DNA from: Tsuneonella rigui
GTDB lineage: Bacteria; Pseudomonadota; Alphaproteobacteria; Sphingomonadales; Sphingomonadaceae
Direction: 5' to 3'
Assembly (NCBI RefSeq): GCF_003958625.1
Contig: NZ_RSEL01000014.1
Span: forward strand, 62,001 to 126,000
DNA: 64,000 bases
The translations under genes and the position numbers were made by a program. Below the pieces are notes generated by a model. The model saw only the letters and a list, made by a program, of their open reading frames with translations, did no database searches and was not told where the DNA came from. Below, piece by piece: positions 1-64,000 of this stretch (position 1 is its first letter; each line of letters starts with the position of its first letter).

Positions 1-1
1 G

Positions 2-2179
2 CTGGCGACCATTCCCGGCATTACCTTCGGTGCGGGCGAAGGCGGCGGCGGCTACGGCGATTCGATCAACCTGCGCGGCTATTCGGCCAACAACGACGTC
101 ACGATCGACGGGGTGCGCGACAGCGCTCAATATAGCCGGACCGATCCGTTCTACATCCAGCAGATCGAAATCTACAACGGCGCGAACTCGGCCTACTCGG
201 GTTCGGGCTCGGTCGGCGGGACGATCAACCTCGCGACCAAGACGCCGCAGCCGAACGACCTGACGATCCTGTCGGCCGGCATCGGTACCGACGATTACTA
301 TCGCGGCACGATCGACAGCAACCTACGGCTCTCGCCGATGGTGGCGGTGAGGCTCAACGCGATGATCCACCGCAACGATGTGCCGGGGCGCGATGTCGAG
401 CGGTTCAAGCGCTGGGGTGTAGCGCCGGCGATCACCTTCGGGATCGACGGGCCGACCAGCCTGACGCTCGACTGGTTCCACCAGCGTGACGACAACACTC
501 CCGTCTACGGCGTTCCTTACTTCAAGAACGAGATCAACGACGGGCCGATTCCCGAGATCGACGACAGCGACTATTTCGGGATCGTCAATCTCGACCGGCA
601 GGATGTGACCGTCGACCGGCTCTCGGCCACCTTCCGCCACGAGTTCTCCGACGCGGTCAGCATTCGCAACCTGACGCGCTGGCAGCGGGTGGGCCAATAC
701 AGCCAGACGAGCGCGTCGCAGGGTACGTTTTGCCTGAGCTCGACGGGGCGCCAGCCGATCACTTCCGTGCCGGGCGGCAGCGTTGGCGCCGCGTGCACGG
801 CGACGATCAACAATGTCGCCTTACCGGGCGGCGGTTTCGGTTCCTTGCCGGTAACGGTCGCACCCGGCTTCTTCCAGCCCAACGGCCCGCGCGGGCTGAT
901 CCGCGACCAGGAGAACCAGCTTCTCTACAACCAGACCGACTTGCGCGTGGTCAGCGGCGATGCGGGGACATTACGCAACACGCTCGTGATCGGCGGATCG
1001 CTTGCGCAGGAGGATTATTCGATCCTCACTGCTTCGCTGATCCGCAACGCCGCCGGGCAGGCGCTGGCGCTGCCGCAGATCAGCCTCGCCAACCCCGACA
1101 CCACCTACACGGAGCCGCTCAACCGCACGGTGACCGCCTTCTCGAAGTCGAGCACGAGCAACAAGGCGATCTACGCGTTCGACAATCTCGAGCTCAACGA
1201 CATGTTCGAGCTCAACGGCGGAGTGCGGTGGGAAAAGAACCGGGCGACGTTCCGCGCGATTCCGCTGGCCTTTTACCCGCCGGGGACCGCGCCGCTCACC
1301 GCGCTGCAGAAGCTGCCGCAGCATAGCGACGAAACGTTGTTTTCGTGGCGCGCGGGCGCGGTGTTTAAGCCGGCGCGGAACGTGAGCTTTTACGCCGCAT
1401 ATGCCAACTCGGCGACGCCCTCTTCGGCGACCGTCCGCCTCGGTTGCGGCGTGCCGAGCGCACCCGGCGCTGCCGACCCATGCGCCGTCGCTCCGGAGAA
1501 AGCACGCAGCTACGAGATCGGCGCCAAGGCGGAGCTCGGCAAGGTGCTGCTGACCGCCGCGCTGTTCCGCAACGAGCGGACCAACTTCCGCGTGCCCTCC
1601 AACGATCCCGCCCAACCCGCCGGCCTCCAGGTCCTCGATGGGCACTCGCGGGTCGACGGCATCGCGCTTGGCGCGTCGGGTTACATCACCCCGCGTTGGC
1701 TGGTGTTCGCCAACTACACCTACCTCGACGGCCGGGTGCGGCAGAGCGTGTCCGACGCCTGTCTCGCCGCCCCGAGCGCGGCGTGCCTCAACAGCGCGGC
1801 GATCCCCGATCCGCAGGCGGGCGACCGGCTGCTGCAGACGCCGAAGCATTCGGGCAGCCTGTTCACCTCGTACCGTTTCCCGTTCGGGCTCGAGGTCGGT
1901 TACGGCCTGACCTACCAGGGCAAATTCGCGCTGCACCAACGCACCCTGCTCCAGCGCACGCAGTTCTATTCGGATGACTACGTGACTCAGCGGCTGCTGA
2001 TGTCGTACCCCGTGACCGAGCGGCTGACCGCGCAGTTCAACGTGCAGAACCTGTTCGGCGAGGACTACTACACGGGCATCCGCAACAACGTGAACGCGAC
2101 CAGCGGCGTGATCACCGGCGGTTGGGCCACGCCCGGCGAAGCGCGGCAGGCGACGCTGAGCTTGTTCTACACCCTCTGA
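2..2179 (+). CDS. TonB-dependent outer-membrane receptor (5' truncated)
   Basis: Outer-membrane gated barrel for uptake of an iron chelate, energised by TonB-ExbBD. The reading frame enters the window at base 2 inside the plug domain ([16 protein letters not shown], then [17 protein letters not shown] and [14 protein letters not shown], all typical plug signatures). About 725 residues are present: the rest of the plug and a full-size barrel whose last strand, TLSLFYTL, has the alternating aromatic pattern used for outer-membrane assembly. Signal peptide, TonB box and the start of the plug lie upstream. The hydroxylase gene 16 bases downstream is of the PiuC type, which commonly partners siderophore receptors, so a ferric-siderophore substrate is inferred. 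The exact ligand cannot be read from the sequence. Confidence 0.93.
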
Positions 2180-2195
2180 CCGAAGGGCGCCGCCG

Positions 2196-2876
2196 ATGAT
2201 GATTGCGATCCCCGATGTGCTCGACGCTGCCAAGCTGGCGGAGGTGCGCGCGCTCGTCGGGGGCGGCGAGTGGGTCGACGGCAACGCCACCTCGGGCCAC
2301 CAGTCCGCGCTCGCCAAGCGCAACCGGCAGCTCGCCGAAGGCAGCGAGGCGGCGCGCAAGGCGGGGGGACTTGTGGTCGAGGCGCTGCAGGCCAACCCTA
2401 CCTTCATCGCCGCTGCGCTGCCGGCGAAGATCTTCCCGCCGCTGTTCAACCGCTATGCCGGCGGCGAGACCTTCGGCACCCACATCGACAACGCGGTGCG
2501 GCTGGGTCCGGGCGGTCTGCGGGTGCGCAGCGACCTGTCGGCAACGCTGTTCCTGACCGACCCCGCGGACTACGACGGCGGCGAGCTGACGGTCGAGGAC
2601 CGCGCCGGCGCGCAGTCGGTCAAGTTGCCCGCGGGGCACATGCTGCTCTACCCCGCCTCCAGCCTCCACCGGGTCGAGCCGGTGACCAGCGGCGAGCGGA
2701 CCGCGTGCTTCTTCTGGGTCCAGTCGATGATCCGCGACGACGGCGCGCGGCGGATCCTGTTCGATCTCGACAACGCGGTGCGCCAGGTCGCCGCCGAACA
2801 GGGCCACGATGCACGCCCGGTGATCGAGCTCACGGGCGTCTACCACAACCTGCTGCGCCGCTGGGCCGAGCCCTGA
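2196..2876 (+). CDS. piuC: Fe(II)/2-oxoglutarate PKHD-type hydroxylase, PiuC/YbiX family
   Basis: Non-haem Fe(II), 2-oxoglutarate-dependent hydroxylase of 226 residues, the usual family length. The metal triad is intact: H96 and D98 in GTHIDN, H158 in SSLHRV, with R168 (SGERTAC) placed to bind 2-oxoglutarate. An AAGGG ribosome-binding sequence precedes tandem ATG codons at 2196 and 2199. It follows the receptor by 16 bases and is surely co-transcribed with it; family members are usually iron-starvation genes, but their substrate is not established. Its TGA abuts the stop codon of the converging [2Fe-2S] gene without a gap (TGATCA), so no terminator separates the two operons. Confidence 0.93.
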
Positions 2877-3416
2877 TCAGTCCGCGCGGTTCATCGCCGG
2901 GACCGCGCGCGCGGCGTCCTCGGGACTGATCCCCGGAGCCGGCGCTGCGCTGATCGTCTCCTCCCGCCGCGCGACCCGGCCGGCACGTTGCACCGCCCGC
3001 ACCAGCCGCGGATAGACCCCGCAGCGGCACAGGTTCGGGATCGCCGCCTTTATCTCGTCCTCGCTCGGGTCGGCATTGCGCTGGAGCAGGGCGGCGGCCG
3101 CCATCGCGATGCCCGGCGTGCAGAAGCCGCACTGGATCGCCTGCTCCGCCACCAGCGCCTGCTGAACCGGATGGCTGCGGTCGCGGCTCAAGCCCTCGAT
3201 GGTGGTGACGAAGCGCCCTTCGGACTCGGCGACCGTGATCAGGCAACTGCGCAACGCCTCGCCGTCGACGATCACCGTGCACGCGCGGCAGTCCCCGACC
3301 CCGCAACCGTACTTGGTGCCGGTCAGGTTCGCCGCATCGCGCAGCGCCCACAAGAGGGGCGTCTGCGGATCGACGTCGAAGCGAACGGGCCGTCCGTTGA
3401 CGGTCAGCGCGGTCAT
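2877..3416 (-). CDS. (2Fe-2S)-binding dehydrogenase small subunit, IorA/CoxS type
   Basis: Small electron-transfer subunit of the xanthine dehydrogenase/isoquinoline 1-oxidoreductase family, 179 residues. Two [2Fe-2S] sites are complete: the plant-ferredoxin-like set C38, C43, C46 and C58, and the helical-domain set C96, C99, C130 and C132 (QCGFCTPG and LCRCG). Such subunits normally work with a molybdopterin-cytosine-dinucleotide large subunit encoded next door, but none is present in the window. The start at 3416 (MTALTVNG) gives the standard N-terminus; an upstream in-frame Met would extend into the aldolase gene. It lies 10 bases after the aldolase stop, hence the same operon. A residue tail after 145 is rich in Ala, Pro and Arg and looks unstructured. 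Confidence 0.9.
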   Translation of the reverse strand: MTALTVNGRPVRFDVDPQTPLLWALRDAANLTGTKYGCGVGDCRACTVIVDGEALRSCLITVAESEGRFVTTIEGLSRDRSHPVQQALVAEQAIQCGFCTPGIAMAAAALLQRNADPSEDEIKAAIPNLCRCGVYPRLVRAVQRAGRVARREETISAAPAPGISPEDAARAVPAMNRAD

Positions 3417-3426
3417 GGGTGGCGGA

Positions 3427-4185
3427 TCAGTCGCGCCAGCTGCGGTCGATGCGGTCGATCTTGCGCTTCCACGCCTCAAAATCGGCCTTGCCCGGCCCGC
3501 CGGGCAGCGCGACCTGGCCGAGATCGCGCTGGTGCACGTCGATCACGTCCTGCTGCACGGTGATCGGCTCACCTTGGCTGAGCACCGCGATCTGGATCTC
3601 GCACGCGCGCTGGAGCGACCAGGCGGTCACGAACATTTCCGGAATCGTGCGGCCCATCACCACCGGACCGTGGTTCCTGAGCATCAGGATGCGCTTGCCG
3701 CCGAGGTTCTGCAGCAGTCGCTCGCCCTCTTCCTCGCGGACCGTCACGCCCTCGAAGTCGTGATAGCCGATCTGGCCCTGGAAGTTGCAGGCGTAGAAGC
3801 TGATCGGCAGCAGCCCGCGGCTGTGGCTCGACACCGCCATGCCGGCGGTGGTGTGCGTGTGGCAGATCGCGTGCGCGCTCTCGATGTGCCGGTGGAAGTA
3901 AGCGTGCTGGGTGAAGCCGGCCTTGTTCACCGGGTAGTTGCCGGCGAGCACGTTGCCGTCGATGTCGATCTTGACCAGGTTCGACGCGGTCACCTCGTCA
4001 TACAGGAGCCCGAACGGGTTGATCAGGAACGCGTCGTCCTCACCCGGCACCTTCACGCTGATGTGGTTGTAGATCGATTCCGACCAGCCGAGGTGGTCGA
4101 AGATGCGGTAGCAGGCGGCAAGGTCGAGCCGGGCCTGCCATTCGGCCTCGCTGCATTCGATCCGGGGCTTGAGCTGGGTGGCCAT
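3427..4185 (-). CDS. Class II aldolase/adducin family protein
   Basis: Cytosolic class II aldolase/adducin-fold protein, 252 residues. The zinc-binding histidines are visible as H109 and H111 (CHTHTT) and H172 (LRNHGP). The catalytic Glu of fuculose-phosphate-type aldolases is not at its usual place; the segment reads NKAGFTQHAYFH, as in the large subfamily of decarboxylase or unknown-function relatives, so true aldolase activity is doubtful. The start at 4185 is set by AGGAGAG (4191-4198) at good spacing, rather than the upstream Met at 4242 that would overlap the DUF2891 gene. It is the middle gene of a minus-strand operon with DUF2891 (31 bases upstream) and the [2Fe-2S] subunit (10 bases downstream). 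Confidence 0.9.
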   Translation of the reverse strand: MATQLKPRIECSEAEWQARLDLAACYRIFDHLGWSESIYNHISVKVPGEDDAFLINPFGLLYDEVTASNLVKIDIDGNVLAGNYPVNKAGFTQHAYFHRHIESAHAICHTHTTAGMAVSSHSRGLLPISFYACNFQGQIGYHDFEGVTVREEEGERLLQNLGGKRILMLRNHGPVVMGRTIPEMFVTAWSLQRACEIQIAVLSQGEPITVQQDVIDVHQRDLGQVALPGGPGKADFEAWKRKIDRIDRSWRD

Positions 4186-4216
4186 CGGGGACTCTCCTTG
4201 CATCCGTTGCTTGGCG

Positions 4217-5206
4217 CTACTTATCGCACGCCGCGGCTTCAAGCGCCAGCAGCGCGAAGCTCGCGAGCCAGTGCGAGCCCATGTAATCTTCGCCGATGTG
4301 CGGCAGGCTGGCGGCGATGTGCCGCTGCGCCACCGCGGCGAAGCGACCGGGCTCGCCGAGCGCCGCGCCGATGCCGTTCCAGCACCACGCCCGGCTGAGG
4401 TTGAGCCCGTCGAGATGGGCGATCTTGCCGTCGCTGCGGTCGGACACGTGGACCGGCTCGAAAAGCATCTGCGGCGCGCCGCTGTCCGCGTGCGGGAGGA
4501 AGCTCTCGAACCACGCGGCGAAAGCGTCGCGTGGCAGCACGCGGCTCATCAGCAGCGCGGCAGTGAGCGCAGGCGAAAGGAACTCGTCGCCGCCCGGCTC
4601 CCAGCCGCGATAGTCCGCGCGGTCGCCGAACCATCCCACCGCGCGCTCGCGGATCAGCGTGGCGAGTACGGGATCGCGCCTCTCCGCCCACTCGAGCGCC
4701 AGGACGAGCGCAAAGGCGGTGTTGAAGTGGGTGCCGACGGTGATCGGATAAGTGAGCTTGGGCAGGAACTCACGGAACTGCGCCGCGAAGCGCAACGCGA
4801 GCGGCTCCAATGCCGCGGCCCACGGTGCGTCGTGCCGCGCGGTTTCGGCATGGAGCGCGAGGAGCCAGGCCCAGCCATAGGGCCGCTCGAAACTGGCGCC
4901 GAAGGGCCGGTCGAGCCGGGCGACCTCGCCCGCGACCTTGGCCGGCACCAGCATGGCGTTGGCGAGCACGCGGATGTCGGCCGCCTCGGGCATGTCGGGA
5001 AACAGCCGCAGAAGGCGCAGCACCTGCCAGTAGCCGTGGACGCAGCTGTGCCAATCGAAGCTGCCGTGGAAGATCGGGTGGATCGCGGCGGGCCCGGCGA
5101 CATCGTCGGGGCCGTTCAGCACCTGGTCGAGCTTGTAGGGCCAACGCCGGGTGAGGTTGGGCAGCGTCATATGCACGAAGTTGCGCGCGGTAGGTTCGCT
5201 CAGCAT
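4217..5206 (-). CDS. DUF2891 family protein
   Basis: A 329-residue protein of the DUF2891 family. Recognisable conserved stretches include NGPDDVAGPAAIHPIFHGSF, DWHSCVHGYW, RPYGWAWLLAL, GTHFNTAF, RAWCWNGIG and GSHWLASFALLAL. The pattern of repeated aromatic-rich helices suggests an alpha/alpha-toroid fold like those of glycan-active enzymes (inference). No signal peptide or membrane segment is seen, so it should be cytoplasmic. Its biochemical role is unknown. It heads the minus-strand operon with the class II aldolase and [2Fe-2S] subunit; the promoter must lie in 5207-5467. Confidence 0.85.
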   Translation of the reverse strand: MLSEPTARNFVHMTLPNLTRRWPYKLDQVLNGPDDVAGPAAIHPIFHGSFDWHSCVHGYWQVLRLLRLFPDMPEAADIRVLANAMLVPAKVAGEVARLDRPFGASFERPYGWAWLLALHAETARHDAPWAAALEPLALRFAAQFREFLPKLTYPITVGTHFNTAFALVLALEWAERRDPVLATLIRERAVGWFGDRADYRGWEPGGDEFLSPALTAALLMSRVLPRDAFAAWFESFLPHADSGAPQMLFEPVHVSDRSDGKIAHLDGLNLSRAWCWNGIGAALGEPGRFAAVAQRHIAASLPHIGEDYMGSHWLASFALLALEAAACDK

Positions 5207-5467
5207 CGGCCGCTCCGGCAGGCCGTGTCACACTGATGCACCCCGTTTTTTGAAACTCGGAAGGTCACGCGTACCTCCGGCAACATACCGAAATCAGGCC
5301 GGATTTTCGGTTGAACGCGGCAATATCCGCTGTCACGAATGTCACCTTCTGGTTGTCCGGAATTGTGACCTTCCAATCTGCATGGCGGGAGCACTCCATC
5401 GCCATCATTTAGCACCCCGGCGTCCCTGTAGGAAAATCGTTTCCCGAGCGTGCGTGCCGTGCCGCGC
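5207..5467. promoter_or_regulatory. Intergenic region with repeated GTCAC/GTGAC motifs and a hairpin
   Basis: This 261-base stretch separates the DUF979 gene (ending at 5468) from the DUF2891 operon starting at 5206, both on the minus strand, so it should hold the DUF2891 promoter. It contains five GTCAC or GTGAC pentamers: 5227-5231, 5264-5268, 5332-5336, 5341-5345 and 5365-5369. Two are part of an exact 10-base inverted repeat, GGAAGGTCAC (5259-5268) and GTGACCTTCC (5365-5374). The pair at 5332 and 5341 is a 9-base-period direct repeat. A near-perfect hairpin, CCGAAATC/GATTTTCGG, spans 5288-5310. No convincing coding sequence is present. A regulator-binding function is inference. Confidence 0.45.
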
Positions 5468-6409
5468 TCACCCGAACGCCAGGAAGTAGAGCAGCGCGAT
5501 ATTCGCCAGCAGCAGCGGGATCGCGGTCGGTATCTGCGCCTTGATCACGGCGTTCTGGTCCTTGAGCTCCAGCAGCGCGGCGGGGACCAGATTGAAGTTG
5601 GCTGCCATCGGCGTCATCAGCGTGCCGCAGAAGCCCGCCAGCATACCGATCGCGGCCACCCGCATCGGGTCGCCCGACCATATGCCCACCAGCACCGGCA
5701 TGCCGACTCCGGCGAACATCACGGGGAAGGCGGCGAAGGCGTTGCCCATGATAATGGTGAAGCCCGCCATGCCGAGCGCATAGACCGCCACCGCGCCCAG
5801 CCGGCTGCCGTCGGGGATCACTCCCTGCGCGATCCCGCCGACCACCTCCCCCACGCCCGCGAGCGCGAACACCGCGCCGAGGCTGGCGAGCATCTGCGGC
5901 AGGATGGCGGCCCAGCCGACGCTGTCCATCAGCCGCGTCCCTTCGGCGATCGGCGTCACTGGGTGGGGGCGCAGCCAGGCGTAGCAGGCGGCGAGCGCGA
6001 GCATGACGCCGAGGGTGAGCGCGACCAGCGTCACCTGCTTAGTGTCGAACAGGTGCGGTATCTGCTTGAACACGAGCGTGCCGATAAGCGCGACAGCGGG
6101 GATCATCAGCGCCGGCAGGAACAGGCGGTTGCCGCGCTCCGCGGCCTCGGCCTGCCGCTCTTCGCGCGAGGTGGTCGGCCGCGCGCCCTTGCCCATCAGC
6201 TTGAGGCCGGCAATCAACACCAGCCCGAGCACGAGCAGCCCGTTGCCGATATCGCCCAGCAGGTCGCCGGCCCAGAAGCTCACCGCCAGCAGGCCCCAGA
6301 ACGCCGCGTTGCCCCAGCGCCTGGGGTTGGCGCGGTCGGTGGCGGACAGCAGGGCATAAGCGCCGAACACTGCGCCGGCGACGGCGTAGCCGAATTCGAG
6401 ACCGATCAT
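5468..6409 (-). CDS. 5-oxoproline transporter, DUF979 family subunit
   Basis: Inner-membrane protein of 313 residues with about eight or nine hydrophobic helices (for example AAFWGLLAVSFWAG, IPAVALIGTLVF, LGAVAVYALGMAGFTIIMG, IPLLLANIALLYFL). It belongs to DUF979, which pairs with DUF969 and is predicted to form a two-component carrier for 5-oxoproline (pyroglutamate). The start at 6409 overlaps the DUF969 stop as ATGA, indicating translational coupling; the longer upstream reading is a frame shadow. It is the last gene of the operon 5-oxoprolinase - DUF969 - DUF979. The transport role rests on family context, not on direct evidence here. Confidence 0.88.
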   Translation of the reverse strand: MIGLEFGYAVAGAVFGAYALLSATDRANPRRWGNAAFWGLLAVSFWAGDLLGDIGNGLLVLGLVLIAGLKLMGKGARPTTSREERQAEAAERGNRLFLPALMIPAVALIGTLVFKQIPHLFDTKQVTLVALTLGVMLALAACYAWLRPHPVTPIAEGTRLMDSVGWAAILPQMLASLGAVFALAGVGEVVGGIAQGVIPDGSRLGAVAVYALGMAGFTIIMGNAFAAFPVMFAGVGMPVLVGIWSGDPMRVAAIGMLAGFCGTLMTPMAANFNLVPAALLELKDQNAVIKAQIPTAIPLLLANIALLYFLAFG

Positions 6410-7086
6410 GCCGCATCTCCCAGCGCAATCTCCCTCCGCTCGCGTGCCAGCTTGCGGTCGAGCAACCACAGGCGCGTGGCATGGATCGCGAACGCGCACA
6501 GCGCGGTGGGGATTGCCCATTTGGCGAGCTCGAGCGGCTCGGCCTCGATGCCGAACCCGTGGAGCACGCCGACCATGAGCAGGATCGATCCGATCGCGAT
6601 GAAGATGTCCTCGCCGAAGAACAGCCCCACGTTGTCGGTCGCCGCGGCCATCGCGGGGATGCGGTCGCTCTCAGGGTCGGCGCCCTGCCGCTCGGCCGCC
6701 GCCTGCGCCATCGGCGCGACCAGCGGCCGCACGCTCTGCGCGGGGCCCGCGATCGAGGTTAGGCCGAGCGCGGCGGTGACCTGGCGGAACAGCAGGTAGC
6801 CGATCAGCAGGCGCCCGACGGTGGCGCCCCGAAGCGAAGCGATCGCAGTCCGCGCGCGCTCCTGCAGGCCGTGCCGTTCGAGGATGCCGATCACCGGCAG
6901 CACGATGTAGATCAGGCTGACGTAGCGCGCGTCGTTGAACGCCTTGCCGAACGCAGCAAGAACGCTGAGCGGATCGAGCCCGGCCGCGAGCCCCGTCACC
7001 AGCGCCGACGCCGCCACCACCAGCAGCGGATTGAAGCGGAGCAGGAAGCCCACCACGATCACCGCAATTCCCAGCAAGACCCACAT
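6406..7086 (-). CDS. 5-oxoproline transporter, DUF969 family subunit
   Basis: Inner-membrane protein of 226 residues, DUF969 family, with hydrophobic segments at the N-terminus (WVLLGIAVIVVGFLL), centre (VSLIYIVLPVIGIL) and near the C-terminus (FIAIGSILLMVGVLHGFG). Conserved internal motifs include TSIAGPAQSVRPLVAPMA and ATDNVGLFFGEDIF. Its ATG shares one base with the TGA of the 5-oxoprolinase gene (TGATG), and its own stop overlaps the DUF979 start, so the three genes are translated as a coupled unit. The partner subunit and enzyme make import of 5-oxoproline for conversion to glutamate the likely job. Confidence 0.88.
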   Translation of the reverse strand: MWVLLGIAVIVVGFLLRFNPLLVVAASALVTGLAAGLDPLSVLAAFGKAFNDARYVSLIYIVLPVIGILERHGLQERARTAIASLRGATVGRLLIGYLLFRQVTAALGLTSIAGPAQSVRPLVAPMAQAAAERQGADPESDRIPAMAAATDNVGLFFGEDIFIAIGSILLMVGVLHGFGIEAEPLELAKWAIPTALCAFAIHATRLWLLDRKLARERREIALGDAA

Positions 7087-10000
7087 CAGTCAGGCTCTCC
7101 CCATCCGCCCCCGCCGGGGGTCTCGATCACGAAGACGTCCCCCGCGAGCATATCCGCCGTTGCCGTCGCGCCGAGCATTTCTGCCGAACCGTCAGCCCGC
7201 TCGATGCGGTTGACCCCGCACGCGCCATCTTCGCCGCCCGCCAGCCCCGCCGGCGGCACCTTGCGGCGGTTCGACAGGATATTGGCGCGCATCGGCTCGC
7301 GGAAGCGGATGCGCCGCACCGCGCCCTCGCCGCCGCGCCATCGGCCCGCCCCGCCCGATCCGCCCCGGATCGAGAACTCTTCGACCAGCACCGGGAAGCG
7401 GTCCTCCAGCACCTCGGGGTCGGTCAGGCGGCTGTTGGTCATGTGGGTCTGGACCACGTCGGCGCCGGCGAACCCCGGCCCCGCGCCCGATCCGCCAGCG
7501 ATCGTCTCGTAGTACTGCCGCGCCTCGTCGCCGAAGGTGAAGTTGTTCATCGTCCCCTGGCTGCCCGCCTGTGCGCCGAGCGCACCGAGCACCGCGTCGG
7601 TCACCACCTGGCTGGTCTCGACATTGCCCGCCACCACCGCCGCCGGCCACTCGGGCGACAGCATCGAATGCGCGGGGACGCGGATTTCGACCGGGCGCAG
7701 GAAGCCGTCATTCAAGGGGATCGCGCTGCCGGTCAGCGTGCGGATCGCGTAGAGGCAGGCCGCGCGGACCACCGGGCGCGGCGCGTTGAAGTTGTCGCCG
7801 AGCTGCGCGCTGGTGCCGGCGAAGTCGATGATGGCGCGCCGGTTCGTCCGGTCGATCTCGATCGCGACGGAAACGTGTGCGCCGTTGTCCATCGCGAGCT
7901 GGTGGCCTCCGTCGCCGAGGCTTTCGAGCAACGCGCGCACCGAGCCTTCGGCGAAGGCGAGCAGGTGCGCCATGTAGGCGGTGACCACTGGTTCGCCGTG
8001 GTCGGTGACGAGGCCGAGCAACCGCTCCGTGCCCCGTCGACAGGCCGCGACCTGCGCGGCGAGATCGGCGAGGTTCTGCTCGATGTTGCGCGCCGGATGC
8101 GGTCCTGAGCCGAGCAGCGCGCGCAGGTCCTCCGCAAGGAAATGGCCGTCGCGCGCGATCAGCACGTCATCGAGCACTACGCCCTCGTCCTCGATCCGGG
8201 TCGAATTCGACGGCATCGAGCCGGGCGCGATCCCGCCGATATCGGCATGGTGCCCGCGTGCCGCCACGTAGTACGCAGGCGCGTGGCCGCCCGCAAACAC
8301 CGGCGCGATCACGGTGATGTCCGGCAGATGCGTCCCGCCCGCGTAGGGCGCATTGAGCGCGTAAGCATCGCCTGCGCGCATGTCCCCGCCCCGGTTGCCG
8401 ATCACCGTCCGCACGCTGTCGCCCATCGAGCCCAGGTGCACCGGGATGTGCGGCGCATTGGCGATCAGGTTGCCCTCGCCGTCGAACACCGCGCAGCTGA
8501 AATCGAGCCGCTCGCGGATGTTCACCGAGCTCGCCGAGTGCTGCAGCGCCGCGCCCATTTCCTCGGCGACGCCCATGAACAGCCCACCGAAGATCTCGAG
8601 CCGGACCGGGTCGGCCTCGGTGCTGGCGGTATCGGAGCGGGCGATGGTCGAGCGGGTGAGCACGAGCATTCCGCCCGCATCGAGCCGCGCCGACCAGCCC
8701 GGTTCGACCACCAGCGTCGCCACCGGGTCGATGACGAGCGCGGGGCCCGCAATCGTCTGGCCCGCGGCGAGCTGGGCGCGGTCGAAGACCGGCGTTTCGC
8801 GCAGCTCACCCGCCATCATGCACCGGGCTAGCGTGAGCGGCTCGCCCGGCGCGCTGCCGCTCGCGAACTGCAACGGGTCCGGCGTCTCTCCGGCCGCGAA
8901 AGCCTCGACCCGCACCATGTCGATCACCAGCGCGGCATCGGTGTCATACCCGAACCGCGCGCGATGCGCCTCGGCGAAGGCGGCGCGCATTGCGCTCTCG
9001 TCAGCGAGGGGAACGGCGATCGTGCTGTCGCCCGCAGACAGCCGGATATGCGCCTCCGCCGTCGTTTGGATGAGCTCCCGCTCGACACCCTGCGCGACCA
9101 GATCGTGCGACGCCTGTTCGGCCAGCTGTTCGGTGCCCCGATCAAGCGCTTCATTGCACCCTGTCAGCGGCAGTCCGAGGGTCGCCTCGCGCACCGCCCG
9201 GCGATCGGCGAGGCCCATCCCGTAAGCCGACAGCACCCCCGCCAGCGGGTGCACCAGCACCGTCTCGATCCCCAGCGCATCGGCCACCAGGCAGGCATGC
9301 TGCCCGCCCGCTCCCCCGAAACAATTGAGCGCGAACCGCGCGACGTCATGCCCCCGCGCGACCGACACCGCCCGGATCGCCTGCGCCATGTTGGCGACCG
9401 CCACCGCGACGAAGCCCTCGGCCGCCTCCTCGCGCGTCATGCCACTGCCGACCTGGGCGAGCACCTCGTCCATCCGCGCCTCCGACGCCGCGCGGTCGAG
9501 CGGCTGGTCGGCTCCGGGGCCGAACACCGCCGGGAAGTGCTCGGGCTGGAGCTTGCCGAGGATCAGGTTGCAGTCGGTCACCGTCAGCGGGCCGCCCTGG
9601 CGATAGCACGCCGGACCCGGCTGCGCGCCCGCGCTCTCCGGCCCGGCAAGGAAGCGCGCACCGTCGAACCGGCAGAACGAGCCGCCGCCCGCCGCTACGG
9701 TGTGAATGCGCAGCATCGGCGCGCGGATGCGCACGCCCGCGACCCGGTTCTCGCTGTCGCGCTCGTAGGCGCCAGCGAACAGCGACACGTCGGTCGAGGT
9801 GCCGCCCATGTCGAACCCGATCACCCGGTCGTAGCCAGCGGCGCGCGCGGTCTCCGCCATGCCGACGATCCCGCCCGCCGGGCCCGACAGGATCGCGTCC
9901 TTGCCCCGCAACGCCGGCCCTGATGCTAGCCCGCCGTTCGATTGCATGAACAGCGGCTCGTGATCTTCGCCGAGGCCTGCGGTCACCCGACTCACGTAGT

Positions 10001-10649
10001 CCCGCAGCCCCGGCGTCAGGTAGGCATCGGCAACAGTCGTGTCCGCCCGCCCGATCAGCTTGGCGAGCGGCGACACGCGGTGGCTGACCGCGATCTCGTC
10101 GAAGCCCGCCTCGCGCGCCAGCTCGGCGAGCGCGGCTTCGTGAGACGAGTGGCGGTAGCCGTGCATCAGCGCGATCGCGACCGCGCGGATGCCCCGCCCG
10201 CGCGCGGCGCGCAGTCCCTCCAGCGCCGCCCGCTGGTCGAGCCAGCGCAGCACCTTGCCATCCGCGGTGACCCGCTCATCAATCTCCAGCACTTCGGCCG
10301 GCAGGGGTGGCGCCTTGACGATCTCGCGGGCAAAGATGTCCGGCCGCTCCTGCGTGCCGATCGCCAGCGCATCGCCGAAGCCCTTGGTGATCGCGAGCAG
10401 CACCGGCTCGCCCTTGCGCTCGAGCAGCGCGTTGGTGGCAATGGTGGTGCCGATGCGGATATCGGCCGGAGGGAGCGGACCTTCGCGCACCCCAGACAGC
10501 CGCCGCATCGCCTCGAGCGCGGCGTCTTCGTAATGTCCGGGATCTTCGGACAGCAGCTTGGCGGTCCGCACCGCGCCGTCCGGCGATCGGGCGACGACAT
10601 CGGTGAAGGTGCCCCCGCGGTCGATCCAGAACTGCCAGCGGCCCGCCAT
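7086..10649 (-). CDS. 5-oxoprolinase (ATP-hydrolysing), HyuA-HyuB fusion
   Basis: Cytoplasmic enzyme of about 1187 residues joining the hydantoinase A and B modules in one chain, as in eukaryotic-type 5-oxoprolinase. The reaction is ATP-driven ring opening of 5-oxo-L-proline to L-glutamate. The N-terminal half shows the ASKHA-type nucleotide motifs WIDRGGTFTDVV and GFDMGGTSTDVS with GPAGGIVG; the C-terminal half begins near residue 690 and has FGGLFMGVAEEMG, SVNIRERLDFSCA, IPVHLGSM and the terminal glycine-rich PGGGGWGEPD. The start is the ATG at 10649 or the adjoining in-frame GTG at 10652. It is transcribed divergently from cheA, 109 bases apart, and overlaps the DUF969 start. Hydantoinase activity on other cyclic amides cannot be excluded. 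Confidence 0.9.
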   Translation of the reverse strand: MAGRWQFWIDRGGTFTDVVARSPDGAVRTAKLLSEDPGHYEDAALEAMRRLSGVREGPLPPADIRIGTTIATNALLERKGEPVLLAITKGFGDALAIGTQERPDIFAREIVKAPPLPAEVLEIDERVTADGKVLRWLDQRAALEGLRAARGRGIRAVAIALMHGYRHSSHEAALAELAREAGFDEIAVSHRVSPLAKLIGRADTTVADAYLTPGLRDYVSRVTAGLGEDHEPLFMQSNGGLASGPALRGKDAILSGPAGGIVGMAETARAAGYDRVIGFDMGGTSTDVSLFAGAYERDSENRVAGVRIRAPMLRIHTVAAGGGSFCRFDGARFLAGPESAGAQPGPACYRQGGPLTVTDCNLILGKLQPEHFPAVFGPGADQPLDRAASEARMDEVLAQVGSGMTREEAAEGFVAVAVANMAQAIRAVSVARGHDVARFALNCFGGAGGQHACLVADALGIETVLVHPLAGVLSAYGMGLADRRAVREATLGLPLTGCNEALDRGTEQLAEQASHDLVAQGVERELIQTTAEAHIRLSAGDSTIAVPLADESAMRAAFAEAHRARFGYDTDAALVIDMVRVEAFAAGETPDPLQFASGSAPGEPLTLARCMMAGELRETPVFDRAQLAAGQTIAGPALVIDPVATLVVEPGWSARLDAGGMLVLTRSTIARSDTASTEADPVRLEIFGGLFMGVAEEMGAALQHSASSVNIRERLDFSCAVFDGEGNLIANAPHIPVHLGSMGDSVRTVIGNRGGDMRAGDAYALNAPYAGGTHLPDITVIAPVFAGGHAPAYYVAARGHHADIGGIAPGSMPSNSTRIEDEGVVLDDVLIARDGHFLAEDLRALLGSGPHPARNIEQNLADLAAQVAACRRGTERLLGLVTDHGEPVVTAYMAHLLAFAEGSVRALLESLGDGGHQLAMDNGAHVSVAIEIDRTNRRAIIDFAGTSAQLGDNFNAPRPVVRAACLYAIRTLTGSAIPLNDGFLRPVEIRVPAHSMLSPEWPAAVVAGNVETSQVVTDAVLGALGAQAGSQGTMNNFTFGDEARQYYETIAGGSGAGPGFAGADVVQTHMTNSRLTDPEVLEDRFPVLVEEFSIRGGSGGAGRWRGGEGAVRRIRFREPMRANILSNRRKVPPAGLAGGEDGACGVNRIERADGSAEMLGATATADMLAGDVFVIETPGGGGWGEPD

Positions 10650-10758
10650 CACGCAGCGCTATGCCGCAGCCTCCCCGCGACCGCAAACGCGCCCTCGCTT
10701 ACGAGGAGTTAACCATCGCGCGCCCATAGCCGGTGCCAAGCGCTTACCGGGGGCACCG

Positions 10759-13107
10759 ATGGACGATCTGCTGGCCGAATTTCTGGCCGAAACGCGCGAG
10801 ATGCTCGCCGCCGTCGGGGGCGAGCTGGTCGCATGGGAAGCCAACCCGGCCGACCGCGCGCGGCTCGATGCGATCTTCCGCTTCGTCCACACGGTCAAAG
10901 GCAACTGCGGCTTCTTCGATTTTCCCCGGCTCGAGGCGCTCAGCCACGCGGCCGAGGATGCGCTCGCCGAAGTACGCGCCGGCCGCCGCTCTGCCAGCCC
11001 GCGGCTGGTCACCGCGGTGCTCGCGATTGTCGATCGCATCGGCGCGATGATCGACGCGATCGAGGCGGGCGAGGACTTGCCCACGCGCGGCGAGGATGTA
11101 CTCATTGCGGCGCTCGAACCCGACAGTGCGGACTCGGCCGACTTGCTGGCCGAGAGCGCCGGCGATGCGAGCGGCGCACGCTCGACTGCGCCCAACGGCG
11201 CCCAGCGCTCGATCCGCCTGCCGATTGGCCTGCTCGACAGCGTGATGAGCAGCGTGTCCGACCTCGTCCTCGCGCGCAACGACCTGTCGCGCCGGATGCG
11301 CGACGCTGGGGTGGACCCGGCGGTGCATGGCCCGTTCGAGCGGCTCTCGACCATCCTCGACCAGGTGCGCGAGGCGGTCACCCGCATGCGCATGCAGCGG
11401 ATCGAGCACCTGTTCGGCGCCCTGCCCCGGCTGGTGCGCGATCTCTCCGCCGAGCTCGGCAAGCAGGTGATGATCGATCTTGAAGGCGGCGACGTCGAGC
11501 TCGACCGCGAGATGATCGAGATGATCCGTGATCCGCTGACGCACATCATCCGCAACGCGATCGACCACGGCATCGAGCCGCCCTCGCAGCGGCTCGCCGC
11601 CGGCAAGCGCGAGATCGGCACGCTGCACATCTCCGCCCGCCAGAGCGGCAACCGCATCATGCTCGCGATCGCGGACGACGGACGTGGGATCGACGGGATG
11701 CGGTTGGTCGAGAAGGCCGTTGCCGCCGGTGCGATCTCGCGCGCCGAAGCCGATGGACTCGACGACACCGCCCGCCAGGCGCTGATCTTCGAGCCGGGCA
11801 TCTCGACCGCAGCCGAAGTGACCTCGGTCTCGGGCCGCGGCGTCGGCATGGACGTGGTGCGCGCCAACATCGAACGCGTCGGCGGATCGATCGAGGTGAA
11901 CAGCCGTCCGGGCGAAGGCACCCGCATCGTGCTCAGCCTGCCGCTGACGCTCAGCATCATTCCTTCGCTGACGGTCGGCGCGGGCGAGCAACTGTTCGCC
12001 ATGCCGCGCTCGTACGTCGAGGAGATCGTTCACGGCTCCGCCAGCCATATCGAGTTCGCCCGCGCGGGCGATGCGACGCTGGTCACCGTGCGCGGCAAGC
12101 GGGTGGCCTGCCTCTCGCTCAGCGAGCAGCTCGGGTTCGCGGATCATCTGCGCCCCGAGGACAGCACGCTGGTCCTTATCCGCCTCGCCAGCGGCGACCT
12201 GTTCGCGCTCGCGGTCGATCGGATCTTCGATCACGAGGAACTGGTCATCAAGCCGCTGGCCCCCGCCGTGATGGCGACCGGTCTCTATGCGGGGAGCACG
12301 CTGCTCGACGACGGTAACCCGGTGCTAATGCTCGATATCGCCGGCATCGCGCGCAAGGCGCAGCTCATCGGCGACGTCCAGAAGCGCGCGCGGGCGAGCG
12401 AAGAGGTGGCCGAAGAGCAGGTCCGCGGCACACCTGCGCTGCTGTTCATGGGGCTCGATGGGGGCCGCAAGGTCGTCCGGCTGGGCGCCATCCGCCGGAT
12501 CGAGCGGGTCTCCGCCGCCGGCGTCGATCTTGCGTCCGATCCGCCGCGCGTCGTGATCGGCGACTCGCTGTTCCCGCTTGCCGGCGTGTCCGACGCCGCC
12601 GCGCTGGGCGAACAGGTCAGCGTGCTTCGCCTCGGCGACGGCGACAGCGAGATCGCCTACGCGATCGACCGCATCCTCGACACGGTCGAATTGACCGGAG
12701 AAGTCGCGGCTGCACGCCGCACGGGTGAGGCCGAAGGCACGACGCTGGTCGATGGTTTGCCGACCGAAGTGCTCGACACGCATTGGCTGTTCGCCTGCTT
12801 CGCCGCGCCGCCGCGCGCGCTCGATCCGCCAGTCTGCCGCCTGCCGAGCGGCGACCAATGGGCGCACACGATTCTCGCCCCGCTGGTCGAGGCCGCGGGT
12901 TACCGGGTGGTCGATGACAGCTTCGAGGGGGTGGCCGATGTCGCGATTGCGACCGAGGGCGGCGAGGCATCGCCGGCTGGCGGGACCGTCATCACCCTCT
13001 GCTCCGACCCCGAGCGCGCGGGCCAGGTGCCCGGCTCGCTCTATCGCTATGATCGCGCGGGGTTCAGCGCCGCCTTGGCCGCGCTCCGCAGCGGGAGGGC
13101 CGCATGA
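10759..13107 (+). CDS. cheA: Chemotaxis histidine kinase CheA with extra C-terminal modules
   Basis: Cytoplasmic kinase that reads chemoreceptors and phosphorylates CheY and CheB. In 782 residues: HPt domain 1-105 with phospho-acceptor H44 (FVHTVKGNCG), a linker without a CheY-binding P2 domain, dimerisation helices about 152-215, kinase core 216-400 with N-box HIIRNAIDHGIEPP, G1 DDGRGID and G2 GRGVGMDVV, and CheW-like P5 domain about 402-535. A second CheW-like segment follows (555-650), then a 700-782 tail resembling a degenerate receiver fold without the phospho-Asp. The start at 10759 gives the normal HPt N-terminus. It overlaps cheW as ATGA and heads the operon cheA-W-Y-B-R. Confidence 0.94.
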   Translation: MDDLLAEFLAETREMLAAVGGELVAWEANPADRARLDAIFRFVHTVKGNCGFFDFPRLEALSHAAEDALAEVRAGRRSASPRLVTAVLAIVDRIGAMIDAIEAGEDLPTRGEDVLIAALEPDSADSADLLAESAGDASGARSTAPNGAQRSIRLPIGLLDSVMSSVSDLVLARNDLSRRMRDAGVDPAVHGPFERLSTILDQVREAVTRMRMQRIEHLFGALPRLVRDLSAELGKQVMIDLEGGDVELDREMIEMIRDPLTHIIRNAIDHGIEPPSQRLAAGKREIGTLHISARQSGNRIMLAIADDGRGIDGMRLVEKAVAAGAISRAEADGLDDTARQALIFEPGISTAAEVTSVSGRGVGMDVVRANIERVGGSIEVNSRPGEGTRIVLSLPLTLSIIPSLTVGAGEQLFAMPRSYVEEIVHGSASHIEFARAGDATLVTVRGKRVACLSLSEQLGFADHLRPEDSTLVLIRLASGDLFALAVDRIFDHEELVIKPLAPAVMATGLYAGSTLLDDGNPVLMLDIAGIARKAQLIGDVQKRARASEEVAEEQVRGTPALLFMGLDGGRKVVRLGAIRRIERVSAAGVDLASDPPRVVIGDSLFPLAGVSDAAALGEQVSVLRLGDGDSEIAYAIDRILDTVELTGEVAAARRTGEAEGTTLVDGLPTEVLDTHWLFACFAAPPRALDPPVCRLPSGDQWAHTILAPLVEAAGYRVVDDSFEGVADVAIATEGGEASPAGGTVITLCSDPERAGQVPGSLYRYDRAGFSAALAALRSGRAA

Positions 13108-13541
13108 ACCAGCTCGTCGTCGTGATCGAGATCGCCGGCCGCCGCGCCGCGCTCCGCACCGCGGAAGTGCAGTCGGTGGTCGAGCTCGAGGCCATCTGCA
13201 GCGTGCCGGGCGCGCCGCGTTTCGTCCTCGGTCTGACCGCGCTCCGCTCAAACACTCTCACGGTGATCGACGCAGCAGCGGCGATCGGCCTGCCGCCGCA
13301 TGGCCTGCCCGAGACGGGTGCCCGCGCGGTGATCGTCGATCACTCCGGCCACCGCTACGCGTTGGTGGTCGATGCCATCGACGATGTCGCCGCGGCGTTG
13401 GGTGATCCCGCGCCGGTCGCTGGCGATGCCGGCTTCGGCTGGGATCGTGTGAGCGAGGGCCTGATCGAAACCGATCGCGGCCCCGCCCTGCTCATTTCGC
13501 TCGGCGCGCTCCTCGCGGGCCCTCCGTTGGTGGCGGCTTAA
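13104..13541 (+). CDS. cheW: Chemotaxis coupling protein CheW
   Basis: Adaptor of 145 residues linking CheA to chemoreceptors. It consists of a single CheW SH3-like domain: NQLVVVIEIAGRRAALRTAEVQ, SVVELEAICSVPGAPRFVLG, LTALRSNTLTVIDAAAAIG and HRYALVVDAIDDV fit the paired beta subdomains. Start codon and cheA stop overlap as ATGA, coupling translation of the two partners. The cheY start follows 61 bases after its stop. Confidence 0.92.
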   Translation: MNQLVVVIEIAGRRAALRTAEVQSVVELEAICSVPGAPRFVLGLTALRSNTLTVIDAAAAIGLPPHGLPETGARAVIVDHSGHRYALVVDAIDDVAAALGDPAPVAGDAGFGWDRVSEGLIETDRGPALLISLGALLAGPPLVAA

Positions 13542-13602
13542 TTGGATGGTTACCGCTCGGGCCTACTCCCACGAACAAAATAACAGCCGGATCGCCCCCG
13601 CT

Positions 13603-13968
13603 ATGAAGCATTGCCTGATCGTCGACGATTCGCGGGTCATCCGCAAAGTGTCGCGTCACATCCTCGAATCATTGGGCTTCTCGGTCGACGAGGCGGAGCA
13701 CGGGCGCGACGGCCTCGACCGCTGCGCCGAGGGCATGCCCGACGTGATCCTGCTCGACTGGAACATGCCGGTGATGAGCGGGATCGAATTCATCGTCCAG
13801 CTGCGCCAGCGCGAAGGCGGCGACAAGCCGAAGGTCGTGTTCTGCACCACCGAGAACGACGTCGCGCACATCCGCGAGGCGATCAGCGCCGGGGCCGACG
13901 AATACGTGATGAAGCCGTTCGACCACGAGACGCTGCAGATCAAGCTCCAGCTCGTCGGCTTCGCCTGA
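13603..13968 (+). CDS. cheY: Chemotaxis response regulator CheY
   Basis: Single-domain receiver of 121 residues that carries the phosphoryl group from CheA to the motor or another target. All key residues are present: acidic pair D8/D9 (IVDDS), phospho-acceptor D52 in LLDWNMP, Thr in FCTTEND and Lys in YVMKPF. The start at 13603 (MKHCLIVDD) gives the family N-terminus; the upstream in-frame Met at 13546 would add 19 unrelated residues. No flagellar genes are in the window, so the output organ is unknown. Confidence 0.93.
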   Translation: MKHCLIVDDSRVIRKVSRHILESLGFSVDEAEHGRDGLDRCAEGMPDVILLDWNMPVMSGIEFIVQLRQREGGDKPKVVFCTTENDVAHIREAISAGADEYVMKPFDHETLQIKLQLVGFA

Positions 13969-13979
13969 GGCCCCGCGTC

Positions 13980-15092
13980 GTGGACCGGCCGGCCCCGCTT
14001 ACCGGACCGCCCCCGCACCGGCCGCTCGCCGGACGGCGGACGATCAGGGTCATGATCGTCGACGATTCGCTGGTCGCGCGCACCGTCCTCTCGCGGATCG
14101 TCGAGGCTGAGCCCGACTGCGAAATCGTCGCCAAGGCCACGACCGGCGAAATGGCGATTGCACGGATTTCCGAGACGCCGGCCGACGTCATCCTGCTCGA
14201 CCTCGAGATGCCCGGGATGGGCGGCATCGGGGCATTGCCTAAGATTCTCGAGCTGGCGCGCGGGGGCCAGGTCCTCGTCGTGTCATCGCTCACTGCCGAG
14301 GGCGCCGAGCACACGCTCGCCGCGCTCTCGATGGGAGCCGCGGACACCCTGCTCAAGCCGCGCGCCGGGGAGTTCGACGCCGAGTACGGCCGCGCGCTGA
14401 TTGCCAAGATCCGCGCGCTTGCCGGGTCGCCGGCAACCGGCTTTGTTGCGGCGCGACGCCCGGTCCCGGTCGCGCCGCTGCGCCGCAACCCTGCGCGCGA
14501 GGAGCCGCTGGCGCTGGCGATCGGTGCATCGACCGGCGGCATCCATGCGCTCTGCTTGCTGCTGGGCGCGCTGCCCAAGTCGTTCACACTGCCAATCTTT
14601 GTCGTCCAACACTTGCCCGAGAGCTTCATGGGCACCCTGGCCCGCCAACTATCCGCGGCATCGGGACGTCCAGCGGTGGTCGCCGGTCCCGGCACCATTG
14701 CCGAAGCCGGCCGCATCCATGTCGCGCCGGGTGACGGGCACATGATCGTCCGCCGCGAAGGCGCGCGCCTGGTGACCGGAATCGCGCACCACGCAGTGCC
14801 GAGCGGGTGCACCCCGTCGGTCGACCCGCTGTTCGAATCGCTGGCTGACTCCGCCGGCGGCCGCGCCCTCGGTGTAATCCTGTCGGGAATGGGCCGCGAT
14901 GGCGCGATCGGTGCCGCCCGGCTGGTGCAGGCAGGCGGCACGATCTTCGCGCAGGACGCCGCCACTTCCGCCGTGTGGGGCATGCCGCGCGCGGTCGCAG
15001 AGGCGGGTCTCGCAACCGCGGTGCTTCCGCCCGACCAGATCGCCGCCCGGCTCGCCGCAATGACTGCCGCCGCGCAAGCGGTGCGCGCATGA
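13980..15092 (+). CDS. cheB: Chemotaxis protein-glutamate methylesterase CheB
   Basis: Removes methyl groups from chemoreceptor glutamates and deamidates glutamines during adaptation. It has 370 residues: receiver 21-140 with D28/D29 (VDDS), D74 (LLDLEMP) and a linker, then the methylesterase domain with catalytic Ser in GASTGG, His in VVQHLPESF and Asp in SGMGRDGA. The GTG at 13980 is preferred as start: it follows GAGG at 13967-13970 by nine bases and lies 11 bases after the cheY stop. The ATG at 14052 would remove the first receiver strand. Its stop overlaps the cheR start as ATGA. Confidence 0.92.
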   Translation: MDRPAPLTGPPPHRPLAGRRTIRVMIVDDSLVARTVLSRIVEAEPDCEIVAKATTGEMAIARISETPADVILLDLEMPGMGGIGALPKILELARGGQVLVVSSLTAEGAEHTLAALSMGAADTLLKPRAGEFDAEYGRALIAKIRALAGSPATGFVAARRPVPVAPLRRNPAREEPLALAIGASTGGIHALCLLLGALPKSFTLPIFVVQHLPESFMGTLARQLSAASGRPAVVAGPGTIAEAGRIHVAPGDGHMIVRREGARLVTGIAHHAVPSGCTPSVDPLFESLADSAGGRALGVILSGMGRDGAIGAARLVQAGGTIFAQDAATSAVWGMPRAVAEAGLATAVLPPDQIAARLAAMTAAAQAVRA

Positions 15093-15940
15093 GCGAAGTT
15101 TCGCACCGGATCGTCGCCGACCTCCTGTTCGCGCGCACCGGCCAACAGCTCACCGCCAACCGGCGCTGGCGGATCGACACCGCGCTCGCCGGCCTGTTCC
15201 GTGAGCGCGGCATCTCCAACCTCGACCAGCTTGTCTGCCTGCTCGCCGATCCGCGCGAGGAGGGGCTGACGCTCGAAGTGGTCGAAGCGCTGCTCAACAA
15301 CGAGACCTACTTCTTCCGCGACCGGATCATGTTCGATCTCCTCGCCAACGAAGTGCTGCCCGATCTGGCCGCAAAGCGCGCCGACACCAAGCGGCTGTCG
15401 ATCTGGTCCGCGGGTTGCTCGACCGGTCAGGAGGCGCTCTCGCTCGCGATGCTGTTCGCCGACCAGCCGCAGCGTTGGCAGGGCTGGCGGATCGACATCC
15501 TCGGCACCGATATCTCCAGCCGCGCGATCGAGGCGGCACGCGGCGGAGTCTATACCCAGTTCGAGATCCAGCGCGGGCTCGGCGTGTCGCAGATGCTGCG
15601 CTGGTTCAACGAAAGCGCCGACGGCTGGCGCCCGCGCGCAGAACTCCGCCGATCGATCCGCTTCCAGCAGCGCAACGTGCTCGACGCACCGCCCGACCCC
15701 GGCCGGTTCGACCTGGTGCTGTGCCGCAACGTGCTGCTCTACTTCGCCGCTGCCAATCGCCACAAGGCGTTCGGCCGCTTGGCCGAGGCCACCGCGCACG
15801 ACGGGTGGCTGATGATCGGCGCCGGCGAGACCGTCACCGGGCAGAGCGAGGCATTCGCGCCCGCGTGCAACACCAGCGGCCTCTACAAGCGGGTTGCGCC
15901 CCTCCTTCCGCCCTCGCTCCGCGCGGCGGGCGGACGGTAA
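15089..15940 (+). CDS. cheR: Chemotaxis protein-glutamate O-methyltransferase CheR
   Basis: S-adenosylmethionine-dependent methylation of chemoreceptor glutamates, the reverse of CheB. The 283 residues hold the N-terminal helical domain with NNETYFFRD, the SAM-binding loop SAGCSTGQEALSLAM, LGTDISSRAIEAA, and LVLCRNVLLYF of the Rossmann core. Its ATG lies within the cheB stop (ATGA). The pentapeptide usually used to dock CheR on receptors is not seen at the C-terminus of the receptor encoded at 17535-18890, which ends GYLRHVRAN. Confidence 0.93.
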   Translation: MSEVSHRIVADLLFARTGQQLTANRRWRIDTALAGLFRERGISNLDQLVCLLADPREEGLTLEVVEALLNNETYFFRDRIMFDLLANEVLPDLAAKRADTKRLSIWSAGCSTGQEALSLAMLFADQPQRWQGWRIDILGTDISSRAIEAARGGVYTQFEIQRGLGVSQMLRWFNESADGWRPRAELRRSIRFQQRNVLDAPPDPGRFDLVLCRNVLLYFAAANRHKAFGRLAEATAHDGWLMIGAGETVTGQSEAFAPACNTSGLYKRVAPLLPPSLRAAGGR

Positions 15941-15966
15941 ATTTCCACTTAGCGGTTCGTTAGGCA

Positions 15967-17538
15967 ATGCGCCCTATCAACTTCACCCGGCGTCGGTCTT
16001 CGGCAGCGCCTTGGGGGGTCGCGGTGAACGCACGGGGTGGAAAACTGGCACTGGGACCGCGCGCCCTCGTGTTCGCGCCGCTCGTGATCCTGTCCGGCAT
16101 CTTCGGCGTGTTCGCGAGCCTGTTCGTGCTCGATGCACGGCTGTCGCACGACAACGCGGTGTGGATCGTCGGCATCTGTGTCACCATCTACGCCATCGCC
16201 GTCATGCTGCTCGGCAAGTTCGGCCTGACGCACATTGTTCGCCTCGAAGACCTGGGGCGCACCGACAGCCTGAGCGGGCTGCCCAACCGGCGCGCACTGC
16301 ATGAAGAGGCCGCGCGCTTCGCCCAGCCCGGAGAAGAGCTGGCGGTCGCGCTGATCGACCTCGACGGGTTCAAGCTGGTCAACGATCACTACGGCCACGT
16401 CGTCGGCGATCACGTCCTGATCGAGATCGCCCAGGTGCTGCAGGAAATCTGCGGCAGCGAGGCGCGCTGCTATCGCCTCGGCGGCGATGAGTTCGCGATG
16501 CTCAAGGTGGGGCCGGTCGCGGGCACGATCCTGGAAGGCATCTGTCGCACCCTGATCGACCGGCTCGGCGCGCCCGTCCCGCTGGAGGATCGCCGCATCC
16601 TCCTCGGCGCGAGCGTCGGCCTGTCGCGCTCGACCGGGCATGACGGCCTCGGTTCGTCGGAGCTGCTGCGCCGGGCCGACGTGGCGATGTACGCCTCCAA
16701 GCGCGGCGGCAAGATGCGCTGCACCTGGTTCACCGATGACTTCGACCGCAGCCGCGAAGCCACCCAGCAGCTCGACGAGGAACTGCGCGGAGCGCTCGCC
16801 AAGGGCGAGTTCGAGGTGGTCTATCAACCCCTGGTCGATGCACGCTCCGGCGCGATCGTGGCGGTGGAATCGCTGCTGCGCTGGGAACGGCCGGATGGCA
16901 AGAAGATCGGCCCGAACGTATTCATCCCGGTGGCCGAGGAATCGGGCCTCATCAACGGCATCGGCCTGTGGGTGATCGAGCGCGCTTGCCGCGATGCACT
17001 GGCGTGGCCATCGATCAAACTGTCGGTCAACATCTCGGCCGCGCAGTTGCGCAACCCGGAATTCCCGATCCAGCTCGGCCAGATACTCGAGGAAACCGGC
17101 TTCGCGCCCGAGCGGCTGGAGCTGGAAATTACCGAGACCTGCCTCGTGATCGACCCCGTCATCGCCGAGCGCAGCCTTAACGTGATCCGAGATTTCGGGG
17201 TCAACATCTCGCTCGACGACTTCGGCACTGGCTACGCCTCGATCGGCTTCCTGCGCCAGTTCCGGTTCGAGAAGCTCAAGCTCGACCGCTCGCTGGTGAC
17301 GCAGGCGCAGGCCGACGAGGGCAGCCGCGCGATGATGCTGTCGAGCATTTCGGTCGCGCGGGCGATGAAAATGGATGTCACGGCCGAAGGGGTCGAGACC
17401 GAAGAGCAGGCCGATCTGGTCCGCGCCGCCGGGTGCGACCAGATCCAGGGCTGGCTCTATTACAAGGCGATGCCCGCCCACGAAGTGGCGGATCATCTGG
17501 GCAAACCTGCAAGCCGCGCAGCATCGAGGGCAGCATGA
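15967..17538 (+). CDS. Membrane GGDEF-EAL cyclic-di-GMP enzyme
   Basis: Bifunctional cyclic-di-GMP enzyme of about 523 residues. Two hydrophobic helices lie near 34-55 and 64-83 with almost no periplasmic loop. The diguanylate cyclase domain carries an intact GGDEF at 172-176 and substrate motifs [14 protein letters not shown]; the RxxD inhibitory site is absent. The phosphodiesterase domain keeps the metal ligands, with ESLLRW (301-306) in place of [42 protein letters not shown] and AEGVET, so it may be active. The start is ATG 15967 or GTG 16021; the choice affects only a basic N-terminal tail. The stop overlaps the following chemoreceptor gene as ATGA. Confidence 0.92.
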
Positions 17539-18886
17539 ACGCGATTACCACTTTCGAAGCCGAGACCCTGAGCGAGGAAATCGCGAGTGTGACGCTCGCC
17601 GATGGCGCCGTCGCGGGCACCGCTGAGCGCCAGCCGCTGCAGGCGTGGTTCAATAACCTGCCGCTCGACCGCAAGTTCAAGCTGCTGGCCGGCGTGCCGC
17701 TGGCCTCGCTGACCTTTGTGACGGCCGGCTTCTTCTGGGTACTGGGGGCAAGCGAGGTCACCGGCGCGGGTCCCGTGATGGCGGCGATCGGTGCGCTGTG
17801 GGCGTTCACCGTGGTGATGATCGGCATGGCGCTGCGGCGCGGGGTGATCGACACTGCCGGGCCATTGCGCGAGCTCACCGATGACATGGCGAGCCTTGCC
17901 ACCGGCAACCGCGGGCACAAGCTGCGCTACCTCGATCGCACCGACGAGATCGGCAGCATGGCGCGAGCGTTCGAGGTGTTCGTGAAGTCGGGGTACAAGC
18001 TCGACGAGATGTTCGAAGGCCGCAAGCAGGCACGCGAAGAGCAGAAGCGCATGCTGCTGCAGCTGAGCGCCGACTTCGATCGCGAAGTGAGCGACGTCGT
18101 GACCGCGGTCGCCTCAGCCGCCGACCAGCTCGAGGGCGCGGCAAGCTCGATGGCGGGCGCGGCCGAGCAGAGCGCCAATCAGATCGATCTCGTCTCGCGC
18201 TCAATGAACGATGCCTCGTCGGGCGTGTCGGCCGCCGCCGCTGCGAGCGACGAGTTCGCGATGTCGATCGGCGAGATCAGCCGTCAGGCCGCGCAGTCGG
18301 CGGTGCTGGCGCGCGAGGCGACCACGGCGGCGGAACAGGCCGACGGGACGGTCAAGGCCTTGGCACACTCGGCGGACCAAATCGGCGAGATCGTCGAACT
18401 GATCGGCTCGATCGCGCGGCGCACCAACCTGCTCGCGCTCAACGCCTCGATCGAGGCGGCGCGCAGCGGTGAGGCGGGCCGCGGGTTCGCTGTCGTGGCT
18501 AGCGAGGTCAAGGAACTCGCGGCACAAACCAGCAAGGCCACCGAAGAGATTGCCGGCCAGATCAAGGCGATGCAGGAATCGACCGGCGCCAGCGTCGGCG
18601 CGTTGCAGTCGATCGCCAGCCAGGTGCAGCAGCTCGAATCGACCGCGGTGTCGATCGCCTCGGCGGTCGATCAACAGTCGGTCGCGGGGCAGGAACTGGC
18701 GCGCAACATCGACACCGCCGCGCGCGGCACCGGCGAGGTGAGCGCCAACGTCGTGCAGGTGCGCGAGACGGCGCTTTCGACCGGCGCCACCGCCTCGCAG
18801 GTGCTGAGCTCGGCGAGCGAGCTCAAGGCGCAGGCGTCGACCCTGCGCAGCAAGGTCGACGGCTACCTACGGCACGTGCGCGCGAA

Positions 18887-18890
<4 letters not shown>
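17535..18890 (+). CDS. Methyl-accepting chemotaxis protein without a large sensory domain
   Basis: Chemoreceptor of 451 residues. A short cytoplasmic N-terminus precedes two close hydrophobic helices (about 55-75 and 80-100), leaving no periplasmic ligand domain. A HAMP segment follows ([18 protein letters not shown] to [11 protein letters not shown]), then the signalling domain with the highly conserved hairpin tip [37 protein letters not shown] (read in pieces: [20 protein letters not shown] and [12 protein letters not shown]). With no obvious sensor it may respond to membrane state or to a partner. Its ATG overlaps the GGDEF-EAL stop, so both proteins are made in coupled fashion. The two converging genes share a CTAG at 18887-18890. 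Confidence 0.93.
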
Positions 18891-22297
<3,407 letters not shown>

Positions 22298-22418
22298 GGC
22301 TGTCCCCTGTCTTATGTGCGCGCACGCTTAAGCGCCCCTTGGCTGCGCGTCACCCCGCCATTCGACGAACCGCATACGCACGCGGGGGAGGGAATCGTTG
22401 CACAACGCAACGGAACAA

Positions 22419-22434
22419 TTTACGTTCGCGTCAA
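22419..22434. promoter_or_regulatory. Palindromic operator candidate, TTTACG-N4-CGTCAA
   Basis: The 16-base sequence TTTACGTTCGCGTCAA lies 15 bases before the monooxygenase start and 121 bases from the divergent amidohydrolase start. Its halves TTTACG and CGTCAA form an imperfect inverted repeat. Closely similar sequences lie at 45690-45705 and 50121-50136, both before acyl-CoA catabolic genes, which supports a shared regulator. The layout recalls palindromes described for MerR-family LiuR-type regulators of acyl-CoA degradation; that assignment is from memory and unproven. Confidence 0.5.
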
Positions 22435-22449
22435 CCCGGGAGAGTGATG

Positions 22450-23940
22450 ATGAGCCTGACCGCCTGCGACCATGACGTGCTGATCGTCGGCGCCGGAATC
22501 TCCGGCATCGGCATGGCCGCGCACATCGAGATGATGTGCCCGCACCGCAGCTACGCCCTGCTCGAACGGCGCGCGGACCTTGGCGGCACGTGGGACCTGT
22601 TCCGCTATCCCGGCATCCGCTCGGACAGCGACATGCACACGCTGGGCTTCAAGTTCGAACCCTGGAAGCACGAAAAATCGATCGCCGACGGGCCGGCGAT
22701 CCTCGAATACCTCCATCGCATCGTCGACGAGCGCGGGATCCGTAACAAGATCACCTACGACACCAAGGTCGTCGCGGCGGACTGGCACTCGGACGAGGCG
22801 TGCTGGCGCGTCACCACCGAGCGCGGCGGACGGCAGGAGACGGTGACCGCCAATTGGCTCTATCTGGGCACCGGCTACTACGACTACGACGACCCGTACG
22901 ACGCGGGCTTCGACCTGTCGCGGTTCGAAGGTCAGGTGGTCCACCCCCAGTTCTGGCCCAAGGACATGGACTACACCGGCAAGAACGTGGTGGTGATCGG
23001 GTCGGGCGCGACCGCGGTGACCATCGTCCCTGCGATGAGCGACAAGGCGGCCAAGGTCACCATGCTCCAGCGCACGCCGACCTGGATGTTCTCGCGCCCC
23101 GCCAAGGACGGGCTGGCGAACTTCTTGCGCAAGTGGCTGCCGGAAGAGACCGCCTACAAGATCACACGGTGGAAAAACGTGCTGCTGCAGGACGTCGCCT
23201 TCAAGCGCGCCCGCTCGGCGCCCGAGAAGGTCAAGGAAGCGCTGCACAAGCGGATCAAGGATGCGCTCGGCGACCGCTACGACGCCAAGACCTGGACCCC
23301 GCCCTACAACCCGTGGGAGCAGCGCCTCTGCCTGGTCCCCGACGACGACCTGTTTGCCGCGATCCGGCAGGACAAGGCCGAGGTGGTCACCGGCCATATC
23401 GAGGCGTTCGAGAAGGACGCGGTGCTCTTGAAGGACGGGCGCCGTATCCCGGCCGACATCATCATCACCGCGACCGGCCTTAAGCTCGCGGTCGCGGGCA
23501 AGATCGCGATCAGCCAAGACGGCGTGCCGGTGAACTTTGCCGAGCGGTTCTACTACAAGGGGTGCATGTTCTCGAACCTGCCGAACTTCTCGGTGGTGTT
23601 CGGCTACCTCAATGCGAGCTGGACGCTGCGCGCGGACATCAATTCCGAATTCGTCTGCAAGGTACTCAACCACATGGAAGCGGTCGGCGCCAACGTTGCC
23701 GATCCGGTGCTGCCTGCCGACCATAAGCTGGAAGAGGACGACCTGTTCGATTTCTCCAGCGGCTACATCCAGCGCGGTAAGCACATCATGCCCAAGAGCG
23801 CGACCACGCTGCCGTGGCGCCTCAACCAGGACTACCGCTTCGATCGCAAGGCGTTGGCGACCGCGCCGATTGACGACGGGGTGCTCAAGTTCGACCGGGT
23901 CGATGCGCACGCGGAGCGGCAGCTCGAAGCGGCGGAGTAA
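22450..23940 (+). CDS. Flavin-containing monooxygenase, Baeyer-Villiger type
   Basis: FAD- and NADPH-dependent monooxygenase of 496 residues. The FAD-binding loop is GAGISGIG (14-21), the NADPH loop is VIGSGATAVTIVP, and between them sits FEGQVVHPQFWP, which satisfies the Baeyer-Villiger fingerprint FxGxxxHxxxWP. FRYPGIRSDSDMHTLGF is also typical. It should insert oxygen into a ketone or oxidise a soft heteroatom; the substrate is unknown. Start ATG 22450 is favoured over the adjoining ATG 22447 because GGGAGAG (22438-22444) is then five bases away. A regulatory palindrome lies directly upstream and recurs before acyl-CoA catabolic genes, hinting at co-regulation. Confidence 0.9.
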   Translation: MSLTACDHDVLIVGAGISGIGMAAHIEMMCPHRSYALLERRADLGGTWDLFRYPGIRSDSDMHTLGFKFEPWKHEKSIADGPAILEYLHRIVDERGIRNKITYDTKVVAADWHSDEACWRVTTERGGRQETVTANWLYLGTGYYDYDDPYDAGFDLSRFEGQVVHPQFWPKDMDYTGKNVVVIGSGATAVTIVPAMSDKAAKVTMLQRTPTWMFSRPAKDGLANFLRKWLPEETAYKITRWKNVLLQDVAFKRARSAPEKVKEALHKRIKDALGDRYDAKTWTPPYNPWEQRLCLVPDDDLFAAIRQDKAEVVTGHIEAFEKDAVLLKDGRRIPADIIITATGLKLAVAGKIAISQDGVPVNFAERFYYKGCMFSNLPNFSVVFGYLNASWTLRADINSEFVCKVLNHMEAVGANVADPVLPADHKLEEDDLFDFSSGYIQRGKHIMPKSATTLPWRLNQDYRFDRKALATAPIDDGVLKFDRVDAHAERQLEAAE

Positions 23941-23977
23941 GCTAGGCAGCGGCGCACAAATCGCTTAGCGCCGCCGC

Positions 23978-24742
23978 ATGGCCGCATCGGAACGCATCTG
24001 GACCGCCGCGCTCGTTGTGATCGGCGATGAGATCCTGTCGGGCCGCACGCACGACAAGAACATCGCCCAGGTCGCGAGTTGGCTGCAGGTGCAGGGCATT
24101 CGCCTTGCAGAAGTGCGGGTGGTCCCCGATGTCGAGGACCGGATCGTCGAGGCAGTGAACGCACTGCGCGCCGCGAACGACTACCTGTTCACCACCGGCG
24201 GCATCGGCCCGACTCACGACGACATCACGGTGGACGCGATCGCCAAGGCGCTGGGTGTGCCGGTGGTCATCCACCCCGAAGCGCGCGCGATGCTCGAACG
24301 CTACTACACCGGCCGCGGCACGGCTTTGACCGAGGCGCGGCTGCGCATGGCGCGCGTGCCCGAGGGGGCAGAGCTCATCCCCAACCGCATGTCGGGCGCG
24401 CCGGGCATCCGCATCGGCAACCTGTTCATCATGGCGGGCGTGCCGCACATCACCGCAGGCATGCTCGACGCGCTGACCGGCGAGCTCGAAGGCGGCGCGC
24501 CGCTGCTCAGCCGGACGATCGGCTGCTGGGTGCCCGAGAGCGAGGTCGCCGATGTCCTGCGCGCCGCCGAGCGCGATCACGAGGGCGTGCAGATCGGCAG
24601 CTACCCCTTCTTCCGCGACGGGCGCGTGGGCGCGAACTTCGTCGTCCGCTCGACCGATGCCGAAGTGCTCGATCGCTGCGTCGCCGAATTGACGCAAGCC
24701 CTCGAAGCAGCGGGCCATCCGGTCCATCCGGACGAGATCTGA
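23978..24742 (+). CDS. CinA N-terminal/MoCF-type molybdopterin-binding protein
   Basis: A 254-residue protein consisting of the MoaB/Mog-like (MoCF) domain found at the N-terminus of CinA, without the C-terminal nicotinamide-nucleotide amidase. Motifs: ALVVIGDEILSGRTHDKN, TTGGIGPTHDDITVDAIAKALG and GAPGIRIGNLFIMAGVPH. The CinA domain hydrolyses ADP-ribose in studied members; stand-alone versions are often simply called molybdopterin-binding. A GCGGCGC/GCGCCGC hairpin (23949-23955 with 23968-23974) sits immediately before the ATG and could end the monooxygenase transcript or mask the start. No clear Shine-Dalgarno sequence is seen. Confidence 0.88.
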   Translation: MAASERIWTAALVVIGDEILSGRTHDKNIAQVASWLQVQGIRLAEVRVVPDVEDRIVEAVNALRAANDYLFTTGGIGPTHDDITVDAIAKALGVPVVIHPEARAMLERYYTGRGTALTEARLRMARVPEGAELIPNRMSGAPGIRIGNLFIMAGVPHITAGMLDALTGELEGGAPLLSRTIGCWVPESEVADVLRAAERDHEGVQIGSYPFFRDGRVGANFVVRSTDAEVLDRCVAELTQALEAAGHPVHPDEI

Positions 24743-24809
24743 GCGCCCACCACCCGTTAACGCTTCGCTGCTAAGGCCACTGTGGAGGCAGCAGGGAGCA
24801 AACCGCGCG

Positions 24810-25838
24810 GTGACGGCGGTCTATCTCACCATCGACACCGAATACGCCGCGCACCTTCCGGGAGCGAACGGCACCCCCGGCACGCGCGCCGAGAACTTCG
24901 CCCGCTCGATCGCCTGCGAAACGCCCGCCGGCGCGGTCGGCATCATCCACCAGATGGAGGTGATGGACGCGCACGGCCTCAAGGGCGTGTTCTTCGTCGA
25001 TCCGATGCCCACGCTGCTGTGGGGCGTCGCCGCGGTCGAGGATGTCGTCGCGCCGATTGTGTCACGCGGCCACGACGTGCAGCTCCATTGTCACACCGAG
25101 TGGCTGGACCATGCCGGCGGCCGACTCACCGGAGGGCGCACCGGGCGCAACCTCAAGGACTTCGCGCTCGACGACCAGCTCCGCATTCTCGAATTTGCGC
25201 GCGATATGCTCGTCGCGGCCGGGGCACCGAAGCCGGTTGCCTTCCGCGCGGGCAACTACGGCGCGAACGACGATACTCTCGAGGCTTTGGCGGCGCTCGG
25301 GATCGCCTACGACAGCAGCCACTGCCCCGCGCTGACGGGCACCGGCGCATGCGCTATCTCGCTCACCTCGGACGACCGTCTGCCGCGCCAGCACAACGGC
25401 GTCATCGAGGTCCCGGTCGGCTGCATCGAGACCTTCGGCCGCCGGCTCCGCCACGGTCAGCTGACGGCCCTTTCGCGCCGCGAGCTGGTCGCGGCGCTCG
25501 GCCACGCGCGGGACGCCGGCGCCGCGAGCATGACGCTCGTGTCGCACAGCTTCGAGTTGCTGAGCCGTGACCGCACCAGGATCAACCGGCTGGTCGAGCG
25601 TCGTTTTCGCCGCTTCTGCGAATCTCTCGCCGCGATGCCGGGCGCGCACAGCGCCACATTCGCCGATCAACCGCCCGCGGTGCCCGAGGCAAACGACGGC
25701 TGTCCACTGCTGCCGCATCACCCAGTGCGCGGCGGCGCACGCATTATCGAGCAGGCAATCTCCAACGCGCTCTACAGCCGCGGCGTGCGGCTCGGGGCGC
25801 AGCATGCCTTGGTCGCCAGCACCGCGCTCCTGACCTGA
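24810..25838 (+). CDS. Polysaccharide deacetylase family protein
   Basis: A 342-residue protein of the NodB/polysaccharide deacetylase superfamily (carbohydrate esterase family 4-like). The fold markers are LTIDTEYAAH at the first strand (metal Asp expected here), HDVQLHCHTEWLDH with candidate metal histidines, and FRAGNYGANDDTLEAL with YDSSHCP later. There is no signal peptide, so it probably acts on a cytoplasmic nucleotide- or lipid-linked sugar rather than on peptidoglycan. GTG start at 24810 is preceded by GGGAG (24794-24798). A bidirectional terminator follows at 25843-25886. Confidence 0.85.
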   Translation: MTAVYLTIDTEYAAHLPGANGTPGTRAENFARSIACETPAGAVGIIHQMEVMDAHGLKGVFFVDPMPTLLWGVAAVEDVVAPIVSRGHDVQLHCHTEWLDHAGGRLTGGRTGRNLKDFALDDQLRILEFARDMLVAAGAPKPVAFRAGNYGANDDTLEALAALGIAYDSSHCPALTGTGACAISLTSDDRLPRQHNGVIEVPVGCIETFGRRLRHGQLTALSRRELVAALGHARDAGAASMTLVSHSFELLSRDRTRINRLVERRFRRFCESLAAMPGAHSATFADQPPAVPEANDGCPLLPHHPVRGGARIIEQAISNALYSRGVRLGAQHALVASTALLT

Positions 25839-25842
25839 AGGC

Positions 25843-25886
25843 AAAGAAAGAGGGCCGGCGGATCGCTCCACCGGCCCCTTCTTTTT
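25843..25886. terminator. Bidirectional rho-independent terminator
   Basis: GGGCCGG (25852-25858) pairs with CCGGCCC, giving a strong GC stem, followed on the plus strand by CTTCTTTTT and on the minus strand by CTTTCTTTGC. It sits between the convergent deacetylase gene and rplA and can stop transcription from both sides. Confidence 0.88.
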
Positions 25887-25905
25887 AGTTCCTCAGGTAA
25901 AGCGC

Positions 25906-26601
25906 TTAGGCGCCCTCCACCTCGGCGGTGTCGAGCTTCAGGCCCGGGCCCATCGTGCTGGTGAGCGACACCTTCTGCACGTACTTGCCCTTGGCGCCGG
26001 CCGGCTTCGAACGCACCACCGCGCTGGTCAGCGCCGCGAAGTTCTTCTTCAGGTCCTCGTCCGAGAACGACAGCTTGCCGAGCCCCGAGTGGATGATGCC
26101 CTGCTTCTCCACGCGGAATTCGACCTGGCCGCCCTTGGCGTCCTTCACGGCCTGTTCCACGTTGGGGGTCACGGTGCCGAGCTTGGGGTTCGGCATCAGG
26201 CCCTTGGGACCGAGCACCTTACCGAGACGGCCGACGACGCCCATCATGTCGGGGGTCGCGATCACGCGGTCATAGTCGAGGTTGCCGGCCTGCATGTCTT
26301 CCATCAGGTCTTCGGCACCGACCTTGTCGGCCCCGGCGGCGAGCGCCTTGTCGGCATTGTCGCCGCGCGCGAACACCGCGACCTTGACGGTCTTGCCGGT
26401 GCCGGCGGGCAGCGACACCATGCCGCGGACCATCTGGTCGGCGTGGCGCGGGTCGACGCCGAGGTTCATCGCGACTTCGAGAGTCTCGTCGAACTTCTTG
26501 CTGGCGTTGTCACGCAGCAGCTTCAGCGCATCGTCGAAGCTGTAGAGCGTGTCGCGGTCGATCTGGGCGAGAACCTTCGCCTTCTTGGTCAGCTTGGCCA
26601 T
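25906..26601 (-). CDS. rplA: 50S ribosomal protein L1
   Basis: Ribosomal protein L1, 231 residues, the usual length, which forms the mobile L1 stalk on 23S rRNA and usually represses its own operon. [49 protein letters not shown] and [17 protein letters not shown] are diagnostic. It lies four bases after rplK. In many bacteria rplJ, rplL and rpoB follow; here the operon ends at a terminator. Confidence 0.98.
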
Positions 26602-26605
26602 CGTC

Positions 26606-27037
26606 TCAGCCCTCCACCACTTCGAGGCCCATCGAGCGCGCGGAGCCCTCGATGATCTTGGTCGCCTGGTCGATGTCGTTCGCGTTCAGGTCCGCCATCT
26701 TCAGCTCGGCGATCTTGCTCAGCTCGCTGCGCGCGATCTTGCCCGCGGTCACCTTGCCCGGCTCCTTCGAGCCCGACTTGAGGTTGGCGGCCTTCTTGAT
26801 CAGGAAGCTCGCCGGCGGCGTCTTGGTGACGAAGGTGAAGCTGCGGTCGGCAAACACGGTGATGACGGTCGGAATGGGCATGCCCTTTTCCATCTCGCCG
26901 GTCGCCGCGTTGAACGCCTTGCAGAATTCCATGATGTTGACGCCGCGCTGGCCCAGGGCAGGACCGATGGGCGGCGACGGGTTGGCGGCGCCCGCGGGCA
27001 CCTGCAGCTTGATATAGCCGTCGATCTTCTTGGCCAC
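26606..27037 (-). CDS. rplK: 50S ribosomal protein L11
   Basis: Ribosomal protein L11, 143 residues, part of the GTPase-associated centre with 23S rRNA. Motifs: [39 protein letters not shown] and [20 protein letters not shown]. The start is GTG at 27037, seven bases from a strong GGAGG at 27044-27048. It is normally directly downstream of nusG, but here a plus-strand retropepsin gene separates them, so rplK-rplA must have its own promoter in 27038-27262. Confidence 0.98.
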
Positions 27038-27196
27038 GAGTGGCCTCCTTTCTCACTGTCGCCTGCCGCTTGGACAGGCTCATGGTAAGCGGTCGAACGA
27101 GACGCCCCGAGGCGACTCTCCCGCATGGATTCCCGGTGCTGTTGCGTGGGGAGCCGGGCCCTTACGCATGAAGGGGTCCAAAAGCAAGTCATGAGC

Positions 27197-27235
27197 AGGC
27201 GCCATAGGGCCGTTCATCGAACGGTGCTGGCGCCT
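27197..27235. other. Nested hairpin upstream of rplK and of the retropepsin gene
   Basis: AGGCGCCA (27197-27204) and TGGCGCCT (27228-27235) are exact complements and enclose a second stem, CCGTTC-ATC-GAACGG (27210-27224). It occupies the divergent spacer between rplK (minus) and the retropepsin gene (plus). Without a T-tract it is not a standard terminator. It could be an operator or part of an mRNA leader; the sequence does not show which. Confidence 0.5.
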
Positions 27236-27262
27236 CGGCTGCGGACCCGATAGCTTAGTGCC

Positions 27263-28339
27263 ATGAGATCGACCACCTTGATTGCTCAGCCGAGGTCCTG
27301 GCTCGCAGCATGCGGCGTAATCGGGTTCGCGCTCACGAGTCCCGCGCTTGGCGCCGATGACGACGCCGCCAAGCCCAAGCCGATCGACCCCGCCGCGCAC
27401 ATGCCGGTTCCGACCACCGCCGAGATCGACGACAGCCTGGCGGTCGGCGGCGAGGATATTGCGGCGCGCAAGCTGCGCAGCCGGATGACGGTTGAGGTCA
27501 ACGTCAACGGCACCGGCCCCTATCGGTTCGTGGTCGATAGCGGTGCGGATACCTCGGTCATCGGCACCCGCATCGCCAGCGCGCTCAACTTGCAGCATGG
27601 CGGCCGTGTGCTGCTCAACGGCGTGACCGACAGCAGCATGGTCGACCGGGTGGTGGTGGACGAGATCGAGCTTGGCCCCACGGCGGTGCAGGACCTGCGG
27701 CTACCGGTGCTCAAGGAATACGACATCGGTGCCGAGGGCATGATCGGCCTCGATGCGCTGGTCGAACAGCGGCTGATGCTCGATTTCGAGAAGCGCACGA
27801 TCTCGGTCGACGACGCCAGCCGGCCGATGCCGCAGATGGACGGCGAGATCGTCGTCACCGCCCGGCTCAAGCGCGGGCAGCTTATCCTCACCCAGGTCAA
27901 AGCGGGACAGACCCAGGTCGATGCGGTGGTCGACACCGGTTCGGAAGTCACCATCGGCAACACCGCGCTCCGCGATAAGCTGATGAAGCGCTACTCGGGC
28001 AAGGTCGAGAAGATCCAAGTCGCTGGGGTGACGGGCGTCGTCTCCGACCTTGAGCTCATTCGCATTCCCGAGCTCAAGCTGGGATCGGTCACGTTGCAGA
28101 ATGTCCCGATCGCCTTCGCCGACGTGACGCCGTTCGAGGTATTCGGGATCAGCCACAAGCCGTCGCTGCTGCTCGGCACCGACCTGATGGAGACCTTTCG
28201 CAAGGTCAGCCTGGATTTCCGCGCGCGCAAGGTGCGGTTCCAGTTGCGCAAGTGCAACGTGACCAACGTGCGCATCGCGACGATGCCGGAATATGCCAGC
28301 CGGCTGAGCAGCCTGAACGAAGCGGTCTGCGCGCGCTGA
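27263..28339 (+). CDS. Exported protein with two retropepsin-like aspartic protease domains
   Basis: A 358-residue protein with a probable signal peptide (residues 1-30, ending PALGA). It carries two retropepsin-like half-folds in one chain: [13 protein letters not shown] with catalytic-type D92, and [12 protein letters not shown] with D224. Each is followed by a hydrophobic-Gly segment (GMIGLDAL and LLLGTDLM). Retropepsins need two such triads, normally from two subunits; here one chain may provide both. The site is periplasmic by inference and the substrate unknown. The gene interrupts the usual nusG-rplK order and is oriented against both. Confidence 0.88.
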
Positions 28340-28360
28340 GCCGACGGCCCGGCGCGCGGC

Positions 28361-28897
28361 TTACTTGACCAGTTCGACTTCCTCGAAGCCCAGCTCGACC
28401 GGGGTCGCGCGGCCGAAGATCGACACGCTGACCTTGACCCGCTGCTTGTCGAAGTCGAGCTCCTCGACCACGCCGTTGAAGCTCGCGAACGGGCCGGCGT
28501 TGACCTTGACCTGGTCGCCGATTTCGTAATCGACGTGGACTTGCCGCTTGGGCGCGGCCTTGGCTTCTTCCATCCCGCCGAAATAGCGGGCTGCATCTCG
28601 TTCCGAGATCGCCTGCGGCTTGTTGCCCGAGCCCAGGAAGCCGGTCACCTTCGGGGTGTTCTTGACGAGGTGGTAGACGTCGTCGGTCATCACCAGCTTG
28701 GCGAGGACGTAGCCGGGCATGAACTTGCGCTCGACCTGCACCTTCTTGCCGCGCTTGACCTCGGTCACCGTTTCGGTCGGGACTTCGACCGCCTCGACCG
28801 CGTCGGACAGGCCGAGCCGCTCGGCCTCCGAGATGATCGCGTCGCGAACCTTGTTCTCGAAGCCGGAATAGGCGTGGATGATGTACCAGCGGGCCAT
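28361..28897 (-). CDS. nusG: Transcription termination/antitermination protein NusG
   Basis: Universal elongation factor of 178 residues. The NGN domain shows [30 protein letters not shown] and [16 protein letters not shown]; the KOW domain shows [19 protein letters not shown]. It follows secE by 25 bases in the canonical secE-nusG pair. The downstream retropepsin gene ends 21 bases from its stop on the opposite strand. Confidence 0.98.
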
Positions 28898-28922
28898 GGG
28901 TGCGTGTTTACCTGTGAAAGCG

Positions 28923-29117
28923 TCAGGCGAGCGACAGCAGCCAGCGCATGATCGCGCCGAACAGAGTGTCGATGCCGAGGAAGAAGACCGAGAGGATGAC
29001 CATCATGATGGCGACGAAGATCGCGGTGCGAACCGTCTCTTCACGGCTCGGCCACACCACCTTGCGCGCTTCGGCGCGCACCTGGTTGAAGAATTCCGCC
29101 GGGCTGGTCTTGGCCAT
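28923..29117 (-). CDS. secE: Preprotein translocase subunit SecE
   Basis: Short single-span SecE of 64 residues, part of the SecYEG channel. MAKTSPAEFFNQVRAEARKV, VVWPSREETVRT and a C-terminal hydrophobic helix (AIFVAIMMVILSVFFLGIDTLF in two parts: AIFVAIMMVILSVFF, LGIDTLFG) are diagnostic. The start is ATG 29117; the longer reading to 29288 adds unrelated residues from the leader. Confidence 0.97.
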   Translation of the reverse strand: MAKTSPAEFFNQVRAEARKVVWPSREETVRTAIFVAIMMVILSVFFLGIDTLFGAIMRWLLSLA

Positions 29118-29179
29118 GATAACGTCAGCTCTCGCCTGCAAATGGATGTGCTGCTTCCTCGGGATCGGGTCGCCTCTTA

Positions 29180-29209
29180 CAAGTAAGGAACCGAGCCGCC
29201 CCGGTTCAA
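29180..29209 (-). promoter_or_regulatory. Candidate sigma-70 promoter of secE-nusG
   Basis: On the minus strand TTGAAC (29209-29204) and TACTTG (29185-29180) are separated by 18 bases and lie about 65 bases before the secE ATG. The -35 is good, the -10 weak. It is the best match in the spacer, but no more than a candidate. Confidence 0.35.
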
Positions 29210-29280
29210 GGTACCGGGAGGGTAGGCAGGCGCTCCATCTGTCGGAAAAAGCGGGATCGCCATTAGGCCCCGCTCCAGCC

Positions 29281-29322
29281 AAAATCAAGCCGCGCCGCAG
29301 GCCCGGCGGCCCGCGGCGCGGC
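29281..29322 (-). terminator. Rho-independent terminator after the 49-residue ORF
   Basis: A ten-base GC stem, GCCGCGCCGC (29289-29298) with GCGGCGCGGC (29313-29322), is followed in minus-strand reading by TTGATTTT. It lies 28 bases after the stop of the small ORF at 29351 and insulates it from the secE promoter. Confidence 0.8.
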
Positions 29323-29350
29323 TCATCGCGTTTGCAAAGCGTGTTGGGGC

Positions 29351-29500
29351 TCAGCGCCAGCCGAACAGACGGGCGAGGAACCCAGGCTCTTCCATCGGCC
29401 GAATGGGCCCGTGCATCTGATAGCGCATCGACGCGTCATGGAACGGGCGGGGCTGCACCCAGGTATCGGGCCTGCTGCTGCGGTAAGAAAGACCAGACAT
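29351..29500 (-). CDS. Small protein of 49 residues, unknown function
   Basis: An ORF reading MSGLSYRSSRPDTWVQPRPF, then HDASMRYQMHGPIRPMEEPG and FLARLFGWR. It has its own complete transcription unit: an EcfG-type promoter at 29546-29571, a GGGA sequence 10-13 bases before the ATG, and a strong terminator at 29281-29322. The Arg/Pro-rich composition and amphipathic end FLARLFGW suggest membrane or nucleic-acid contact, but nothing certain can be said. Its isolation between promoter and terminator argues that it is expressed. Function unknown; general stress response membership is inferred. Confidence 0.7.
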   Translation of the reverse strand: MSGLSYRSSRPDTWVQPRPFHDASMRYQMHGPIRPMEEPGFLARLFGWR

Positions 29501-29545
29501 GCGTATAATTCCCTGAACCGAATTGCCCCTCCGGCTATCGCGTAC

Positions 29546-29571
29546 AACGTTTCCCCGAGCGCGGTGGTTCC
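29546..29571 (-). promoter_or_regulatory. EcfG (general stress) promoter, GGAAC-N17-CGTT
   Basis: On the minus strand GGAAC (29571-29567), 17 bases, then CGTT (29549-29546): an exact match to the EcfG/RpoE2 promoter consensus of Alphaproteobacteria. It lies about 46 bases before the ATG of the 49-residue ORF, at the 3' border of the ECF41 gene. Confidence 0.7.
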
Positions 29572-29575
29572 CGGG

Positions 29576-30487
29576 CTAACGCTTGCTAACGCGCTGATTC
29601 TCGGGAGAATCGCGGTCGCTCATCGCAAGCATCGCCTTGATGTGTCGAAGCTTATCGGGGTTGCGCACGATGTAGAGCGCGGTGATCTTTCCATCGCGGA
29701 CCTCGAGCGCGGTTGTCTGCAAGATTGCCCCGCGGTCGATGCTGACGAAGCCGGGAAGACCATCGATCATAACGATGCGCAGCAGTTGCGGCCGATATGC
29801 CGCCTTGCGCGCCAGCCCCTGGAACAGGCGGAGCACACGGTCCATTCCGCGGACGACATTGCGGAAGGCGACGACTCTGCCGCCGCCATCGGAGAATACG
29901 GCGACTTCGTCGGCAAGAATACCGCTCAGGGTCTTGAGGTCGCCTTTCGTGCTCGCCTCATGAAACGCGCGCACGAGCTCCGACGCGCTTTGCGGTGACA
30001 GCGTGTACCGCGGCCTCGCCTCGCGGACGTGGCGGCGGGCACGGGAAGCAAGCTGGCGAACGGCGGCCGGTTCGCGTTCGAGGACGGCGGCCACCTCGTT
30101 CAGCGGCGTATCGAAAATGTCGTGCAGCAGGAAAGCAGCGCGTTCGAGCGGTGAAAGCCGCTCCATCGCCATCATGAGCGTCAGAGTGACATCGTCGGCT
30201 ACGGCCTCTTCGCTGGCCTGCTGGAGGAGCGGCTCCGGCAACCACGCGCCGACATATTCCTCGCGCCGCGCCCGCGCCGACTTTAGTCGATCCAGGCAGA
30301 GGCGAGTCGCGATCCGGGTCAGGTAGGCCTCCGGCACATCGATTTTGCCATCGACCGCCGCCCAGCGCGGCCAGGCATCCTGGACGACATCCTCGGCTTC
30401 GCTCAGCGAGCCCAGCATGCGATAAGCGAGGCGCAGCAGCCGGGGCCGCTGCGCCTCGAAATCGCTCAGGCGGGTATCAGGCTGCAT
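29576..30487 (-). CDS. ECF41-type RNA polymerase sigma factor with SnoaL-like C-terminus
   Basis: Extracytoplasmic-function sigma factor of 303 residues. Region 2 includes RLLRLAYRMLGSLSEAEDVV and region 4 includes LSPLERAAFLLHDIFDTPL with EVAAVLEREPAAVRQLASRA. A C-terminal SnoaL-like extension carries the two ECF41 hallmarks, DGGG at 200-203 and NPDKL at 276-280. In this group the extension itself controls activity, replacing an anti-sigma factor. The start at 30487 gives the standard N-terminus and overlaps the carboxymuconolactone decarboxylase gene by 11 bases. ECF41 factors usually drive the gene of such a neighbouring decarboxylase, oxidoreductase or epimerase. Base composition looks less GC-rich than its surroundings, consistent with acquisition. 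Confidence 0.93.
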   Translation of the reverse strand: MQPDTRLSDFEAQRPRLLRLAYRMLGSLSEAEDVVQDAWPRWAAVDGKIDVPEAYLTRIATRLCLDRLKSARARREEYVGAWLPEPLLQQASEEAVADDVTLTLMMAMERLSPLERAAFLLHDIFDTPLNEVAAVLEREPAAVRQLASRARRHVREARPRYTLSPQSASELVRAFHEASTKGDLKTLSGILADEVAVFSDGGGRVVAFRNVVRGMDRVLRLFQGLARKAAYRPQLLRIVMIDGLPGFVSIDRGAILQTTALEVRDGKITALYIVRNPDKLRHIKAMLAMSDRDSPENQRVSKR

Positions 30488-30947
30488 CGGCGCGCATTGT
30501 CGCACCGCGCGGCGGATGGGCAACACGGAAGCCGACCTGGAGCCGGTTCCAGACATTGATCGCGCCGATGGCGAAGGTCAGTTGCACCCGTTCCCCTTCG
30601 TCGAATTGGGCCGCGAGGGCATCATATGCTTCTTCACTCGCCCCATCGTCCGCCACGCGGGTCAGCGCCTCGGTCCAGCCCAGCGCCGCTCGCTCGCGAT
30701 CGGAATAGAGATAGGAGTCGCGCCACGCGCTCAGGAGGTAAAGCTTCATTTCGTCGACGCCGCGCTTCCGCAAGTCGGTGGTGTGCATGTAGATGCAAAA
30801 GGCGCAGCCGTTGATCTGCGACGCGCGCAGCTTGACGAGTTCAAGCAGCTCCGGATCGATCGCCTGGGCGAGCGCTTGTTCGAGTGCGACCATCGCCTTG
30901 AAGCCGGCGGGAAAGAGGGCGGATGGATTGTCGAGGCGGGGGGTCAA
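30477..30947 (-). CDS. Carboxymuconolactone decarboxylase/AhpD-like protein
   Basis: AhpD-fold protein of 156 residues with the redox motif CxxCxxxH in NGCAFCIYMHTTDLRKRG. Such proteins act as peroxidase-type disulphide reductants or decarboxylases. The start is TTG at 30947, fixed by AGGAGA (30954-30959) six bases away; the longer frame runs back through tRNA-Trp and is spurious. It precedes and overlaps the ECF41 sigma gene, the standard ECF41 pairing, and has an ECF41-type promoter at 30990-31016. It is therefore the likely regulated target. Confidence 0.92.
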   Translation of the reverse strand: MTPRLDNPSALFPAGFKAMVALEQALAQAIDPELLELVKLRASQINGCAFCIYMHTTDLRKRGVDEMKLYLLSAWRDSYLYSDRERAALGWTEALTRVADDGASEEAYDALAAQFDEGERVQLTFAIGAINVWNRLQVGFRVAHPPRGATMRADAA

Positions 30948-30989
30948 GATCGGTCTCCTTGTCACAAGCGTCGAAGCGCTCGAAACCAA

Positions 30990-31016
30990 GACGATCCGGC
31001 CATGCCGGTTGTGACA
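30990..31016 (-). promoter_or_regulatory. ECF41 target promoter, TGTCACA-N16-CGTC
   Basis: On the minus strand TGTCACA (31016-31010), 16 bases, CGTC (30993-30990). This matches the published ECF41 consensus exactly in both elements and spacing. It lies 43 bases before the decarboxylase start codon, so the sigma gene in the same operon would be autoregulated. Confidence 0.75.
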
Positions 31017-31078
31017 TGGGTCCGAAAATTCGTCAGCAAGTGCGGCCAACGGGCAGCAAGCAGACGTTCCGGTAAAAT

Positions 31079-31154
31079 TGGCAGGGGCGGAGGGACTCGA
31101 ACCCACGGCCCTCGGTTTTGGAGACCGATGCTCTACCAGCTGAGCTACACCCCT
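31079..31154 (-). tRNA. trnW: tRNA-Trp (anticodon CCA)
   Basis: Minus-strand cloverleaf of 76 bases including an encoded CCA end (31079-31081). Acceptor AGGGGTG pairs with CGCCCCT with one G-T pair; the D arm reads AGCTCAGCTGGTAGAGC, the anticodon loop CTCCAAA gives CCA, and the T arm contains GGGTTCGAGTCCC. In Alphaproteobacteria it usually lies just before secE; here an ECF41 module and a small ORF come between. Confidence 0.97.
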
Positions 31155-31228
31155 GCGCTGGAGGAGGCGCCCTGTAGGTGCAAAAGCGCTGCATCGCAAG
31201 CGGCCAAACCTGCTAGAATGCAGTACCG

Positions 31229-31939
31229 ATGCACGCGCCTGCCCTGCCCATCATTCCGAGCGACCTATTGCTGCTCGCGTACCGCAATGGGATCTTCCCG
31301 ATGTCGGACGGGCGCGACGACCCGGAAGTATTCTGGGTCGAGCCCAAGCACCGGGCGATTCTCCCGCTCGACGGGTTCCGCCTGTCGCGCTCGCTGGCGA
31401 AAGTTGTGCGCAAGGAGCGCTTCGCGGTGACCTGCGACGCGGCTTTCGACCAGGTGATCGCCGAGTGCGCCGAGCCGCGGCCCGATCATCCCGAAAGCTG
31501 GATCAGCGCGCGCATTATGGCGAGCTACCGAGCGCTGCACGGCGAGGGCCATGCGCATTCGATCGAGTGCTGGCAGGGCGATGAGCTGGTGGGCGGCCTC
31601 TACGGCGTCGGCTTCGGCGGGGTGTTCTGCGGCGAATCGATGTTTAGTCGGGCCGACAATGCGAGCAAGGTGGCGCTGACCTGGCTCGTTGCGCTGCTGC
31701 GCCGCGCGGGGGCGCGGCTGCTCGACTGTCAGTTCATGACCGAACACCTCGCCTCATTGGGCGCGGTGGAGATTTCGCAGGAGCGCTACGTGGCGTTGCT
31801 GGGCGAGGCCGTTGGCGTGGGCGACGGAGCCGGTGCGGCATCGCTGCCGGAGGCTTTCGGCGCGCTGGAAGCGGAAGCCTCGGGCGCGGGCTTGTCGCCC
31901 GCGAAGCTCATTCTGCAGTCCTTGACCCACACGTCATAG
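31229..31939 (+). CDS. aat: Leucyl/phenylalanyl-tRNA-protein transferase
   Basis: Adds Leu or Phe to proteins with N-terminal Arg or Lys, marking them for ClpAP through the N-end rule. The 236 residues show LLLAYRNGIFPM, VFWVEPKHRAILPL, GGLYGVGFGGVFCGESMFS and LLDCQFMTEHLASLGA. A C-terminal tail after about residue 200 is low in complexity before ILQSLTHTS. The last 154 bases overlap the converging DUF2155 gene in antisense. Confidence 0.95.
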   Translation: MHAPALPIIPSDLLLLAYRNGIFPMSDGRDDPEVFWVEPKHRAILPLDGFRLSRSLAKVVRKERFAVTCDAAFDQVIAECAEPRPDHPESWISARIMASYRALHGEGHAHSIECWQGDELVGGLYGVGFGGVFCGESMFSRADNASKVALTWLVALLRRAGARLLDCQFMTEHLASLGAVEISQERYVALLGEAVGVGDGAGAASLPEAFGALEAEASGAGLSPAKLILQSLTHTS

Positions 31940-32364
31940 ATCGGGTGCTCGACCACGTTGAGGCTGGGCGACTCCTTGAACAGCCAGCCCGAGAAGATCT
32001 TTTTCCACCCATCGTTGTCGCGCGCGCCGCGCACGAACACCTGGGCGAAGGCGCCGGTCTGCTTGGGGAACTCCCACGGAGCGGTCCGTTCGCAGGCGGC
32101 GAGACGGACGATCACATCACCCCATCGCTGCGCGTCGCCCGGCTTCATCTCGAAATCGCGCGACAGGTTGTTGCGCTTGTTGAGTACCCCGATAACCGCG
32201 ACGCGATCCTTCATCGGCGTCCCTTCGCCCGCCTCAACGGGGCGCACCAGCGCGGGCGAGCGCAAGTCTTCGGGAATATCGGTCTCAACCGCCTGCGGGG
32301 GCGGCGGGCCCTTCGAACACGCGGCGAGCGCGGCCAGACCCAAGAAGGTGAAACCCGCGCGCAC
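31786..32364 (-). CDS. DUF2155 lipoprotein-like protein
   Basis: A 192-residue exported protein of DUF2155. A hydrophobic N-terminus ending LGLAALAACSKG contains a lipobox (LAAC). The conserved body has VAVIGVLNKRNNLSRDFEMK, WGDVIVRLAACERTAPWEF, AFAQVFVRG and KKIFSGWLFKESPSLNVVEH. The Ala/Ser/Pro-rich end is encoded opposite the 3' end of aat. Start GTG 32364 lies two bases after the NDUFA12 stop. Function unknown; the gene commonly sits beside the complex I NDUFA12 gene in this bacterial group. Confidence 0.88.
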   Translation of the reverse strand: MRAGFTFLGLAALAACSKGPPPPQAVETDIPEDLRSPALVRPVEAGEGTPMKDRVAVIGVLNKRNNLSRDFEMKPGDAQRWGDVIVRLAACERTAPWEFPKQTGAFAQVFVRGARDNDGWKKIFSGWLFKESPSLNVVEHPIYDVWVKDCRMSFAGDKPAPEASASSAPKASGSDAAPAPSPTPTASPSNAT

Positions 32365-32366
32365 GG

Positions 32367-32780
32367 TCAGGCGTCCGGGCTCCAAGCCTCGTAATCGCCC
32401 GACGCCGCCGCGCGCCGTCCGCCGCGCTCGAGCGCGCCTTGGGGGCGATAGGCGGTAGCGGTGCCGGTGGCGTTCGGAGTGTGATCGGCCTCCCACACGC
32501 GGGGAGGCGGCAGGCGGCTCTCGGGTACGCCGTCGACCGATCCGTGCAGCCAGCCGTGCCATTCGGCGGGCACGTTGCTGGCATCGTTCGCACCGGCGTA
32601 GATCACCCAGCGCCGCTCGCTCCCTGCGAACGGCTGGCCCGCCTTCACGCGCTTCTTGGCGCGAAAGTAGCGGTTGCCGGCAAGGTCGGTGCCGACCTGC
32701 TCGCCGTTCAGCGCGCTCCACAGCGAAGTGCCGATGGTCGCGCCGTCCCACCAGGTGAAGATCTTGGAGAAAAAGCCCAT
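32367..32780 (-). CDS. NADH:ubiquinone oxidoreductase subunit NDUFA12
   Basis: Accessory complex I subunit shared with mitochondria, 137 residues. Conserved pieces are FTWWDGATIGTSLWSALNGE, VGTDLAGNRYFRAKK, RRWVIYAGANDASNVPAEW and HGWLHGSVD. The C-terminus is rich in Pro, Arg and Gly. It probably stabilises the peripheral arm at the inner membrane. It is cotranscribed with the DUF2155 gene. Confidence 0.95.
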   Translation of the reverse strand: MGFFSKIFTWWDGATIGTSLWSALNGEQVGTDLAGNRYFRAKKRVKAGQPFAGSERRWVIYAGANDASNVPAEWHGWLHGSVDGVPESRLPPPRVWEADHTPNATGTATAYRPQGALERGGRRAAASGDYEAWSPDA

Positions 32781-32820
32781 GGCCGGCGCGGTTAGCCGAT
32801 TCGATGCGGAGCGCCAAGCG

Positions 32821-33300
32821 CTACCAATCGACCTTCGCGCCCGGCCCGATCCCGAGCGCGGCGGCGCGCCCGCCGGGGATTTCCAGCACCGCGCTAGACA
32901 TGCCGACCGCGCTCACGGGGGTGAGCGAATAGGGCACGGTGTTGGCGGCAATGTTGAGCACGCGGAGGTCGGTGCCGATGAAAATGATATCAAGCGGCAG
33001 CGGGGTGTTCTTCATCCAGAAGCTCGGCACGTCGACCGGTTCGCGGGGAAAGATCATGCCCTCGTCCGGCCCGAGCTGGGTGCGGAACATGAGGCCTTGC
33101 GCCTGCTCCTCGTCGGTCTTCGCGACCTCGACCCGGAACGTATGCTTGCCCTTCGCGGTGGTGATGGTGAGCGGCACCACCGGCAGGCCGGAGACCGGGT
33201 GCGTCGCCGAGGCGGCCGCGGCGGGGGTCGCCTCGGTGGCGGGCTGCGGGGAACAGGCCGCAAGCGCGGCGACGGCGGCGATGGCGAAGGAACGGATCAT
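32821..33300 (-). CDS. DUF192 family lipoprotein
   Basis: A 159-residue DUF192 protein. The start at 33300 yields a lipoprotein signal, MIRSFAIAAVAALAACSPQ, with lipobox Cys. The domain is recognised by FRVEVAKTDEEQAQGLMFR, GMIFPREPVDVPSFWMKNT, PLPLDIIFIG and GGRAAALGIGPGAKVDW. The fold is a small beta barrel; no activity is established. Its ATG overlaps the recX stop (ATGA), so the two are translationally coupled. A GGAGTCC sequence precedes the start. Confidence 0.92.
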   Translation of the reverse strand: MIRSFAIAAVAALAACSPQPATEATPAAAASATHPVSGLPVVPLTITTAKGKHTFRVEVAKTDEEQAQGLMFRTQLGPDEGMIFPREPVDVPSFWMKNTPLPLDIIFIGTDLRVLNIAANTVPYSLTPVSAVGMSSAVLEIPGGRAAALGIGPGAKVDW

Positions 33301-33851
33301 CGGGACTCCTCGGGCTCGGCGGCCCATTCTTCGGCCGCGTCGATCGTGGCGGCGTCGATTACCGCGCGGGCGACATCGAATCCATGGCCCGCGCGCAGCA
33401 TCGCAGCGAATTGCTTCTGGCGGACGTCGCGGTCGGCGGGCGGGCCCCACGGCCCTAGGCGGCGGCGGGAAGCGAGCGCGACCGCGGCGCGCCGTTCCTC
33501 TGCCTCTCCGGCGCGGACTTCCTCGCGCACCTCTTCGGCGATGCCGGCGGCGGTGAGCGCCTGGTTGACCCGGCGCTGGCCGTACCCGCGCCGTAGCAGA
33601 CTGCCGCTCTTGGCGCGGGCGTAGGCTTCATCGTCGAGATAGCCGAGTTCGACGAATCGCTCCACGATACCGCGCGGGTCGGCTGGGCGATCCGCCTCCC
33701 AGCCGCGCTCTCGGACTTTGCGAATCAGGTATTGCTCCAACTTGCCTCCGCTGGTCGCGAACCGCGCGACATAGGCGAGCGCCAGTTCCTCCAGCCGCGC
33801 GGGGTCGAGCGGGCGCGGTTTGCGCGGTGGACGGGATCGATCGGCGGCCAT
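33297..33851 (-). CDS. recX: Recombination regulator RecX
   Basis: RecA-modulating protein of 184 residues, built from repeated three-helix units: ALAYVARFATSGGKLEQYL, IVERFVELGYLDDEAYAR and LRRGYGQRRVNQALTAAG. It normally caps or destabilises RecA filaments. recA is not adjacent here. The start at 33851 is chosen because the longer frame up to 34865 is the antisense shadow of the acyl-AMP ligase gene. It precedes and overlaps the DUF192 gene. Confidence 0.9.
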   Translation of the reverse strand: MAADRSRPPRKPRPLDPARLEELALAYVARFATSGGKLEQYLIRKVRERGWEADRPADPRGIVERFVELGYLDDEAYARAKSGSLLRRGYGQRRVNQALTAAGIAEEVREEVRAGEAEERRAAVALASRRRLGPWGPPADRDVRQKQFAAMLRAGHGFDVARAVIDAATIDAAEEWAAEPEESR

Positions 33852-33983
33852 CTTCCGCCATAATCGTGCCACACTGTGTAACGATTGGGAAACCTTGGAC
33901 CAACGTGCTATTGGACGCGCACGACCGAACTGCACGCAACAAGCGCCGCAAGAGGCGCGCAGACAACGGGTTTCGCTCCACAC

Positions 33984-35723
33984 ATGACCGATACGCAACC
34001 GAAGCCAACGCCGAACGATTGCCCCCTGCCTCGCCGCAGGGCCGATTTCGGCACTTTTGCCGAGGCGATCGACTACGCGGCCCGCAGCGAGAAGGGCCTC
34101 AACTTCCACGACATGCGCGGCGACCTGGAACGCGCGTACACCTTCCGCGAGATGCGCGAGGACGGCATCGCGATGGCCTATCGCCTGATCGCCGCCGGCA
34201 TCGGCAAGGACGACCGCGTCGCGCTGATCGCCGAGACCGGCGCCGAATTCGCCGCCCTGTTCTGCGGTTGCATCTATGCCGGCGCCTGGCCGGTCCCGCT
34301 GCCGCTGCCGACCACCTTCGGCGGCAAGGAAGGCTACATCGACCAGCTGGTGGTCCAGCTGCAGAGCGCAGACCCCAAGATCCTGTTCTACCCGGCGGAG
34401 ATCGCCGAGATGGCACAGGCCGCCGCCGACCGGCAGGGCTGCGAAGGCATGAGCTGGGAGGATTTCGCGCACGGTCCAGCACCCGAGTGCGACCTGCCGA
34501 AAGCCCAGCCCGACGACATCTGCTACCTGCAGTATTCGAGCGGATCGACCCGTTTTCCGACCGGCGTGGCGGTCACTCACCGCGCGCTGCTGCACAACCT
34601 CTACGGCCACGCGACCGGGGTGGACCTTGGCGGCGACGACCGGGTGGTTAGCTGGCTGCCGTGGTATCACGACATGGGCCTCGTCGGCTGCTTCCTGTCG
34701 CCGATCGCCAACCAGGTAAGCTGCGACTATCTCAAGACCGAGCACTTCGCGCGCCGCCCGCTGGCGTGGCTCGACCTGATCAGCCGCAATCCGGGCCATA
34801 CGCTCAGTTATTCGCCCACCTTTGGTTACGACATTTGCGCGCGCCGGATATCGTCGCAGAGCCATGTTTCAGAACGCTTCGACCTGTCGCGCTGGCGCAC
34901 CGCGGGCAACGGCGCGGACATGATCCGGCCCGACGTGATGCAGAACTTCGTCAACGCATTTGCCGAAGCGGGCTTCAAGGCGAGCGCATTCACCCCGAGC
35001 TACGGTCTCGCAGAAGCCACCCTGGCGGTCACCGTGATGCCGCCGGGCGAAGGCATCCGGGTCGAGCTGGTCGAGGAAGAGCGCCTGTCGGGCACCCCCC
35101 GCGACCTCAGCAGACCGGCGCGCTACCGGGCGATCGTCAATTGCGGCAAGCCGCTTCCCGGCATGGAGGTGGAGATTCGCGGCGAGCAGGGCCAGCTCAA
35201 GGGCGACCACCAGATCGGCAAGGTCTGGTGCCGCGGTGAGAGCGTGATGCACTCGTACTTCCGCAACGAGGAAGCGACCAACGACTGCCTCGTCGATGGC
35301 TGGCTCGACACCGGCGACATGGGCTACCTCGGCGACGGCTACCTGTTCATCGTCGGCCGGGCGAAGGACATGATCATCATCAACGGCAAGAACCACTGGC
35401 CGCAAGACATCGAGTGGGCGGTCGAGCAATTGCCCGGCTTCAACCACGGCGACATCGCGGCGTTCTCGGTCGAGGCGGAGAACGGCGAGGAAGTGCCCGC
35501 GGTGCTGGTCCACTGCCGCGTCTCGGACCCCGAGGAACGGGTGCGCCTCCACGACCAGATCCGCGACAAGGTTCGTTCGATCACCGGCATGAACTGCGTG
35601 GTCGAATTGGTCCCGCCGCGCACTTTGCCGCGCACCAGCTCGGGCAAGCTCAGCCGCGCCAAGGCGAAGCGGCTGTACCTGTCGGGCGAAATCGAGCCGA
35701 TCAAGCTGCTCGAAGCGGCCTGA
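33984..35723 (+). CDS. Fatty acyl-AMP ligase (FAAL)
   Basis: Adenylate-forming enzyme of 579 residues that activates a fatty acid as acyl-AMP for loading on a carrier protein. The P-loop is YLQYSSGSTRFPTGVAVTH, followed by SWLPWYHDMGLVGCFLSPI, FTPSYGLAEATLAVT, LDTGDMGYLGDGYLFIVGR and the catalytic-Lys region RTSSGKLSRAKAKRLYL. The FAAL-type insertion region is consistent with acyl-AMP rather than acyl-CoA formation. No polyketide synthase or carrier-protein gene is nearby; a role in sphingolipid or other acyl-ACP-dependent lipid synthesis is possible in a sphingomonad but is inference. Start ATG 33984 is preferred over the upstream frame. Confidence 0.92.
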   Translation: MTDTQPKPTPNDCPLPRRRADFGTFAEAIDYAARSEKGLNFHDMRGDLERAYTFREMREDGIAMAYRLIAAGIGKDDRVALIAETGAEFAALFCGCIYAGAWPVPLPLPTTFGGKEGYIDQLVVQLQSADPKILFYPAEIAEMAQAAADRQGCEGMSWEDFAHGPAPECDLPKAQPDDICYLQYSSGSTRFPTGVAVTHRALLHNLYGHATGVDLGGDDRVVSWLPWYHDMGLVGCFLSPIANQVSCDYLKTEHFARRPLAWLDLISRNPGHTLSYSPTFGYDICARRISSQSHVSERFDLSRWRTAGNGADMIRPDVMQNFVNAFAEAGFKASAFTPSYGLAEATLAVTVMPPGEGIRVELVEEERLSGTPRDLSRPARYRAIVNCGKPLPGMEVEIRGEQGQLKGDHQIGKVWCRGESVMHSYFRNEEATNDCLVDGWLDTGDMGYLGDGYLFIVGRAKDMIIINGKNHWPQDIEWAVEQLPGFNHGDIAAFSVEAENGEEVPAVLVHCRVSDPEERVRLHDQIRDKVRSITGMNCVVELVPPRTLPRTSSGKLSRAKAKRLYLSGEIEPIKLLEAA

Positions 35724-35772
35724 TTCTCAACGCACAAAAGGTTCAACCTCGCGTCTGGCGTGCTAGACGGGC

Positions 35773-35800
35773 TTGAAACACGCGCGGACTGTCTTATCAT
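35773..35800 (+). promoter_or_regulatory. Candidate sigma-70 promoter of the telA operon
   Basis: TTGAAA (35773-35778) and TATCAT (35795-35800) are 16 bases apart, about 30 bases before the telA ATG, with GAGAGGA as ribosome-binding sequence. Good resemblance to housekeeping promoters. Confidence 0.5.
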
Positions 35801-35829
35801 TCTAACACAGCGCGTTCCTGAGAGGACCC

Positions 35830-37029
35830 ATGGCAGAGACACAGACCGCAACCGCGACCGACCTCAACCTGACCCCGCCCGATCCGGTGCCGGTGGTTTC
35901 GGCCGAAAAGGCCTCGGGCCTCGTCCCGGTGGGTGAGGACAAGAAGTCCAAGCTCGAGGAAAAGGCCGATGCTTTCGTCGCCGACCTGGTGGCGCAGGAC
36001 GCCAACTCGCCCGAGTTCGGCCGCAAGGTCGATCAGATCACCAACATGGGCCGCAAGGAAATCATGGCGGCGGCCGGGCACTCGAACCGCTTCCTCGACC
36101 GGCCGGTGCGGGCGATGAGCAAGGATGAAGGCGTCGGTGCCAATCTTGCCGAGCTGCGGCGGGTGGTCGAGGACCTCGATCCCGGCAAGCGCGGCGCGCT
36201 CAGCACGCCGAAGAAAATCCTCGGCATCATCCCGTTCGGCAACAAGCTGACCAATTATTTCCGCAGTTACCAGTCCGCCCAGACGCACATCCAGTCGATC
36301 CTCGGCAACCTCGCCAGCGGCAAGGACGAGCTGTTGATGGACAACGCCGCGATCGACGTCGAGCGGCAGAAGCTGTGGGAGGCGATGGGTAATCTCGAGC
36401 AGATGATTCACATCTCCAAGACGCTCGATGAGAAGCTGGAGGACAAGGCCGCCGAGCTCGACGCGACCGACCCGGCCAAGGCCAAGGCGATCCGCGAGAC
36501 CGCGCTGTTCTACGTTCGCCAGCGGACGCAGGACCTGCTGACCCAGATGGCGGTCAGCGTGCAGGGCTACCTCAGCCTCGACCTCGTCAAGAAGAACAAC
36601 GTCGAGCTGGTGAAGGGCGTCGACCGCGCCAGCACCACCACCGTCGGCGCGCTGCGCACCGCGGTCACCGTGGCCGAGGCGATGACCAACCAGCGGCTGG
36701 TGCTGAACCAGATCACCGCGCTCAACACCACGACCGCGAACATCATCGACAGCACGTCGAAGCTGCTGCGCGAGCAGACCGGCAAGATTCACGAGCAGGC
36801 CGCCGCCAGCACGATCCCGCTCGAGACGCTGCAGCGCGCGTTCCAGAACATCTACGATACGATGGACGAGGTCGATGCGTTCAAGCTGCGCGCGCTCGAT
36901 TCGATGAAGCAGACCGTCAACACGCTGTCGTCCGAAGTCGAGAAGTCGAAGGGCTATATCGCGCGCGCCGAGGGCCAGGCGAAGGCTTCGGCGACCGTCG
37001 CCGAGTCCAAGCTGCTGACGGTGGAGTAA
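35830..37029 (+). CDS. Toxic anion resistance protein TelA family
   Basis: TelA/KlaA family protein of 399 residues, cytoplasmic and almost wholly helical. Family stretches: SPEFGRKVDQITNMGRKEI, LDPGKRGALSTPKKILGIIP, ETALFYVRQRTQDLLTQMAV and QGYLSLDLVKKNNVELVKGV. Family members are linked to tellurite resistance and cell-envelope stress, but the mechanism is unknown. It heads an operon with a two-helix membrane protein and a small PHA-system-like protein. The downstream gene starts five bases after its stop. Confidence 0.93.
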   Translation: MAETQTATATDLNLTPPDPVPVVSAEKASGLVPVGEDKKSKLEEKADAFVADLVAQDANSPEFGRKVDQITNMGRKEIMAAAGHSNRFLDRPVRAMSKDEGVGANLAELRRVVEDLDPGKRGALSTPKKILGIIPFGNKLTNYFRSYQSAQTHIQSILGNLASGKDELLMDNAAIDVERQKLWEAMGNLEQMIHISKTLDEKLEDKAAELDATDPAKAKAIRETALFYVRQRTQDLLTQMAVSVQGYLSLDLVKKNNVELVKGVDRASTTTVGALRTAVTVAEAMTNQRLVLNQITALNTTTANIIDSTSKLLREQTGKIHEQAAASTIPLETLQRAFQNIYDTMDEVDAFKLRALDSMKQTVNTLSSEVEKSKGYIARAEGQAKASATVAESKLLTVE

Positions 37030-37034
37030 CCGAG

Positions 37035-37820
37035 GTGAGCAACCTCACCCGCGACACCGAACGCGCGCTCGCCGAGGCGCGCCGGGTGCGCGACGACAAT
37101 CGCGCGGGCGGGCGTCACCGGCGCGCGCTCCAGCCGTCGATCGGCCAGGAATCGCGCCGGCTGCGGCGGCGGCATCGCAGCCACAAGCTGCGCAACATCG
37201 TGCTCGCGCTGTTCGCGCTATGGGTCGCGAGCGGGGTGATCGGGACAATCATCGACGGCATCGGCTTCATGGGCGTGATGGCGCTGATCGTCGCCAGCGT
37301 GGTCGCGGTCGCGGTGCTCGGCAAGTACCCGCGGATGAAGACCCCGAAGCGCGTCGACCTGACCCGCGCGACCGACGCCAAGGAACTGGTTGGCCGCACC
37401 GAGCTATGGCTCGAAGCGCAGCGCCCCGCCCTGCCCGCGCCCGCCGCCGACATGGTCGGCAAGATCGGCGTCCAGCTCGATGCGCTCGGCCTGCAGCTCG
37501 ACGGGATCGACCCCAATCACCCGGCCGCGCACGAAGTCCGCACCCTGGTCGGCGAGACCCTGCCCGAGATGGTCGACAGCTATCGCCGCATCCCGCAGCA
37601 CTTGCGCGCCGAGGAGCGCGCCGGCGCCACGCCCGACGCGCAGCTCGCCAGCGGCCTCGGCAAGATCAGCGACGAGATCGACCGAGTGACGCGGCAACTC
37701 GCCGAAGGCAGCCTCGACGATCTGGCGGTCAAGACCCGCTACCTCGACTATAAATACGGCGACGAGGACATGGCCCTGCCCGCGCCCTCTATCGCCGCCC
37801 CCACCAAGGACCCCGCCTGA
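37035..37820 (+). CDS. XpaC-like membrane protein, TelA partner
   Basis: A 261-residue protein with a very basic cytoplasmic N-terminus (SRRLRRRHRSHKL), two adjacent membrane helices (LRNIVLALFALWVASGVIG and GVMALIVASVVAVAVLG) and a C-terminal helical domain (EMVDSYRRIPQHLRAEERAG, ISDEIDRVTRQLAEGSLDD). The tail resembles the XpaC/5-bromo-4-chloroindolyl-phosphate-hydrolysis family, whose genes often adjoin telA; the similarity is weak by eye. GTG start at 37035, five bases after telA. The stop shares a base with the next start (TGATG). Function unknown. Confidence 0.75.
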   Translation: MSNLTRDTERALAEARRVRDDNRAGGRHRRALQPSIGQESRRLRRRHRSHKLRNIVLALFALWVASGVIGTIIDGIGFMGVMALIVASVVAVAVLGKYPRMKTPKRVDLTRATDAKELVGRTELWLEAQRPALPAPAADMVGKIGVQLDALGLQLDGIDPNHPAAHEVRTLVGETLPEMVDSYRRIPQHLRAEERAGATPDAQLASGLGKISDEIDRVTRQLAEGSLDDLAVKTRYLDYKYGDEDMALPAPSIAAPTKDPA

Positions 37821-38125
37821 TGCGCGTCGCCATTCCGCACACTCTCGACAACGACACCGTGCGCGAGCGCCTACGGGGCAAAAGCCACGAGATCGCCGAC
37901 CACATCCCCGGCGGCGCCGCGGTGCGGACATCCTGGCCGACCGAAGAGCGGATGACGATGGACATCAACGCGATGGGCCAGAACCTCCACGCGCATGTCG
38001 ACCTGGAGCCCGGACAGTTGATATTCGAAGTGCCGCTGCCGGCGGCGCTGTCGTTCATCGAACCGATGATCGCCGGCGCGATCGAGAGCGGCGGCAAGAA
38101 GCTGCTAGCGCCGCCGAAGGACTAA
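37820..38125 (+). CDS. Small polyhydroxyalkanoic acid system family protein
   Basis: A 101-residue protein resembling the PHA-granule region family: MRVAIPHTLDNDTVRERLRG, MTMDINAMGQNLHAHVDLEP, GQLIFEVPLPAALSFIEPMI and a basic C-terminus AIESGGKKLLAPPKD. The family is named for occurrence near PHA genes but has no proven function. Here no PHA synthase is near; it is translationally coupled (TGATG) to the XpaC-like gene. The stop overlaps the converging DUF2721 stop by four bases. Confidence 0.75.
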   Translation: MRVAIPHTLDNDTVRERLRGKSHEIADHIPGGAAVRTSWPTEERMTMDINAMGQNLHAHVDLEPGQLIFEVPLPAALSFIEPMIAGAIESGGKKLLAPPKD

Positions 38126-38562
38126 AGCCGCCGTTCGTGCTCCAGTAGCTCGGCGGGTATGCGCAGCGCCGCGGAGGCGATCCGGGTTTCGCGCAGGAAC
38201 AGCACCAGCGCCCACATCATCAGGCCGACCGCGACGATGAAAGTGCCGGCGACCACCTGCTGCAGGTTGGCGCCCGCCAGCTCCTCGATGAACAGCAGCG
38301 CGACCGTCAGACCGATCGAGATACCGCTGATCACCAGCAGCAAGATCGCCCTGATAATCAGCCGGATGCGCTGGTCCACCAGCCGCATCTCGCGCACCAC
38401 CATGTCGTGCTCGGTGCCCACGGTATCACCGTGCTCGCGCTGTAGCGCGCGGCTGCGATCGACGATCCGGCCGAGGCGGGTCGACAACAAGTTCATGATG
38501 TTGCCCATCGCCACCAGCACGAAGACCGGCGCGAGCGCGAGTTGGATGGTCTGCGCGATCAT
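38122..38562 (-). CDS. DUF2721 membrane protein
   Basis: A 146-residue inner-membrane protein with three hydrophobic helices: IQLALAPVFVLVAMGNIMNL, IIRAILLLVISGISIGLTVA and VVAGTFIVAVGLMMWALVLF. The stretch LLSTRLGRIVDRSRALQ after the first helix is the DUF2721 signature. Function unknown. It is divergent from Ku; 86 bases separate the starts. Confidence 0.88.
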   Translation of the reverse strand: MIAQTIQLALAPVFVLVAMGNIMNLLSTRLGRIVDRSRALQREHGDTVGTEHDMVVREMRLVDQRIRLIIRAILLLVISGISIGLTVALLFIEELAGANLQQVVAGTFIVAVGLMMWALVLFLRETRIASAALRIPAELLEHERRL

Positions 38563-38592
38563 GGCGACCCGATAACGCCCCAGACCGGGATT

Positions 38593-38618
38593 GGAACCGA
38601 ATCCCCCGATGAATCGTC
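38593..38618 (+). promoter_or_regulatory. EcfG-type promoter of the Ku operon, GGAAC-N17-CGTC
   Basis: GGAAC (38593-38597), 17 bases, CGTC (38615-38618), 30 bases before the Ku ATG at 38649. The -35 is exact and the -10 differs from CGTT by one base. It suggests that the end-joining genes are under the general stress sigma factor, as known for rhizobial NHEJ genes. Confidence 0.6.
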
Positions 38619-38648
38619 AAGTTGACGCACAGAAGGGGAATTCGTCAG

Positions 38649-39551
38649 ATGGCCGCACGCGCATACTGGACCGGACAGATCAGGCTGGCGCTCGTGTCGA
38701 TCCCGGTCGAAGCCTACGCCGCCACCAAGAGCGGCGCCGCGATCCAGTTCCACCAGATCCACGAGCCGAGCGGCAAGCGGATCAACTACGAGAAGGTGGT
38801 TCAAGGCATCGGCCCGGTCGATCGCGACGAGATAGTCAAGGGCTACGAGATCTCGAAGGGCAACTACGTCCTCCTCGACGACGACGAGATCGAGGCGGTC
38901 AAGATCGAGAGCAAGCGCACGCTCGAGCTCGTCCAGTTCGTCGACGCCAACGAGATCGACGTGTTCTACTTCGAGAAGCCCTATTACATCGTGCCTCAAG
39001 ACGAGCTGGCGGAAGAGGCCTTCATCGTGCTGCGCGAGGCGCTGCGCGCGAAGAAGAAGATCGCGCTCGGCCAGCTGTCGGTGCGCGGGCGCGAACAGCT
39101 CGTCAGCCTGAAGCCGTGCGGCAAGGGCATCGTCATGGAGACGCTGCGTTACGAGGACGAGGTCAGGAAAGCGCAAACCTATTTCAAGGACATTCCCGCC
39201 ACCAAGCCGGCGAAGGAGATGCTCGAACTGGCCGGTTCGCTGATCGACCAGAAGAGCGCGCCGTTCGACGCGGGCGAGTTCCACGACCGCTATGTCGATG
39301 CACTCAAGAAGCTGGTCGAGAAGAAGGCCAAGGCCAAGGGCAAGAAGATCATCGAGGAGCCCGACGCCCCCGCGCCGCGCGGCTCCAACGTCATCGACCT
39401 GATGGCCGCGCTGAAGAACTCGGTCAGCGGCAAGGCGGCCAACGATTCCGACGAGAAGAAGCCCGTCAAGAAGGCTTCGGCGAAGAAAGGGACCGCGAAG
39501 AAGGCCGCGCCCAAGAAGGAGTCCGCTCACAAGGCACGGAAGCGCGCCTGA
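38649..39551 (+). CDS. ku: Non-homologous end joining protein Ku
   Basis: Ring-forming DNA-end-binding protein of 300 residues that recruits LigD to double-strand breaks. The core barrel shows MAARAYWTGQIRLALVSIPV, AIQFHQIHEPSGKRINYEKV, DEIVKGYEISKGNYVLLDDD and FYFEKPYYIVPQDELAEEAF. A Lys/Ala-rich C-terminal tail (KKPVKKASAKKGTAKKAAPK) should bind DNA or LigD. The start at 38649 matches other Ku proteins. Its TGA shares a base with the MgtC gene start (TGATG). Confidence 0.97.
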   Translation: MAARAYWTGQIRLALVSIPVEAYAATKSGAAIQFHQIHEPSGKRINYEKVVQGIGPVDRDEIVKGYEISKGNYVLLDDDEIEAVKIESKRTLELVQFVDANEIDVFYFEKPYYIVPQDELAEEAFIVLREALRAKKKIALGQLSVRGREQLVSLKPCGKGIVMETLRYEDEVRKAQTYFKDIPATKPAKEMLELAGSLIDQKSAPFDAGEFHDRYVDALKKLVEKKAKAKGKKIIEEPDAPAPRGSNVIDLMAALKNSVSGKAANDSDEKKPVKKASAKKGTAKKAAPKKESAHKARKRA

Positions 39552-40021
39552 TGGAGCTCAACGAACCGGTTCTCGTCCACTGGGTCGATACCGACGTCCT
39601 GCTGCGGATCGTCGTCGCTGCCGTGCTTGGCCTGCTGCTCGGGCTTGATCGGGAGGTGAAGGGTCGCGCTGCCGGGCTGCGAACCCACGGGCTGATATGC
39701 GTGGCCGCCGCCGCGATGACGGTGTCGATGATCTCGCTCTACAATCAACTCGGCGGCGATGGCGCAGACGTGCTCCGCATCTTCGAGGCGACCGGATCCT
39801 TCATCGGCATCGTCGGCGCCGGGCTGATCGTGTTCAGCAAGGGGCGGGTCAAGAACCTGACCACGGCGGCGCACCTGTGGCTGACCGCCGTCGTGGGTAT
39901 CGCCTGCGGGGCCGGCCAGTGGCCGCTGGTGGCCATGCTGGCGGCGACCTCGATCGTGATGCTGACGATGCTCGGCGTGCTGGCGCGCCGGTACTGGCCT
40001 GACGAGGACTTCACCCAATGA
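39551..40021 (+). CDS. MgtC/SapB family membrane protein
   Basis: A 156-residue inner-membrane protein with four or five hydrophobic helices. The MgtC signature is clear: LLRIVVAAVLGLLLGLDREV, KGRAAGLRTHGLICVAAAAM, GIVGAGLIVFSKGRVKNLTT and AAHLWLTAVVGIACGAGQW. MgtC-type proteins help survival under low magnesium or acid stress and can modulate ATP synthase, but their action is not settled. Its start overlaps the Ku stop and its stop overlaps the ligD start, so it is an integral member of the NHEJ operon, which is unusual. Confidence 0.92.
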   Translation: MELNEPVLVHWVDTDVLLRIVVAAVLGLLLGLDREVKGRAAGLRTHGLICVAAAAMTVSMISLYNQLGGDGADVLRIFEATGSFIGIVGAGLIVFSKGRVKNLTTAAHLWLTAVVGIACGAGQWPLVAMLAATSIVMLTMLGVLARRYWPDEDFTQ

Positions 40022-42585
40022 GCAAGACCCGCGCGAAAGCGGCGGACCCGCTCAAGGAATACAACGCCAAACGCGACTTTAAGAAGACCGCCGAACCTGC
40101 AGGTAAGCGCGCGGCTAGCTCGGCGAGCAAGGAAGGCGGGCGGCTGGTGGTGCAGAAGCACGACGCTACGCGCCTGCACTGGGACTTGCGGCTTGAGGCG
40201 GATGGCGTGTTGAAGTCGTGGGCGGTGACCAAGGGCCCCAGCCCCGATCCCGATATCAAACGCCTCGCGGTGCAGACCGAGGACCATCCGATGTCCTACG
40301 GCGACTTCGAAGGCTCGATCCCCAAGGGCGAGTATGGCGGCGGCACGGTGATGCTGTGGGACCGCGGCACGTGGGAGCCGGTCGAGGGCAAGAGCTGGAA
40401 GGACCTCGCCAAGGGCCACCTCCACTTCCGCTGCGACGGCGAGCGGATGAAGGGCGAATGGCTGCTGATCCGTTTGAAGCGCCGCCCGGGCGAGAAACGC
40501 GACAACTGGCTGCTGCGCAAGATCCAGGACGAATACGCCGAGCCGGGCGACCCGCTGGTCGAACACGCGCTGACCAGCGTGCTCACCGGCCGCTCGATGG
40601 CGGAGATCGCCTCCGATGCCGAAGGTTCGCACTCCTTGAAGGGCAAGCGCGGCGATACCTTCGTCAAGGAGATGGAAAAGGCGGCCAAGCACAACGCCAG
40701 GAAGGCCAAGCCCAAGGCAGCGAAGAAGCCCGGCAAGCCGCCCAGGTTCCGCGAACCGCAGCTCGCCACGCTGGTGGATAGCGTACCGGCGGGAAACCGC
40801 TGGATGCACGAGATCAAATTCGACGGCTACCGCGCGATGATCGCGGCGACGGGCAGCGACGTGCGCGTTTACACCCGCAAGGGGCTAGACTGGTCGGACA
40901 AGTTCGGGCCGCTGGTGCAGGCACTCGCCGAGCTCGACCTCCCGCCGTGCCTGATCGACGGCGAGATCGTGGCCTACGACGCGCAAGGGAATCCCGATTT
41001 CTCCTCGTTGCAGGCGGTGCTCAAGCGCGGGCACGGGTCGCAGAAGGCAAGCGACAACCTCTCGTTCCACGCGTTCGACCTGCTCGAAGTCAACGGCGAG
41101 GATTTGACGCGCCTGCCCAACATCGAGCGCAAGGAGCGGCTCGAGGCGCTGCTCAAGGCCGCGCAGCCGCCGATCCACGTCGCCGACCACGTGATCGGCG
41201 CGGGCGAGAAGCTGTTCAAAACGATGTGCGACGCGGGCCAGGAAGGGATCATCTCGAAGGCGATCGACGCGCCCTATCGTTCGACCCGGAGCAAGAGCTG
41301 GGTGAAGGTCAAGTGCACCCGGCGGCAGGAATTCGTCATCATCGGGTGGAAGAAGTCCGACAAAGCGGGTCGGCCGTTCTCCTCGATCCTGTTGGCGCAG
41401 AACGAGGGCGGCAAGCTGGTCTACAAGGGCAATGTCGGCACCGGGTTCAACCAGGAGACGCTGATGGACCTCGCCGAGCGGTTTGCGAAGCTCAAGACCG
41501 ACAAGGCGCCCGCCGAGGTTGACCGCCCGTCACGCCGCGGGGTCACCTGGATCAAGCCCAAGCTGGTCGCCGAGATCGCCTTCGCCGAGTTCACCGGCCC
41601 CACGAGCGAGAGTGGGGGCGGCAACGTGCGCCATGGCAGCTTCCTCGGCCTGCGCGGCGACAAGAAGGCGGAGGAGGTCGTGCCCGAAGTCGCGCAGGAA
41701 GCGCCCGCAGCGGAGCCGGTGGAAGAGCTGGTCAAGATCTCCAACCGCGACCGGGTGATCTTCCCCGAAAGCGGCGAGACCAAGGGCCAGCTCGCCGACT
41801 ACTATCAGGCGATCGCGCCGCTGATGCTGCCGTGGGCGGCGTTCCGCCCGGTGAGCCTGGTGCGCTGCCCGCAGGGGCGCGGGAAAAAGTGCTTCTTCCA
41901 AAAGCACGACAGCGGGTCGTTCGGCCCCTCGGTCCACCACGTCCCGATCCGCGAGAAGGACGGCGACATGGAGGATTACCTCTATGTCGAGGATGCCGCG
42001 GGCCTGCTCACCTGCGTGCAGATGGGCACGATCGAATTCCACGGCTGGGGCTCGCGCACCGCCGACGTGGAGGCGCCCGACCGGATGGTGATCGACCTCG
42101 ACCCCGACGAAGGCCTCGATTTCGAGGACGTGAAGCGGGCGGCGATCGATTTCCACGACCGGCTCGAGGACCTGGGCCTCGTCAGCTACGCGATGCTCTC
42201 AGGCGGCAAGGGAGTCCATGTGGTCATCCCGCTCACCCCCGGCCATTCGTGGGACCAGCACAAGGACTTCTCCAAGCGCTTCGCCGAGGCGATGGCGATC
42301 GCCGAGCCCGACCGCTTCGTCTCGAACATGAGCAAGGCGAAGCGGGTGGGGAAGATTTTCATCGACTACCTGCGCAACCAGCGCGGCTCGACCGCCGTGC
42401 TGCCCTACTCCGCCCGCGCCCGCGCCGGCGCGCCGGTGGCGGTTCCGGTGACGTGGGACGAGCTACCGGGCTTTCCCTCGGCGCACGAGTTCTCGATTGC
42501 GGACGCCGCCAAGCTGCTGGAGCGGGCGAAAGCCAAGGAGCTGCACGGCTGGGGCTTCGCCGAGCAGTCGCTGCCGGATATCTGA
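40018..42585 (+). CDS. ligD: DNA ligase D
   Basis: Multifunctional ATP-dependent ligase of 855 residues that trims, fills and seals breaks held by Ku. Order PE-Lig-Pol: 3'-phosphoesterase about 40-155 (LVVQKHDATRLHWDLRLE, GSIPKGEYGGG); ligase about 245-555 with adenylated K267 in EIKFDGYR, CLIDGEIVAYD and SWVKVKC; polymerase/primase about 575-850 with metal-binding D693 and D695 in DLDPDEG and SGGKGVHVVIPL. Start ATG overlaps the MgtC stop (ATGA). The operon ends at the palindromic repeats beginning at 42604. Confidence 0.97.
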   Translation: MSKTRAKAADPLKEYNAKRDFKKTAEPAGKRAASSASKEGGRLVVQKHDATRLHWDLRLEADGVLKSWAVTKGPSPDPDIKRLAVQTEDHPMSYGDFEGSIPKGEYGGGTVMLWDRGTWEPVEGKSWKDLAKGHLHFRCDGERMKGEWLLIRLKRRPGEKRDNWLLRKIQDEYAEPGDPLVEHALTSVLTGRSMAEIASDAEGSHSLKGKRGDTFVKEMEKAAKHNARKAKPKAAKKPGKPPRFREPQLATLVDSVPAGNRWMHEIKFDGYRAMIAATGSDVRVYTRKGLDWSDKFGPLVQALAELDLPPCLIDGEIVAYDAQGNPDFSSLQAVLKRGHGSQKASDNLSFHAFDLLEVNGEDLTRLPNIERKERLEALLKAAQPPIHVADHVIGAGEKLFKTMCDAGQEGIISKAIDAPYRSTRSKSWVKVKCTRRQEFVIIGWKKSDKAGRPFSSILLAQNEGGKLVYKGNVGTGFNQETLMDLAERFAKLKTDKAPAEVDRPSRRGVTWIKPKLVAEIAFAEFTGPTSESGGGNVRHGSFLGLRGDKKAEEVVPEVAQEAPAAEPVEELVKISNRDRVIFPESGETKGQLADYYQAIAPLMLPWAAFRPVSLVRCPQGRGKKCFFQKHDSGSFGPSVHHVPIREKDGDMEDYLYVEDAAGLLTCVQMGTIEFHGWGSRTADVEAPDRMVIDLDPDEGLDFEDVKRAAIDFHDRLEDLGLVSYAMLSGGKGVHVVIPLTPGHSWDQHKDFSKRFAEAMAIAEPDRFVSNMSKAKRVGKIFIDYLRNQRGSTAVLPYSARARAGAPVAVPVTWDELPGFPSAHEFSIADAAKLLERAKAKELHGWGFAEQSLPDI

Positions 42586-42603
42586 CCCAGCCCCACAACC
42601 AAC

Positions 42604-42688
42604 CGTCACCCCGGACTTGATCCGGGGTGGTGCTGCCTTTGCGACATCGGCAAGAAAAGCACTGGCCCGGATCAAGTCCGGGCTGACG
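42604..42688. repeat. Palindromic repeat doublet (REP/BIME-like), locus 1
   Basis: Two copies of a palindromic element centred on CCCGGACTTGATCCGGG lie in opposite orientation: 42604-42634 and 42658-42688. The outer parts (CGTCACC and AGCACTGG/ TGACG) are also complementary, so the whole can fold as one long hairpin or two small ones. The 36 bases 42604-42639 recur identically at 44416-44451. It sits between the convergent ligD and SDR genes. Confidence 0.85.
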
Positions 42689-42716
42689 AAGAGTGTTAGC
42701 TAAGGCCCTTGGGGTG

Positions 42717-43505
42717 TCAGCTGAGACCCTTCGCAAAATCCATCCGCCCTGCATCTCCCACCGAGCTGCCGCCATCGACGTCTAGGATCGTGCCGGTGAT
42801 GTAAGTCGCCGCCGGCGAACACAGGAACGCCGCGGCATCGGCGATCTCCTCGATCTCTCCCCAGCGCTTCAAAGGGATGCGCGCCTCGCTCGCCTCGCGC
42901 ATGCCGGGCGGGGAGAGGCGCTCCATGCCCTCGGTCCCGGCGATCGGCCCGGGCGAGATTCCGTTGACGCGCACGTCCGGCCCCCACTCGATGGCGAGGG
43001 TGCGAACCACTTGGTTGACCCCCGCTTTCGCCGCGCAGGCGTGGATCTGCAGCGCCATCGCCTGGTCCGCCTGCCCGGCGGTGATCGCGATCAGTGAGGC
43101 GCCGGGCCGGTTGAGCAGGTCATGACACGCGCGCAGCGTGTTGAAGGTGCCGAGGAGGTCGATGTCGACCACCGTCTTGAACGCGTTGGCCGACATGCCG
43201 AGCGCGGGCGCCAGGAAATTGCCCGCCGCGCCGGCGACGACGATGTCGAGCGGCCCGAAGTCGCCCGCGGTCTGTTCCAGCGCAGCGCGGATCGCGGCGA
43301 AATCGCGCACGTCGGCCGACAGCCCCAGCGCGTCTGGACCGATCGCTCCAGCGGCCCGCGCCGCTTTGTCCGGATCGCGCCCGCACACTGCGACCTTGGC
43401 GCCCAATTGCGCGATCCGCTTGGCGATGCCGAGGTTGATCCCGCTGGTCCCGCCGGCGACGAACGCCACCTTGCCCTCGAGCAGCCCGTCCCGGAATGTC
43501 GTCAT
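42717..43505 (-). CDS. SDR family oxidoreductase, 2,4-dienoyl-CoA reductase-like
   Basis: Rossmann-fold short-chain dehydrogenase of 262 residues. NADP-binding loop GGTSGINLGIAKRIAQLG with CGRDPDKAARA, then IVVAGAAGNFLAPALGMSA and ITAGQADQAMALQIHACAAK. The usual Tyr-x-x-x-Lys is altered: the site reads HACAAKAG, as in peroxisomal-type 2,4-dienoyl-CoA reductases, which the end NGISPGPIAGTEGMERL also resembles. It would reduce dienoyl-CoA intermediates of unsaturated fatty acid breakdown. ATG 43505 is preferred over 43511 because of spacing to GGGAGAG. Divergent from the next SDR by 58 bases. Confidence 0.85.
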   Translation of the reverse strand: MTTFRDGLLEGKVAFVAGGTSGINLGIAKRIAQLGAKVAVCGRDPDKAARAAGAIGPDALGLSADVRDFAAIRAALEQTAGDFGPLDIVVAGAAGNFLAPALGMSANAFKTVVDIDLLGTFNTLRACHDLLNRPGASLIAITAGQADQAMALQIHACAAKAGVNQVVRTLAIEWGPDVRVNGISPGPIAGTEGMERLSPPGMREASEARIPLKRWGEIEEIADAAAFLCSPAATYITGTILDVDGGSSVGDAGRMDFAKGLS

Positions 43506-43563
43506 CGGCATCTCTCCCTTGCGCGCGCCCGGCGGCAGCGTAGCCTGCCCAGAGGAGGATGCA

Positions 43564-44313
43564 ATGACGCCCGATCCGCTGTTCGATTTCACCGGCAAGG
43601 TCGCCCTGGTCACCGGCGGCAGCCGCGGCTTGGGGCGCGAGATGGTGCTCGCGCTCGCCCAGCGCGGCGCGGACGTGGTGATCGCCAGCCGCAAGCAGGA
43701 CGCCTGCGACATAGTGGCGGAGGAAGTGAGCACGATGGGCCGCCGCGCGCTCGCCCATGCCGCGCACTGCGGGCGATGGGGCGAGATCGATGCGCTGATC
43801 GAGGCGGCCTACGGCGAATTCGGCCGGGTCGATATCCTCATCAACAACGCCGGCATGGGACCGGCAATGCCGAGCCACGAGGTGTCCGAGGCGCTGTTCG
43901 ACAGCGTGCTCAACCTCAATTTCAAAGGCCCGTTTCGCCTCGCCAGCCAGGTCGCGCACCGCATGGCGCAAGGCGATGGCGGCGTCATCGTCAACGTCAG
44001 CAGCACCGCCTCGCTGCGGGCGATCCCGCAGGTCGTGCCCTATGCCGGGGCCAAGGCCGCGGTGAACGCGATGACCGTCAGCCTCGCCGCCGAGTACGCG
44101 CCCAAGGTCCGGGTCAATGCGCTCATCCCCGGTCCCTTCCTGACCGACATCGCCAACGCCTGGAGCGAGGACGCGCGGCGTGAGCAGCCCGTAGCGCTCG
44201 GCCGTCCGGGCGAACCGGCGGAGATCGTCACCGCCGCGCTGATGCTGGCGAGTCCGGCGTCGAGCTACACCACCGGTGCGCTGGTGCAGGTCGATGGAGG
44301 GCCGCGATACTAA
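43564..44313 (+). CDS. SDR family oxidoreductase
   Basis: Classical short-chain dehydrogenase of 249 residues: cofactor loop TGGSRGLGREMVLALAQRGA, NNAGMG, catalytic Ser in VNVSSTAS and YAGAKAAVNAM with the Tyr-x-x-x-Lys pair, then IPGPFLTDI. The Arg after the second strand (ASRKQD) suggests NADP(H). The substrate is unknown; neighbours point to acyl-CoA metabolism. GAGGAGG lies about six bases before ATG 43564. A strong hairpin begins at the base after its stop. Confidence 0.92.
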   Translation: MTPDPLFDFTGKVALVTGGSRGLGREMVLALAQRGADVVIASRKQDACDIVAEEVSTMGRRALAHAAHCGRWGEIDALIEAAYGEFGRVDILINNAGMGPAMPSHEVSEALFDSVLNLNFKGPFRLASQVAHRMAQGDGGVIVNVSSTASLRAIPQVVPYAGAKAAVNAMTVSLAAEYAPKVRVNALIPGPFLTDIANAWSEDARREQPVALGRPGEPAEIVTAALMLASPASSYTTGALVQVDGGPRY

Positions 44314-44338
44314 CCCCACAAAGTAGTACTTTGCGGGG
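44314..44338 (+). terminator. Hairpin directly after the SDR stop codon
   Basis: CCCCACAAAGTA (44314-44325) and TACTTTGCGGGG (44327-44338) pair with one A-C mismatch and a small loop. It begins at the base after TAA. There is no T-tract, so it may protect the mRNA 3' end or act with Rho rather than be a classical terminator. Confidence 0.5.
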
Positions 44339-44355
44339 ACCCCGGACGAAGGAAA

Positions 44356-44451
44356 AGCACCGCCCCCGGATCAAGTCCGGGGCGACGGAGAACATAGGGC
44401 AGCAATCGCACTCAACGTCACCCCGGACTTGATCCGGGGTGGTGCTGCCTT
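44356..44451. repeat. Palindromic repeat doublet (REP/BIME-like), locus 2
   Basis: The same palindrome as at 42604, again in two opposed copies (44356-44387 and 44416-44451), here in the reverse arrangement. 44416-44451 is identical to 42604-42639 over 36 bases. It lies between the convergent SDR and acyl-CoA dehydrogenase genes. The two doublets flank the SDR pair. Confidence 0.85.
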
Positions 44452-44456
44452 CCTGC

Positions 44457-45620
44457 CTACATCGACCGCGCGATCAGCATCTTCATGATCTCGTTCGAGC
44501 CGCCGAAAATCCGCGTGATGCGGCTGTCGCGGAACATCTTCGCGATGGGATACTCGTTGATGTAGCCCCAGCCGCCGTGGAACTGCAGGCACTTGTCGAC
44601 CACTTCGCCCTGCAGCTCGGTCAGCCAGTACTTCGCCATCGAGGCGGTGGTGACGTCCAATTCGCCGCGAAGCAGCTTGGCGATGCAGTCGTTGACGAAC
44701 ACCTTGGCCGCGGTGCCGCGCGCCTTCAGATCGGCGAGCACGAACTGGGTGTTCTGGAAGTCCCAGATGGTCTTGCCGAACGCCTTGCGCTGCTTGACGT
44801 ATTCGACGGTGGTATCGAGCGCTTTCTCGATGGTCATCATCGCGCCGATCGCGATTGACAGTCGCTCCTGCGGCAGCTCGCCCATGAGCTGGTAGAAGCC
44901 CTTGCCCTCGACCCCGCCGAGCACGCTATCGGCGGGCAAGTACACGTCGTCGAAGAACAGCTCGCTGGTGTCGGCGGCGTCCTGGCCGATCTTGTCGAGC
45001 TTCTTGCCGCGCCGGAACCCCTCGGCCCCGTCGGTCTCGAGGCACATCAGGCTGATCCCCTTGTGCCCCTCGGTGGGATCGGTCTTGGCGACGACGATGA
45101 TGAAGTTGGCGAGCTGCCCACTGGAGATGAAGGTCTTGGCGCCATTTAGGCGGTAGCCGTTGCCGTCCTTGGTGGCGGTGGTGGTGATGGCCTGAAGGTC
45201 CGAACCGACGCCCGGCTCGGTCATCGCGATCGCGCTGATCATCTCGCCGGAGACCAGCTTGGGCAGCCATTTCTTCTTCTGCTCCTCGGTCCCGTGACGG
45301 ACGAGGTAGGGCAGGATGATGCAGTTGTGTAAGCTGGAGGCGAACCCGTCGACGCCCTTCTCGGCCTGCTGGTCGAGCAGCACGAGATCGTGGCGGAAGT
45401 CGCCGCCGTGGCCTCCGTATTCGACCGGCACCGTCATTCCGAGCAGGCCCGCCTGACCGGCCTCTTCCCAGAACGCGCGTTCGACCATCCCGTCCTCGCG
45501 CCACTTCTCCACCCGCTTCTGCGGCGCATGCTGTTCGAAGAACTTGCCCACCGCGTCGCGGAACACGGCGATCTCCTCGTCCTGCATGAACTCGGGATCG
45601 GGAACGTCGATGACGGGCAT
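44457..45620 (-). CDS. Acyl-CoA dehydrogenase
   Basis: FAD-dependent acyl-CoA dehydrogenase of 387 residues, first step of beta-oxidation. Motifs: FGKFFEQHAP-like VGKFFEQHAPQKRVEKW, TVPVEYGGHGGDF, AIAMTEPGVGSDLQAI, NGAKTFISSGQLANFIIVVA and the C-terminal FHGGWGYINEYPIAKMFRD with RITRIFGGSNEIM. Chain-length preference cannot be told. The longer upstream frame to 46622 is the shadow of the hydrolase gene on the other strand. It is divergent from that hydrolase; a candidate operator (45690-45705) lies between. Confidence 0.95.
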   Translation of the reverse strand: MPVIDVPDPEFMQDEEIAVFRDAVGKFFEQHAPQKRVEKWREDGMVERAFWEEAGQAGLLGMTVPVEYGGHGGDFRHDLVLLDQQAEKGVDGFASSLHNCIILPYLVRHGTEEQKKKWLPKLVSGEMISAIAMTEPGVGSDLQAITTTATKDGNGYRLNGAKTFISSGQLANFIIVVAKTDPTEGHKGISLMCLETDGAEGFRRGKKLDKIGQDAADTSELFFDDVYLPADSVLGGVEGKGFYQLMGELPQERLSIAIGAMMTIEKALDTTVEYVKQRKAFGKTIWDFQNTQFVLADLKARGTAAKVFVNDCIAKLLRGELDVTTASMAKYWLTELQGEVVDKCLQFHGGWGYINEYPIAKMFRDSRITRIFGGSNEIMKMLIARSM

Positions 45621-45689
45621 GGGGAGGTCCTCTCGTTGATTCTTGTGTTGGCCCGAGCGTATCAGCCGGGTAGCGATCCGCAACCGAAT

Positions 45690-45705
45690 TTTCCGCTTAC
45701 GTAAA
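45690..45705. promoter_or_regulatory. Palindromic operator candidate, TTTCCGCTTACGTAAA
   Basis: In reverse complement this reads TTTACGTAAGCGGAAA, sharing TTTACGT-N3-CG with the sites at 22419 and 50121. It lies nine bases before the hydrolase ATG and 70 bases before the divergent acyl-CoA dehydrogenase start, so a bound repressor could block the hydrolase and affect both. Confidence 0.45.
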
Positions 45706-45713
45706 GGGCAACG

Positions 45714-46589
45714 ATGATCGAGCAGGGCCCCACTTCGCAGAGTTACATCAGCCAGCGCACGCGGCTGCACTACGCCGATTGGGGCAACCCCGACGCGCCG
45801 CCGCTGATCCTGCTCCACGGCGGGCGCGATCATTGCCGCAATTGGGACTGGACCGCGCAGGCGCTGCGCGACGAGTGGCACGTAATCTGCCCCGACCTGC
45901 GCGGCCACGGCGACAGCGAGTGGAACAACAACGGCGTCTACAACACGATGGGGTACGTCTACGACGTCGCCCAGCTCGTCCACCAATTGGGCCTCGCACC
46001 GGTGACGATCGTCGCGCATTCGCTGGGCGGCAATATCTCGACCCGCTACACCGGGCTCTATCCCGACAACGTCCGCCGGCTGGTCACCATCGAGGGCCTC
46101 GGCCCCAGCCCCAAGATGATCGAGCAGCGCCGCCAGCGCCCCTACGGCGACCAGTGGACCAGTTGGATCGACAAGAAGCGCGAGGCCTCGTCGCGCTCGG
46201 TGCGCAAGTACGCGACCTTTGAGGACTGCCTCGCGCGGATGCGGGAGGCGAACAGTTACCTCTCGGCCGAACAGGCCCGGCACCTCACGCTGCACGCAGT
46301 CATGCGCAACGAGGACGGCACCTTCAGCTGGAAGTTCGACCCCCACCTCCACGCCTGGCCGCCCGAGGACGTGCCGACCAAGGGGCAGCAGGCGCTGTGG
46401 GGCGCGATCACCTGCCCGACGCTGATGATCTACGGCGCGGACTCGTGGGCTTCGAACCCCGAAAAGGACGGGCGGTTGCAGTACTTTGGGCCTAACGTGA
46501 AGGTCAGCGAATATGAGCGCGCCGGCCACTGGGTGCACCACGACCGGTTCGAGGATTTCATCACCGAGGTGCGGGAGTTCATCTCTTAG
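45714..46589 (+). CDS. Alpha/beta hydrolase
   Basis: Alpha/beta-hydrolase of 291 residues. Oxyanion region LLHGGRDHCRNWDW, nucleophile Ser in VAHSLGGNIS, and the family pattern CPDLRGHGDSEW; the catalytic His is in AGHWVHHDRF. No signal peptide, so cytoplasmic. It could be an acyl-CoA thioesterase or an ester/lactone hydrolase acting on the product of the Baeyer-Villiger-type enzyme that shares the operator motif, which is a speculative link. Confidence 0.9.
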   Translation: MIEQGPTSQSYISQRTRLHYADWGNPDAPPLILLHGGRDHCRNWDWTAQALRDEWHVICPDLRGHGDSEWNNNGVYNTMGYVYDVAQLVHQLGLAPVTIVAHSLGGNISTRYTGLYPDNVRRLVTIEGLGPSPKMIEQRRQRPYGDQWTSWIDKKREASSRSVRKYATFEDCLARMREANSYLSAEQARHLTLHAVMRNEDGTFSWKFDPHLHAWPPEDVPTKGQQALWGAITCPTLMIYGADSWASNPEKDGRLQYFGPNVKVSEYERAGHWVHHDRFEDFITEVREFIS

Positions 46590-46672
46590 TTGAGCTTCCC
46601 TTCGGGTTGATTTAGGTTGCAAAAGCGGGCCGGCTCTCCAAGTTTCGCCTTACCGCGGCGGAGAGACCCTGC

Positions 46673-47686
46673 TTGGAAAGTTCAATCGCTGACACCGCGG
46701 ATTCCGCCGTGGGGCAAATCACCTTTCGCCAGCTTGCCGACGCCATGCCGCAGATGGTCTGGTCGACGCTGCCCGATGGTGCGCACGACTACTACAATGC
46801 GCAGTGGTACGCGTTCACGGGCGTAGAGCCGGGGTCGACCGATGGCGACGGCTGGAACGGAATGTTTCATCCCGACGACCAGCCGCGCGCATGGAAAGCG
46901 TGGAGCCGCAGCCTCGCGACCGGCGAGCCATACGAGATCGAGTACCGCCTGCGGCATCATTCGGGGGAATACCGCTGGACGTTGGGCCGCGCCTTGCCCG
47001 TCCGAGACGAGGGCGGCAGGATCATTCGCTGGGTCGGGACTTGCACCGATATCGACGAGCACAAGCGGACAGCCGAGCAGAACGAGATCCTCAGCCGAGA
47101 GCTCAGCCATCGGATCAAGAACATCTTTGCGGTGGTGAACGGGCTCATCGCACTTACCGCTCGGCAATTCCCGGCGATCAAGCCGCTCTCGGCACAGCTG
47201 CAGGGACGGATCGCATCATTGGGCAGGGCACACGACTATGCCCGACCACATAGCGACCGCAGCGCACCGCATCCCGGGCCGCAGACCCTCAAGGCTTTGC
47301 TAAAGCAAATTCTCAGCCCCTACCCCGCGATCGACGAGGGGCGGCTGGCGATCTCCGGCGACGATCTCAAAGTGGATGATCGCGGTGCTACCCCGATCGC
47401 TCTGGTGATCCACGAACTGGCGACCAACTCAGCAAAATATGGAGCGCTGTCGGTTCCGGAGGGACGGATAGAGCTGAATGTCTCGGTCGATAGCCAAGTA
47501 CGGATCCAGTGGCAGGAGCGAGGTGGCCCACCCATCGCCTGCGAGCCCAAGGAATTCGGCTTTGGGACGAGGCTGTCCGAAATCAGCATCGAACAGCAGC
47601 TCGGTGGCAAGATCGAGCGCTCGTGGGACCGCGACGGTCTTACCGTTCAGATCGATGTCGCGAGGGACCGCCTGAGCCGCGGCTGA
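46673..47686 (+). CDS. PAS sensor histidine kinase of the HWE family
   Basis: Soluble sensor kinase of 337 residues. One PAS domain (about 20-130; DAMPQMVWSTLPDGAHDYYN, FHPDDQPRAW, YRLRHHSGEYRW) is followed by an HWE/HisKA_2-type kinase with H146 in SRELSHRIKNIFAVVNGLIA and N-box LVIHELATNSAKYGALS. There are no membrane segments. The start is TTG 46673, preceded by GGAGAG. Such kinases often feed the PhyR-EcfG general stress pathway in sphingomonads. The receiver gene on the other strand ends at the very next base. The pair seems less GC-rich than its surroundings. Confidence 0.9.
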   Translation: MESSIADTADSAVGQITFRQLADAMPQMVWSTLPDGAHDYYNAQWYAFTGVEPGSTDGDGWNGMFHPDDQPRAWKAWSRSLATGEPYEIEYRLRHHSGEYRWTLGRALPVRDEGGRIIRWVGTCTDIDEHKRTAEQNEILSRELSHRIKNIFAVVNGLIALTARQFPAIKPLSAQLQGRIASLGRAHDYARPHSDRSAPHPGPQTLKALLKQILSPYPAIDEGRLAISGDDLKVDDRGATPIALVIHELATNSAKYGALSVPEGRIELNVSVDSQVRIQWQERGGPPIACEPKEFGFGTRLSEISIEQQLGGKIERSWDRDGLTVQIDVARDRLSRG

Positions 47687-48088
47687 TCAGCGGAAGCGCA
47701 GGACCGCGGCCGGGGCTTCTGCGGTTTCGTCTTCTCGAAAACGCAACGCGAAACGGGTTGCGGCGAGAAGCGTCTCTTCGTCTGTCGGCTTGGTCAGCAC
47801 GCCGATGGTCCCGGCGACGCCATCTCCGAGCATGCGCGGGTTCGCGGTCACAAACAGCACTGCAGCATCGTACTCGTTCGCGAGCCGCTCGCCGATCTGC
47901 GGCCCGGTCAACCCGTCGCGCAAGTTGAGATCGACCAGCGCGAGGTCAATCGATTGCGAGGTATACTCCATGGCACCCGCGAGATCAGCGGCGATGCCGA
48001 GGACGCGATAGCCGTTTTCTTCGAGGATGCTCTGCATCTCGAGCGCGACGAGAAATTCGTCTTCGACGATGAGGATGGACGCGGACAT
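47687..48088 (-). CDS. Single-domain response regulator
   Basis: Receiver-only protein of 133 residues: acidic pocket VEDEFLVALEMQ, phospho-acceptor D53 in ALVDLNLRDGLTG, and Lys in VLTKPTDEE. The Ser/Thr position reads LFVTANP. There is no output domain; a C-terminal tail AEAPAAVLRFR is short. By position it may take phosphate from the HWE kinase whose stop codon touches its own. The EcfG-like GGAAC upstream (48120-48124) lacks a matching -10 element. Confidence 0.9.
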   Translation of the reverse strand: MSASILIVEDEFLVALEMQSILEENGYRVLGIAADLAGAMEYTSQSIDLALVDLNLRDGLTGPQIGERLANEYDAAVLFVTANPRMLGDGVAGTIGVLTKPTDEETLLAATRFALRFREDETAEAPAAVLRFR

Positions 48089-48157
48089 TAGGTAGTCAAA
48101 ATCCGAAAGCCGGGTTTCAGTTCCGAACTGTTTTCAACCTCAAACCCCGCTGGATTG

Positions 48158-49306
48158 TCAAGCGATGGTCTCGCCTTTGCGCAGCTCCGCGATGGCAACG
48201 TCGTTCATGCCGATGGCGCGAAGGATACCGTCGCTCTGGTCCCCTGGCATCGGAGCGGGCTGCGGAGTGGCGGTCGCGGTGGCCGAGTAGCGCGGCGCAG
48301 GTGCGGGCTGCATCTCGCCCCCGACGTCGATGAAGGTCCCGCGCGCCTGGTTGTGGGGGTGCTCATAGGCCTCGCTCATCGTCAGCACCGGGGCGTAGCA
48401 GACGTCGGAGTGCTCCATCAGCGCATCCCATTCGGCGCGGGTCTTGCTCTTGAACAGCGCGGTGAGCTTGTCCTTGAGCGCGCCCCATTGGCCGCGGTCG
48501 TGCTGGGCGTCGAAGTCCTTGTCCTCAGCGAGGCCGGCGCGGGCGCGGAGCTCGGCGTAGAACTGCGGTTCGATGCTGCCGATCGAGACGAACTTGCCGT
48601 CCGCCGTCTCATAGGTGTCGTAGAAGTGCGCGCCGGTATCGAGCATGTTGACGCCGAGGTCTTCCGACCACACGCCCATCGCCTTCATCCCGTGCATCAT
48701 GCTCATCAGGATCGCGGTGCCGTCGGTCATCGCGGCGTCGATCACCTGCCCCTCGCCCCCGCGTGCGACGTTGAGCAGCGCCGAGACCATTCCGAAGGCG
48801 AGCATCATCCCGCCGCCGCCGAAGTCGCCGACCATGTTGATCGGCGGGGTCGGCTTGCCGCCCGCGCGCCCGAAGTGCGCCAGCGCGCCGGCGAGCGCGA
48901 TGTAGTTGATGTCATGCCCGGCGTAGGGCGCGTAAGGACCCGTCTGGCCCCAGCCGGTCATGCGGCCGTAGACGAGCTTGGGATTGTCGGCGAGCAGTTC
49001 CACCGGGCCCAGCCCCAGCCGCTCCATCACCCCGGGACGGAAGCCTTCGATGATCCCGTCGGCGCTGGCGGCGATCTTGCGCGCTAGCGCGACACCCTCG
49101 GCGCTCTTCAGGTCGATCGCGATCGACTTGCGGCCGCGGGCGAGCACGTCCTTGCTGGTCACCGGTTGCGACCCGCCGCGCGAGCCGCTGGCGCGGTCGA
49201 TGCGGATCACCTCGGCGCCGTGATCGGCGAGCATCATCCCGCAGAACGGACCCGGGCCGATGCCGGCGAATTCGACGATGCGGATGCCGTCCAGCGGGCC
49301 GGGCAT
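48158..49306 (-). CDS. CaiB/BaiF CoA transferase, alpha-methylacyl-CoA racemase-like
   Basis: Family III CoA transferase-fold enzyme of 382 residues. MPGPLDGIRIVEFAGIGPGP, GAEVIRIDRASG, SIAIDLKSAEGVALARKI, GFRPGVMERLGLGP, GQTGPYAPYAGHDINYIAL and the Asp of MLDTGAHFYDTYE are typical of alpha-methylacyl-CoA racemases (AMACR), which epimerise 2-methyl-branched acyl-CoAs before beta-oxidation. The start ATG shares one base with the enoyl-CoA hydratase stop (TAATG). It is the second gene of that minus-strand operon. Confidence 0.92.
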   Translation of the reverse strand: MPGPLDGIRIVEFAGIGPGPFCGMMLADHGAEVIRIDRASGSRGGSQPVTSKDVLARGRKSIAIDLKSAEGVALARKIAASADGIIEGFRPGVMERLGLGPVELLADNPKLVYGRMTGWGQTGPYAPYAGHDINYIALAGALAHFGRAGGKPTPPINMVGDFGGGGMMLAFGMVSALLNVARGGEGQVIDAAMTDGTAILMSMMHGMKAMGVWSEDLGVNMLDTGAHFYDTYETADGKFVSIGSIEPQFYAELRARAGLAEDKDFDAQHDRGQWGALKDKLTALFKSKTRAEWDALMEHSDVCYAPVLTMSEAYEHPHNQARGTFIDVGGEMQPAPAPRYSATATATPQPAPMPGDQSDGILRAIGMNDVAIAELRKGETIA

Positions 49307-50067
49307 TACTTGCCCTTCCAGTTGGGCGCGCGCTTCTCGGCGAAGGCGAGGCTGCCCTCGCGCGCGTCCTCGCTCATGAATACCTGCGGCATCAGTTCGC
49401 CCTGCTTCTGCCAGCGCTCGGCGTGGCTCCAGCCGGGGGATTCGTTGATCACCTGCTTCGACACGCGCACCGCGACCGGGCCGTTGGCGGTGACCGCCTT
49501 GGCCAGTTCCAGCGCCCCATCGAGCGCCGATCCCTCGGTCACGCGGTTGATCAGGCCGAGGTCGTAGGCGCGCTGGGCATCGATGAAGTCGCCGGTCAGC
49601 GCCAGCTCCATCGCAATCTTGGGCGGGATCATCGCCGGCAGCTTGACCAGCCCGCCCGCCGCCGCGGCGAGCCCGCGCTTGGCCTCGGGAATGCCGAACT
49701 TGGCCTTGGAATTGGCGACGACGAGGTCGCACGAGATCATCAGCTCGAACCCGCCGGCGAGCGCGTAGCCCTCGACCGCGGCGATCAGCGGCTTGACCGG
49801 GCCCTTCTCGGTGATTCCGCCGAACCCGCGGCCCTCGACGCTCGGCCGTTCGCCGCGCAGGAAGCCCTTGAGGTCCATCCCCGAGCAGAATGTCCCGCCC
49901 GCCCCGGTGAGGATCGCGACCCGGAGGCTGTCGTCGCTGTCGAGCCGGTCCATCGCATCGGCAATGCCTTGCGCGGCGGAGGCGTTCATCGCGTTCTTCG
50001 CCTCGGGCCGGTTGATGGTGACGATCAGCACGCCGTCACGGACTTCGGTCAGCAGTTCCTCGCTCAC
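49306..50067 (-). CDS. Enoyl-CoA hydratase/isomerase family protein
   Basis: Crotonase-fold enzyme of 253 residues. The oxyanion motifs are ILTGAGGTFCSGMDLKGFL and PLIAAVEGYALAGGFELMIS; the second catalytic Glu region reads FGIPEAKRGLAAAAGGL. It hydrates or isomerises enoyl-CoA. Start GTG 50067 is set by GGGAGAG (50073-50079) five bases away. It is divergent from the thiolase, with a shared operator candidate at 50121. Confidence 0.92.
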   Translation of the reverse strand: MSEELLTEVRDGVLIVTINRPEAKNAMNASAAQGIADAMDRLDSDDSLRVAILTGAGGTFCSGMDLKGFLRGERPSVEGRGFGGITEKGPVKPLIAAVEGYALAGGFELMISCDLVVANSKAKFGIPEAKRGLAAAAGGLVKLPAMIPPKIAMELALTGDFIDAQRAYDLGLINRVTEGSALDGALELAKAVTANGPVAVRVSKQVINESPGWSHAERWQKQGELMPQVFMSEDAREGSLAFAEKRAPNWKGK

Positions 50068-50120
50068 AGCGACTCTCCCATTTCGCTTTGCAACTTGTCT
50101 TGTGCAGCTTGTCGGCACGG

Positions 50121-50136
50121 TTTACGTTTCCGTCAA
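50121..50136. promoter_or_regulatory. Palindromic operator candidate, TTTACG-N4-CGTCAA
   Basis: TTTACGTTTCCGTCAA differs at only two positions from the site at 22419. It lies between the divergent hydratase (start 50067) and thiolase (start 50165), where one regulator could control both. Confidence 0.5.
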
Positions 50137-50164
50137 CCTGATTCCCCACACGAGAGGATTTCCG

Positions 50165-51418
50165 ATGCCCGAAGCCTACATCATCGACGCGGTGCGCACC
50201 CCCCGGGGCATCGGCAAGCCGGGCAAGGGCGCGCTCTCGCACCTCCACCCGCAGCACCTCGCCGCGACGGTGCTGACCGCGATCAAGGAGCGCAACCACC
50301 TCGACACCAGCACGGTTGACGACATCGTCTGGTCGACCAGCAGCCAGAACGGCAAGCAGGGCGGCGACCTCGGGCGCATGGCGGCGCTTTCGGCGGGCTA
50401 CGACGTCAAGGCGAGCGGGACCACGCTCGACCGCTTCTGCGGCGGCGGCATTTCTTCGGTGAACTTCGCGGCCGCCTCGGTCATGTCGGGCATGGAGGAC
50501 TGCGTCATCGCCGGCGGCACCGAGATGATGAGCTACACCGCCGCCCACGCCGCAGAACAGGCCAACGCCGGCCTCCCGCCGCGCCTGATGGGCAGCGGGC
50601 ACGAGGCGCTCGACGAACTGCATCCGCAATCGCACCAAGGCGTGTGCGGCGATGCCATCGCCACCATCGAGGGCATCGACCGCAAGGCGCTTGACGACCT
50701 AGCGCTGGTCAGCCAGCAGCGCGCCGACCGCGCGATCAAGGAAGGCCGCTTCGACAAGAGCGTGGTGCCGGTGAAGAACCCGGACGGTTCGATCGCGCTC
50801 GACCGGGAGGAGTTCCCCCGCCCTGAGACGACCGCCGAGGGCCTCGCCGCGCTGCAGCCGAGCTTCGGCAAGCTGGCCGATTTCGAAATCGGCGGGACCA
50901 CCTTCCGCAAGCAGATCAACCGCCGCTATCCCGATCTCGAGATCCAGCACTTCCACCACGCCGGCAACAGCTCGGGCGTGGTCGACGGCGCGGCGGCGCT
51001 GCTGATCACCTCGCCCGACTATGCGCAGAAGAACGGCCTCAAGCCGCGCGCGCGCATCGTCGCCTACGCCAACCAGGGCGACGACCCCACGCTGATGCTC
51101 AACGCCCCGGTCCCGGCGGCGAAGAAGGTGCTCGAGAAGGCCGGTCTCAAAAAGGACGACATCGACGTGTGGGAGATCAACGAGGCGTTCTCGGTGGTCG
51201 CCGAGAAGTTCATCCGGGACCTCGATCTCGACCGCGAGAAGGTTAACATCAACGGCGGCGCGATGGCGCTGGGACACCCGATCGGCGCCACCGGCTCGAT
51301 CCTTGTCGGCACGGCGCTCGACGAACTCGAGCGCTCGGGTGGGCGCTACGGCCTCATCACTATGTGCGCCGCGGGCGGCATGGCCCCGGCAGTGATCATC
51401 GAGCGCATCGACGGCTAA
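50165..51418 (+). CDS. Acetyl-CoA C-acyltransferase (thiolase)
   Basis: Thiolase of 417 residues, last step of beta-oxidation. Nucleophile C92 in LDRFCGGGISSVN, His in GHPIGATGS and the second Cys in TMCAAGGMAP are all present; INEAFSVVAEKFI also fits. The start at 50165 follows GAGAGGA. The esterase gene begins four bases after its stop, in the same operon. Confidence 0.95.
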   Translation: MPEAYIIDAVRTPRGIGKPGKGALSHLHPQHLAATVLTAIKERNHLDTSTVDDIVWSTSSQNGKQGGDLGRMAALSAGYDVKASGTTLDRFCGGGISSVNFAAASVMSGMEDCVIAGGTEMMSYTAAHAAEQANAGLPPRLMGSGHEALDELHPQSHQGVCGDAIATIEGIDRKALDDLALVSQQRADRAIKEGRFDKSVVPVKNPDGSIALDREEFPRPETTAEGLAALQPSFGKLADFEIGGTTFRKQINRRYPDLEIQHFHHAGNSSGVVDGAAALLITSPDYAQKNGLKPRARIVAYANQGDDPTLMLNAPVPAAKKVLEKAGLKKDDIDVWEINEAFSVVAEKFIRDLDLDREKVNINGGAMALGHPIGATGSILVGTALDELERSGGRYGLITMCAAGGMAPAVIIERIDG

Positions 51419-51422
51419 GTCG

Positions 51423-52349
51423 ATGAGCACCCGCCACCTCGTCGATGCGGACATCGCGCCGCTGCTCGACGTGATGCCGCCGACCGACTGGTCGACGCCG
51501 ATTCCGGAACTGCGCGCGATGTCGCGCTGGGAGCTGCCGCCGCCGGTCATCGCGCCGGAGGTGCGGACGATCGACGGGCCAAACGGTCCGGTCGAGGTCT
51601 ACCTGTTCGTCCCCGCCGAGCGGCAGGGCAGCGGCGCGGTGTTACACATCCACGGCGGCGGGATGATCATGGGCTCGGTCGCCACGTTCCAGGCCGGCCC
51701 GGCGGGGCTGGCGCAGAACCTCGGCGTGCCGGTTGCCTCGGTCGAGTACCGGCTGGCGCCCGAACATCCTTTTCCCGCCCCGCAGGAGGATTGCTACGCG
51801 GCGCTCAAGTGGCTGTCGGGTGAGGCCGAGGCGCTCGGTATCGATGCGGCCAAAATCGTCGTCGCGGGCGAAAGCGCGGGCGGCGGCCTCGCCGCTGCGG
51901 TCGCGTTGATGGCGCGCGATCGCGGCGGGCCGCCGCTGGCGGGGCAGGTGTTGACCTACCCCATGCTCGACCACCGCACCGGCGGCCCGGACTGCCAGTG
52001 GAAGAACCCCGGCGTCGGCGAGTTCGTGTGGACGCCCGAGGGCAACCGCATCGGCTGGGGCGCGCTCAAGGGCGATTACGCTGCCGACGACGACCGTAAG
52101 GGCTGGTTCTCGCCCGCCTTGGCCGACGACCTGTCAGGACTTCCGGCGACGTGGATCGGCACCGGCAGCCTCGACCTCTTCTTCGACGAGGATCTCGACT
52201 ACGCGCGCCGCCTCGCCGCGGCCAGGGTTCCGGTCGAGCTGCACAGCTATCCGGGCGCGGTGCACGCGTTCAATCTCGTGCCCGAGGCCGGCATCAGCAA
52301 GCAGTTCAACGCCGACATGCTCGGCGCACTATCACGCATGGTCGCCTGA
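51423..52349 (+). CDS. Alpha/beta hydrolase, hormone-sensitive lipase family
   Basis: Esterase of 308 residues. HIHGGGMIMGS supplies the HGGG oxyanion hole, VVAGESAGGGLAAAV the nucleophile Ser, GSLDLFFDEDLDYA the Asp and YPGAVHAFNL the His of the triad, all as in the HSL (bacterial family IV) lipases. No signal peptide. It is co-transcribed with the thiolase; release of short or branched acyl esters is plausible. Confidence 0.92.
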   Translation: MSTRHLVDADIAPLLDVMPPTDWSTPIPELRAMSRWELPPPVIAPEVRTIDGPNGPVEVYLFVPAERQGSGAVLHIHGGGMIMGSVATFQAGPAGLAQNLGVPVASVEYRLAPEHPFPAPQEDCYAALKWLSGEAEALGIDAAKIVVAGESAGGGLAAAVALMARDRGGPPLAGQVLTYPMLDHRTGGPDCQWKNPGVGEFVWTPEGNRIGWGALKGDYAADDDRKGWFSPALADDLSGLPATWIGTGSLDLFFDEDLDYARRLAAARVPVELHSYPGAVHAFNLVPEAGISKQFNADMLGALSRMVA

Positions 52350-52400
52350 GCGCGCCAACCGGGCGCGCCAGACTCGACATCGGGCCGCTCCGCTGCTATC

Positions 52401-52418
52401 TAGTTTCACAAGAAACTA
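52401..52418. promoter_or_regulatory. Perfect palindrome upstream of HPPD, TAGTTTC-N4-GAAACTA
   Basis: TAGTTTC (52401-52407) and GAAACTA (52412-52418) are exact inverted repeats around ACAA, 18 bases before the HPPD start. The size and symmetry suit a MarR-family dimer, and MarR-type regulators are known to control tyrosine catabolism in some Proteobacteria. No regulator gene is adjacent. Confidence 0.6.
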
Positions 52419-52436
52419 ATGCGCGGAGACCCTGAC

Positions 52437-53540
52437 ATGGCCGACCTGTTCGAGAACCCCGTTGGCCTCGACGGCTTCGAATTCGTCGAGTTCTGCGCGC
52501 CCGAGAAAGGCATGCTCGAACCGGTGTTCGAGAGCATGGGCTTCGCGCATGTCGCCAACCACCGCTCGAAGGACGTCCAGCTGTGGCGCCAGGGGGGCAT
52601 CAACCTGATCGCCAACTACGAACCGCGCAGCGCCGCGTGGTTCTTCGCCCGTGAGCACGGTCCCAGCGCGTGCGGCATGGGCTTCCGCGTTCGCGACGCG
52701 CGCAAGGCCTATGCGCTGCTGCTCGAGAAGGGTGCCGAGCCGGTGCAGGTCGAAACCGGCCCGATGGAACTCCACATCCCGGCGATCCGCGGCATCGGCG
52801 GCGCGATCGTGTACCTGGTCGACCGCTACGAGGGTAAGACCGGCGACGACGATCTCACCATCTACGACATCGACTTCGAGTACCTGCCGGGCGTCGAACG
52901 CCGCCCCGAGGGCGCGGGCTTCAGTCACATCGACCACCTGACGCACAACGTCTACGGCGGGCGGATGAAGTTCTGGGCGGACTATTACGAGACGCTCTTC
53001 AACTTCCGCGAGATCCGCTACTTCGACATCAAGGGCGAATACACCGGCCTCACCTCCAAGGCGCTAACCGCGCCCGACGGCAAGATCCGCATCCCGCTCA
53101 ATGAGGAAGGCGAAGGCGGCAAGGGCCAGATCGAGGAATTCCTGCGCGAATTCAACGGCGAGGGCATCCAGCACATCGCGCTCATCTGCGACGACCTCGT
53201 GCCCGCATGGGACAAGCTCAAGGCGTACGGCGTGCCGTTCATGACCGCCCCGCCGGAAACCTACTACAAGATGCTCGACGAGCGCCTGCCCGGCCACGGC
53301 GAGGACGCGAGTGCGCTCAAGACCCGCGGCATTCTTCTCGACGGCACCACCGAGGGCGGTTCGCCCCGCCTGCTGCTGCAGATCTTCGCCCAGGCGCAGG
53401 TCGGGCCGGTGTTCTTCGAATTCATCCAGCGCAAGGGCGACGAAGGCTTCGGCGAAGGCAACTTCAAGGCGCTGTTCGAGAGCATGGAACGCGACCAGAT
53501 CGAGCGCGGCGTGCTGCAGGTCGAGGAGCCGGCGGAATGA
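52437..53540 (+). CDS. hppD: 4-hydroxyphenylpyruvate dioxygenase
   Basis: Fe(II)-dependent conversion of 4-hydroxyphenylpyruvate to homogentisate in tyrosine degradation. The 367 residues carry the metal triad H167 (IDHLTHNV), H246 (GIQHIAL) and E328 ([10 protein letters not shown]). Start ATG 52437 with GCGGAGAC upstream is preferred over 52419, which falls next to the operator. The VOC gene starts within its stop (ATGA). Homogentisate dioxygenase is not in the window. Confidence 0.95.
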
Positions 53541-54103
53541 GCGCTCATCCGGTACAGCTCGGCGGAATCCATCATGCGGCATACCGCTGCAAGGACGCCA
53601 AGGAGACGGTCGAATGGTACGGCCGCGTGCTCGGCATGGACTACACCACCGCCTTCGCCGAGGATCACGTCCCCTCGACCGGTGACTACGATCCCTACAT
53701 GCACGTGTTTCTGGATGCGGGTAACGGCAACGTGCTCGCGTTCTTCGAACTGCCCAACCAGAAGGACATGGGCCGCGACGAGAACACTCCCGCGTGGGTC
53801 CAGCACCTGGCGTTCAAGGTCGGCAGTGAGGACGAGCTGCTCGCGGCGAAGAAGCACGTCGAGGCGCAGGGGATCGACGTGCTCGGCCCGACCCATCACG
53901 GTATCTTCAAGTCGATCTATTTCTTCGATCCCAACGGTCACCGCGTGGAGCTCGCCGCCGACATCGGCACAGACGAGCAGTATGCCGAACTGAAGCGCGT
54001 GGCGCCGATGATGCTCGACGAGTGGAGCCAGACCAAGAAGGCCCCCCGCCACGCCGACTGGCTGCACAAATTGGCGCGCGAGGAGCACGCCCAGAAGGAC
54101 TAG
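53537..54103 (+). CDS. VOC/glyoxalase-bleomycin resistance family protein
   Basis: Vicinal-oxygen-chelate protein of 188 residues with two beta-alpha-beta modules. Candidate metal ligands are H12 or H13 (GIHHAAY), E71 (AFFELP), H90 (WVQHLAF) and E138 (HRVELAAD), the full VOC set. It is translationally coupled to HPPD, so it may act on an aromatic-degradation intermediate, for instance as an extradiol-type dioxygenase or isomerase. The exact reaction is unknown. Confidence 0.88.
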
Positions 54104-54155
54104 GGCCGGGGGTAGCGTTACCGCTCTGTTTACCCCTCGCCGCTAGAGCGGGGGC

Positions 54156-55457
54156 ATGCGCGGCGAGAACAAACCGGAAGTCTGTGTTATCGGCCTTGGC
54201 TACATCGGCCTGCCGACCGCGGCGATCATCGCCCGGGCCAACTGCCGGGTGACCGGGATCGACGTGTCGCAACACGTGGTTGACACGATCAACCGGGGCG
54301 AAATCCATATCGAGGAAGTCGATCTCGACGGCCTAGTACAGGGCGTCGTCCAGCGCGGGATGCTGACCGCGTCGGCCGAGATCGTGCCGGCCGACGTGTT
54401 CGTGATCGCGGTGCCTACTCCGTTCGAGAAGGACGGCCAGCACACCCCCGACATCAGTTACGTGATCGCTGCCGCCACCAGCCTCGCCGCGGTGCTCAAG
54501 AAGGGCGACTGCGTAATCCTCGAATCGACCTCGCCCGTCGGCACCACCGAGGCGTTGCGCGATCGGCTGGCGGCGCTGCGGCCCGACCTCAAGATGCCGG
54601 GCCTGACTGCGGAAACGCCTGACGTATCGATCGCCTATTGCCCCGAGCGGGTGCTGCCCGGCCGCATCCTCGAGGAATTGACGCACAACGACCGCTCGAT
54701 CGGCGGGATTACCCCGCGCTGCGCCCGCAAGGCGCTGGCGTTCTACAAGCTGTTCGTGCGCGGCACCTGCATCACGACCGACGCCCGCAGCGCCGAGATG
54801 ACCAAGCTGGTCGAGAACGCCTACCGCGACGTCAATATCGCCTTCGCCAACGAGCTTTCGATGATCGCCGACCGCATGGGCCTCGACGTGTGGGAGGTGA
54901 TCCGTCTCGCCAACCGCCACCCCCGGGTGAACATCCTCCAGCCCGGCCCGGGCGTGGGCGGACACTGCATCGCGGTCGATCCCTGGTTCATCGTCAGCAG
55001 CGCGCCGGAGGAGGCGAAAGTCATCCGCACCGCGCGCGAGGTCAACGACGCCAAGATGCACCACGTATTGGCCCAGGCGACCGAACTGATCGAAGCCAAC
55101 CCAGGCGTCCCGGTCGCCTGCCTCGGCCTCGCCTTCAAGGCCAACATCGACGACTTCCGCGAGAGCCCGGCGCGCTTCGTCGCCGCCAATCTGGCGCGCA
55201 AGTTCGGCAACAGGGTGCGGATCGTCGAACCCTATGCCGCGGAGCTGCCGCTCGAGTTCACCGACACCGGCGCGACATTGGTCGACATCGACACCGCGCT
55301 CGAAACCTGCGGCGTGCTGATAGTGCTAGTCGACCACGACGTGTTCCGCGTGGTCCCGGCCGAGGAGCGGACTGGCGCAGCGGTCTACGATACACGGGGC
55401 ATCTGGCCCGACACGGCGCGCGCCCAGCCGGCGCCGCACATCCGCCTCGCCAGCTAG
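54156..55457 (+). CDS. wecC: UDP-N-acetyl-D-mannosamine dehydrogenase
   Basis: NAD-dependent two-step oxidation of UDP-ManNAc to the uronic acid for surface polysaccharide. The 433 residues include VIGLGYIGLPTAAIIA, VPTPFEKDGQHTPDISYV, STSPVGTTEAL, YCPERVLPGRILEEL, LVENAYRDVNIAFANELSMI and catalytic C271 in GVGGHCIAVDPW. Complete and intact. No wecB epimerase or glycosyltransferase is nearby, and the next gene is a deletion-type chimera, so this looks like what remains of a polysaccharide cluster. Confidence 0.93.
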   Translation: MRGENKPEVCVIGLGYIGLPTAAIIARANCRVTGIDVSQHVVDTINRGEIHIEEVDLDGLVQGVVQRGMLTASAEIVPADVFVIAVPTPFEKDGQHTPDISYVIAAATSLAAVLKKGDCVILESTSPVGTTEALRDRLAALRPDLKMPGLTAETPDVSIAYCPERVLPGRILEELTHNDRSIGGITPRCARKALAFYKLFVRGTCITTDARSAEMTKLVENAYRDVNIAFANELSMIADRMGLDVWEVIRLANRHPRVNILQPGPGVGGHCIAVDPWFIVSSAPEEAKVIRTAREVNDAKMHHVLAQATELIEANPGVPVACLGLAFKANIDDFRESPARFVAANLARKFGNRVRIVEPYAAELPLEFTDTGATLVDIDTALETCGVLIVLVDHDVFRVVPAEERTGAAVYDTRGIWPDTARAQPAPHIRLAS

Positions 55458-55472
55458 GCGATTGCCAGCACG

Positions 55473-55525
55473 GGGCGGGACCGGTAGTCCCGCGCCCGAA
55501 TACATCCGATTTGGGCGGGACCGGT
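55473..55525. repeat. Direct repeat of GGGCGGGACCGGT and hairpin
   Basis: GGGCGGGACCGGT occurs at 55473-55485 and 55513-55525, 40 bases apart. The first copy is part of a hairpin, GCGGGAC (55475-55481) with GTCCCGC (55487-55493). The second copy ends two bases before the TTG start of the chimeric gene. It could be a duplicated operator or a scar of rearrangement. Confidence 0.55.
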
Positions 55526-55526
55526 C

Positions 55527-56771
55527 TTGAAAGTCGTCATCTTCGGTCTCGGCTATGTCGGCTGCACCGCCGCGGGCTGCATCGCCAGCCAAGGCCACCA
55601 GGTCATCGGCATCGATGTCAGCCAAACCAAGGTCGATGCGATCAACGCCGGCCGCTCGCCGATCCACGAGCCCGGTTTAGCGGAACTGATCGCCGAGGCC
55701 CGCGCCTCGGGGCTGATCGAAGCACGCCTCGCGATCGGTGATGCGCTCGAAGGGGCTGACATCGCGATCGTCTGCGTCGGCACGCCGAGCGGTGTCGATG
55801 GCGCGCACAACATGGGCTTCATCGCGCAAGTCACGCGCGACATCGCCGCGAACCTGGATGCCAAGCGCGCGGGTCCGCTGACGGTCGCTTACCGTTCGAC
55901 CATGCGGCCGGGGACGACTGAACAATTGATCCGCCCTATCTTCCGCACCGCGCTCGGCGAGGCGGCGGATCAGGTGATCGAACTGGTCTACAATCCCGAA
56001 TTCCTGCGCGAGGCGAGCGCGATCGCCGACTATTTCGCCCCGCCCAAGATCGTCATCGGCACGCTCGACGGGCGCGCCTCGCCCGCGATGGACCGCTTGC
56101 ACGAGGGGATCGACGCGCCGACCTTCCACGTCGGCATCCGCGAAGCCGAGGTGACCAAGTTCGTCGATAACACCAAGCCGTTCCGCAGCTTTGCGCAGGA
56201 GACCACTGCCCTGCTCGCGCTCACCGCGGGAGACAGCGCGGCAGCGCGGGATGAAGCGCAACGGCTGGTGCGGCGTCGGCCAATGCCGGCCGAGCATCTG
56301 TTTGCACTCGGGTTGGCGGAGATGCGCAGCGGGCACCCGCAGGCCTTCGCCGCCGACTTCCGCGCGGCCTCGACCCGCGGCTGGCGCTTTTCTCCGCTAC
56401 AGGTGACTGCGGCCCAGGCCGCCTTGGCGAACGGCGACGTCAAGGGCGCGGCGAACCGGGTGGCAGCGCTCTGGGCGGCGGACAGCGGCAACGCGCTGCT
56501 GCCGAGCATCACCAAGACATTGCTCGCAGTGCCCGGCGGTCCCGAGGCGTTCGCCGTGCCGCTCGCGCAGACGCACGTGTGGTCGGCGAACTTTCTCGGC
56601 GCAGCACCCGGCTTGGTCGAGCCGCCGATCGCTTTGCGCACCGTGCTCGCCGCCCAGCGGGCTGGAGCGCGGTTCGATTGCTTGGCGCTAACAACTTTTC
56701 GACAGGGTTTGGCGGCCCGCGGACTTTCGGCGCCCGCACAGGACCTCGCCTGCACGCCGGCTGCCAGTTAG
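55527..56771 (+). CDS. Chimeric gene: truncated GDP-mannose/UDP-glucose dehydrogenase fused to a TPR-like C-terminus
   Basis: A 414-residue ORF made of two unrelated parts. Residues 1-216 are the NAD-binding half of an AlgD/Ugd-type nucleotide-sugar dehydrogenase (IFGLGYVGCTAAGCIASQG, VGTPSGVDGAHN, YNPEFLREASAIADYF, EAEVTKFVDNT). At the point where the family continues with the central helix bearing a catalytic Lys, and later the catalytic Cys domain, the protein switches to KPFRSFAQETTALLALTAGD, a helical TPR-like region to residue 414. The junction is near base 56172. Dehydrogenase activity must be lost. It looks like an in-frame deletion fusion. Start TTG 55527; an ATG alternative is not available near the conserved N-terminus. 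Confidence 0.85.
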   Translation: MKVVIFGLGYVGCTAAGCIASQGHQVIGIDVSQTKVDAINAGRSPIHEPGLAELIAEARASGLIEARLAIGDALEGADIAIVCVGTPSGVDGAHNMGFIAQVTRDIAANLDAKRAGPLTVAYRSTMRPGTTEQLIRPIFRTALGEAADQVIELVYNPEFLREASAIADYFAPPKIVIGTLDGRASPAMDRLHEGIDAPTFHVGIREAEVTKFVDNTKPFRSFAQETTALLALTAGDSAAARDEAQRLVRRRPMPAEHLFALGLAEMRSGHPQAFAADFRAASTRGWRFSPLQVTAAQAALANGDVKGAANRVAALWAADSGNALLPSITKTLLAVPGGPEAFAVPLAQTHVWSANFLGAAPGLVEPPIALRTVLAAQRAGARFDCLALTTFRQGLAARGLSAPAQDLACTPAAS

Positions 56772-56781
56772 AGACACGACG

Positions 56782-57960
56782 ATGTCCTCAATTCGATCCC
56801 TTCCGGTGGCGGGTATCGTGCTTGCGCTGGTCACCGGGGCCGTGATGGCGATAGCCGGCACCAACTTGCTGCTCGTGCTCGCGGCGATGCTGGTGTGGAT
56901 CGCCTCGCTGTGGCTGGCGCAACCGGCGCCGGTGGTGGTTCCGCCCGAGGAGCGAGAGGGTGTCCAGCTCACTCCCACCGGAATGCGCGACCTGATCGAG
57001 CATTCCGGCGTTGCGATGGCGATCCTCGACGGCAACCGCATCATCGTCGCCAACAATGAAGCGCGCGAGGCGCTGGGGCCGCACGTCGTCGGCCAGGACG
57101 CGCGCGTGGCCTTCCGCCATCCAGCAGCGGTCGACCTGCTCAACCGCACCACCGGCGGCAGCGCCACCATCCAGGGCCTGACCGGTCCGCAGACCAGTTG
57201 GCAGATGACCCGCCAGCCGTTCGACGACCGCTTTGCCCTCGTTGAACTGATCAACCGCACCGCCGAGATCGACATCAGCCGCGCGCACACCGATTTCGTG
57301 GCCAACGCCAGCCACGAGCTGCGCACCCCGCTCGCCTCGATCATCGGCTATGTTGAGACGCTGATCGACGGGCGCGAGACGATCGAGCGCGAGCAATCGG
57401 AGCGGTTCCACACAACGGTCCTGCGCGAAGCCAAACGGCTGCAGACGCTGGTCGCCGACCTCATGTCGCTGTCACAAATCGAGGCGGAGAAGCATGATCA
57501 GCCGCGCGAGGAACTCGATCTTGTAGCCCTCTCCCGGCGCGCCGCGCGCGATGGCGCCGGACCCAACAATGAGCGACTGCGATTTACTGGTCAAAGCGCG
57601 CCGCTGATCGTGCGTGGCGACATGAAGCAGCTTGAGCAATTGGTGCGCAACCTGATCGAGAACGCGATCAAATACGGGCGCGACGGCACCGAAGTCTCGG
57701 TCGATCTTGAGAACGACGGCCGGGGCATGGCGGTGCTGAAGGTGCGCGACCATGGGGACGGGATTCCATCCGAGCACATCCCCCACCTGACCCGCCGCTT
57801 CTACCGGGTCGATCCCGGTCGCAGCAAGGCGACCGGCGGCACCGGACTCGGGCTCGCGATCGTCAAGCACATCGTCGAGCGACATCGGGGCCGGCTCGAT
57901 ATCGCGAGCCGGGTTGGCGATGGCACCATCATCACGGTGAAGATCCCGCTCGCCGGTTAG
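56782..57960 (+). CDS. phoR: Phosphate regulon sensor histidine kinase PhoR
   Basis: Inner-membrane sensor kinase of 392 residues for phosphate limitation. Two N-terminal hydrophobic helices (about 9-45), a PAS-like segment (65-160; HSGVAMAILDGNRIIVANNE), HisKA with H178 in NASHELRTPLASIIGYVETL, and the ATPase domain (NLIENAIKYG, VRDHGDGIP, TGLGLAIVKHIVERH). It precedes pst genes, the usual alphaproteobacterial order phoR-pstSCAB-phoU-phoB. It starts 10 bases after the chimeric gene ends. Confidence 0.95.
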   Translation: MSSIRSLPVAGIVLALVTGAVMAIAGTNLLLVLAAMLVWIASLWLAQPAPVVVPPEEREGVQLTPTGMRDLIEHSGVAMAILDGNRIIVANNEAREALGPHVVGQDARVAFRHPAAVDLLNRTTGGSATIQGLTGPQTSWQMTRQPFDDRFALVELINRTAEIDISRAHTDFVANASHELRTPLASIIGYVETLIDGRETIEREQSERFHTTVLREAKRLQTLVADLMSLSQIEAEKHDQPREELDLVALSRRAARDGAGPNNERLRFTGQSAPLIVRGDMKQLEQLVRNLIENAIKYGRDGTEVSVDLENDGRGMAVLKVRDHGDGIPSEHIPHLTRRFYRVDPGRSKATGGTGLGLAIVKHIVERHRGRLDIASRVGDGTIITVKIPLAG

Positions 57961-57975
57961 CTTTGCGACACGTGG

Positions 57976-57993
57976 CTGTCGTCAAACTGTAAC
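57976..57993 (+). promoter_or_regulatory. Pho box upstream of pstS
   Basis: CTGTCGT-CAAA-CTGTAAC: two seven-base repeats 11 bases apart, matching the PhoB direct-repeat consensus (CTGTCAT-N4-CTGTCAT). It lies 39 bases before the pstS ATG, so pstSCAB-phoU-phoB should be induced by PhoB under phosphate starvation. Confidence 0.8.
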
Positions 57994-58032
57994 ATGAGGG
58001 CCCTAGTCGCGGCGGCGAACAAGGGGACTCCC

Positions 58033-59076
58033 ATGACCACGAAGCATCATATCCTGCTCGCCCTCCTCGGCACCGCCGCGCTGTCCGCCTGCGGCGGCGG
58101 TGCCAGCGAAGGGACCCGCGAATCGGTTCGCGCGGTCGGCTCGTCGACCGTCTATCCGTTCGCCAAGCTGGTGGCGGAGAACTTCACCAAGTCGAACGCC
58201 GACTTCGCCTCCCCGATCATCGAATCGACCGGCACCGGCGGCGGCATCGAGTTGTTCTGCCAGGGCGTCGGCGCGGCCACGCCCGACATCGCCAACGCCT
58301 CGCGCCGGATGAAGGCGAGCGAGTACGAGAAGTGCAAGAAGAACGGCGTGACCGAGATCACCGAGATCCAGGTCGGCCTCGACGGCATCGCCTTCGCTTC
58401 CAAGAAGGGCGGGATCGACATGAACCTGACCCCGGAAATGGTCTACCGCGCGCTGGCGGCCAATCCCTACGGCAAGAAGAACACCGCCAAGACCTGGCGC
58501 GACGTCTATCCGTCGCTGCCCGCCAAGCCGATCCTGGTCTACGGCCCGCCCTCGACCTCGGGCACGCGTGACGCGCTCAAGGAACTGATCCTGGTCGCCG
58601 GGTGCGACGCGAACGCGGAGATGAAGGCGCTCAAGGACAGCGACAAGGACAAGCACGAGCAGATCTGCACCGAAGTGCGCGACGACGGCGCCTACGTCGA
58701 TCAGGGCGAGCAGGACAACCTGATCGTCCAGAAGATCGAGGGCAACGCGGACGCGATCGGCGTGTTCGGCTACTCGTATCTTGAAGAGAACATGGACCAG
58801 ATCCACGGCCTCAAGATGAACGGGGTCGAGCCGACCTACGAGAACATCGCCAGCTTCACCTACCCCGGTGCCCGGCCGCTGTTCATCTACGTCAAGAACG
58901 CCCACCTCGATGCGATCCGCGGCTTGCGGGAGTTCGTCGGCGAGTGGACCAAGTCGTGGAGCAAGGACGGCCCGCTCGCGAAGATCGGCCTCGTCGCCAG
59001 CCCGGCCGACGTGGCGGCGAAGAGCCAGGCGGCGGCGACCCAGTTCACCCCGCTCGCCGCGACCGAACTGAAGTAG
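58033..59076 (+). CDS. pstS: Phosphate ABC transporter substrate-binding protein PstS
   Basis: Periplasmic phosphate-binding lipoprotein of 347 residues. The signal ends TAALSACGGG (lipobox Cys). Phosphate-binding elements: VGSSTVYPFAKLVAE, STGTGGGIELFC, DIANASRRMK and PSTSGTRDAL. AAGGGGA lies just before the ATG at 58033; the upstream ATG at 57994 falls within the Pho-box region and is rejected. First gene of the pst operon. Confidence 0.96.
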   Translation: MTTKHHILLALLGTAALSACGGGASEGTRESVRAVGSSTVYPFAKLVAENFTKSNADFASPIIESTGTGGGIELFCQGVGAATPDIANASRRMKASEYEKCKKNGVTEITEIQVGLDGIAFASKKGGIDMNLTPEMVYRALAANPYGKKNTAKTWRDVYPSLPAKPILVYGPPSTSGTRDALKELILVAGCDANAEMKALKDSDKDKHEQICTEVRDDGAYVDQGEQDNLIVQKIEGNADAIGVFGYSYLEENMDQIHGLKMNGVEPTYENIASFTYPGARPLFIYVKNAHLDAIRGLREFVGEWTKSWSKDGPLAKIGLVASPADVAAKSQAAATQFTPLAATELK

Positions 59077-59092
59077 CCGGCGCAACCGCACG

Positions 59093-60478
59093 ATGTCGCC
59101 GAGTTTGCTGCTATTACTGGCCCTCGGGCTAGGGCTGGCCGCGTGGCTGGCGGCGCGTGCGCGCGCGTGGAGCTTCCGCCGGAGCGCACCGACGGTGCGC
59201 CTGTCCGCCCTGCCCGCGTACCACGGCTGGTACGTGGCACTGTGGGTGATCGTGCCGGCGGGTCTGTTCGCGCTGATCTGGAGCGCGGTTGCGCCGCAGC
59301 TGGTGCTCAATTCGGTGCTGAGCGATCCCGCCGCGGCCAGCTTACCGCCGTTCGGGATGCAGCGGGCAACCATTTTGGCCGAAGCGCGCGCTGTTGCGAC
59401 GGGTGCCGCACCGGGTGTCTTCAACCCCGCCGGTCGCGCAATGGTGGAACCTTTCCGCGAAGCAATCGGGCGGTTCGACCTGATCGGCCTCGCCGCGCTA
59501 TTGGTGTTCGCATTCCTCGGCGGCGCGTGGGCGTTCGTCCGACTCAAGCCCGATTTCGCCGCGCGCGTGAAGGTCGAGCGGGCGGTGATGGCGGCGCTGG
59601 TGCTCGCCTCGCTGGTGGCGATCCTGACCACGCTCGGCATCTTTCTCAGCCTCGTGTTCGAAACCAGCCGCTTCTTCGGCATGGTGAGCCCGGTCGACTT
59701 TCTGTTCGGCACCCACTGGGCGCCTGATCCGATGAGCCGCGCAGAGGTGGTCGACGGCTCGCGCTACGGCGCCCTGCCGCTATTCTGGGGCACGATCTAC
59801 ATCGGCGCGATCATCGCCATGCTGGTCGCGATCCCGCTCGGCCTGATGAGCGCGATCTACCTCACTCAGTACGCCAGTCCGCGGTGGCGCAAGTGGCTTA
59901 AGCCGACGCTCGAGATCCTCGCCGGCGTGCCGACTGTGGTCTACGGCTATTTCGCCGCGCTGACGGTCGCCCCATTGGTGCGCGACGCGGCACAAGCACT
60001 CGGCGTCGCGAACGCATCGAGCGAAAGCGCGCTCGCCGCCGGTCTCGTCATGGGCGTGATGATCATTCCTTTCGTCTCCTCGATGGCCGACGATTCCATC
60101 GCCGCGGTCCCGCAGGCGATGCGCGACGGCAGCCTGGCGATGGGCGCGACCACCAATGAGACGATCCGCCGCGTGCTGATCCCCGCCGCCCTACCCGGCA
60201 TCGTCGCCGGCGTGATGCTCGCGGTGAGCCGGGCGATCGGCGAGACGATGATCGTGGTGATGGCCGCGGGTGCCGCCGCCAACCTGTCGGCGAATCCGCT
60301 CGACTCGATGACCACCGTCACCTTCCAGATCGTCGCCATGTTGACCGGCGAAGGCAGCTTCGATCACCCGGCCACGCTCAGCGCTTTCGCGCTCGGGTTC
60401 GTGCTGTTTCTGGTGACGCTGGCGCTCAATTTTGTCGCCCTGCGCGTCGTCAAGCGGTTCCGTGAAGCCTATGAGTGA
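59093..60478 (+). CDS. pstC: Phosphate ABC transporter permease PstC
   Basis: Inner-membrane permease of 461 residues. An N-terminal extension with several hydrophobic segments precedes the conserved permease core (GTIYIGAIIAMLVAIPLGL, YLTQYASPRWRKWLKPTLEI, LAGVPTVVYGYFAAL, RRVLIPAALPGIVAGVML). The EAA-type loop (GATTNETIRRVLIPAALPG) contacts PstB. Its last bases overlap the pstA start by eight. Confidence 0.95.
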   Translation: MSPSLLLLLALGLGLAAWLAARARAWSFRRSAPTVRLSALPAYHGWYVALWVIVPAGLFALIWSAVAPQLVLNSVLSDPAAASLPPFGMQRATILAEARAVATGAAPGVFNPAGRAMVEPFREAIGRFDLIGLAALLVFAFLGGAWAFVRLKPDFAARVKVERAVMAALVLASLVAILTTLGIFLSLVFETSRFFGMVSPVDFLFGTHWAPDPMSRAEVVDGSRYGALPLFWGTIYIGAIIAMLVAIPLGLMSAIYLTQYASPRWRKWLKPTLEILAGVPTVVYGYFAALTVAPLVRDAAQALGVANASSESALAAGLVMGVMIIPFVSSMADDSIAAVPQAMRDGSLAMGATTNETIRRVLIPAALPGIVAGVMLAVSRAIGETMIVVMAAGAAANLSANPLDSMTTVTFQIVAMLTGEGSFDHPATLSAFALGFVLFLVTLALNFVALRVVKRFREAYE

Positions 60479-61718
60479 GGTCGCCACCACGCGCACGCCG
60501 GCCTTCGAGGCGCGGCTGAAGAAACGCTACGCGGCCGAGCGCCGCTTCCGCCTTGCTGGCCTCGGCGCGATCCTGTTCTCGGTCGCGGTGCTGGTGTTCC
60601 TGCTCGGCACGATGACGTTCAACGGGATCGGCGGCTTCCAGCGCGCGACGCTGAGCGTACCGGTCGACTTCGACCAGGTCGGGCTCAGCTTGCCACCGGG
60701 TGTGTCGGACACCGGCGCGGTATCGCGCGCGCTGGAAGGACAAGGCTTGCCCGACCTCGTCCAGTTCAGCGTCGAGCGCGCGCTCGGCAAGCAGGCGGCG
60801 GCGGAGCTCAACTCCGATGCCTGGCGCCTAGTCGCCGAACAGGTCGCGGAGGATCCGGCGCTGCTCCAGGGCACGCATACTTTCGACCTACCGGTCACCG
60901 AGAACTTCGCCTCGGCGCTCGCCGGCGACGGGCATGCCGAACTGCAGCCGCTCGCCCGCCAGCTCGCCGCGCAGGAAAAGCTGGAGCGCAGCTTCGACGC
61001 CGGCTTCCTGACCCGTTCCGACGCGACCGATCCGCAGCAGGTCGGCATCTGGGGCGCGCTCAAGGGCTCGATCCTGACCATGATCGTGACCCTCGCCCTC
61101 GCCTTTCCGATCGGCGTGCTGGCCGCGCTCTATCTTGAGGAATACGCACCGCGGAACCGCTGGACCGACCTGATCGAGGTTTCGATCAACAATCTCGCCG
61201 CGGTCCCCTCGATTATCTTCGGCCTGCTCGGCCTCGCCCTGTTCCTCGGCGTGTTTCCGCACATGCGTTCCGCCCCGCTGATCGGCGGCATGACGCTGGC
61301 GCTGATGACGATGCCGGTGATCGTTATCGCCGGGCGCAATGCAATCAAGGCGGTTCCGCCCTCGATCCGCGACGGGGCGATGGCCCTGGGCGCCTCGCCG
61401 GTGCAGGTCGTGTTCCATCACGTGCTGCCGCTCGCCCTTCCCGGCATCCTGACCGGCACGATCATCGGCATGGCGCGCGCGCTGGGCGAGACCGCGCCGC
61501 TGCTGATGATCGGCATGCGCGCCTTCGTCGCAACGCCGCCCGATGGCTTTACCAATCCGGCGACTGTGCTGCCGGTGCAGATCTTCCTGTGGTCGGACGA
61601 GATCGACCGCGGCTTCGTCGAGCGCACCAGCGCGGCGATCATCGTGCTATTGCTGTTCCTCCTCCTGATGAACGGCGTGGCGATCTACCTGCGAAACAAA
61701 TTCGAGAAGAAATGGTGA
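60471..61718 (+). CDS. pstA: Phosphate ABC transporter permease PstA with DUF3333-type N-terminus
   Basis: Second permease subunit, 415 residues. A long N-terminal region with one membrane helix and a large non-membrane stretch (about 50-190) corresponds to the DUF3333 extension common in Alphaproteobacteria; the core begins at [20 protein letters not shown], with [20 protein letters not shown] and the EAA loop [19 protein letters not shown]. Start ATG 60471 overlaps pstC. Confidence 0.95.
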
Positions 61719-62491
61719 CCGACAGCTCCTCCCCCGACGCCAAGATGCGCACGCGCGACGTGTCGGTGTTCTACGGCGCGAAGCAGGCGGTGGATTCAGT
61801 CTCGATCGACATCCACAGCGAATACGTGACCGCCTTCATCGGCCCATCGGGCTGCGGCAAATCGACCTTCCTGCGCGCGCTCAACCGGATGAACGACACC
61901 ATCCCCAGCGCGCGGGTTGAAGGCTGCATCGAACTGGACGGCGAGGACATCTACCGCTCCAGCATGGACGTGGTGCAGCTCCGCGCGCGGGTCGGCATGG
62001 TGTTCCAGAAGCCCAACCCGTTTCCCAAGTCGATCTACGAGAACATCGCCTACGGCCCGCGCATCCACGGCCTCGCCGAGGGCAAGCAGGAGCTCGATGC
62101 GATCGTCGAGAAATCGCTCCGCCGCGCGGGCCTGTGGGACGAGGTGAAAGATCGCCTGAGCGATTCCGGCACCGCGCTGTCGGGCGGCCAGCAGCAACGG
62201 CTGTGCATCGCGCGTGCGATCGCCGTACAGCCCGAAGTGATCCTAATGGACGAGCCTTGCTCCGCGCTCGATCCGATCGCCACCGCGCGGATCGAAGAGC
62301 TGATCGACGAGCTGCGCGGTCGCTATGCGATCGTCATCGTTACGCACTCGATGCAGCAGGCCGCGCGCGTCTCGCAGCGGACTGCTTTCTTTCACCTGGG
62401 GAAGATGGTCGAATACGGCCACACCTCGGACATCTTCACCAATCCCCGCGAGGAGCGGACCAAGGATTACATCACAGGCAGGTACGGCTGA
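61712..62491 (+). CDS. pstB: Phosphate ABC transporter ATP-binding protein PstB
   Basis: ATPase of 259 residues. Walker [11 protein letters not shown]-loop [15 protein letters not shown], signature [16 protein letters not shown], Walker [14 protein letters not shown] and switch His in VTHSMQQA. The start is ATG 61712 or GTG 61715, both overlapping the pstA stop. Its own stop overlaps the phoU start (TGATG). Confidence 0.96.
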
Positions 62492-63153
62492 TGGCGGACC
62501 ACACAGTCAAGGCGTTCGACGAGGACATCACCCGCCTGCGCGGGCTGATCGCGGAAATGGGCGGACTGGCGCAGCTCGCAATCAGCGATGCCATGCAGGC
62601 GCTGATCAGCGGCGACGAGAAGCTGGCGGGCGAAGTGGTCGAGCGGGATCGCAAGCTCGACCAGCTCGAAAGCGAAGTCGATGCGCTCGCCATCCGCACC
62701 ATCGCGCTGCGTGCGCCAATGGCGGACGACCTGCGCGAGATCATCGCGGCGCTGAAGATCGGCGGCGTGCTCGAGCGGATCGGCGACTACGCCAAGAACA
62801 TCGCCAAGCGCGTCGGCGACATCGAGAGCCGCGCGAAGTTCGAGCCGCTGACGTTGCTGCCCGCGATGGCCGACATCGCTGCCGCGATGGTGCACGATGT
62901 CCTCACCGCGTTCGCCGCGCGCGACCCGGTGCTGGCGCGCGAGGTGATCGAGCGCGACGACAAGGTCGACGCATTCTACGACAGCATCTTCCGCAACCTC
63001 GTCAGCTACATGGTGGAGAATCCGGCGACCATCAGCACCGCCGCGCAGCTCCTATTCGTCGCGCGCAACATCGAGCGGATCGGCGATCACGCGACCAACG
63101 TCGCCGAGATGGTCCACTTCGCGGCGCTCGGCACCTATCCGGTCGATCGCTGA
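62491..63153 (+). CDS. phoU: Phosphate signalling protein PhoU
   Basis: Helical protein of 220 residues that links Pst transport state to PhoR. Both PhoU repeats carry the metal-binding pattern: ALKIGGVLERIGDYAKNIAK and LFVARNIERIGDHATNVAEM. Coupled to pstB by TGATG. phoB starts three bases after its stop. Confidence 0.96.
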   Translation: MADHTVKAFDEDITRLRGLIAEMGGLAQLAISDAMQALISGDEKLAGEVVERDRKLDQLESEVDALAIRTIALRAPMADDLREIIAALKIGGVLERIGDYAKNIAKRVGDIESRAKFEPLTLLPAMADIAAAMVHDVLTAFAARDPVLAREVIERDDKVDAFYDSIFRNLVSYMVENPATISTAAQLLFVARNIERIGDHATNVAEMVHFAALGTYPVDR

Positions 63154-63156
63154 GCT

Positions 63157-63846
63157 GTGACCGCGCCCAAGCTCCTGCTGGTCGAGGACGACCCGTCGCT
63201 CGCCGAGCTGCTCGAATACCGCTTCGTCAGCGAAGGCTACACGGTGCGGGTGACTGCCGACGGCGACGAAGCGCTGGAGCTGGCGGCCGAGGACACGCCC
63301 GACCTCGTCATCCTCGACTGGATGATCGAGGGCACCAGCGGGATCGAGGTCTGCCGCAGACTGCGCCGAGCCCCCGAAACCGCGCGGGTGCCGATCATCA
63401 TGCTGACCGCGCGCGAGGCGGAGGATGACCGCGTGCGCGGGCTCGAAACCGGGGCCGACGACTACCTCACCAAGCCCTTCTCGCCGCGCGAACTGCTCGC
63501 ACGAGTGTCGGCGGTCCTGCGCCGAGTGCGGCCGGCGCTGGCGGGCGAAACGCTCGAAGTCGGCGACCTGCGGCTCGACCCCGTCGCACACCGCGTCGAA
63601 CGCCGCGGCGGCGTGCTCCGGCTCGGCCCGACCGAGTACCGCCTGCTCAAGCATTTCATGGAAAATCCCCGCCGGGTCATGTCCCGCGGTCAGCTGCTCG
63701 ATGCGGTGTGGGGCCAGGAAAGCGAAATCAGCGAACGCACAGTCGACGTCCACATCCGCCGCCTTCGGATCGCGATCGCCCTGCCGGGGATCGACGATCC
63801 CGTCCGTACGTTCCGGTCGGCCGGCTACGCGCTCGAACCGGTGTAG
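63157..63846 (+). CDS. phoB: Phosphate regulon response regulator PhoB
   Basis: OmpR-family regulator of 229 residues. Receiver: E10, D11 and D12 (LVEDDPS), D54 (VILDWMIEGTSGIE), Thr in MLTAREAEDD, Lys in YLTKPFSPRELLARV. The DNA-binding winged helix includes LGPTEYRLLKHFMENP, RGQLLDAVWG and ERTVDVHIRRLRIAI. Start GTG 63157. It closes the regulon and should bind the Pho box at 57976. Confidence 0.96.
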   Translation: MTAPKLLLVEDDPSLAELLEYRFVSEGYTVRVTADGDEALELAAEDTPDLVILDWMIEGTSGIEVCRRLRRAPETARVPIIMLTAREAEDDRVRGLETGADDYLTKPFSPRELLARVSAVLRRVRPALAGETLEVGDLRLDPVAHRVERRGGVLRLGPTEYRLLKHFMENPRRVMSRGQLLDAVWGQESEISERTVDVHIRRLRIAIALPGIDDPVRTFRSAGYALEPV

Positions 63847-63853
63847 CTCGTGT

Positions 63854-64000
63854 CTAAGCGATAAGCGTCACGTCGGGCCCGCCGGCAAACAAGTCGGCGA
63901 CCGTGGCAAATCGCCGTTCGAGCACCGTGCGCTGGTTGATGTAGCCTTTGTCCGTGATCTCGCCGGCATCGAGCGATGGCGGATCGCGCAACAGCACAAA
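63854..64000 (-). CDS. Acyl-CoA synthetase 3' end, feruloyl-CoA synthase-like
   Basis: Only the last 48 residues are in the window: FVLLRDPPSLDAGEITDKGY, then INQRTVLERRFATVADLFAG and GPDVTLIA. EITDKGYINQR is a typical C-terminal element of feruloyl-CoA synthase-type AMP-binding enzymes, containing the conserved Lys. The stop TAG is at 63856-63854, seven bases from the phoB stop, on the opposite strand. The full gene and its substrate cannot be judged. Confidence 0.7.
   Translation of the reverse strand, partial: FVLLRDPPSLDAGEITDKGYINQRTVLERRFATVADLFAGGPDVTLIA

Follow-up and report, generated by a model that had tools for sequence, protein, structure and literature searches.

A single open reading frame in Tsuneonella rigui joins the first half of a nucleotide-sugar dehydrogenase to a TPR-like protein. 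From comparison with related genomes, this gene is probably a deletion-born fusion, enzymatically dead and most likely an inert, young remnant of the loss of an exopolysaccharide cluster of ~30 kb. The frame lies in the stretch of DNA analysed here (the window; 64,000 nucleotides, C14:62001-126000 of genome G000), and its sequence is present once in that genome. Features are collected in Table 1; G, C and L numbers denote genomes, contigs and loci.

Table 1 Features of the fusion locus and of related loci. Positions refer to the window unless a locus number is given.
Feature	Position	Strand	Remarks
hppD-like 4-hydroxyphenylpyruvate dioxygenase gene	52419..53540	+	Left flank; in 11/11 same-genus genomes, 87-94% identity in ten relatives
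Glyoxalase-like gene	53537..54103	+	Left flank; adjoins hppD in ten same-genus relatives
wecC, intact UDP-N-acetyl-D-mannosamine dehydrogenase	54156..55457	+	NF008286 equivalog, 573.7 bits vs. cut-off 459
wecC-chimera gap, 69 bases	55458..55526	+	Predicted hairpins up to TTG start
Chimeric ORF	55527..56771	+	414 codons, TTG start at 55527, stop ends at 56771, no internal stop
Chimera 5' part	55527..56174	+	Codons 1-216 of dehydrogenase gene; NAD-binding domain; E208, K211 and N215 kept
Chimera 3' part	56175..56771	+	TPR-like, KPFRSFA to C-terminus; lacks hydrophobic N-terminus of relatives
Putative deletion junction	56173..56175	+	Placed by comparing nucleotides with relatives of both parents; parents share at most CC
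phoR-like histidine kinase gene	56782..57960	+	HisKA and HATPase_c; start codon 10 bases after chimera stop
Pho-box-like site	57976..57993	+	Between phoR and pstS; sole match in window
pstS-pstC-pstA-pstB-like genes	57994..62491	+	ORFs
Dehydrogenase remnant, G010	L054:11977-12282		About 59 codons beside intact wecB-wecC; different cut of same gene
GT4::TPR fusion, G390	L156:7072-8901	-	One 609-codon ORF
Serine recombinase gene, G390	L156:4827-6626		Directly beyond TPR gene; possible mobile element
Shared-breakpoint locus, G006	L055:9394-10608
Shared-breakpoint locus, G390	L156:7700-7900

Two halves in one open frame

An earlier, sequence-only reading of this DNA had described one uninterrupted frame of 414 residues, in which the NAD-binding half of a nucleotide-sugar dehydrogenase (residues 1-216) precedes TPR-like sequence (residues 217-414), and this description holds up. 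The TTG start is plausible, since intact dehydrogenase relatives use TTG, GTG and ATG at the same position. Profile searches gave matches to UDPG_MGDP_dh_N (Pfam PF03721) over residues 2-185 (9.7e-48) and to NDP-sugDHase (NCBIfam TIGR03026) over residues 2-216 (1.2e-62). The central and UDP/GDP-binding C-terminal domains (PF00984 and PF03720) were both found in wecC, which served as a control, and neither was found in the chimera. Scanned alone, the C-terminal half has TPR_16 as its best profile (E 1.1e-6), with 29.4 bits against a cut-off of 32.7; among the TPR parents, that of G004 has no Pfam match at E<=0.01 and that of G006 is sub-threshold. "TPR-like" is therefore the safe wording, since no Pfam TPR match lies above its curated cut-off.

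We place the join at 56174/56175, because dehydrogenase relatives that are at least 57% identical match from residue 1-12 to residue 216-218 (a few reaching 227-240) and TPR relatives in the same genus begin to match at residue 216/217; the TPR match of G003 is weak and partial, beginning at residue 338. To the left, the dehydrogenase can be followed to the codon for T216, and to the right the TPR gene takes over at KPFRSFA, which in G006 lies 37 codons into the gene. As far as relatives show the parents, these have no more than two bases (CC) in common at this point, so the deletion was probably illegitimate and not between long repeats; the true parental sequences are lost.

The catalytic Lys and the Cys domain had both been thought to be missing, and only the second part of this claim is correct. 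Dehydrogenase homology stops at residue 216, and the GGSCLPKD motif of the parent lies beyond. The Lys has been retained: E208, K211 and N215 are invariant in 26 orthologs and align with E207, K210 and N214 of GDP-mannose 6-dehydrogenase (1mfz, which we take to be AlgD). This structure is the closest to chimera residues 2-216 (167 bits); relative to it, the chimera keeps the active-site Lys and Asn and lacks the central and C-terminal domains that bear the catalytic Cys and Asp. In the enzyme family, a published study assigns an active-site role to three residues of the linking helix (Glu, Lys and Asn), and names Asn219 of the S. pyogenes enzyme as a fourth invariant position there (PMC4794789); the corresponding position falls past the chimera join. 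The same source gives Cys260 as nucleophile and Asp264 as general base of the S. pyogenes enzyme, both family-invariant (PMC4794789), and alignment with the parent and with 1mfz puts these positions in the lost part. What the chimera lacks is the remainder of the linking helix together with the two domains behind it, the central one, which carries the catalytic Cys, and the C-terminal one. Without catalytic Cys, general base and sugar-nucleotide domain the chimera cannot be a dehydrogenase, and we rejected an active enzyme on the grounds that the reaction cannot be completed.

Intact parents flank an exopolysaccharide cluster in relatives

In eight genomes of the same family, from three genera, the two parents are found on the same contig and strand at a distance of 27.1-37.8 kb (G004, G281, G290, G314, G365, G371, G385 and G403). 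Two fragments that share one frame in T. rigui are thus split by a same-strand segment in relatives, the arrangement by which a deletion-born fusion is recognised. In 8/8 of these genomes a full-length dehydrogenase gene is followed by a GT4 glycosyltransferase gene, and a Wzy_C/O-antigen ligase gene by the TPR-like gene. Behind the GT4 gene come relatives of wza and wzc in six of the eight and relatives of wecC-wecB in G371 and G290. The segment of G004 that matches the deletion measures about 30 kb, and the cluster in that genome has Pfam matches to Poly_export, Wzz, glycosyltransferases, Polysacc_synt and Wzy_C; by its predicted gene content, the segment between the parents is an exopolysaccharide or capsule cluster. 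An intact cluster flanked by both parents was what the earlier reading had suggested looking for, and its presence in eight genomes supports the proposal that a deletion of the middle of a polysaccharide cluster fused two genes in frame. The other genomes searched are unfused, intact parents occur in three genera, and the split state may be ancestral.

The pairing of ligase, TPR-like gene and dehydrogenase is not universal across the family. We surveyed 20 genomes for the parent pair (19 with the dehydrogenase, plus G024), and 12 had a TPR match. This lies 27-38 kb from the dehydrogenase gene on the same strand in seven and 2.4 kb from it in G390; the misfits are G136 (202 kb apart), G207 (other contig), G256 (a weak match, about 5 kb away) and G024 (which lacks a close dehydrogenase). 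In both G024 and G136, the ligase and TPR genes are paired but stand away from any close dehydrogenase gene, and weaker TPR matches in G025, G012 and G207 adjoin a Wzc and not a ligase.

The nearest dehydrogenase parent, with 73% identity over the shared 216 residues, is found in Alteraurantiacibacter aestuarii (Sphingomonadales, Erythrobacteraceae), and that of the same-genus genome G004 is 71% identical to the N-terminal half. All 26 intact orthologs compared are 419-424 aa long (26 of 30 dehydrogenase loci, leaving out the duplicates L022, L120 and L123 and the 42% relative L125). GDP-mannose is a likely substrate of the intact enzyme, as its nearest solved structure is 1mfz (320 bits). The TPR-like half is 61% identical to its counterpart in G006, 53% to that in G002 and 45% to that in G004. 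In G004, this gene sits directly 3' of the Wzy_C/O-antigen ligase gene, and its product starts with hydrophobic residues, after which comes VPAPFRSFA. Compared with the ligase-linked TPR-like protein of the family's exopolysaccharide clusters, the chimera has the same domain from PFRSFA on and lacks the hydrophobic N-terminus. N-terminal 19-residue hydropathy peaks are 2.2 (G006), 2.5 (G004), 1.9 (G371) and 1.7 (G390), compared to 1.2 for the C-terminal half of the chimera; the peak of 1.8 for the whole chimera sits in the NAD-binding part, and the sequence compared for G385 lacks the gene start and is uninformative. The hydrophobic N-terminus of the parent may be a membrane anchor, and gene order suggests that the TPR-like protein could be a partner of the ligase. 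Within the window, the TPR-like half is without its linked ligase.

On the left flank, the genes that we take to be hppD and a glyoxalase gene mark the edge of the region, and several same-genus relatives have polysaccharide genes just beyond hppD. The wecC gene directly adjoins the glyoxalase gene in G001, G005 and G007, and in G004, G008 and G010 other sugar genes lie between them. It had been called a lone wecC; this is true of its surroundings, where no partner stands beside it, and not of the genome, which has wecB on another contig (C15:3580-4695; 87% identical to that of G010). In G001, G004, G005 and G007, wecB and wecC are likewise apart. Contig C15 carries, in addition to wecB (3580-4695), a Wzc paralog (28476-30509), and may hold a second polysaccharide region. 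In the short gap between wecC and the chimera, a repeated GGGCGGGACCGGT and predicted hairpins at 55473-55526 may hinder translation of the chimera; the predicted fold of 55455-55550 has -41.6 kcal/mol (z -2.0), and 8/200 shuffles fold as well.

The fusion is found in one genome

Wide conservation of the full-length architecture would have spoken against a recent deletion, and we looked for it in three sets of sequences. Within the family, the fusion was seen in 1/397 genomes, its own (a draw from a larger group, searched with a cut-off of 1e-30 and the best four candidates per genome scored); a full-length chimera was found in 0/6 of the genome-contig loci, and of 811 plasmid records with a match, 0 covered 80% of it. 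A second genome of this species was not found. Matches running past residue 250 in G246 and G200 proved to be three-domain dehydrogenases with an N-terminal extension and not fusions. Our literature search found no description of this dehydrogenase-TPR fusion.

The assembly is a draft of 30 contigs, rated 100% complete. For the polysaccharide genes, own-genome searches covered selected proteins, namely the C-terminal half of the dehydrogenase, the cluster Wzc and wecB. The missing dehydrogenase half has matches of 35% (a separate dehydrogenase on C13) and 31% (wecC) only. For the cluster Wzc, the sole long match is a 32% paralog on C15, accompanied by short, weaker ones; by comparison, the Wzc proteins of G004 and G002 are 51% identical. 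A misassembly at the chimera join is unlikely, because these two missing parts have no close match in the assembly and relatives carry different deletions of the cluster.

Further cluster deletions in relatives

Three other, different deletions of this kind of cluster were found, in G010, G006 and G390. In G010, where the locus lies on one contig, wecB and wecC are kept and are followed by ~59 dehydrogenase codons and 21 further codons to a stop. G006 has the glyoxalase gene, a remnant of wecB to about codon 139 that is also frameshifted, the last 38 codons of the ligase gene and an intact TPR gene; here the deletion had preserved the reading frame into the ligase tail ahead of the TPR gene. 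In G390, which belongs to another genus, the whole dehydrogenase gene is kept, and codons 1-334 of the GT4 gene run into the last 36 ligase codons, out of frame, and on into a complete TPR gene. Like the chimera, the resulting ORF joins opposite ends of such a cluster in frame through a deletion; it differs in its left gene, the out-of-frame ligase 3' end, the retained TPR start and N-terminus and the adjoining serine recombinase gene.

The right breakpoints of G006 and G390, as judged from relatives, coincide within about 3 bases at the Gln-Ser codons of the ligase gene. They lie 36-38 codons before the ligase end and 113 and 110 bases, respectively, before the TPR start, and their left partners differ. 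Such a coincidence in different genera, with the TPR gene spared, is unexpected. Taking G000, G006 and G390 together, every right breakpoint lies no more than about 110 bases from the TPR start, before or after it, the TPR domain is spared, and the joins of G000 and G390 are in frame with the TPR gene. As G006 and G390 were found via the TPR gene, deletions that remove it are under-counted in this comparison.

Age and constraint

The chimera keeps 50/50 of the residues that are invariant in the 26 intact orthologs, and leave-one-out comparison over those orthologs gave 0-4 differences at such positions. In a neutral-decay simulation, the probability of keeping the invariant residues and acquiring no stop was 0.06 at 0.02 substitutions/site and 0.01-0.02 at 0.03. 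For the flanking hppD, glyoxalase and wecC genes, NG86 dS against G010 and G006 is 0.48-0.72 (YN00, which gave values for 3/13 pairs, yields 0.99 for hppD vs. G010 where NG86 yields 0.48). Since neutral retention is improbable beyond ~0.02-0.03 substitutions/site, as compared to this flank dS, the fusion must be young or else remain under constraint, and the conservation, pairwise-rate and decay tests fit both. Over the 58 codons shared by the G010 remnant and the chimera, dN is 0.15 and dS 1.39, which would fit late truncation of both genes; ortholog dS values are near saturation, with none obtained for L114 and L023. The TPR half has a dN/dS for G000 vs. G006 of about 0.25 (NG86) or 0.37 (YN00), much of which time may predate the deletion. 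The 414-codon open frame and the unrelaxed N-terminal half also fit selection, and so count against an inert remnant. In a structure model, the NAD-binding part mostly has pLDDT 73-96 to about residue 210, with dips of 61-65 near 81-100 and 161-170, and the C-terminal half forms a block with pLDDT 35-62, from an alignment without homologs.

The phoR-pst neighbourhood

Downstream of the chimera lie genes that we take to be phoR and pstS-pstC-pstA-pstB. Among the related loci read, only this genome has phoR-pst directly behind TPR sequence, and same-genus genomes that have both carry pstS far from the TPR gene. In G006, phoR starts 40 bases behind a gene that is presumably ABC ATPase-like and for which the genome of the window gave nothing at E<=1e-100. 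Because phoR-pst follows this gene in G006 and a strong match to it is absent here, the DNA was likely rearranged a second time near 56771/56782. The phoR gene may be transcribed through the chimera. A consensus scan of 54000-58100 found no sigma-70-type promoter, and a same-strand terminator-like site inside the chimera (56276-56293) is no more than expected by chance. Scanning with what we presume to be the Pho-box motif, in a pattern loosened after the sequence had been read, gave 1 match in the window vs. 0.04 expected; 4/100 shuffles have one.

Discussion

How could such a gene have come about? We propose an ancestor in which the ~30 kb exopolysaccharide cluster adjoined hppD-glyoxalase-wecC. 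A single illegitimate deletion would have had its left end after codon 216 of the dehydrogenase gene downstream of wecC, and its right end about 37 codons into the last gene, the small TPR-like gene that follows the Wzy_C/O-antigen ligase. The intervening genes would have been lost, leaving two remnants in a single reading frame; relatives display the earlier state, from which we infer the event. The product would have neither parent's activity and most likely does nothing, and its gene would be an open remnant, perhaps transcribed, given that phoR starts 10 bases on.

The origin of the frame could be explained differently. An assembly join, in which two separate loci of a 30-contig draft were wrongly connected, would suit a fusion seen as a single copy in a draft genome, yet it would need to be in frame without a repeat at the junction, nothing close to the dehydrogenase C-terminal half or the cluster Wzc is found elsewhere in an assembly rated 100% complete, and relatives have similar deletions; we consider it very unlikely. 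That the dehydrogenase-TPR architecture is old and widely conserved has a negligible probability, and is refuted within the genomes searched, at the sensitivity used, by its occurrence in one of the 397 family genomes and by the non-fusion nature of the G246 and G200 matches.

Other readings accept the deletion and give the chimera a role. It might matter as DNA or RNA, with phoR read through it or from an internal promoter and translation maybe coupled to that of phoR. The 10-base spacing, the position of the only Pho-box-like site behind phoR and ahead of pstS, and the different gene ahead of phoR in G006 all favour this; the lack of a sigma-70-type promoter in the scanned interval and the single, chance-level terminator-like site do not, the phoR promoter could lie inside the TPR part, and a phoR-TPR neighbourhood in one genome brings no comparative support. 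Such a role is possible but unlikely, and is compatible with an inert remnant. Somewhat more doubtful is that the TPR-like protein is kept without its cluster, the chimera being expressed with its TPR-like half active and the ligase/TPR border being a recurrent break site. A working new protein, made of an NAD-binding Rossmann domain and a TPR-like domain and selected for a new cytoplasmic role, is in our opinion improbable: the open frame, the full retention of invariant residues and the mostly confident model of the NAD-binding part are what it predicts, but a recent unselected fusion predicts identical conservation, only one genome has it, the N-terminal half is missing most of the linking helix and all that comes after it, the C-terminal model has low confidence, and the published fusion screen gives no clear new function for any fusion (PMC12803068).

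Deletion-born fusions have precedent. The preprint by Kaul et al. (2026) describes large deletions that join fragments of distant genes in one frame, while relatives show the split state; one locus underwent a similar deletion more than once, and a clear new function is not shown for these fusions (PMC12803068). The chimera shares with those fusions the in-frame deletion join, the split state in relatives and the recurrent loss of the locus (PMC12803068), and fits as a further case of the kind described. The published cases come from a single species or from very closely related ones and are 80% or more identical to the split form, whereas the nearest parents here belong to other species (61-73% protein identity) and one genome is fused; the lost segment, an exopolysaccharide cluster, also differs (PMC12803068).

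The locus is a clean natural example of a deletion making a new open gene, in which intact parents, lost segment and a parallel fusion are all visible. Environmental lineages are called sparsely sampled in the published screen (PMC12803068), and the chimera comes from a lineage of that sort. At least four of the family's genomes show the exopolysaccharide cluster cut in different ways, at breakpoints that do not look random, and this pattern makes selection for loss of the cluster, and possible selection sparing the TPR-like gene, testable.
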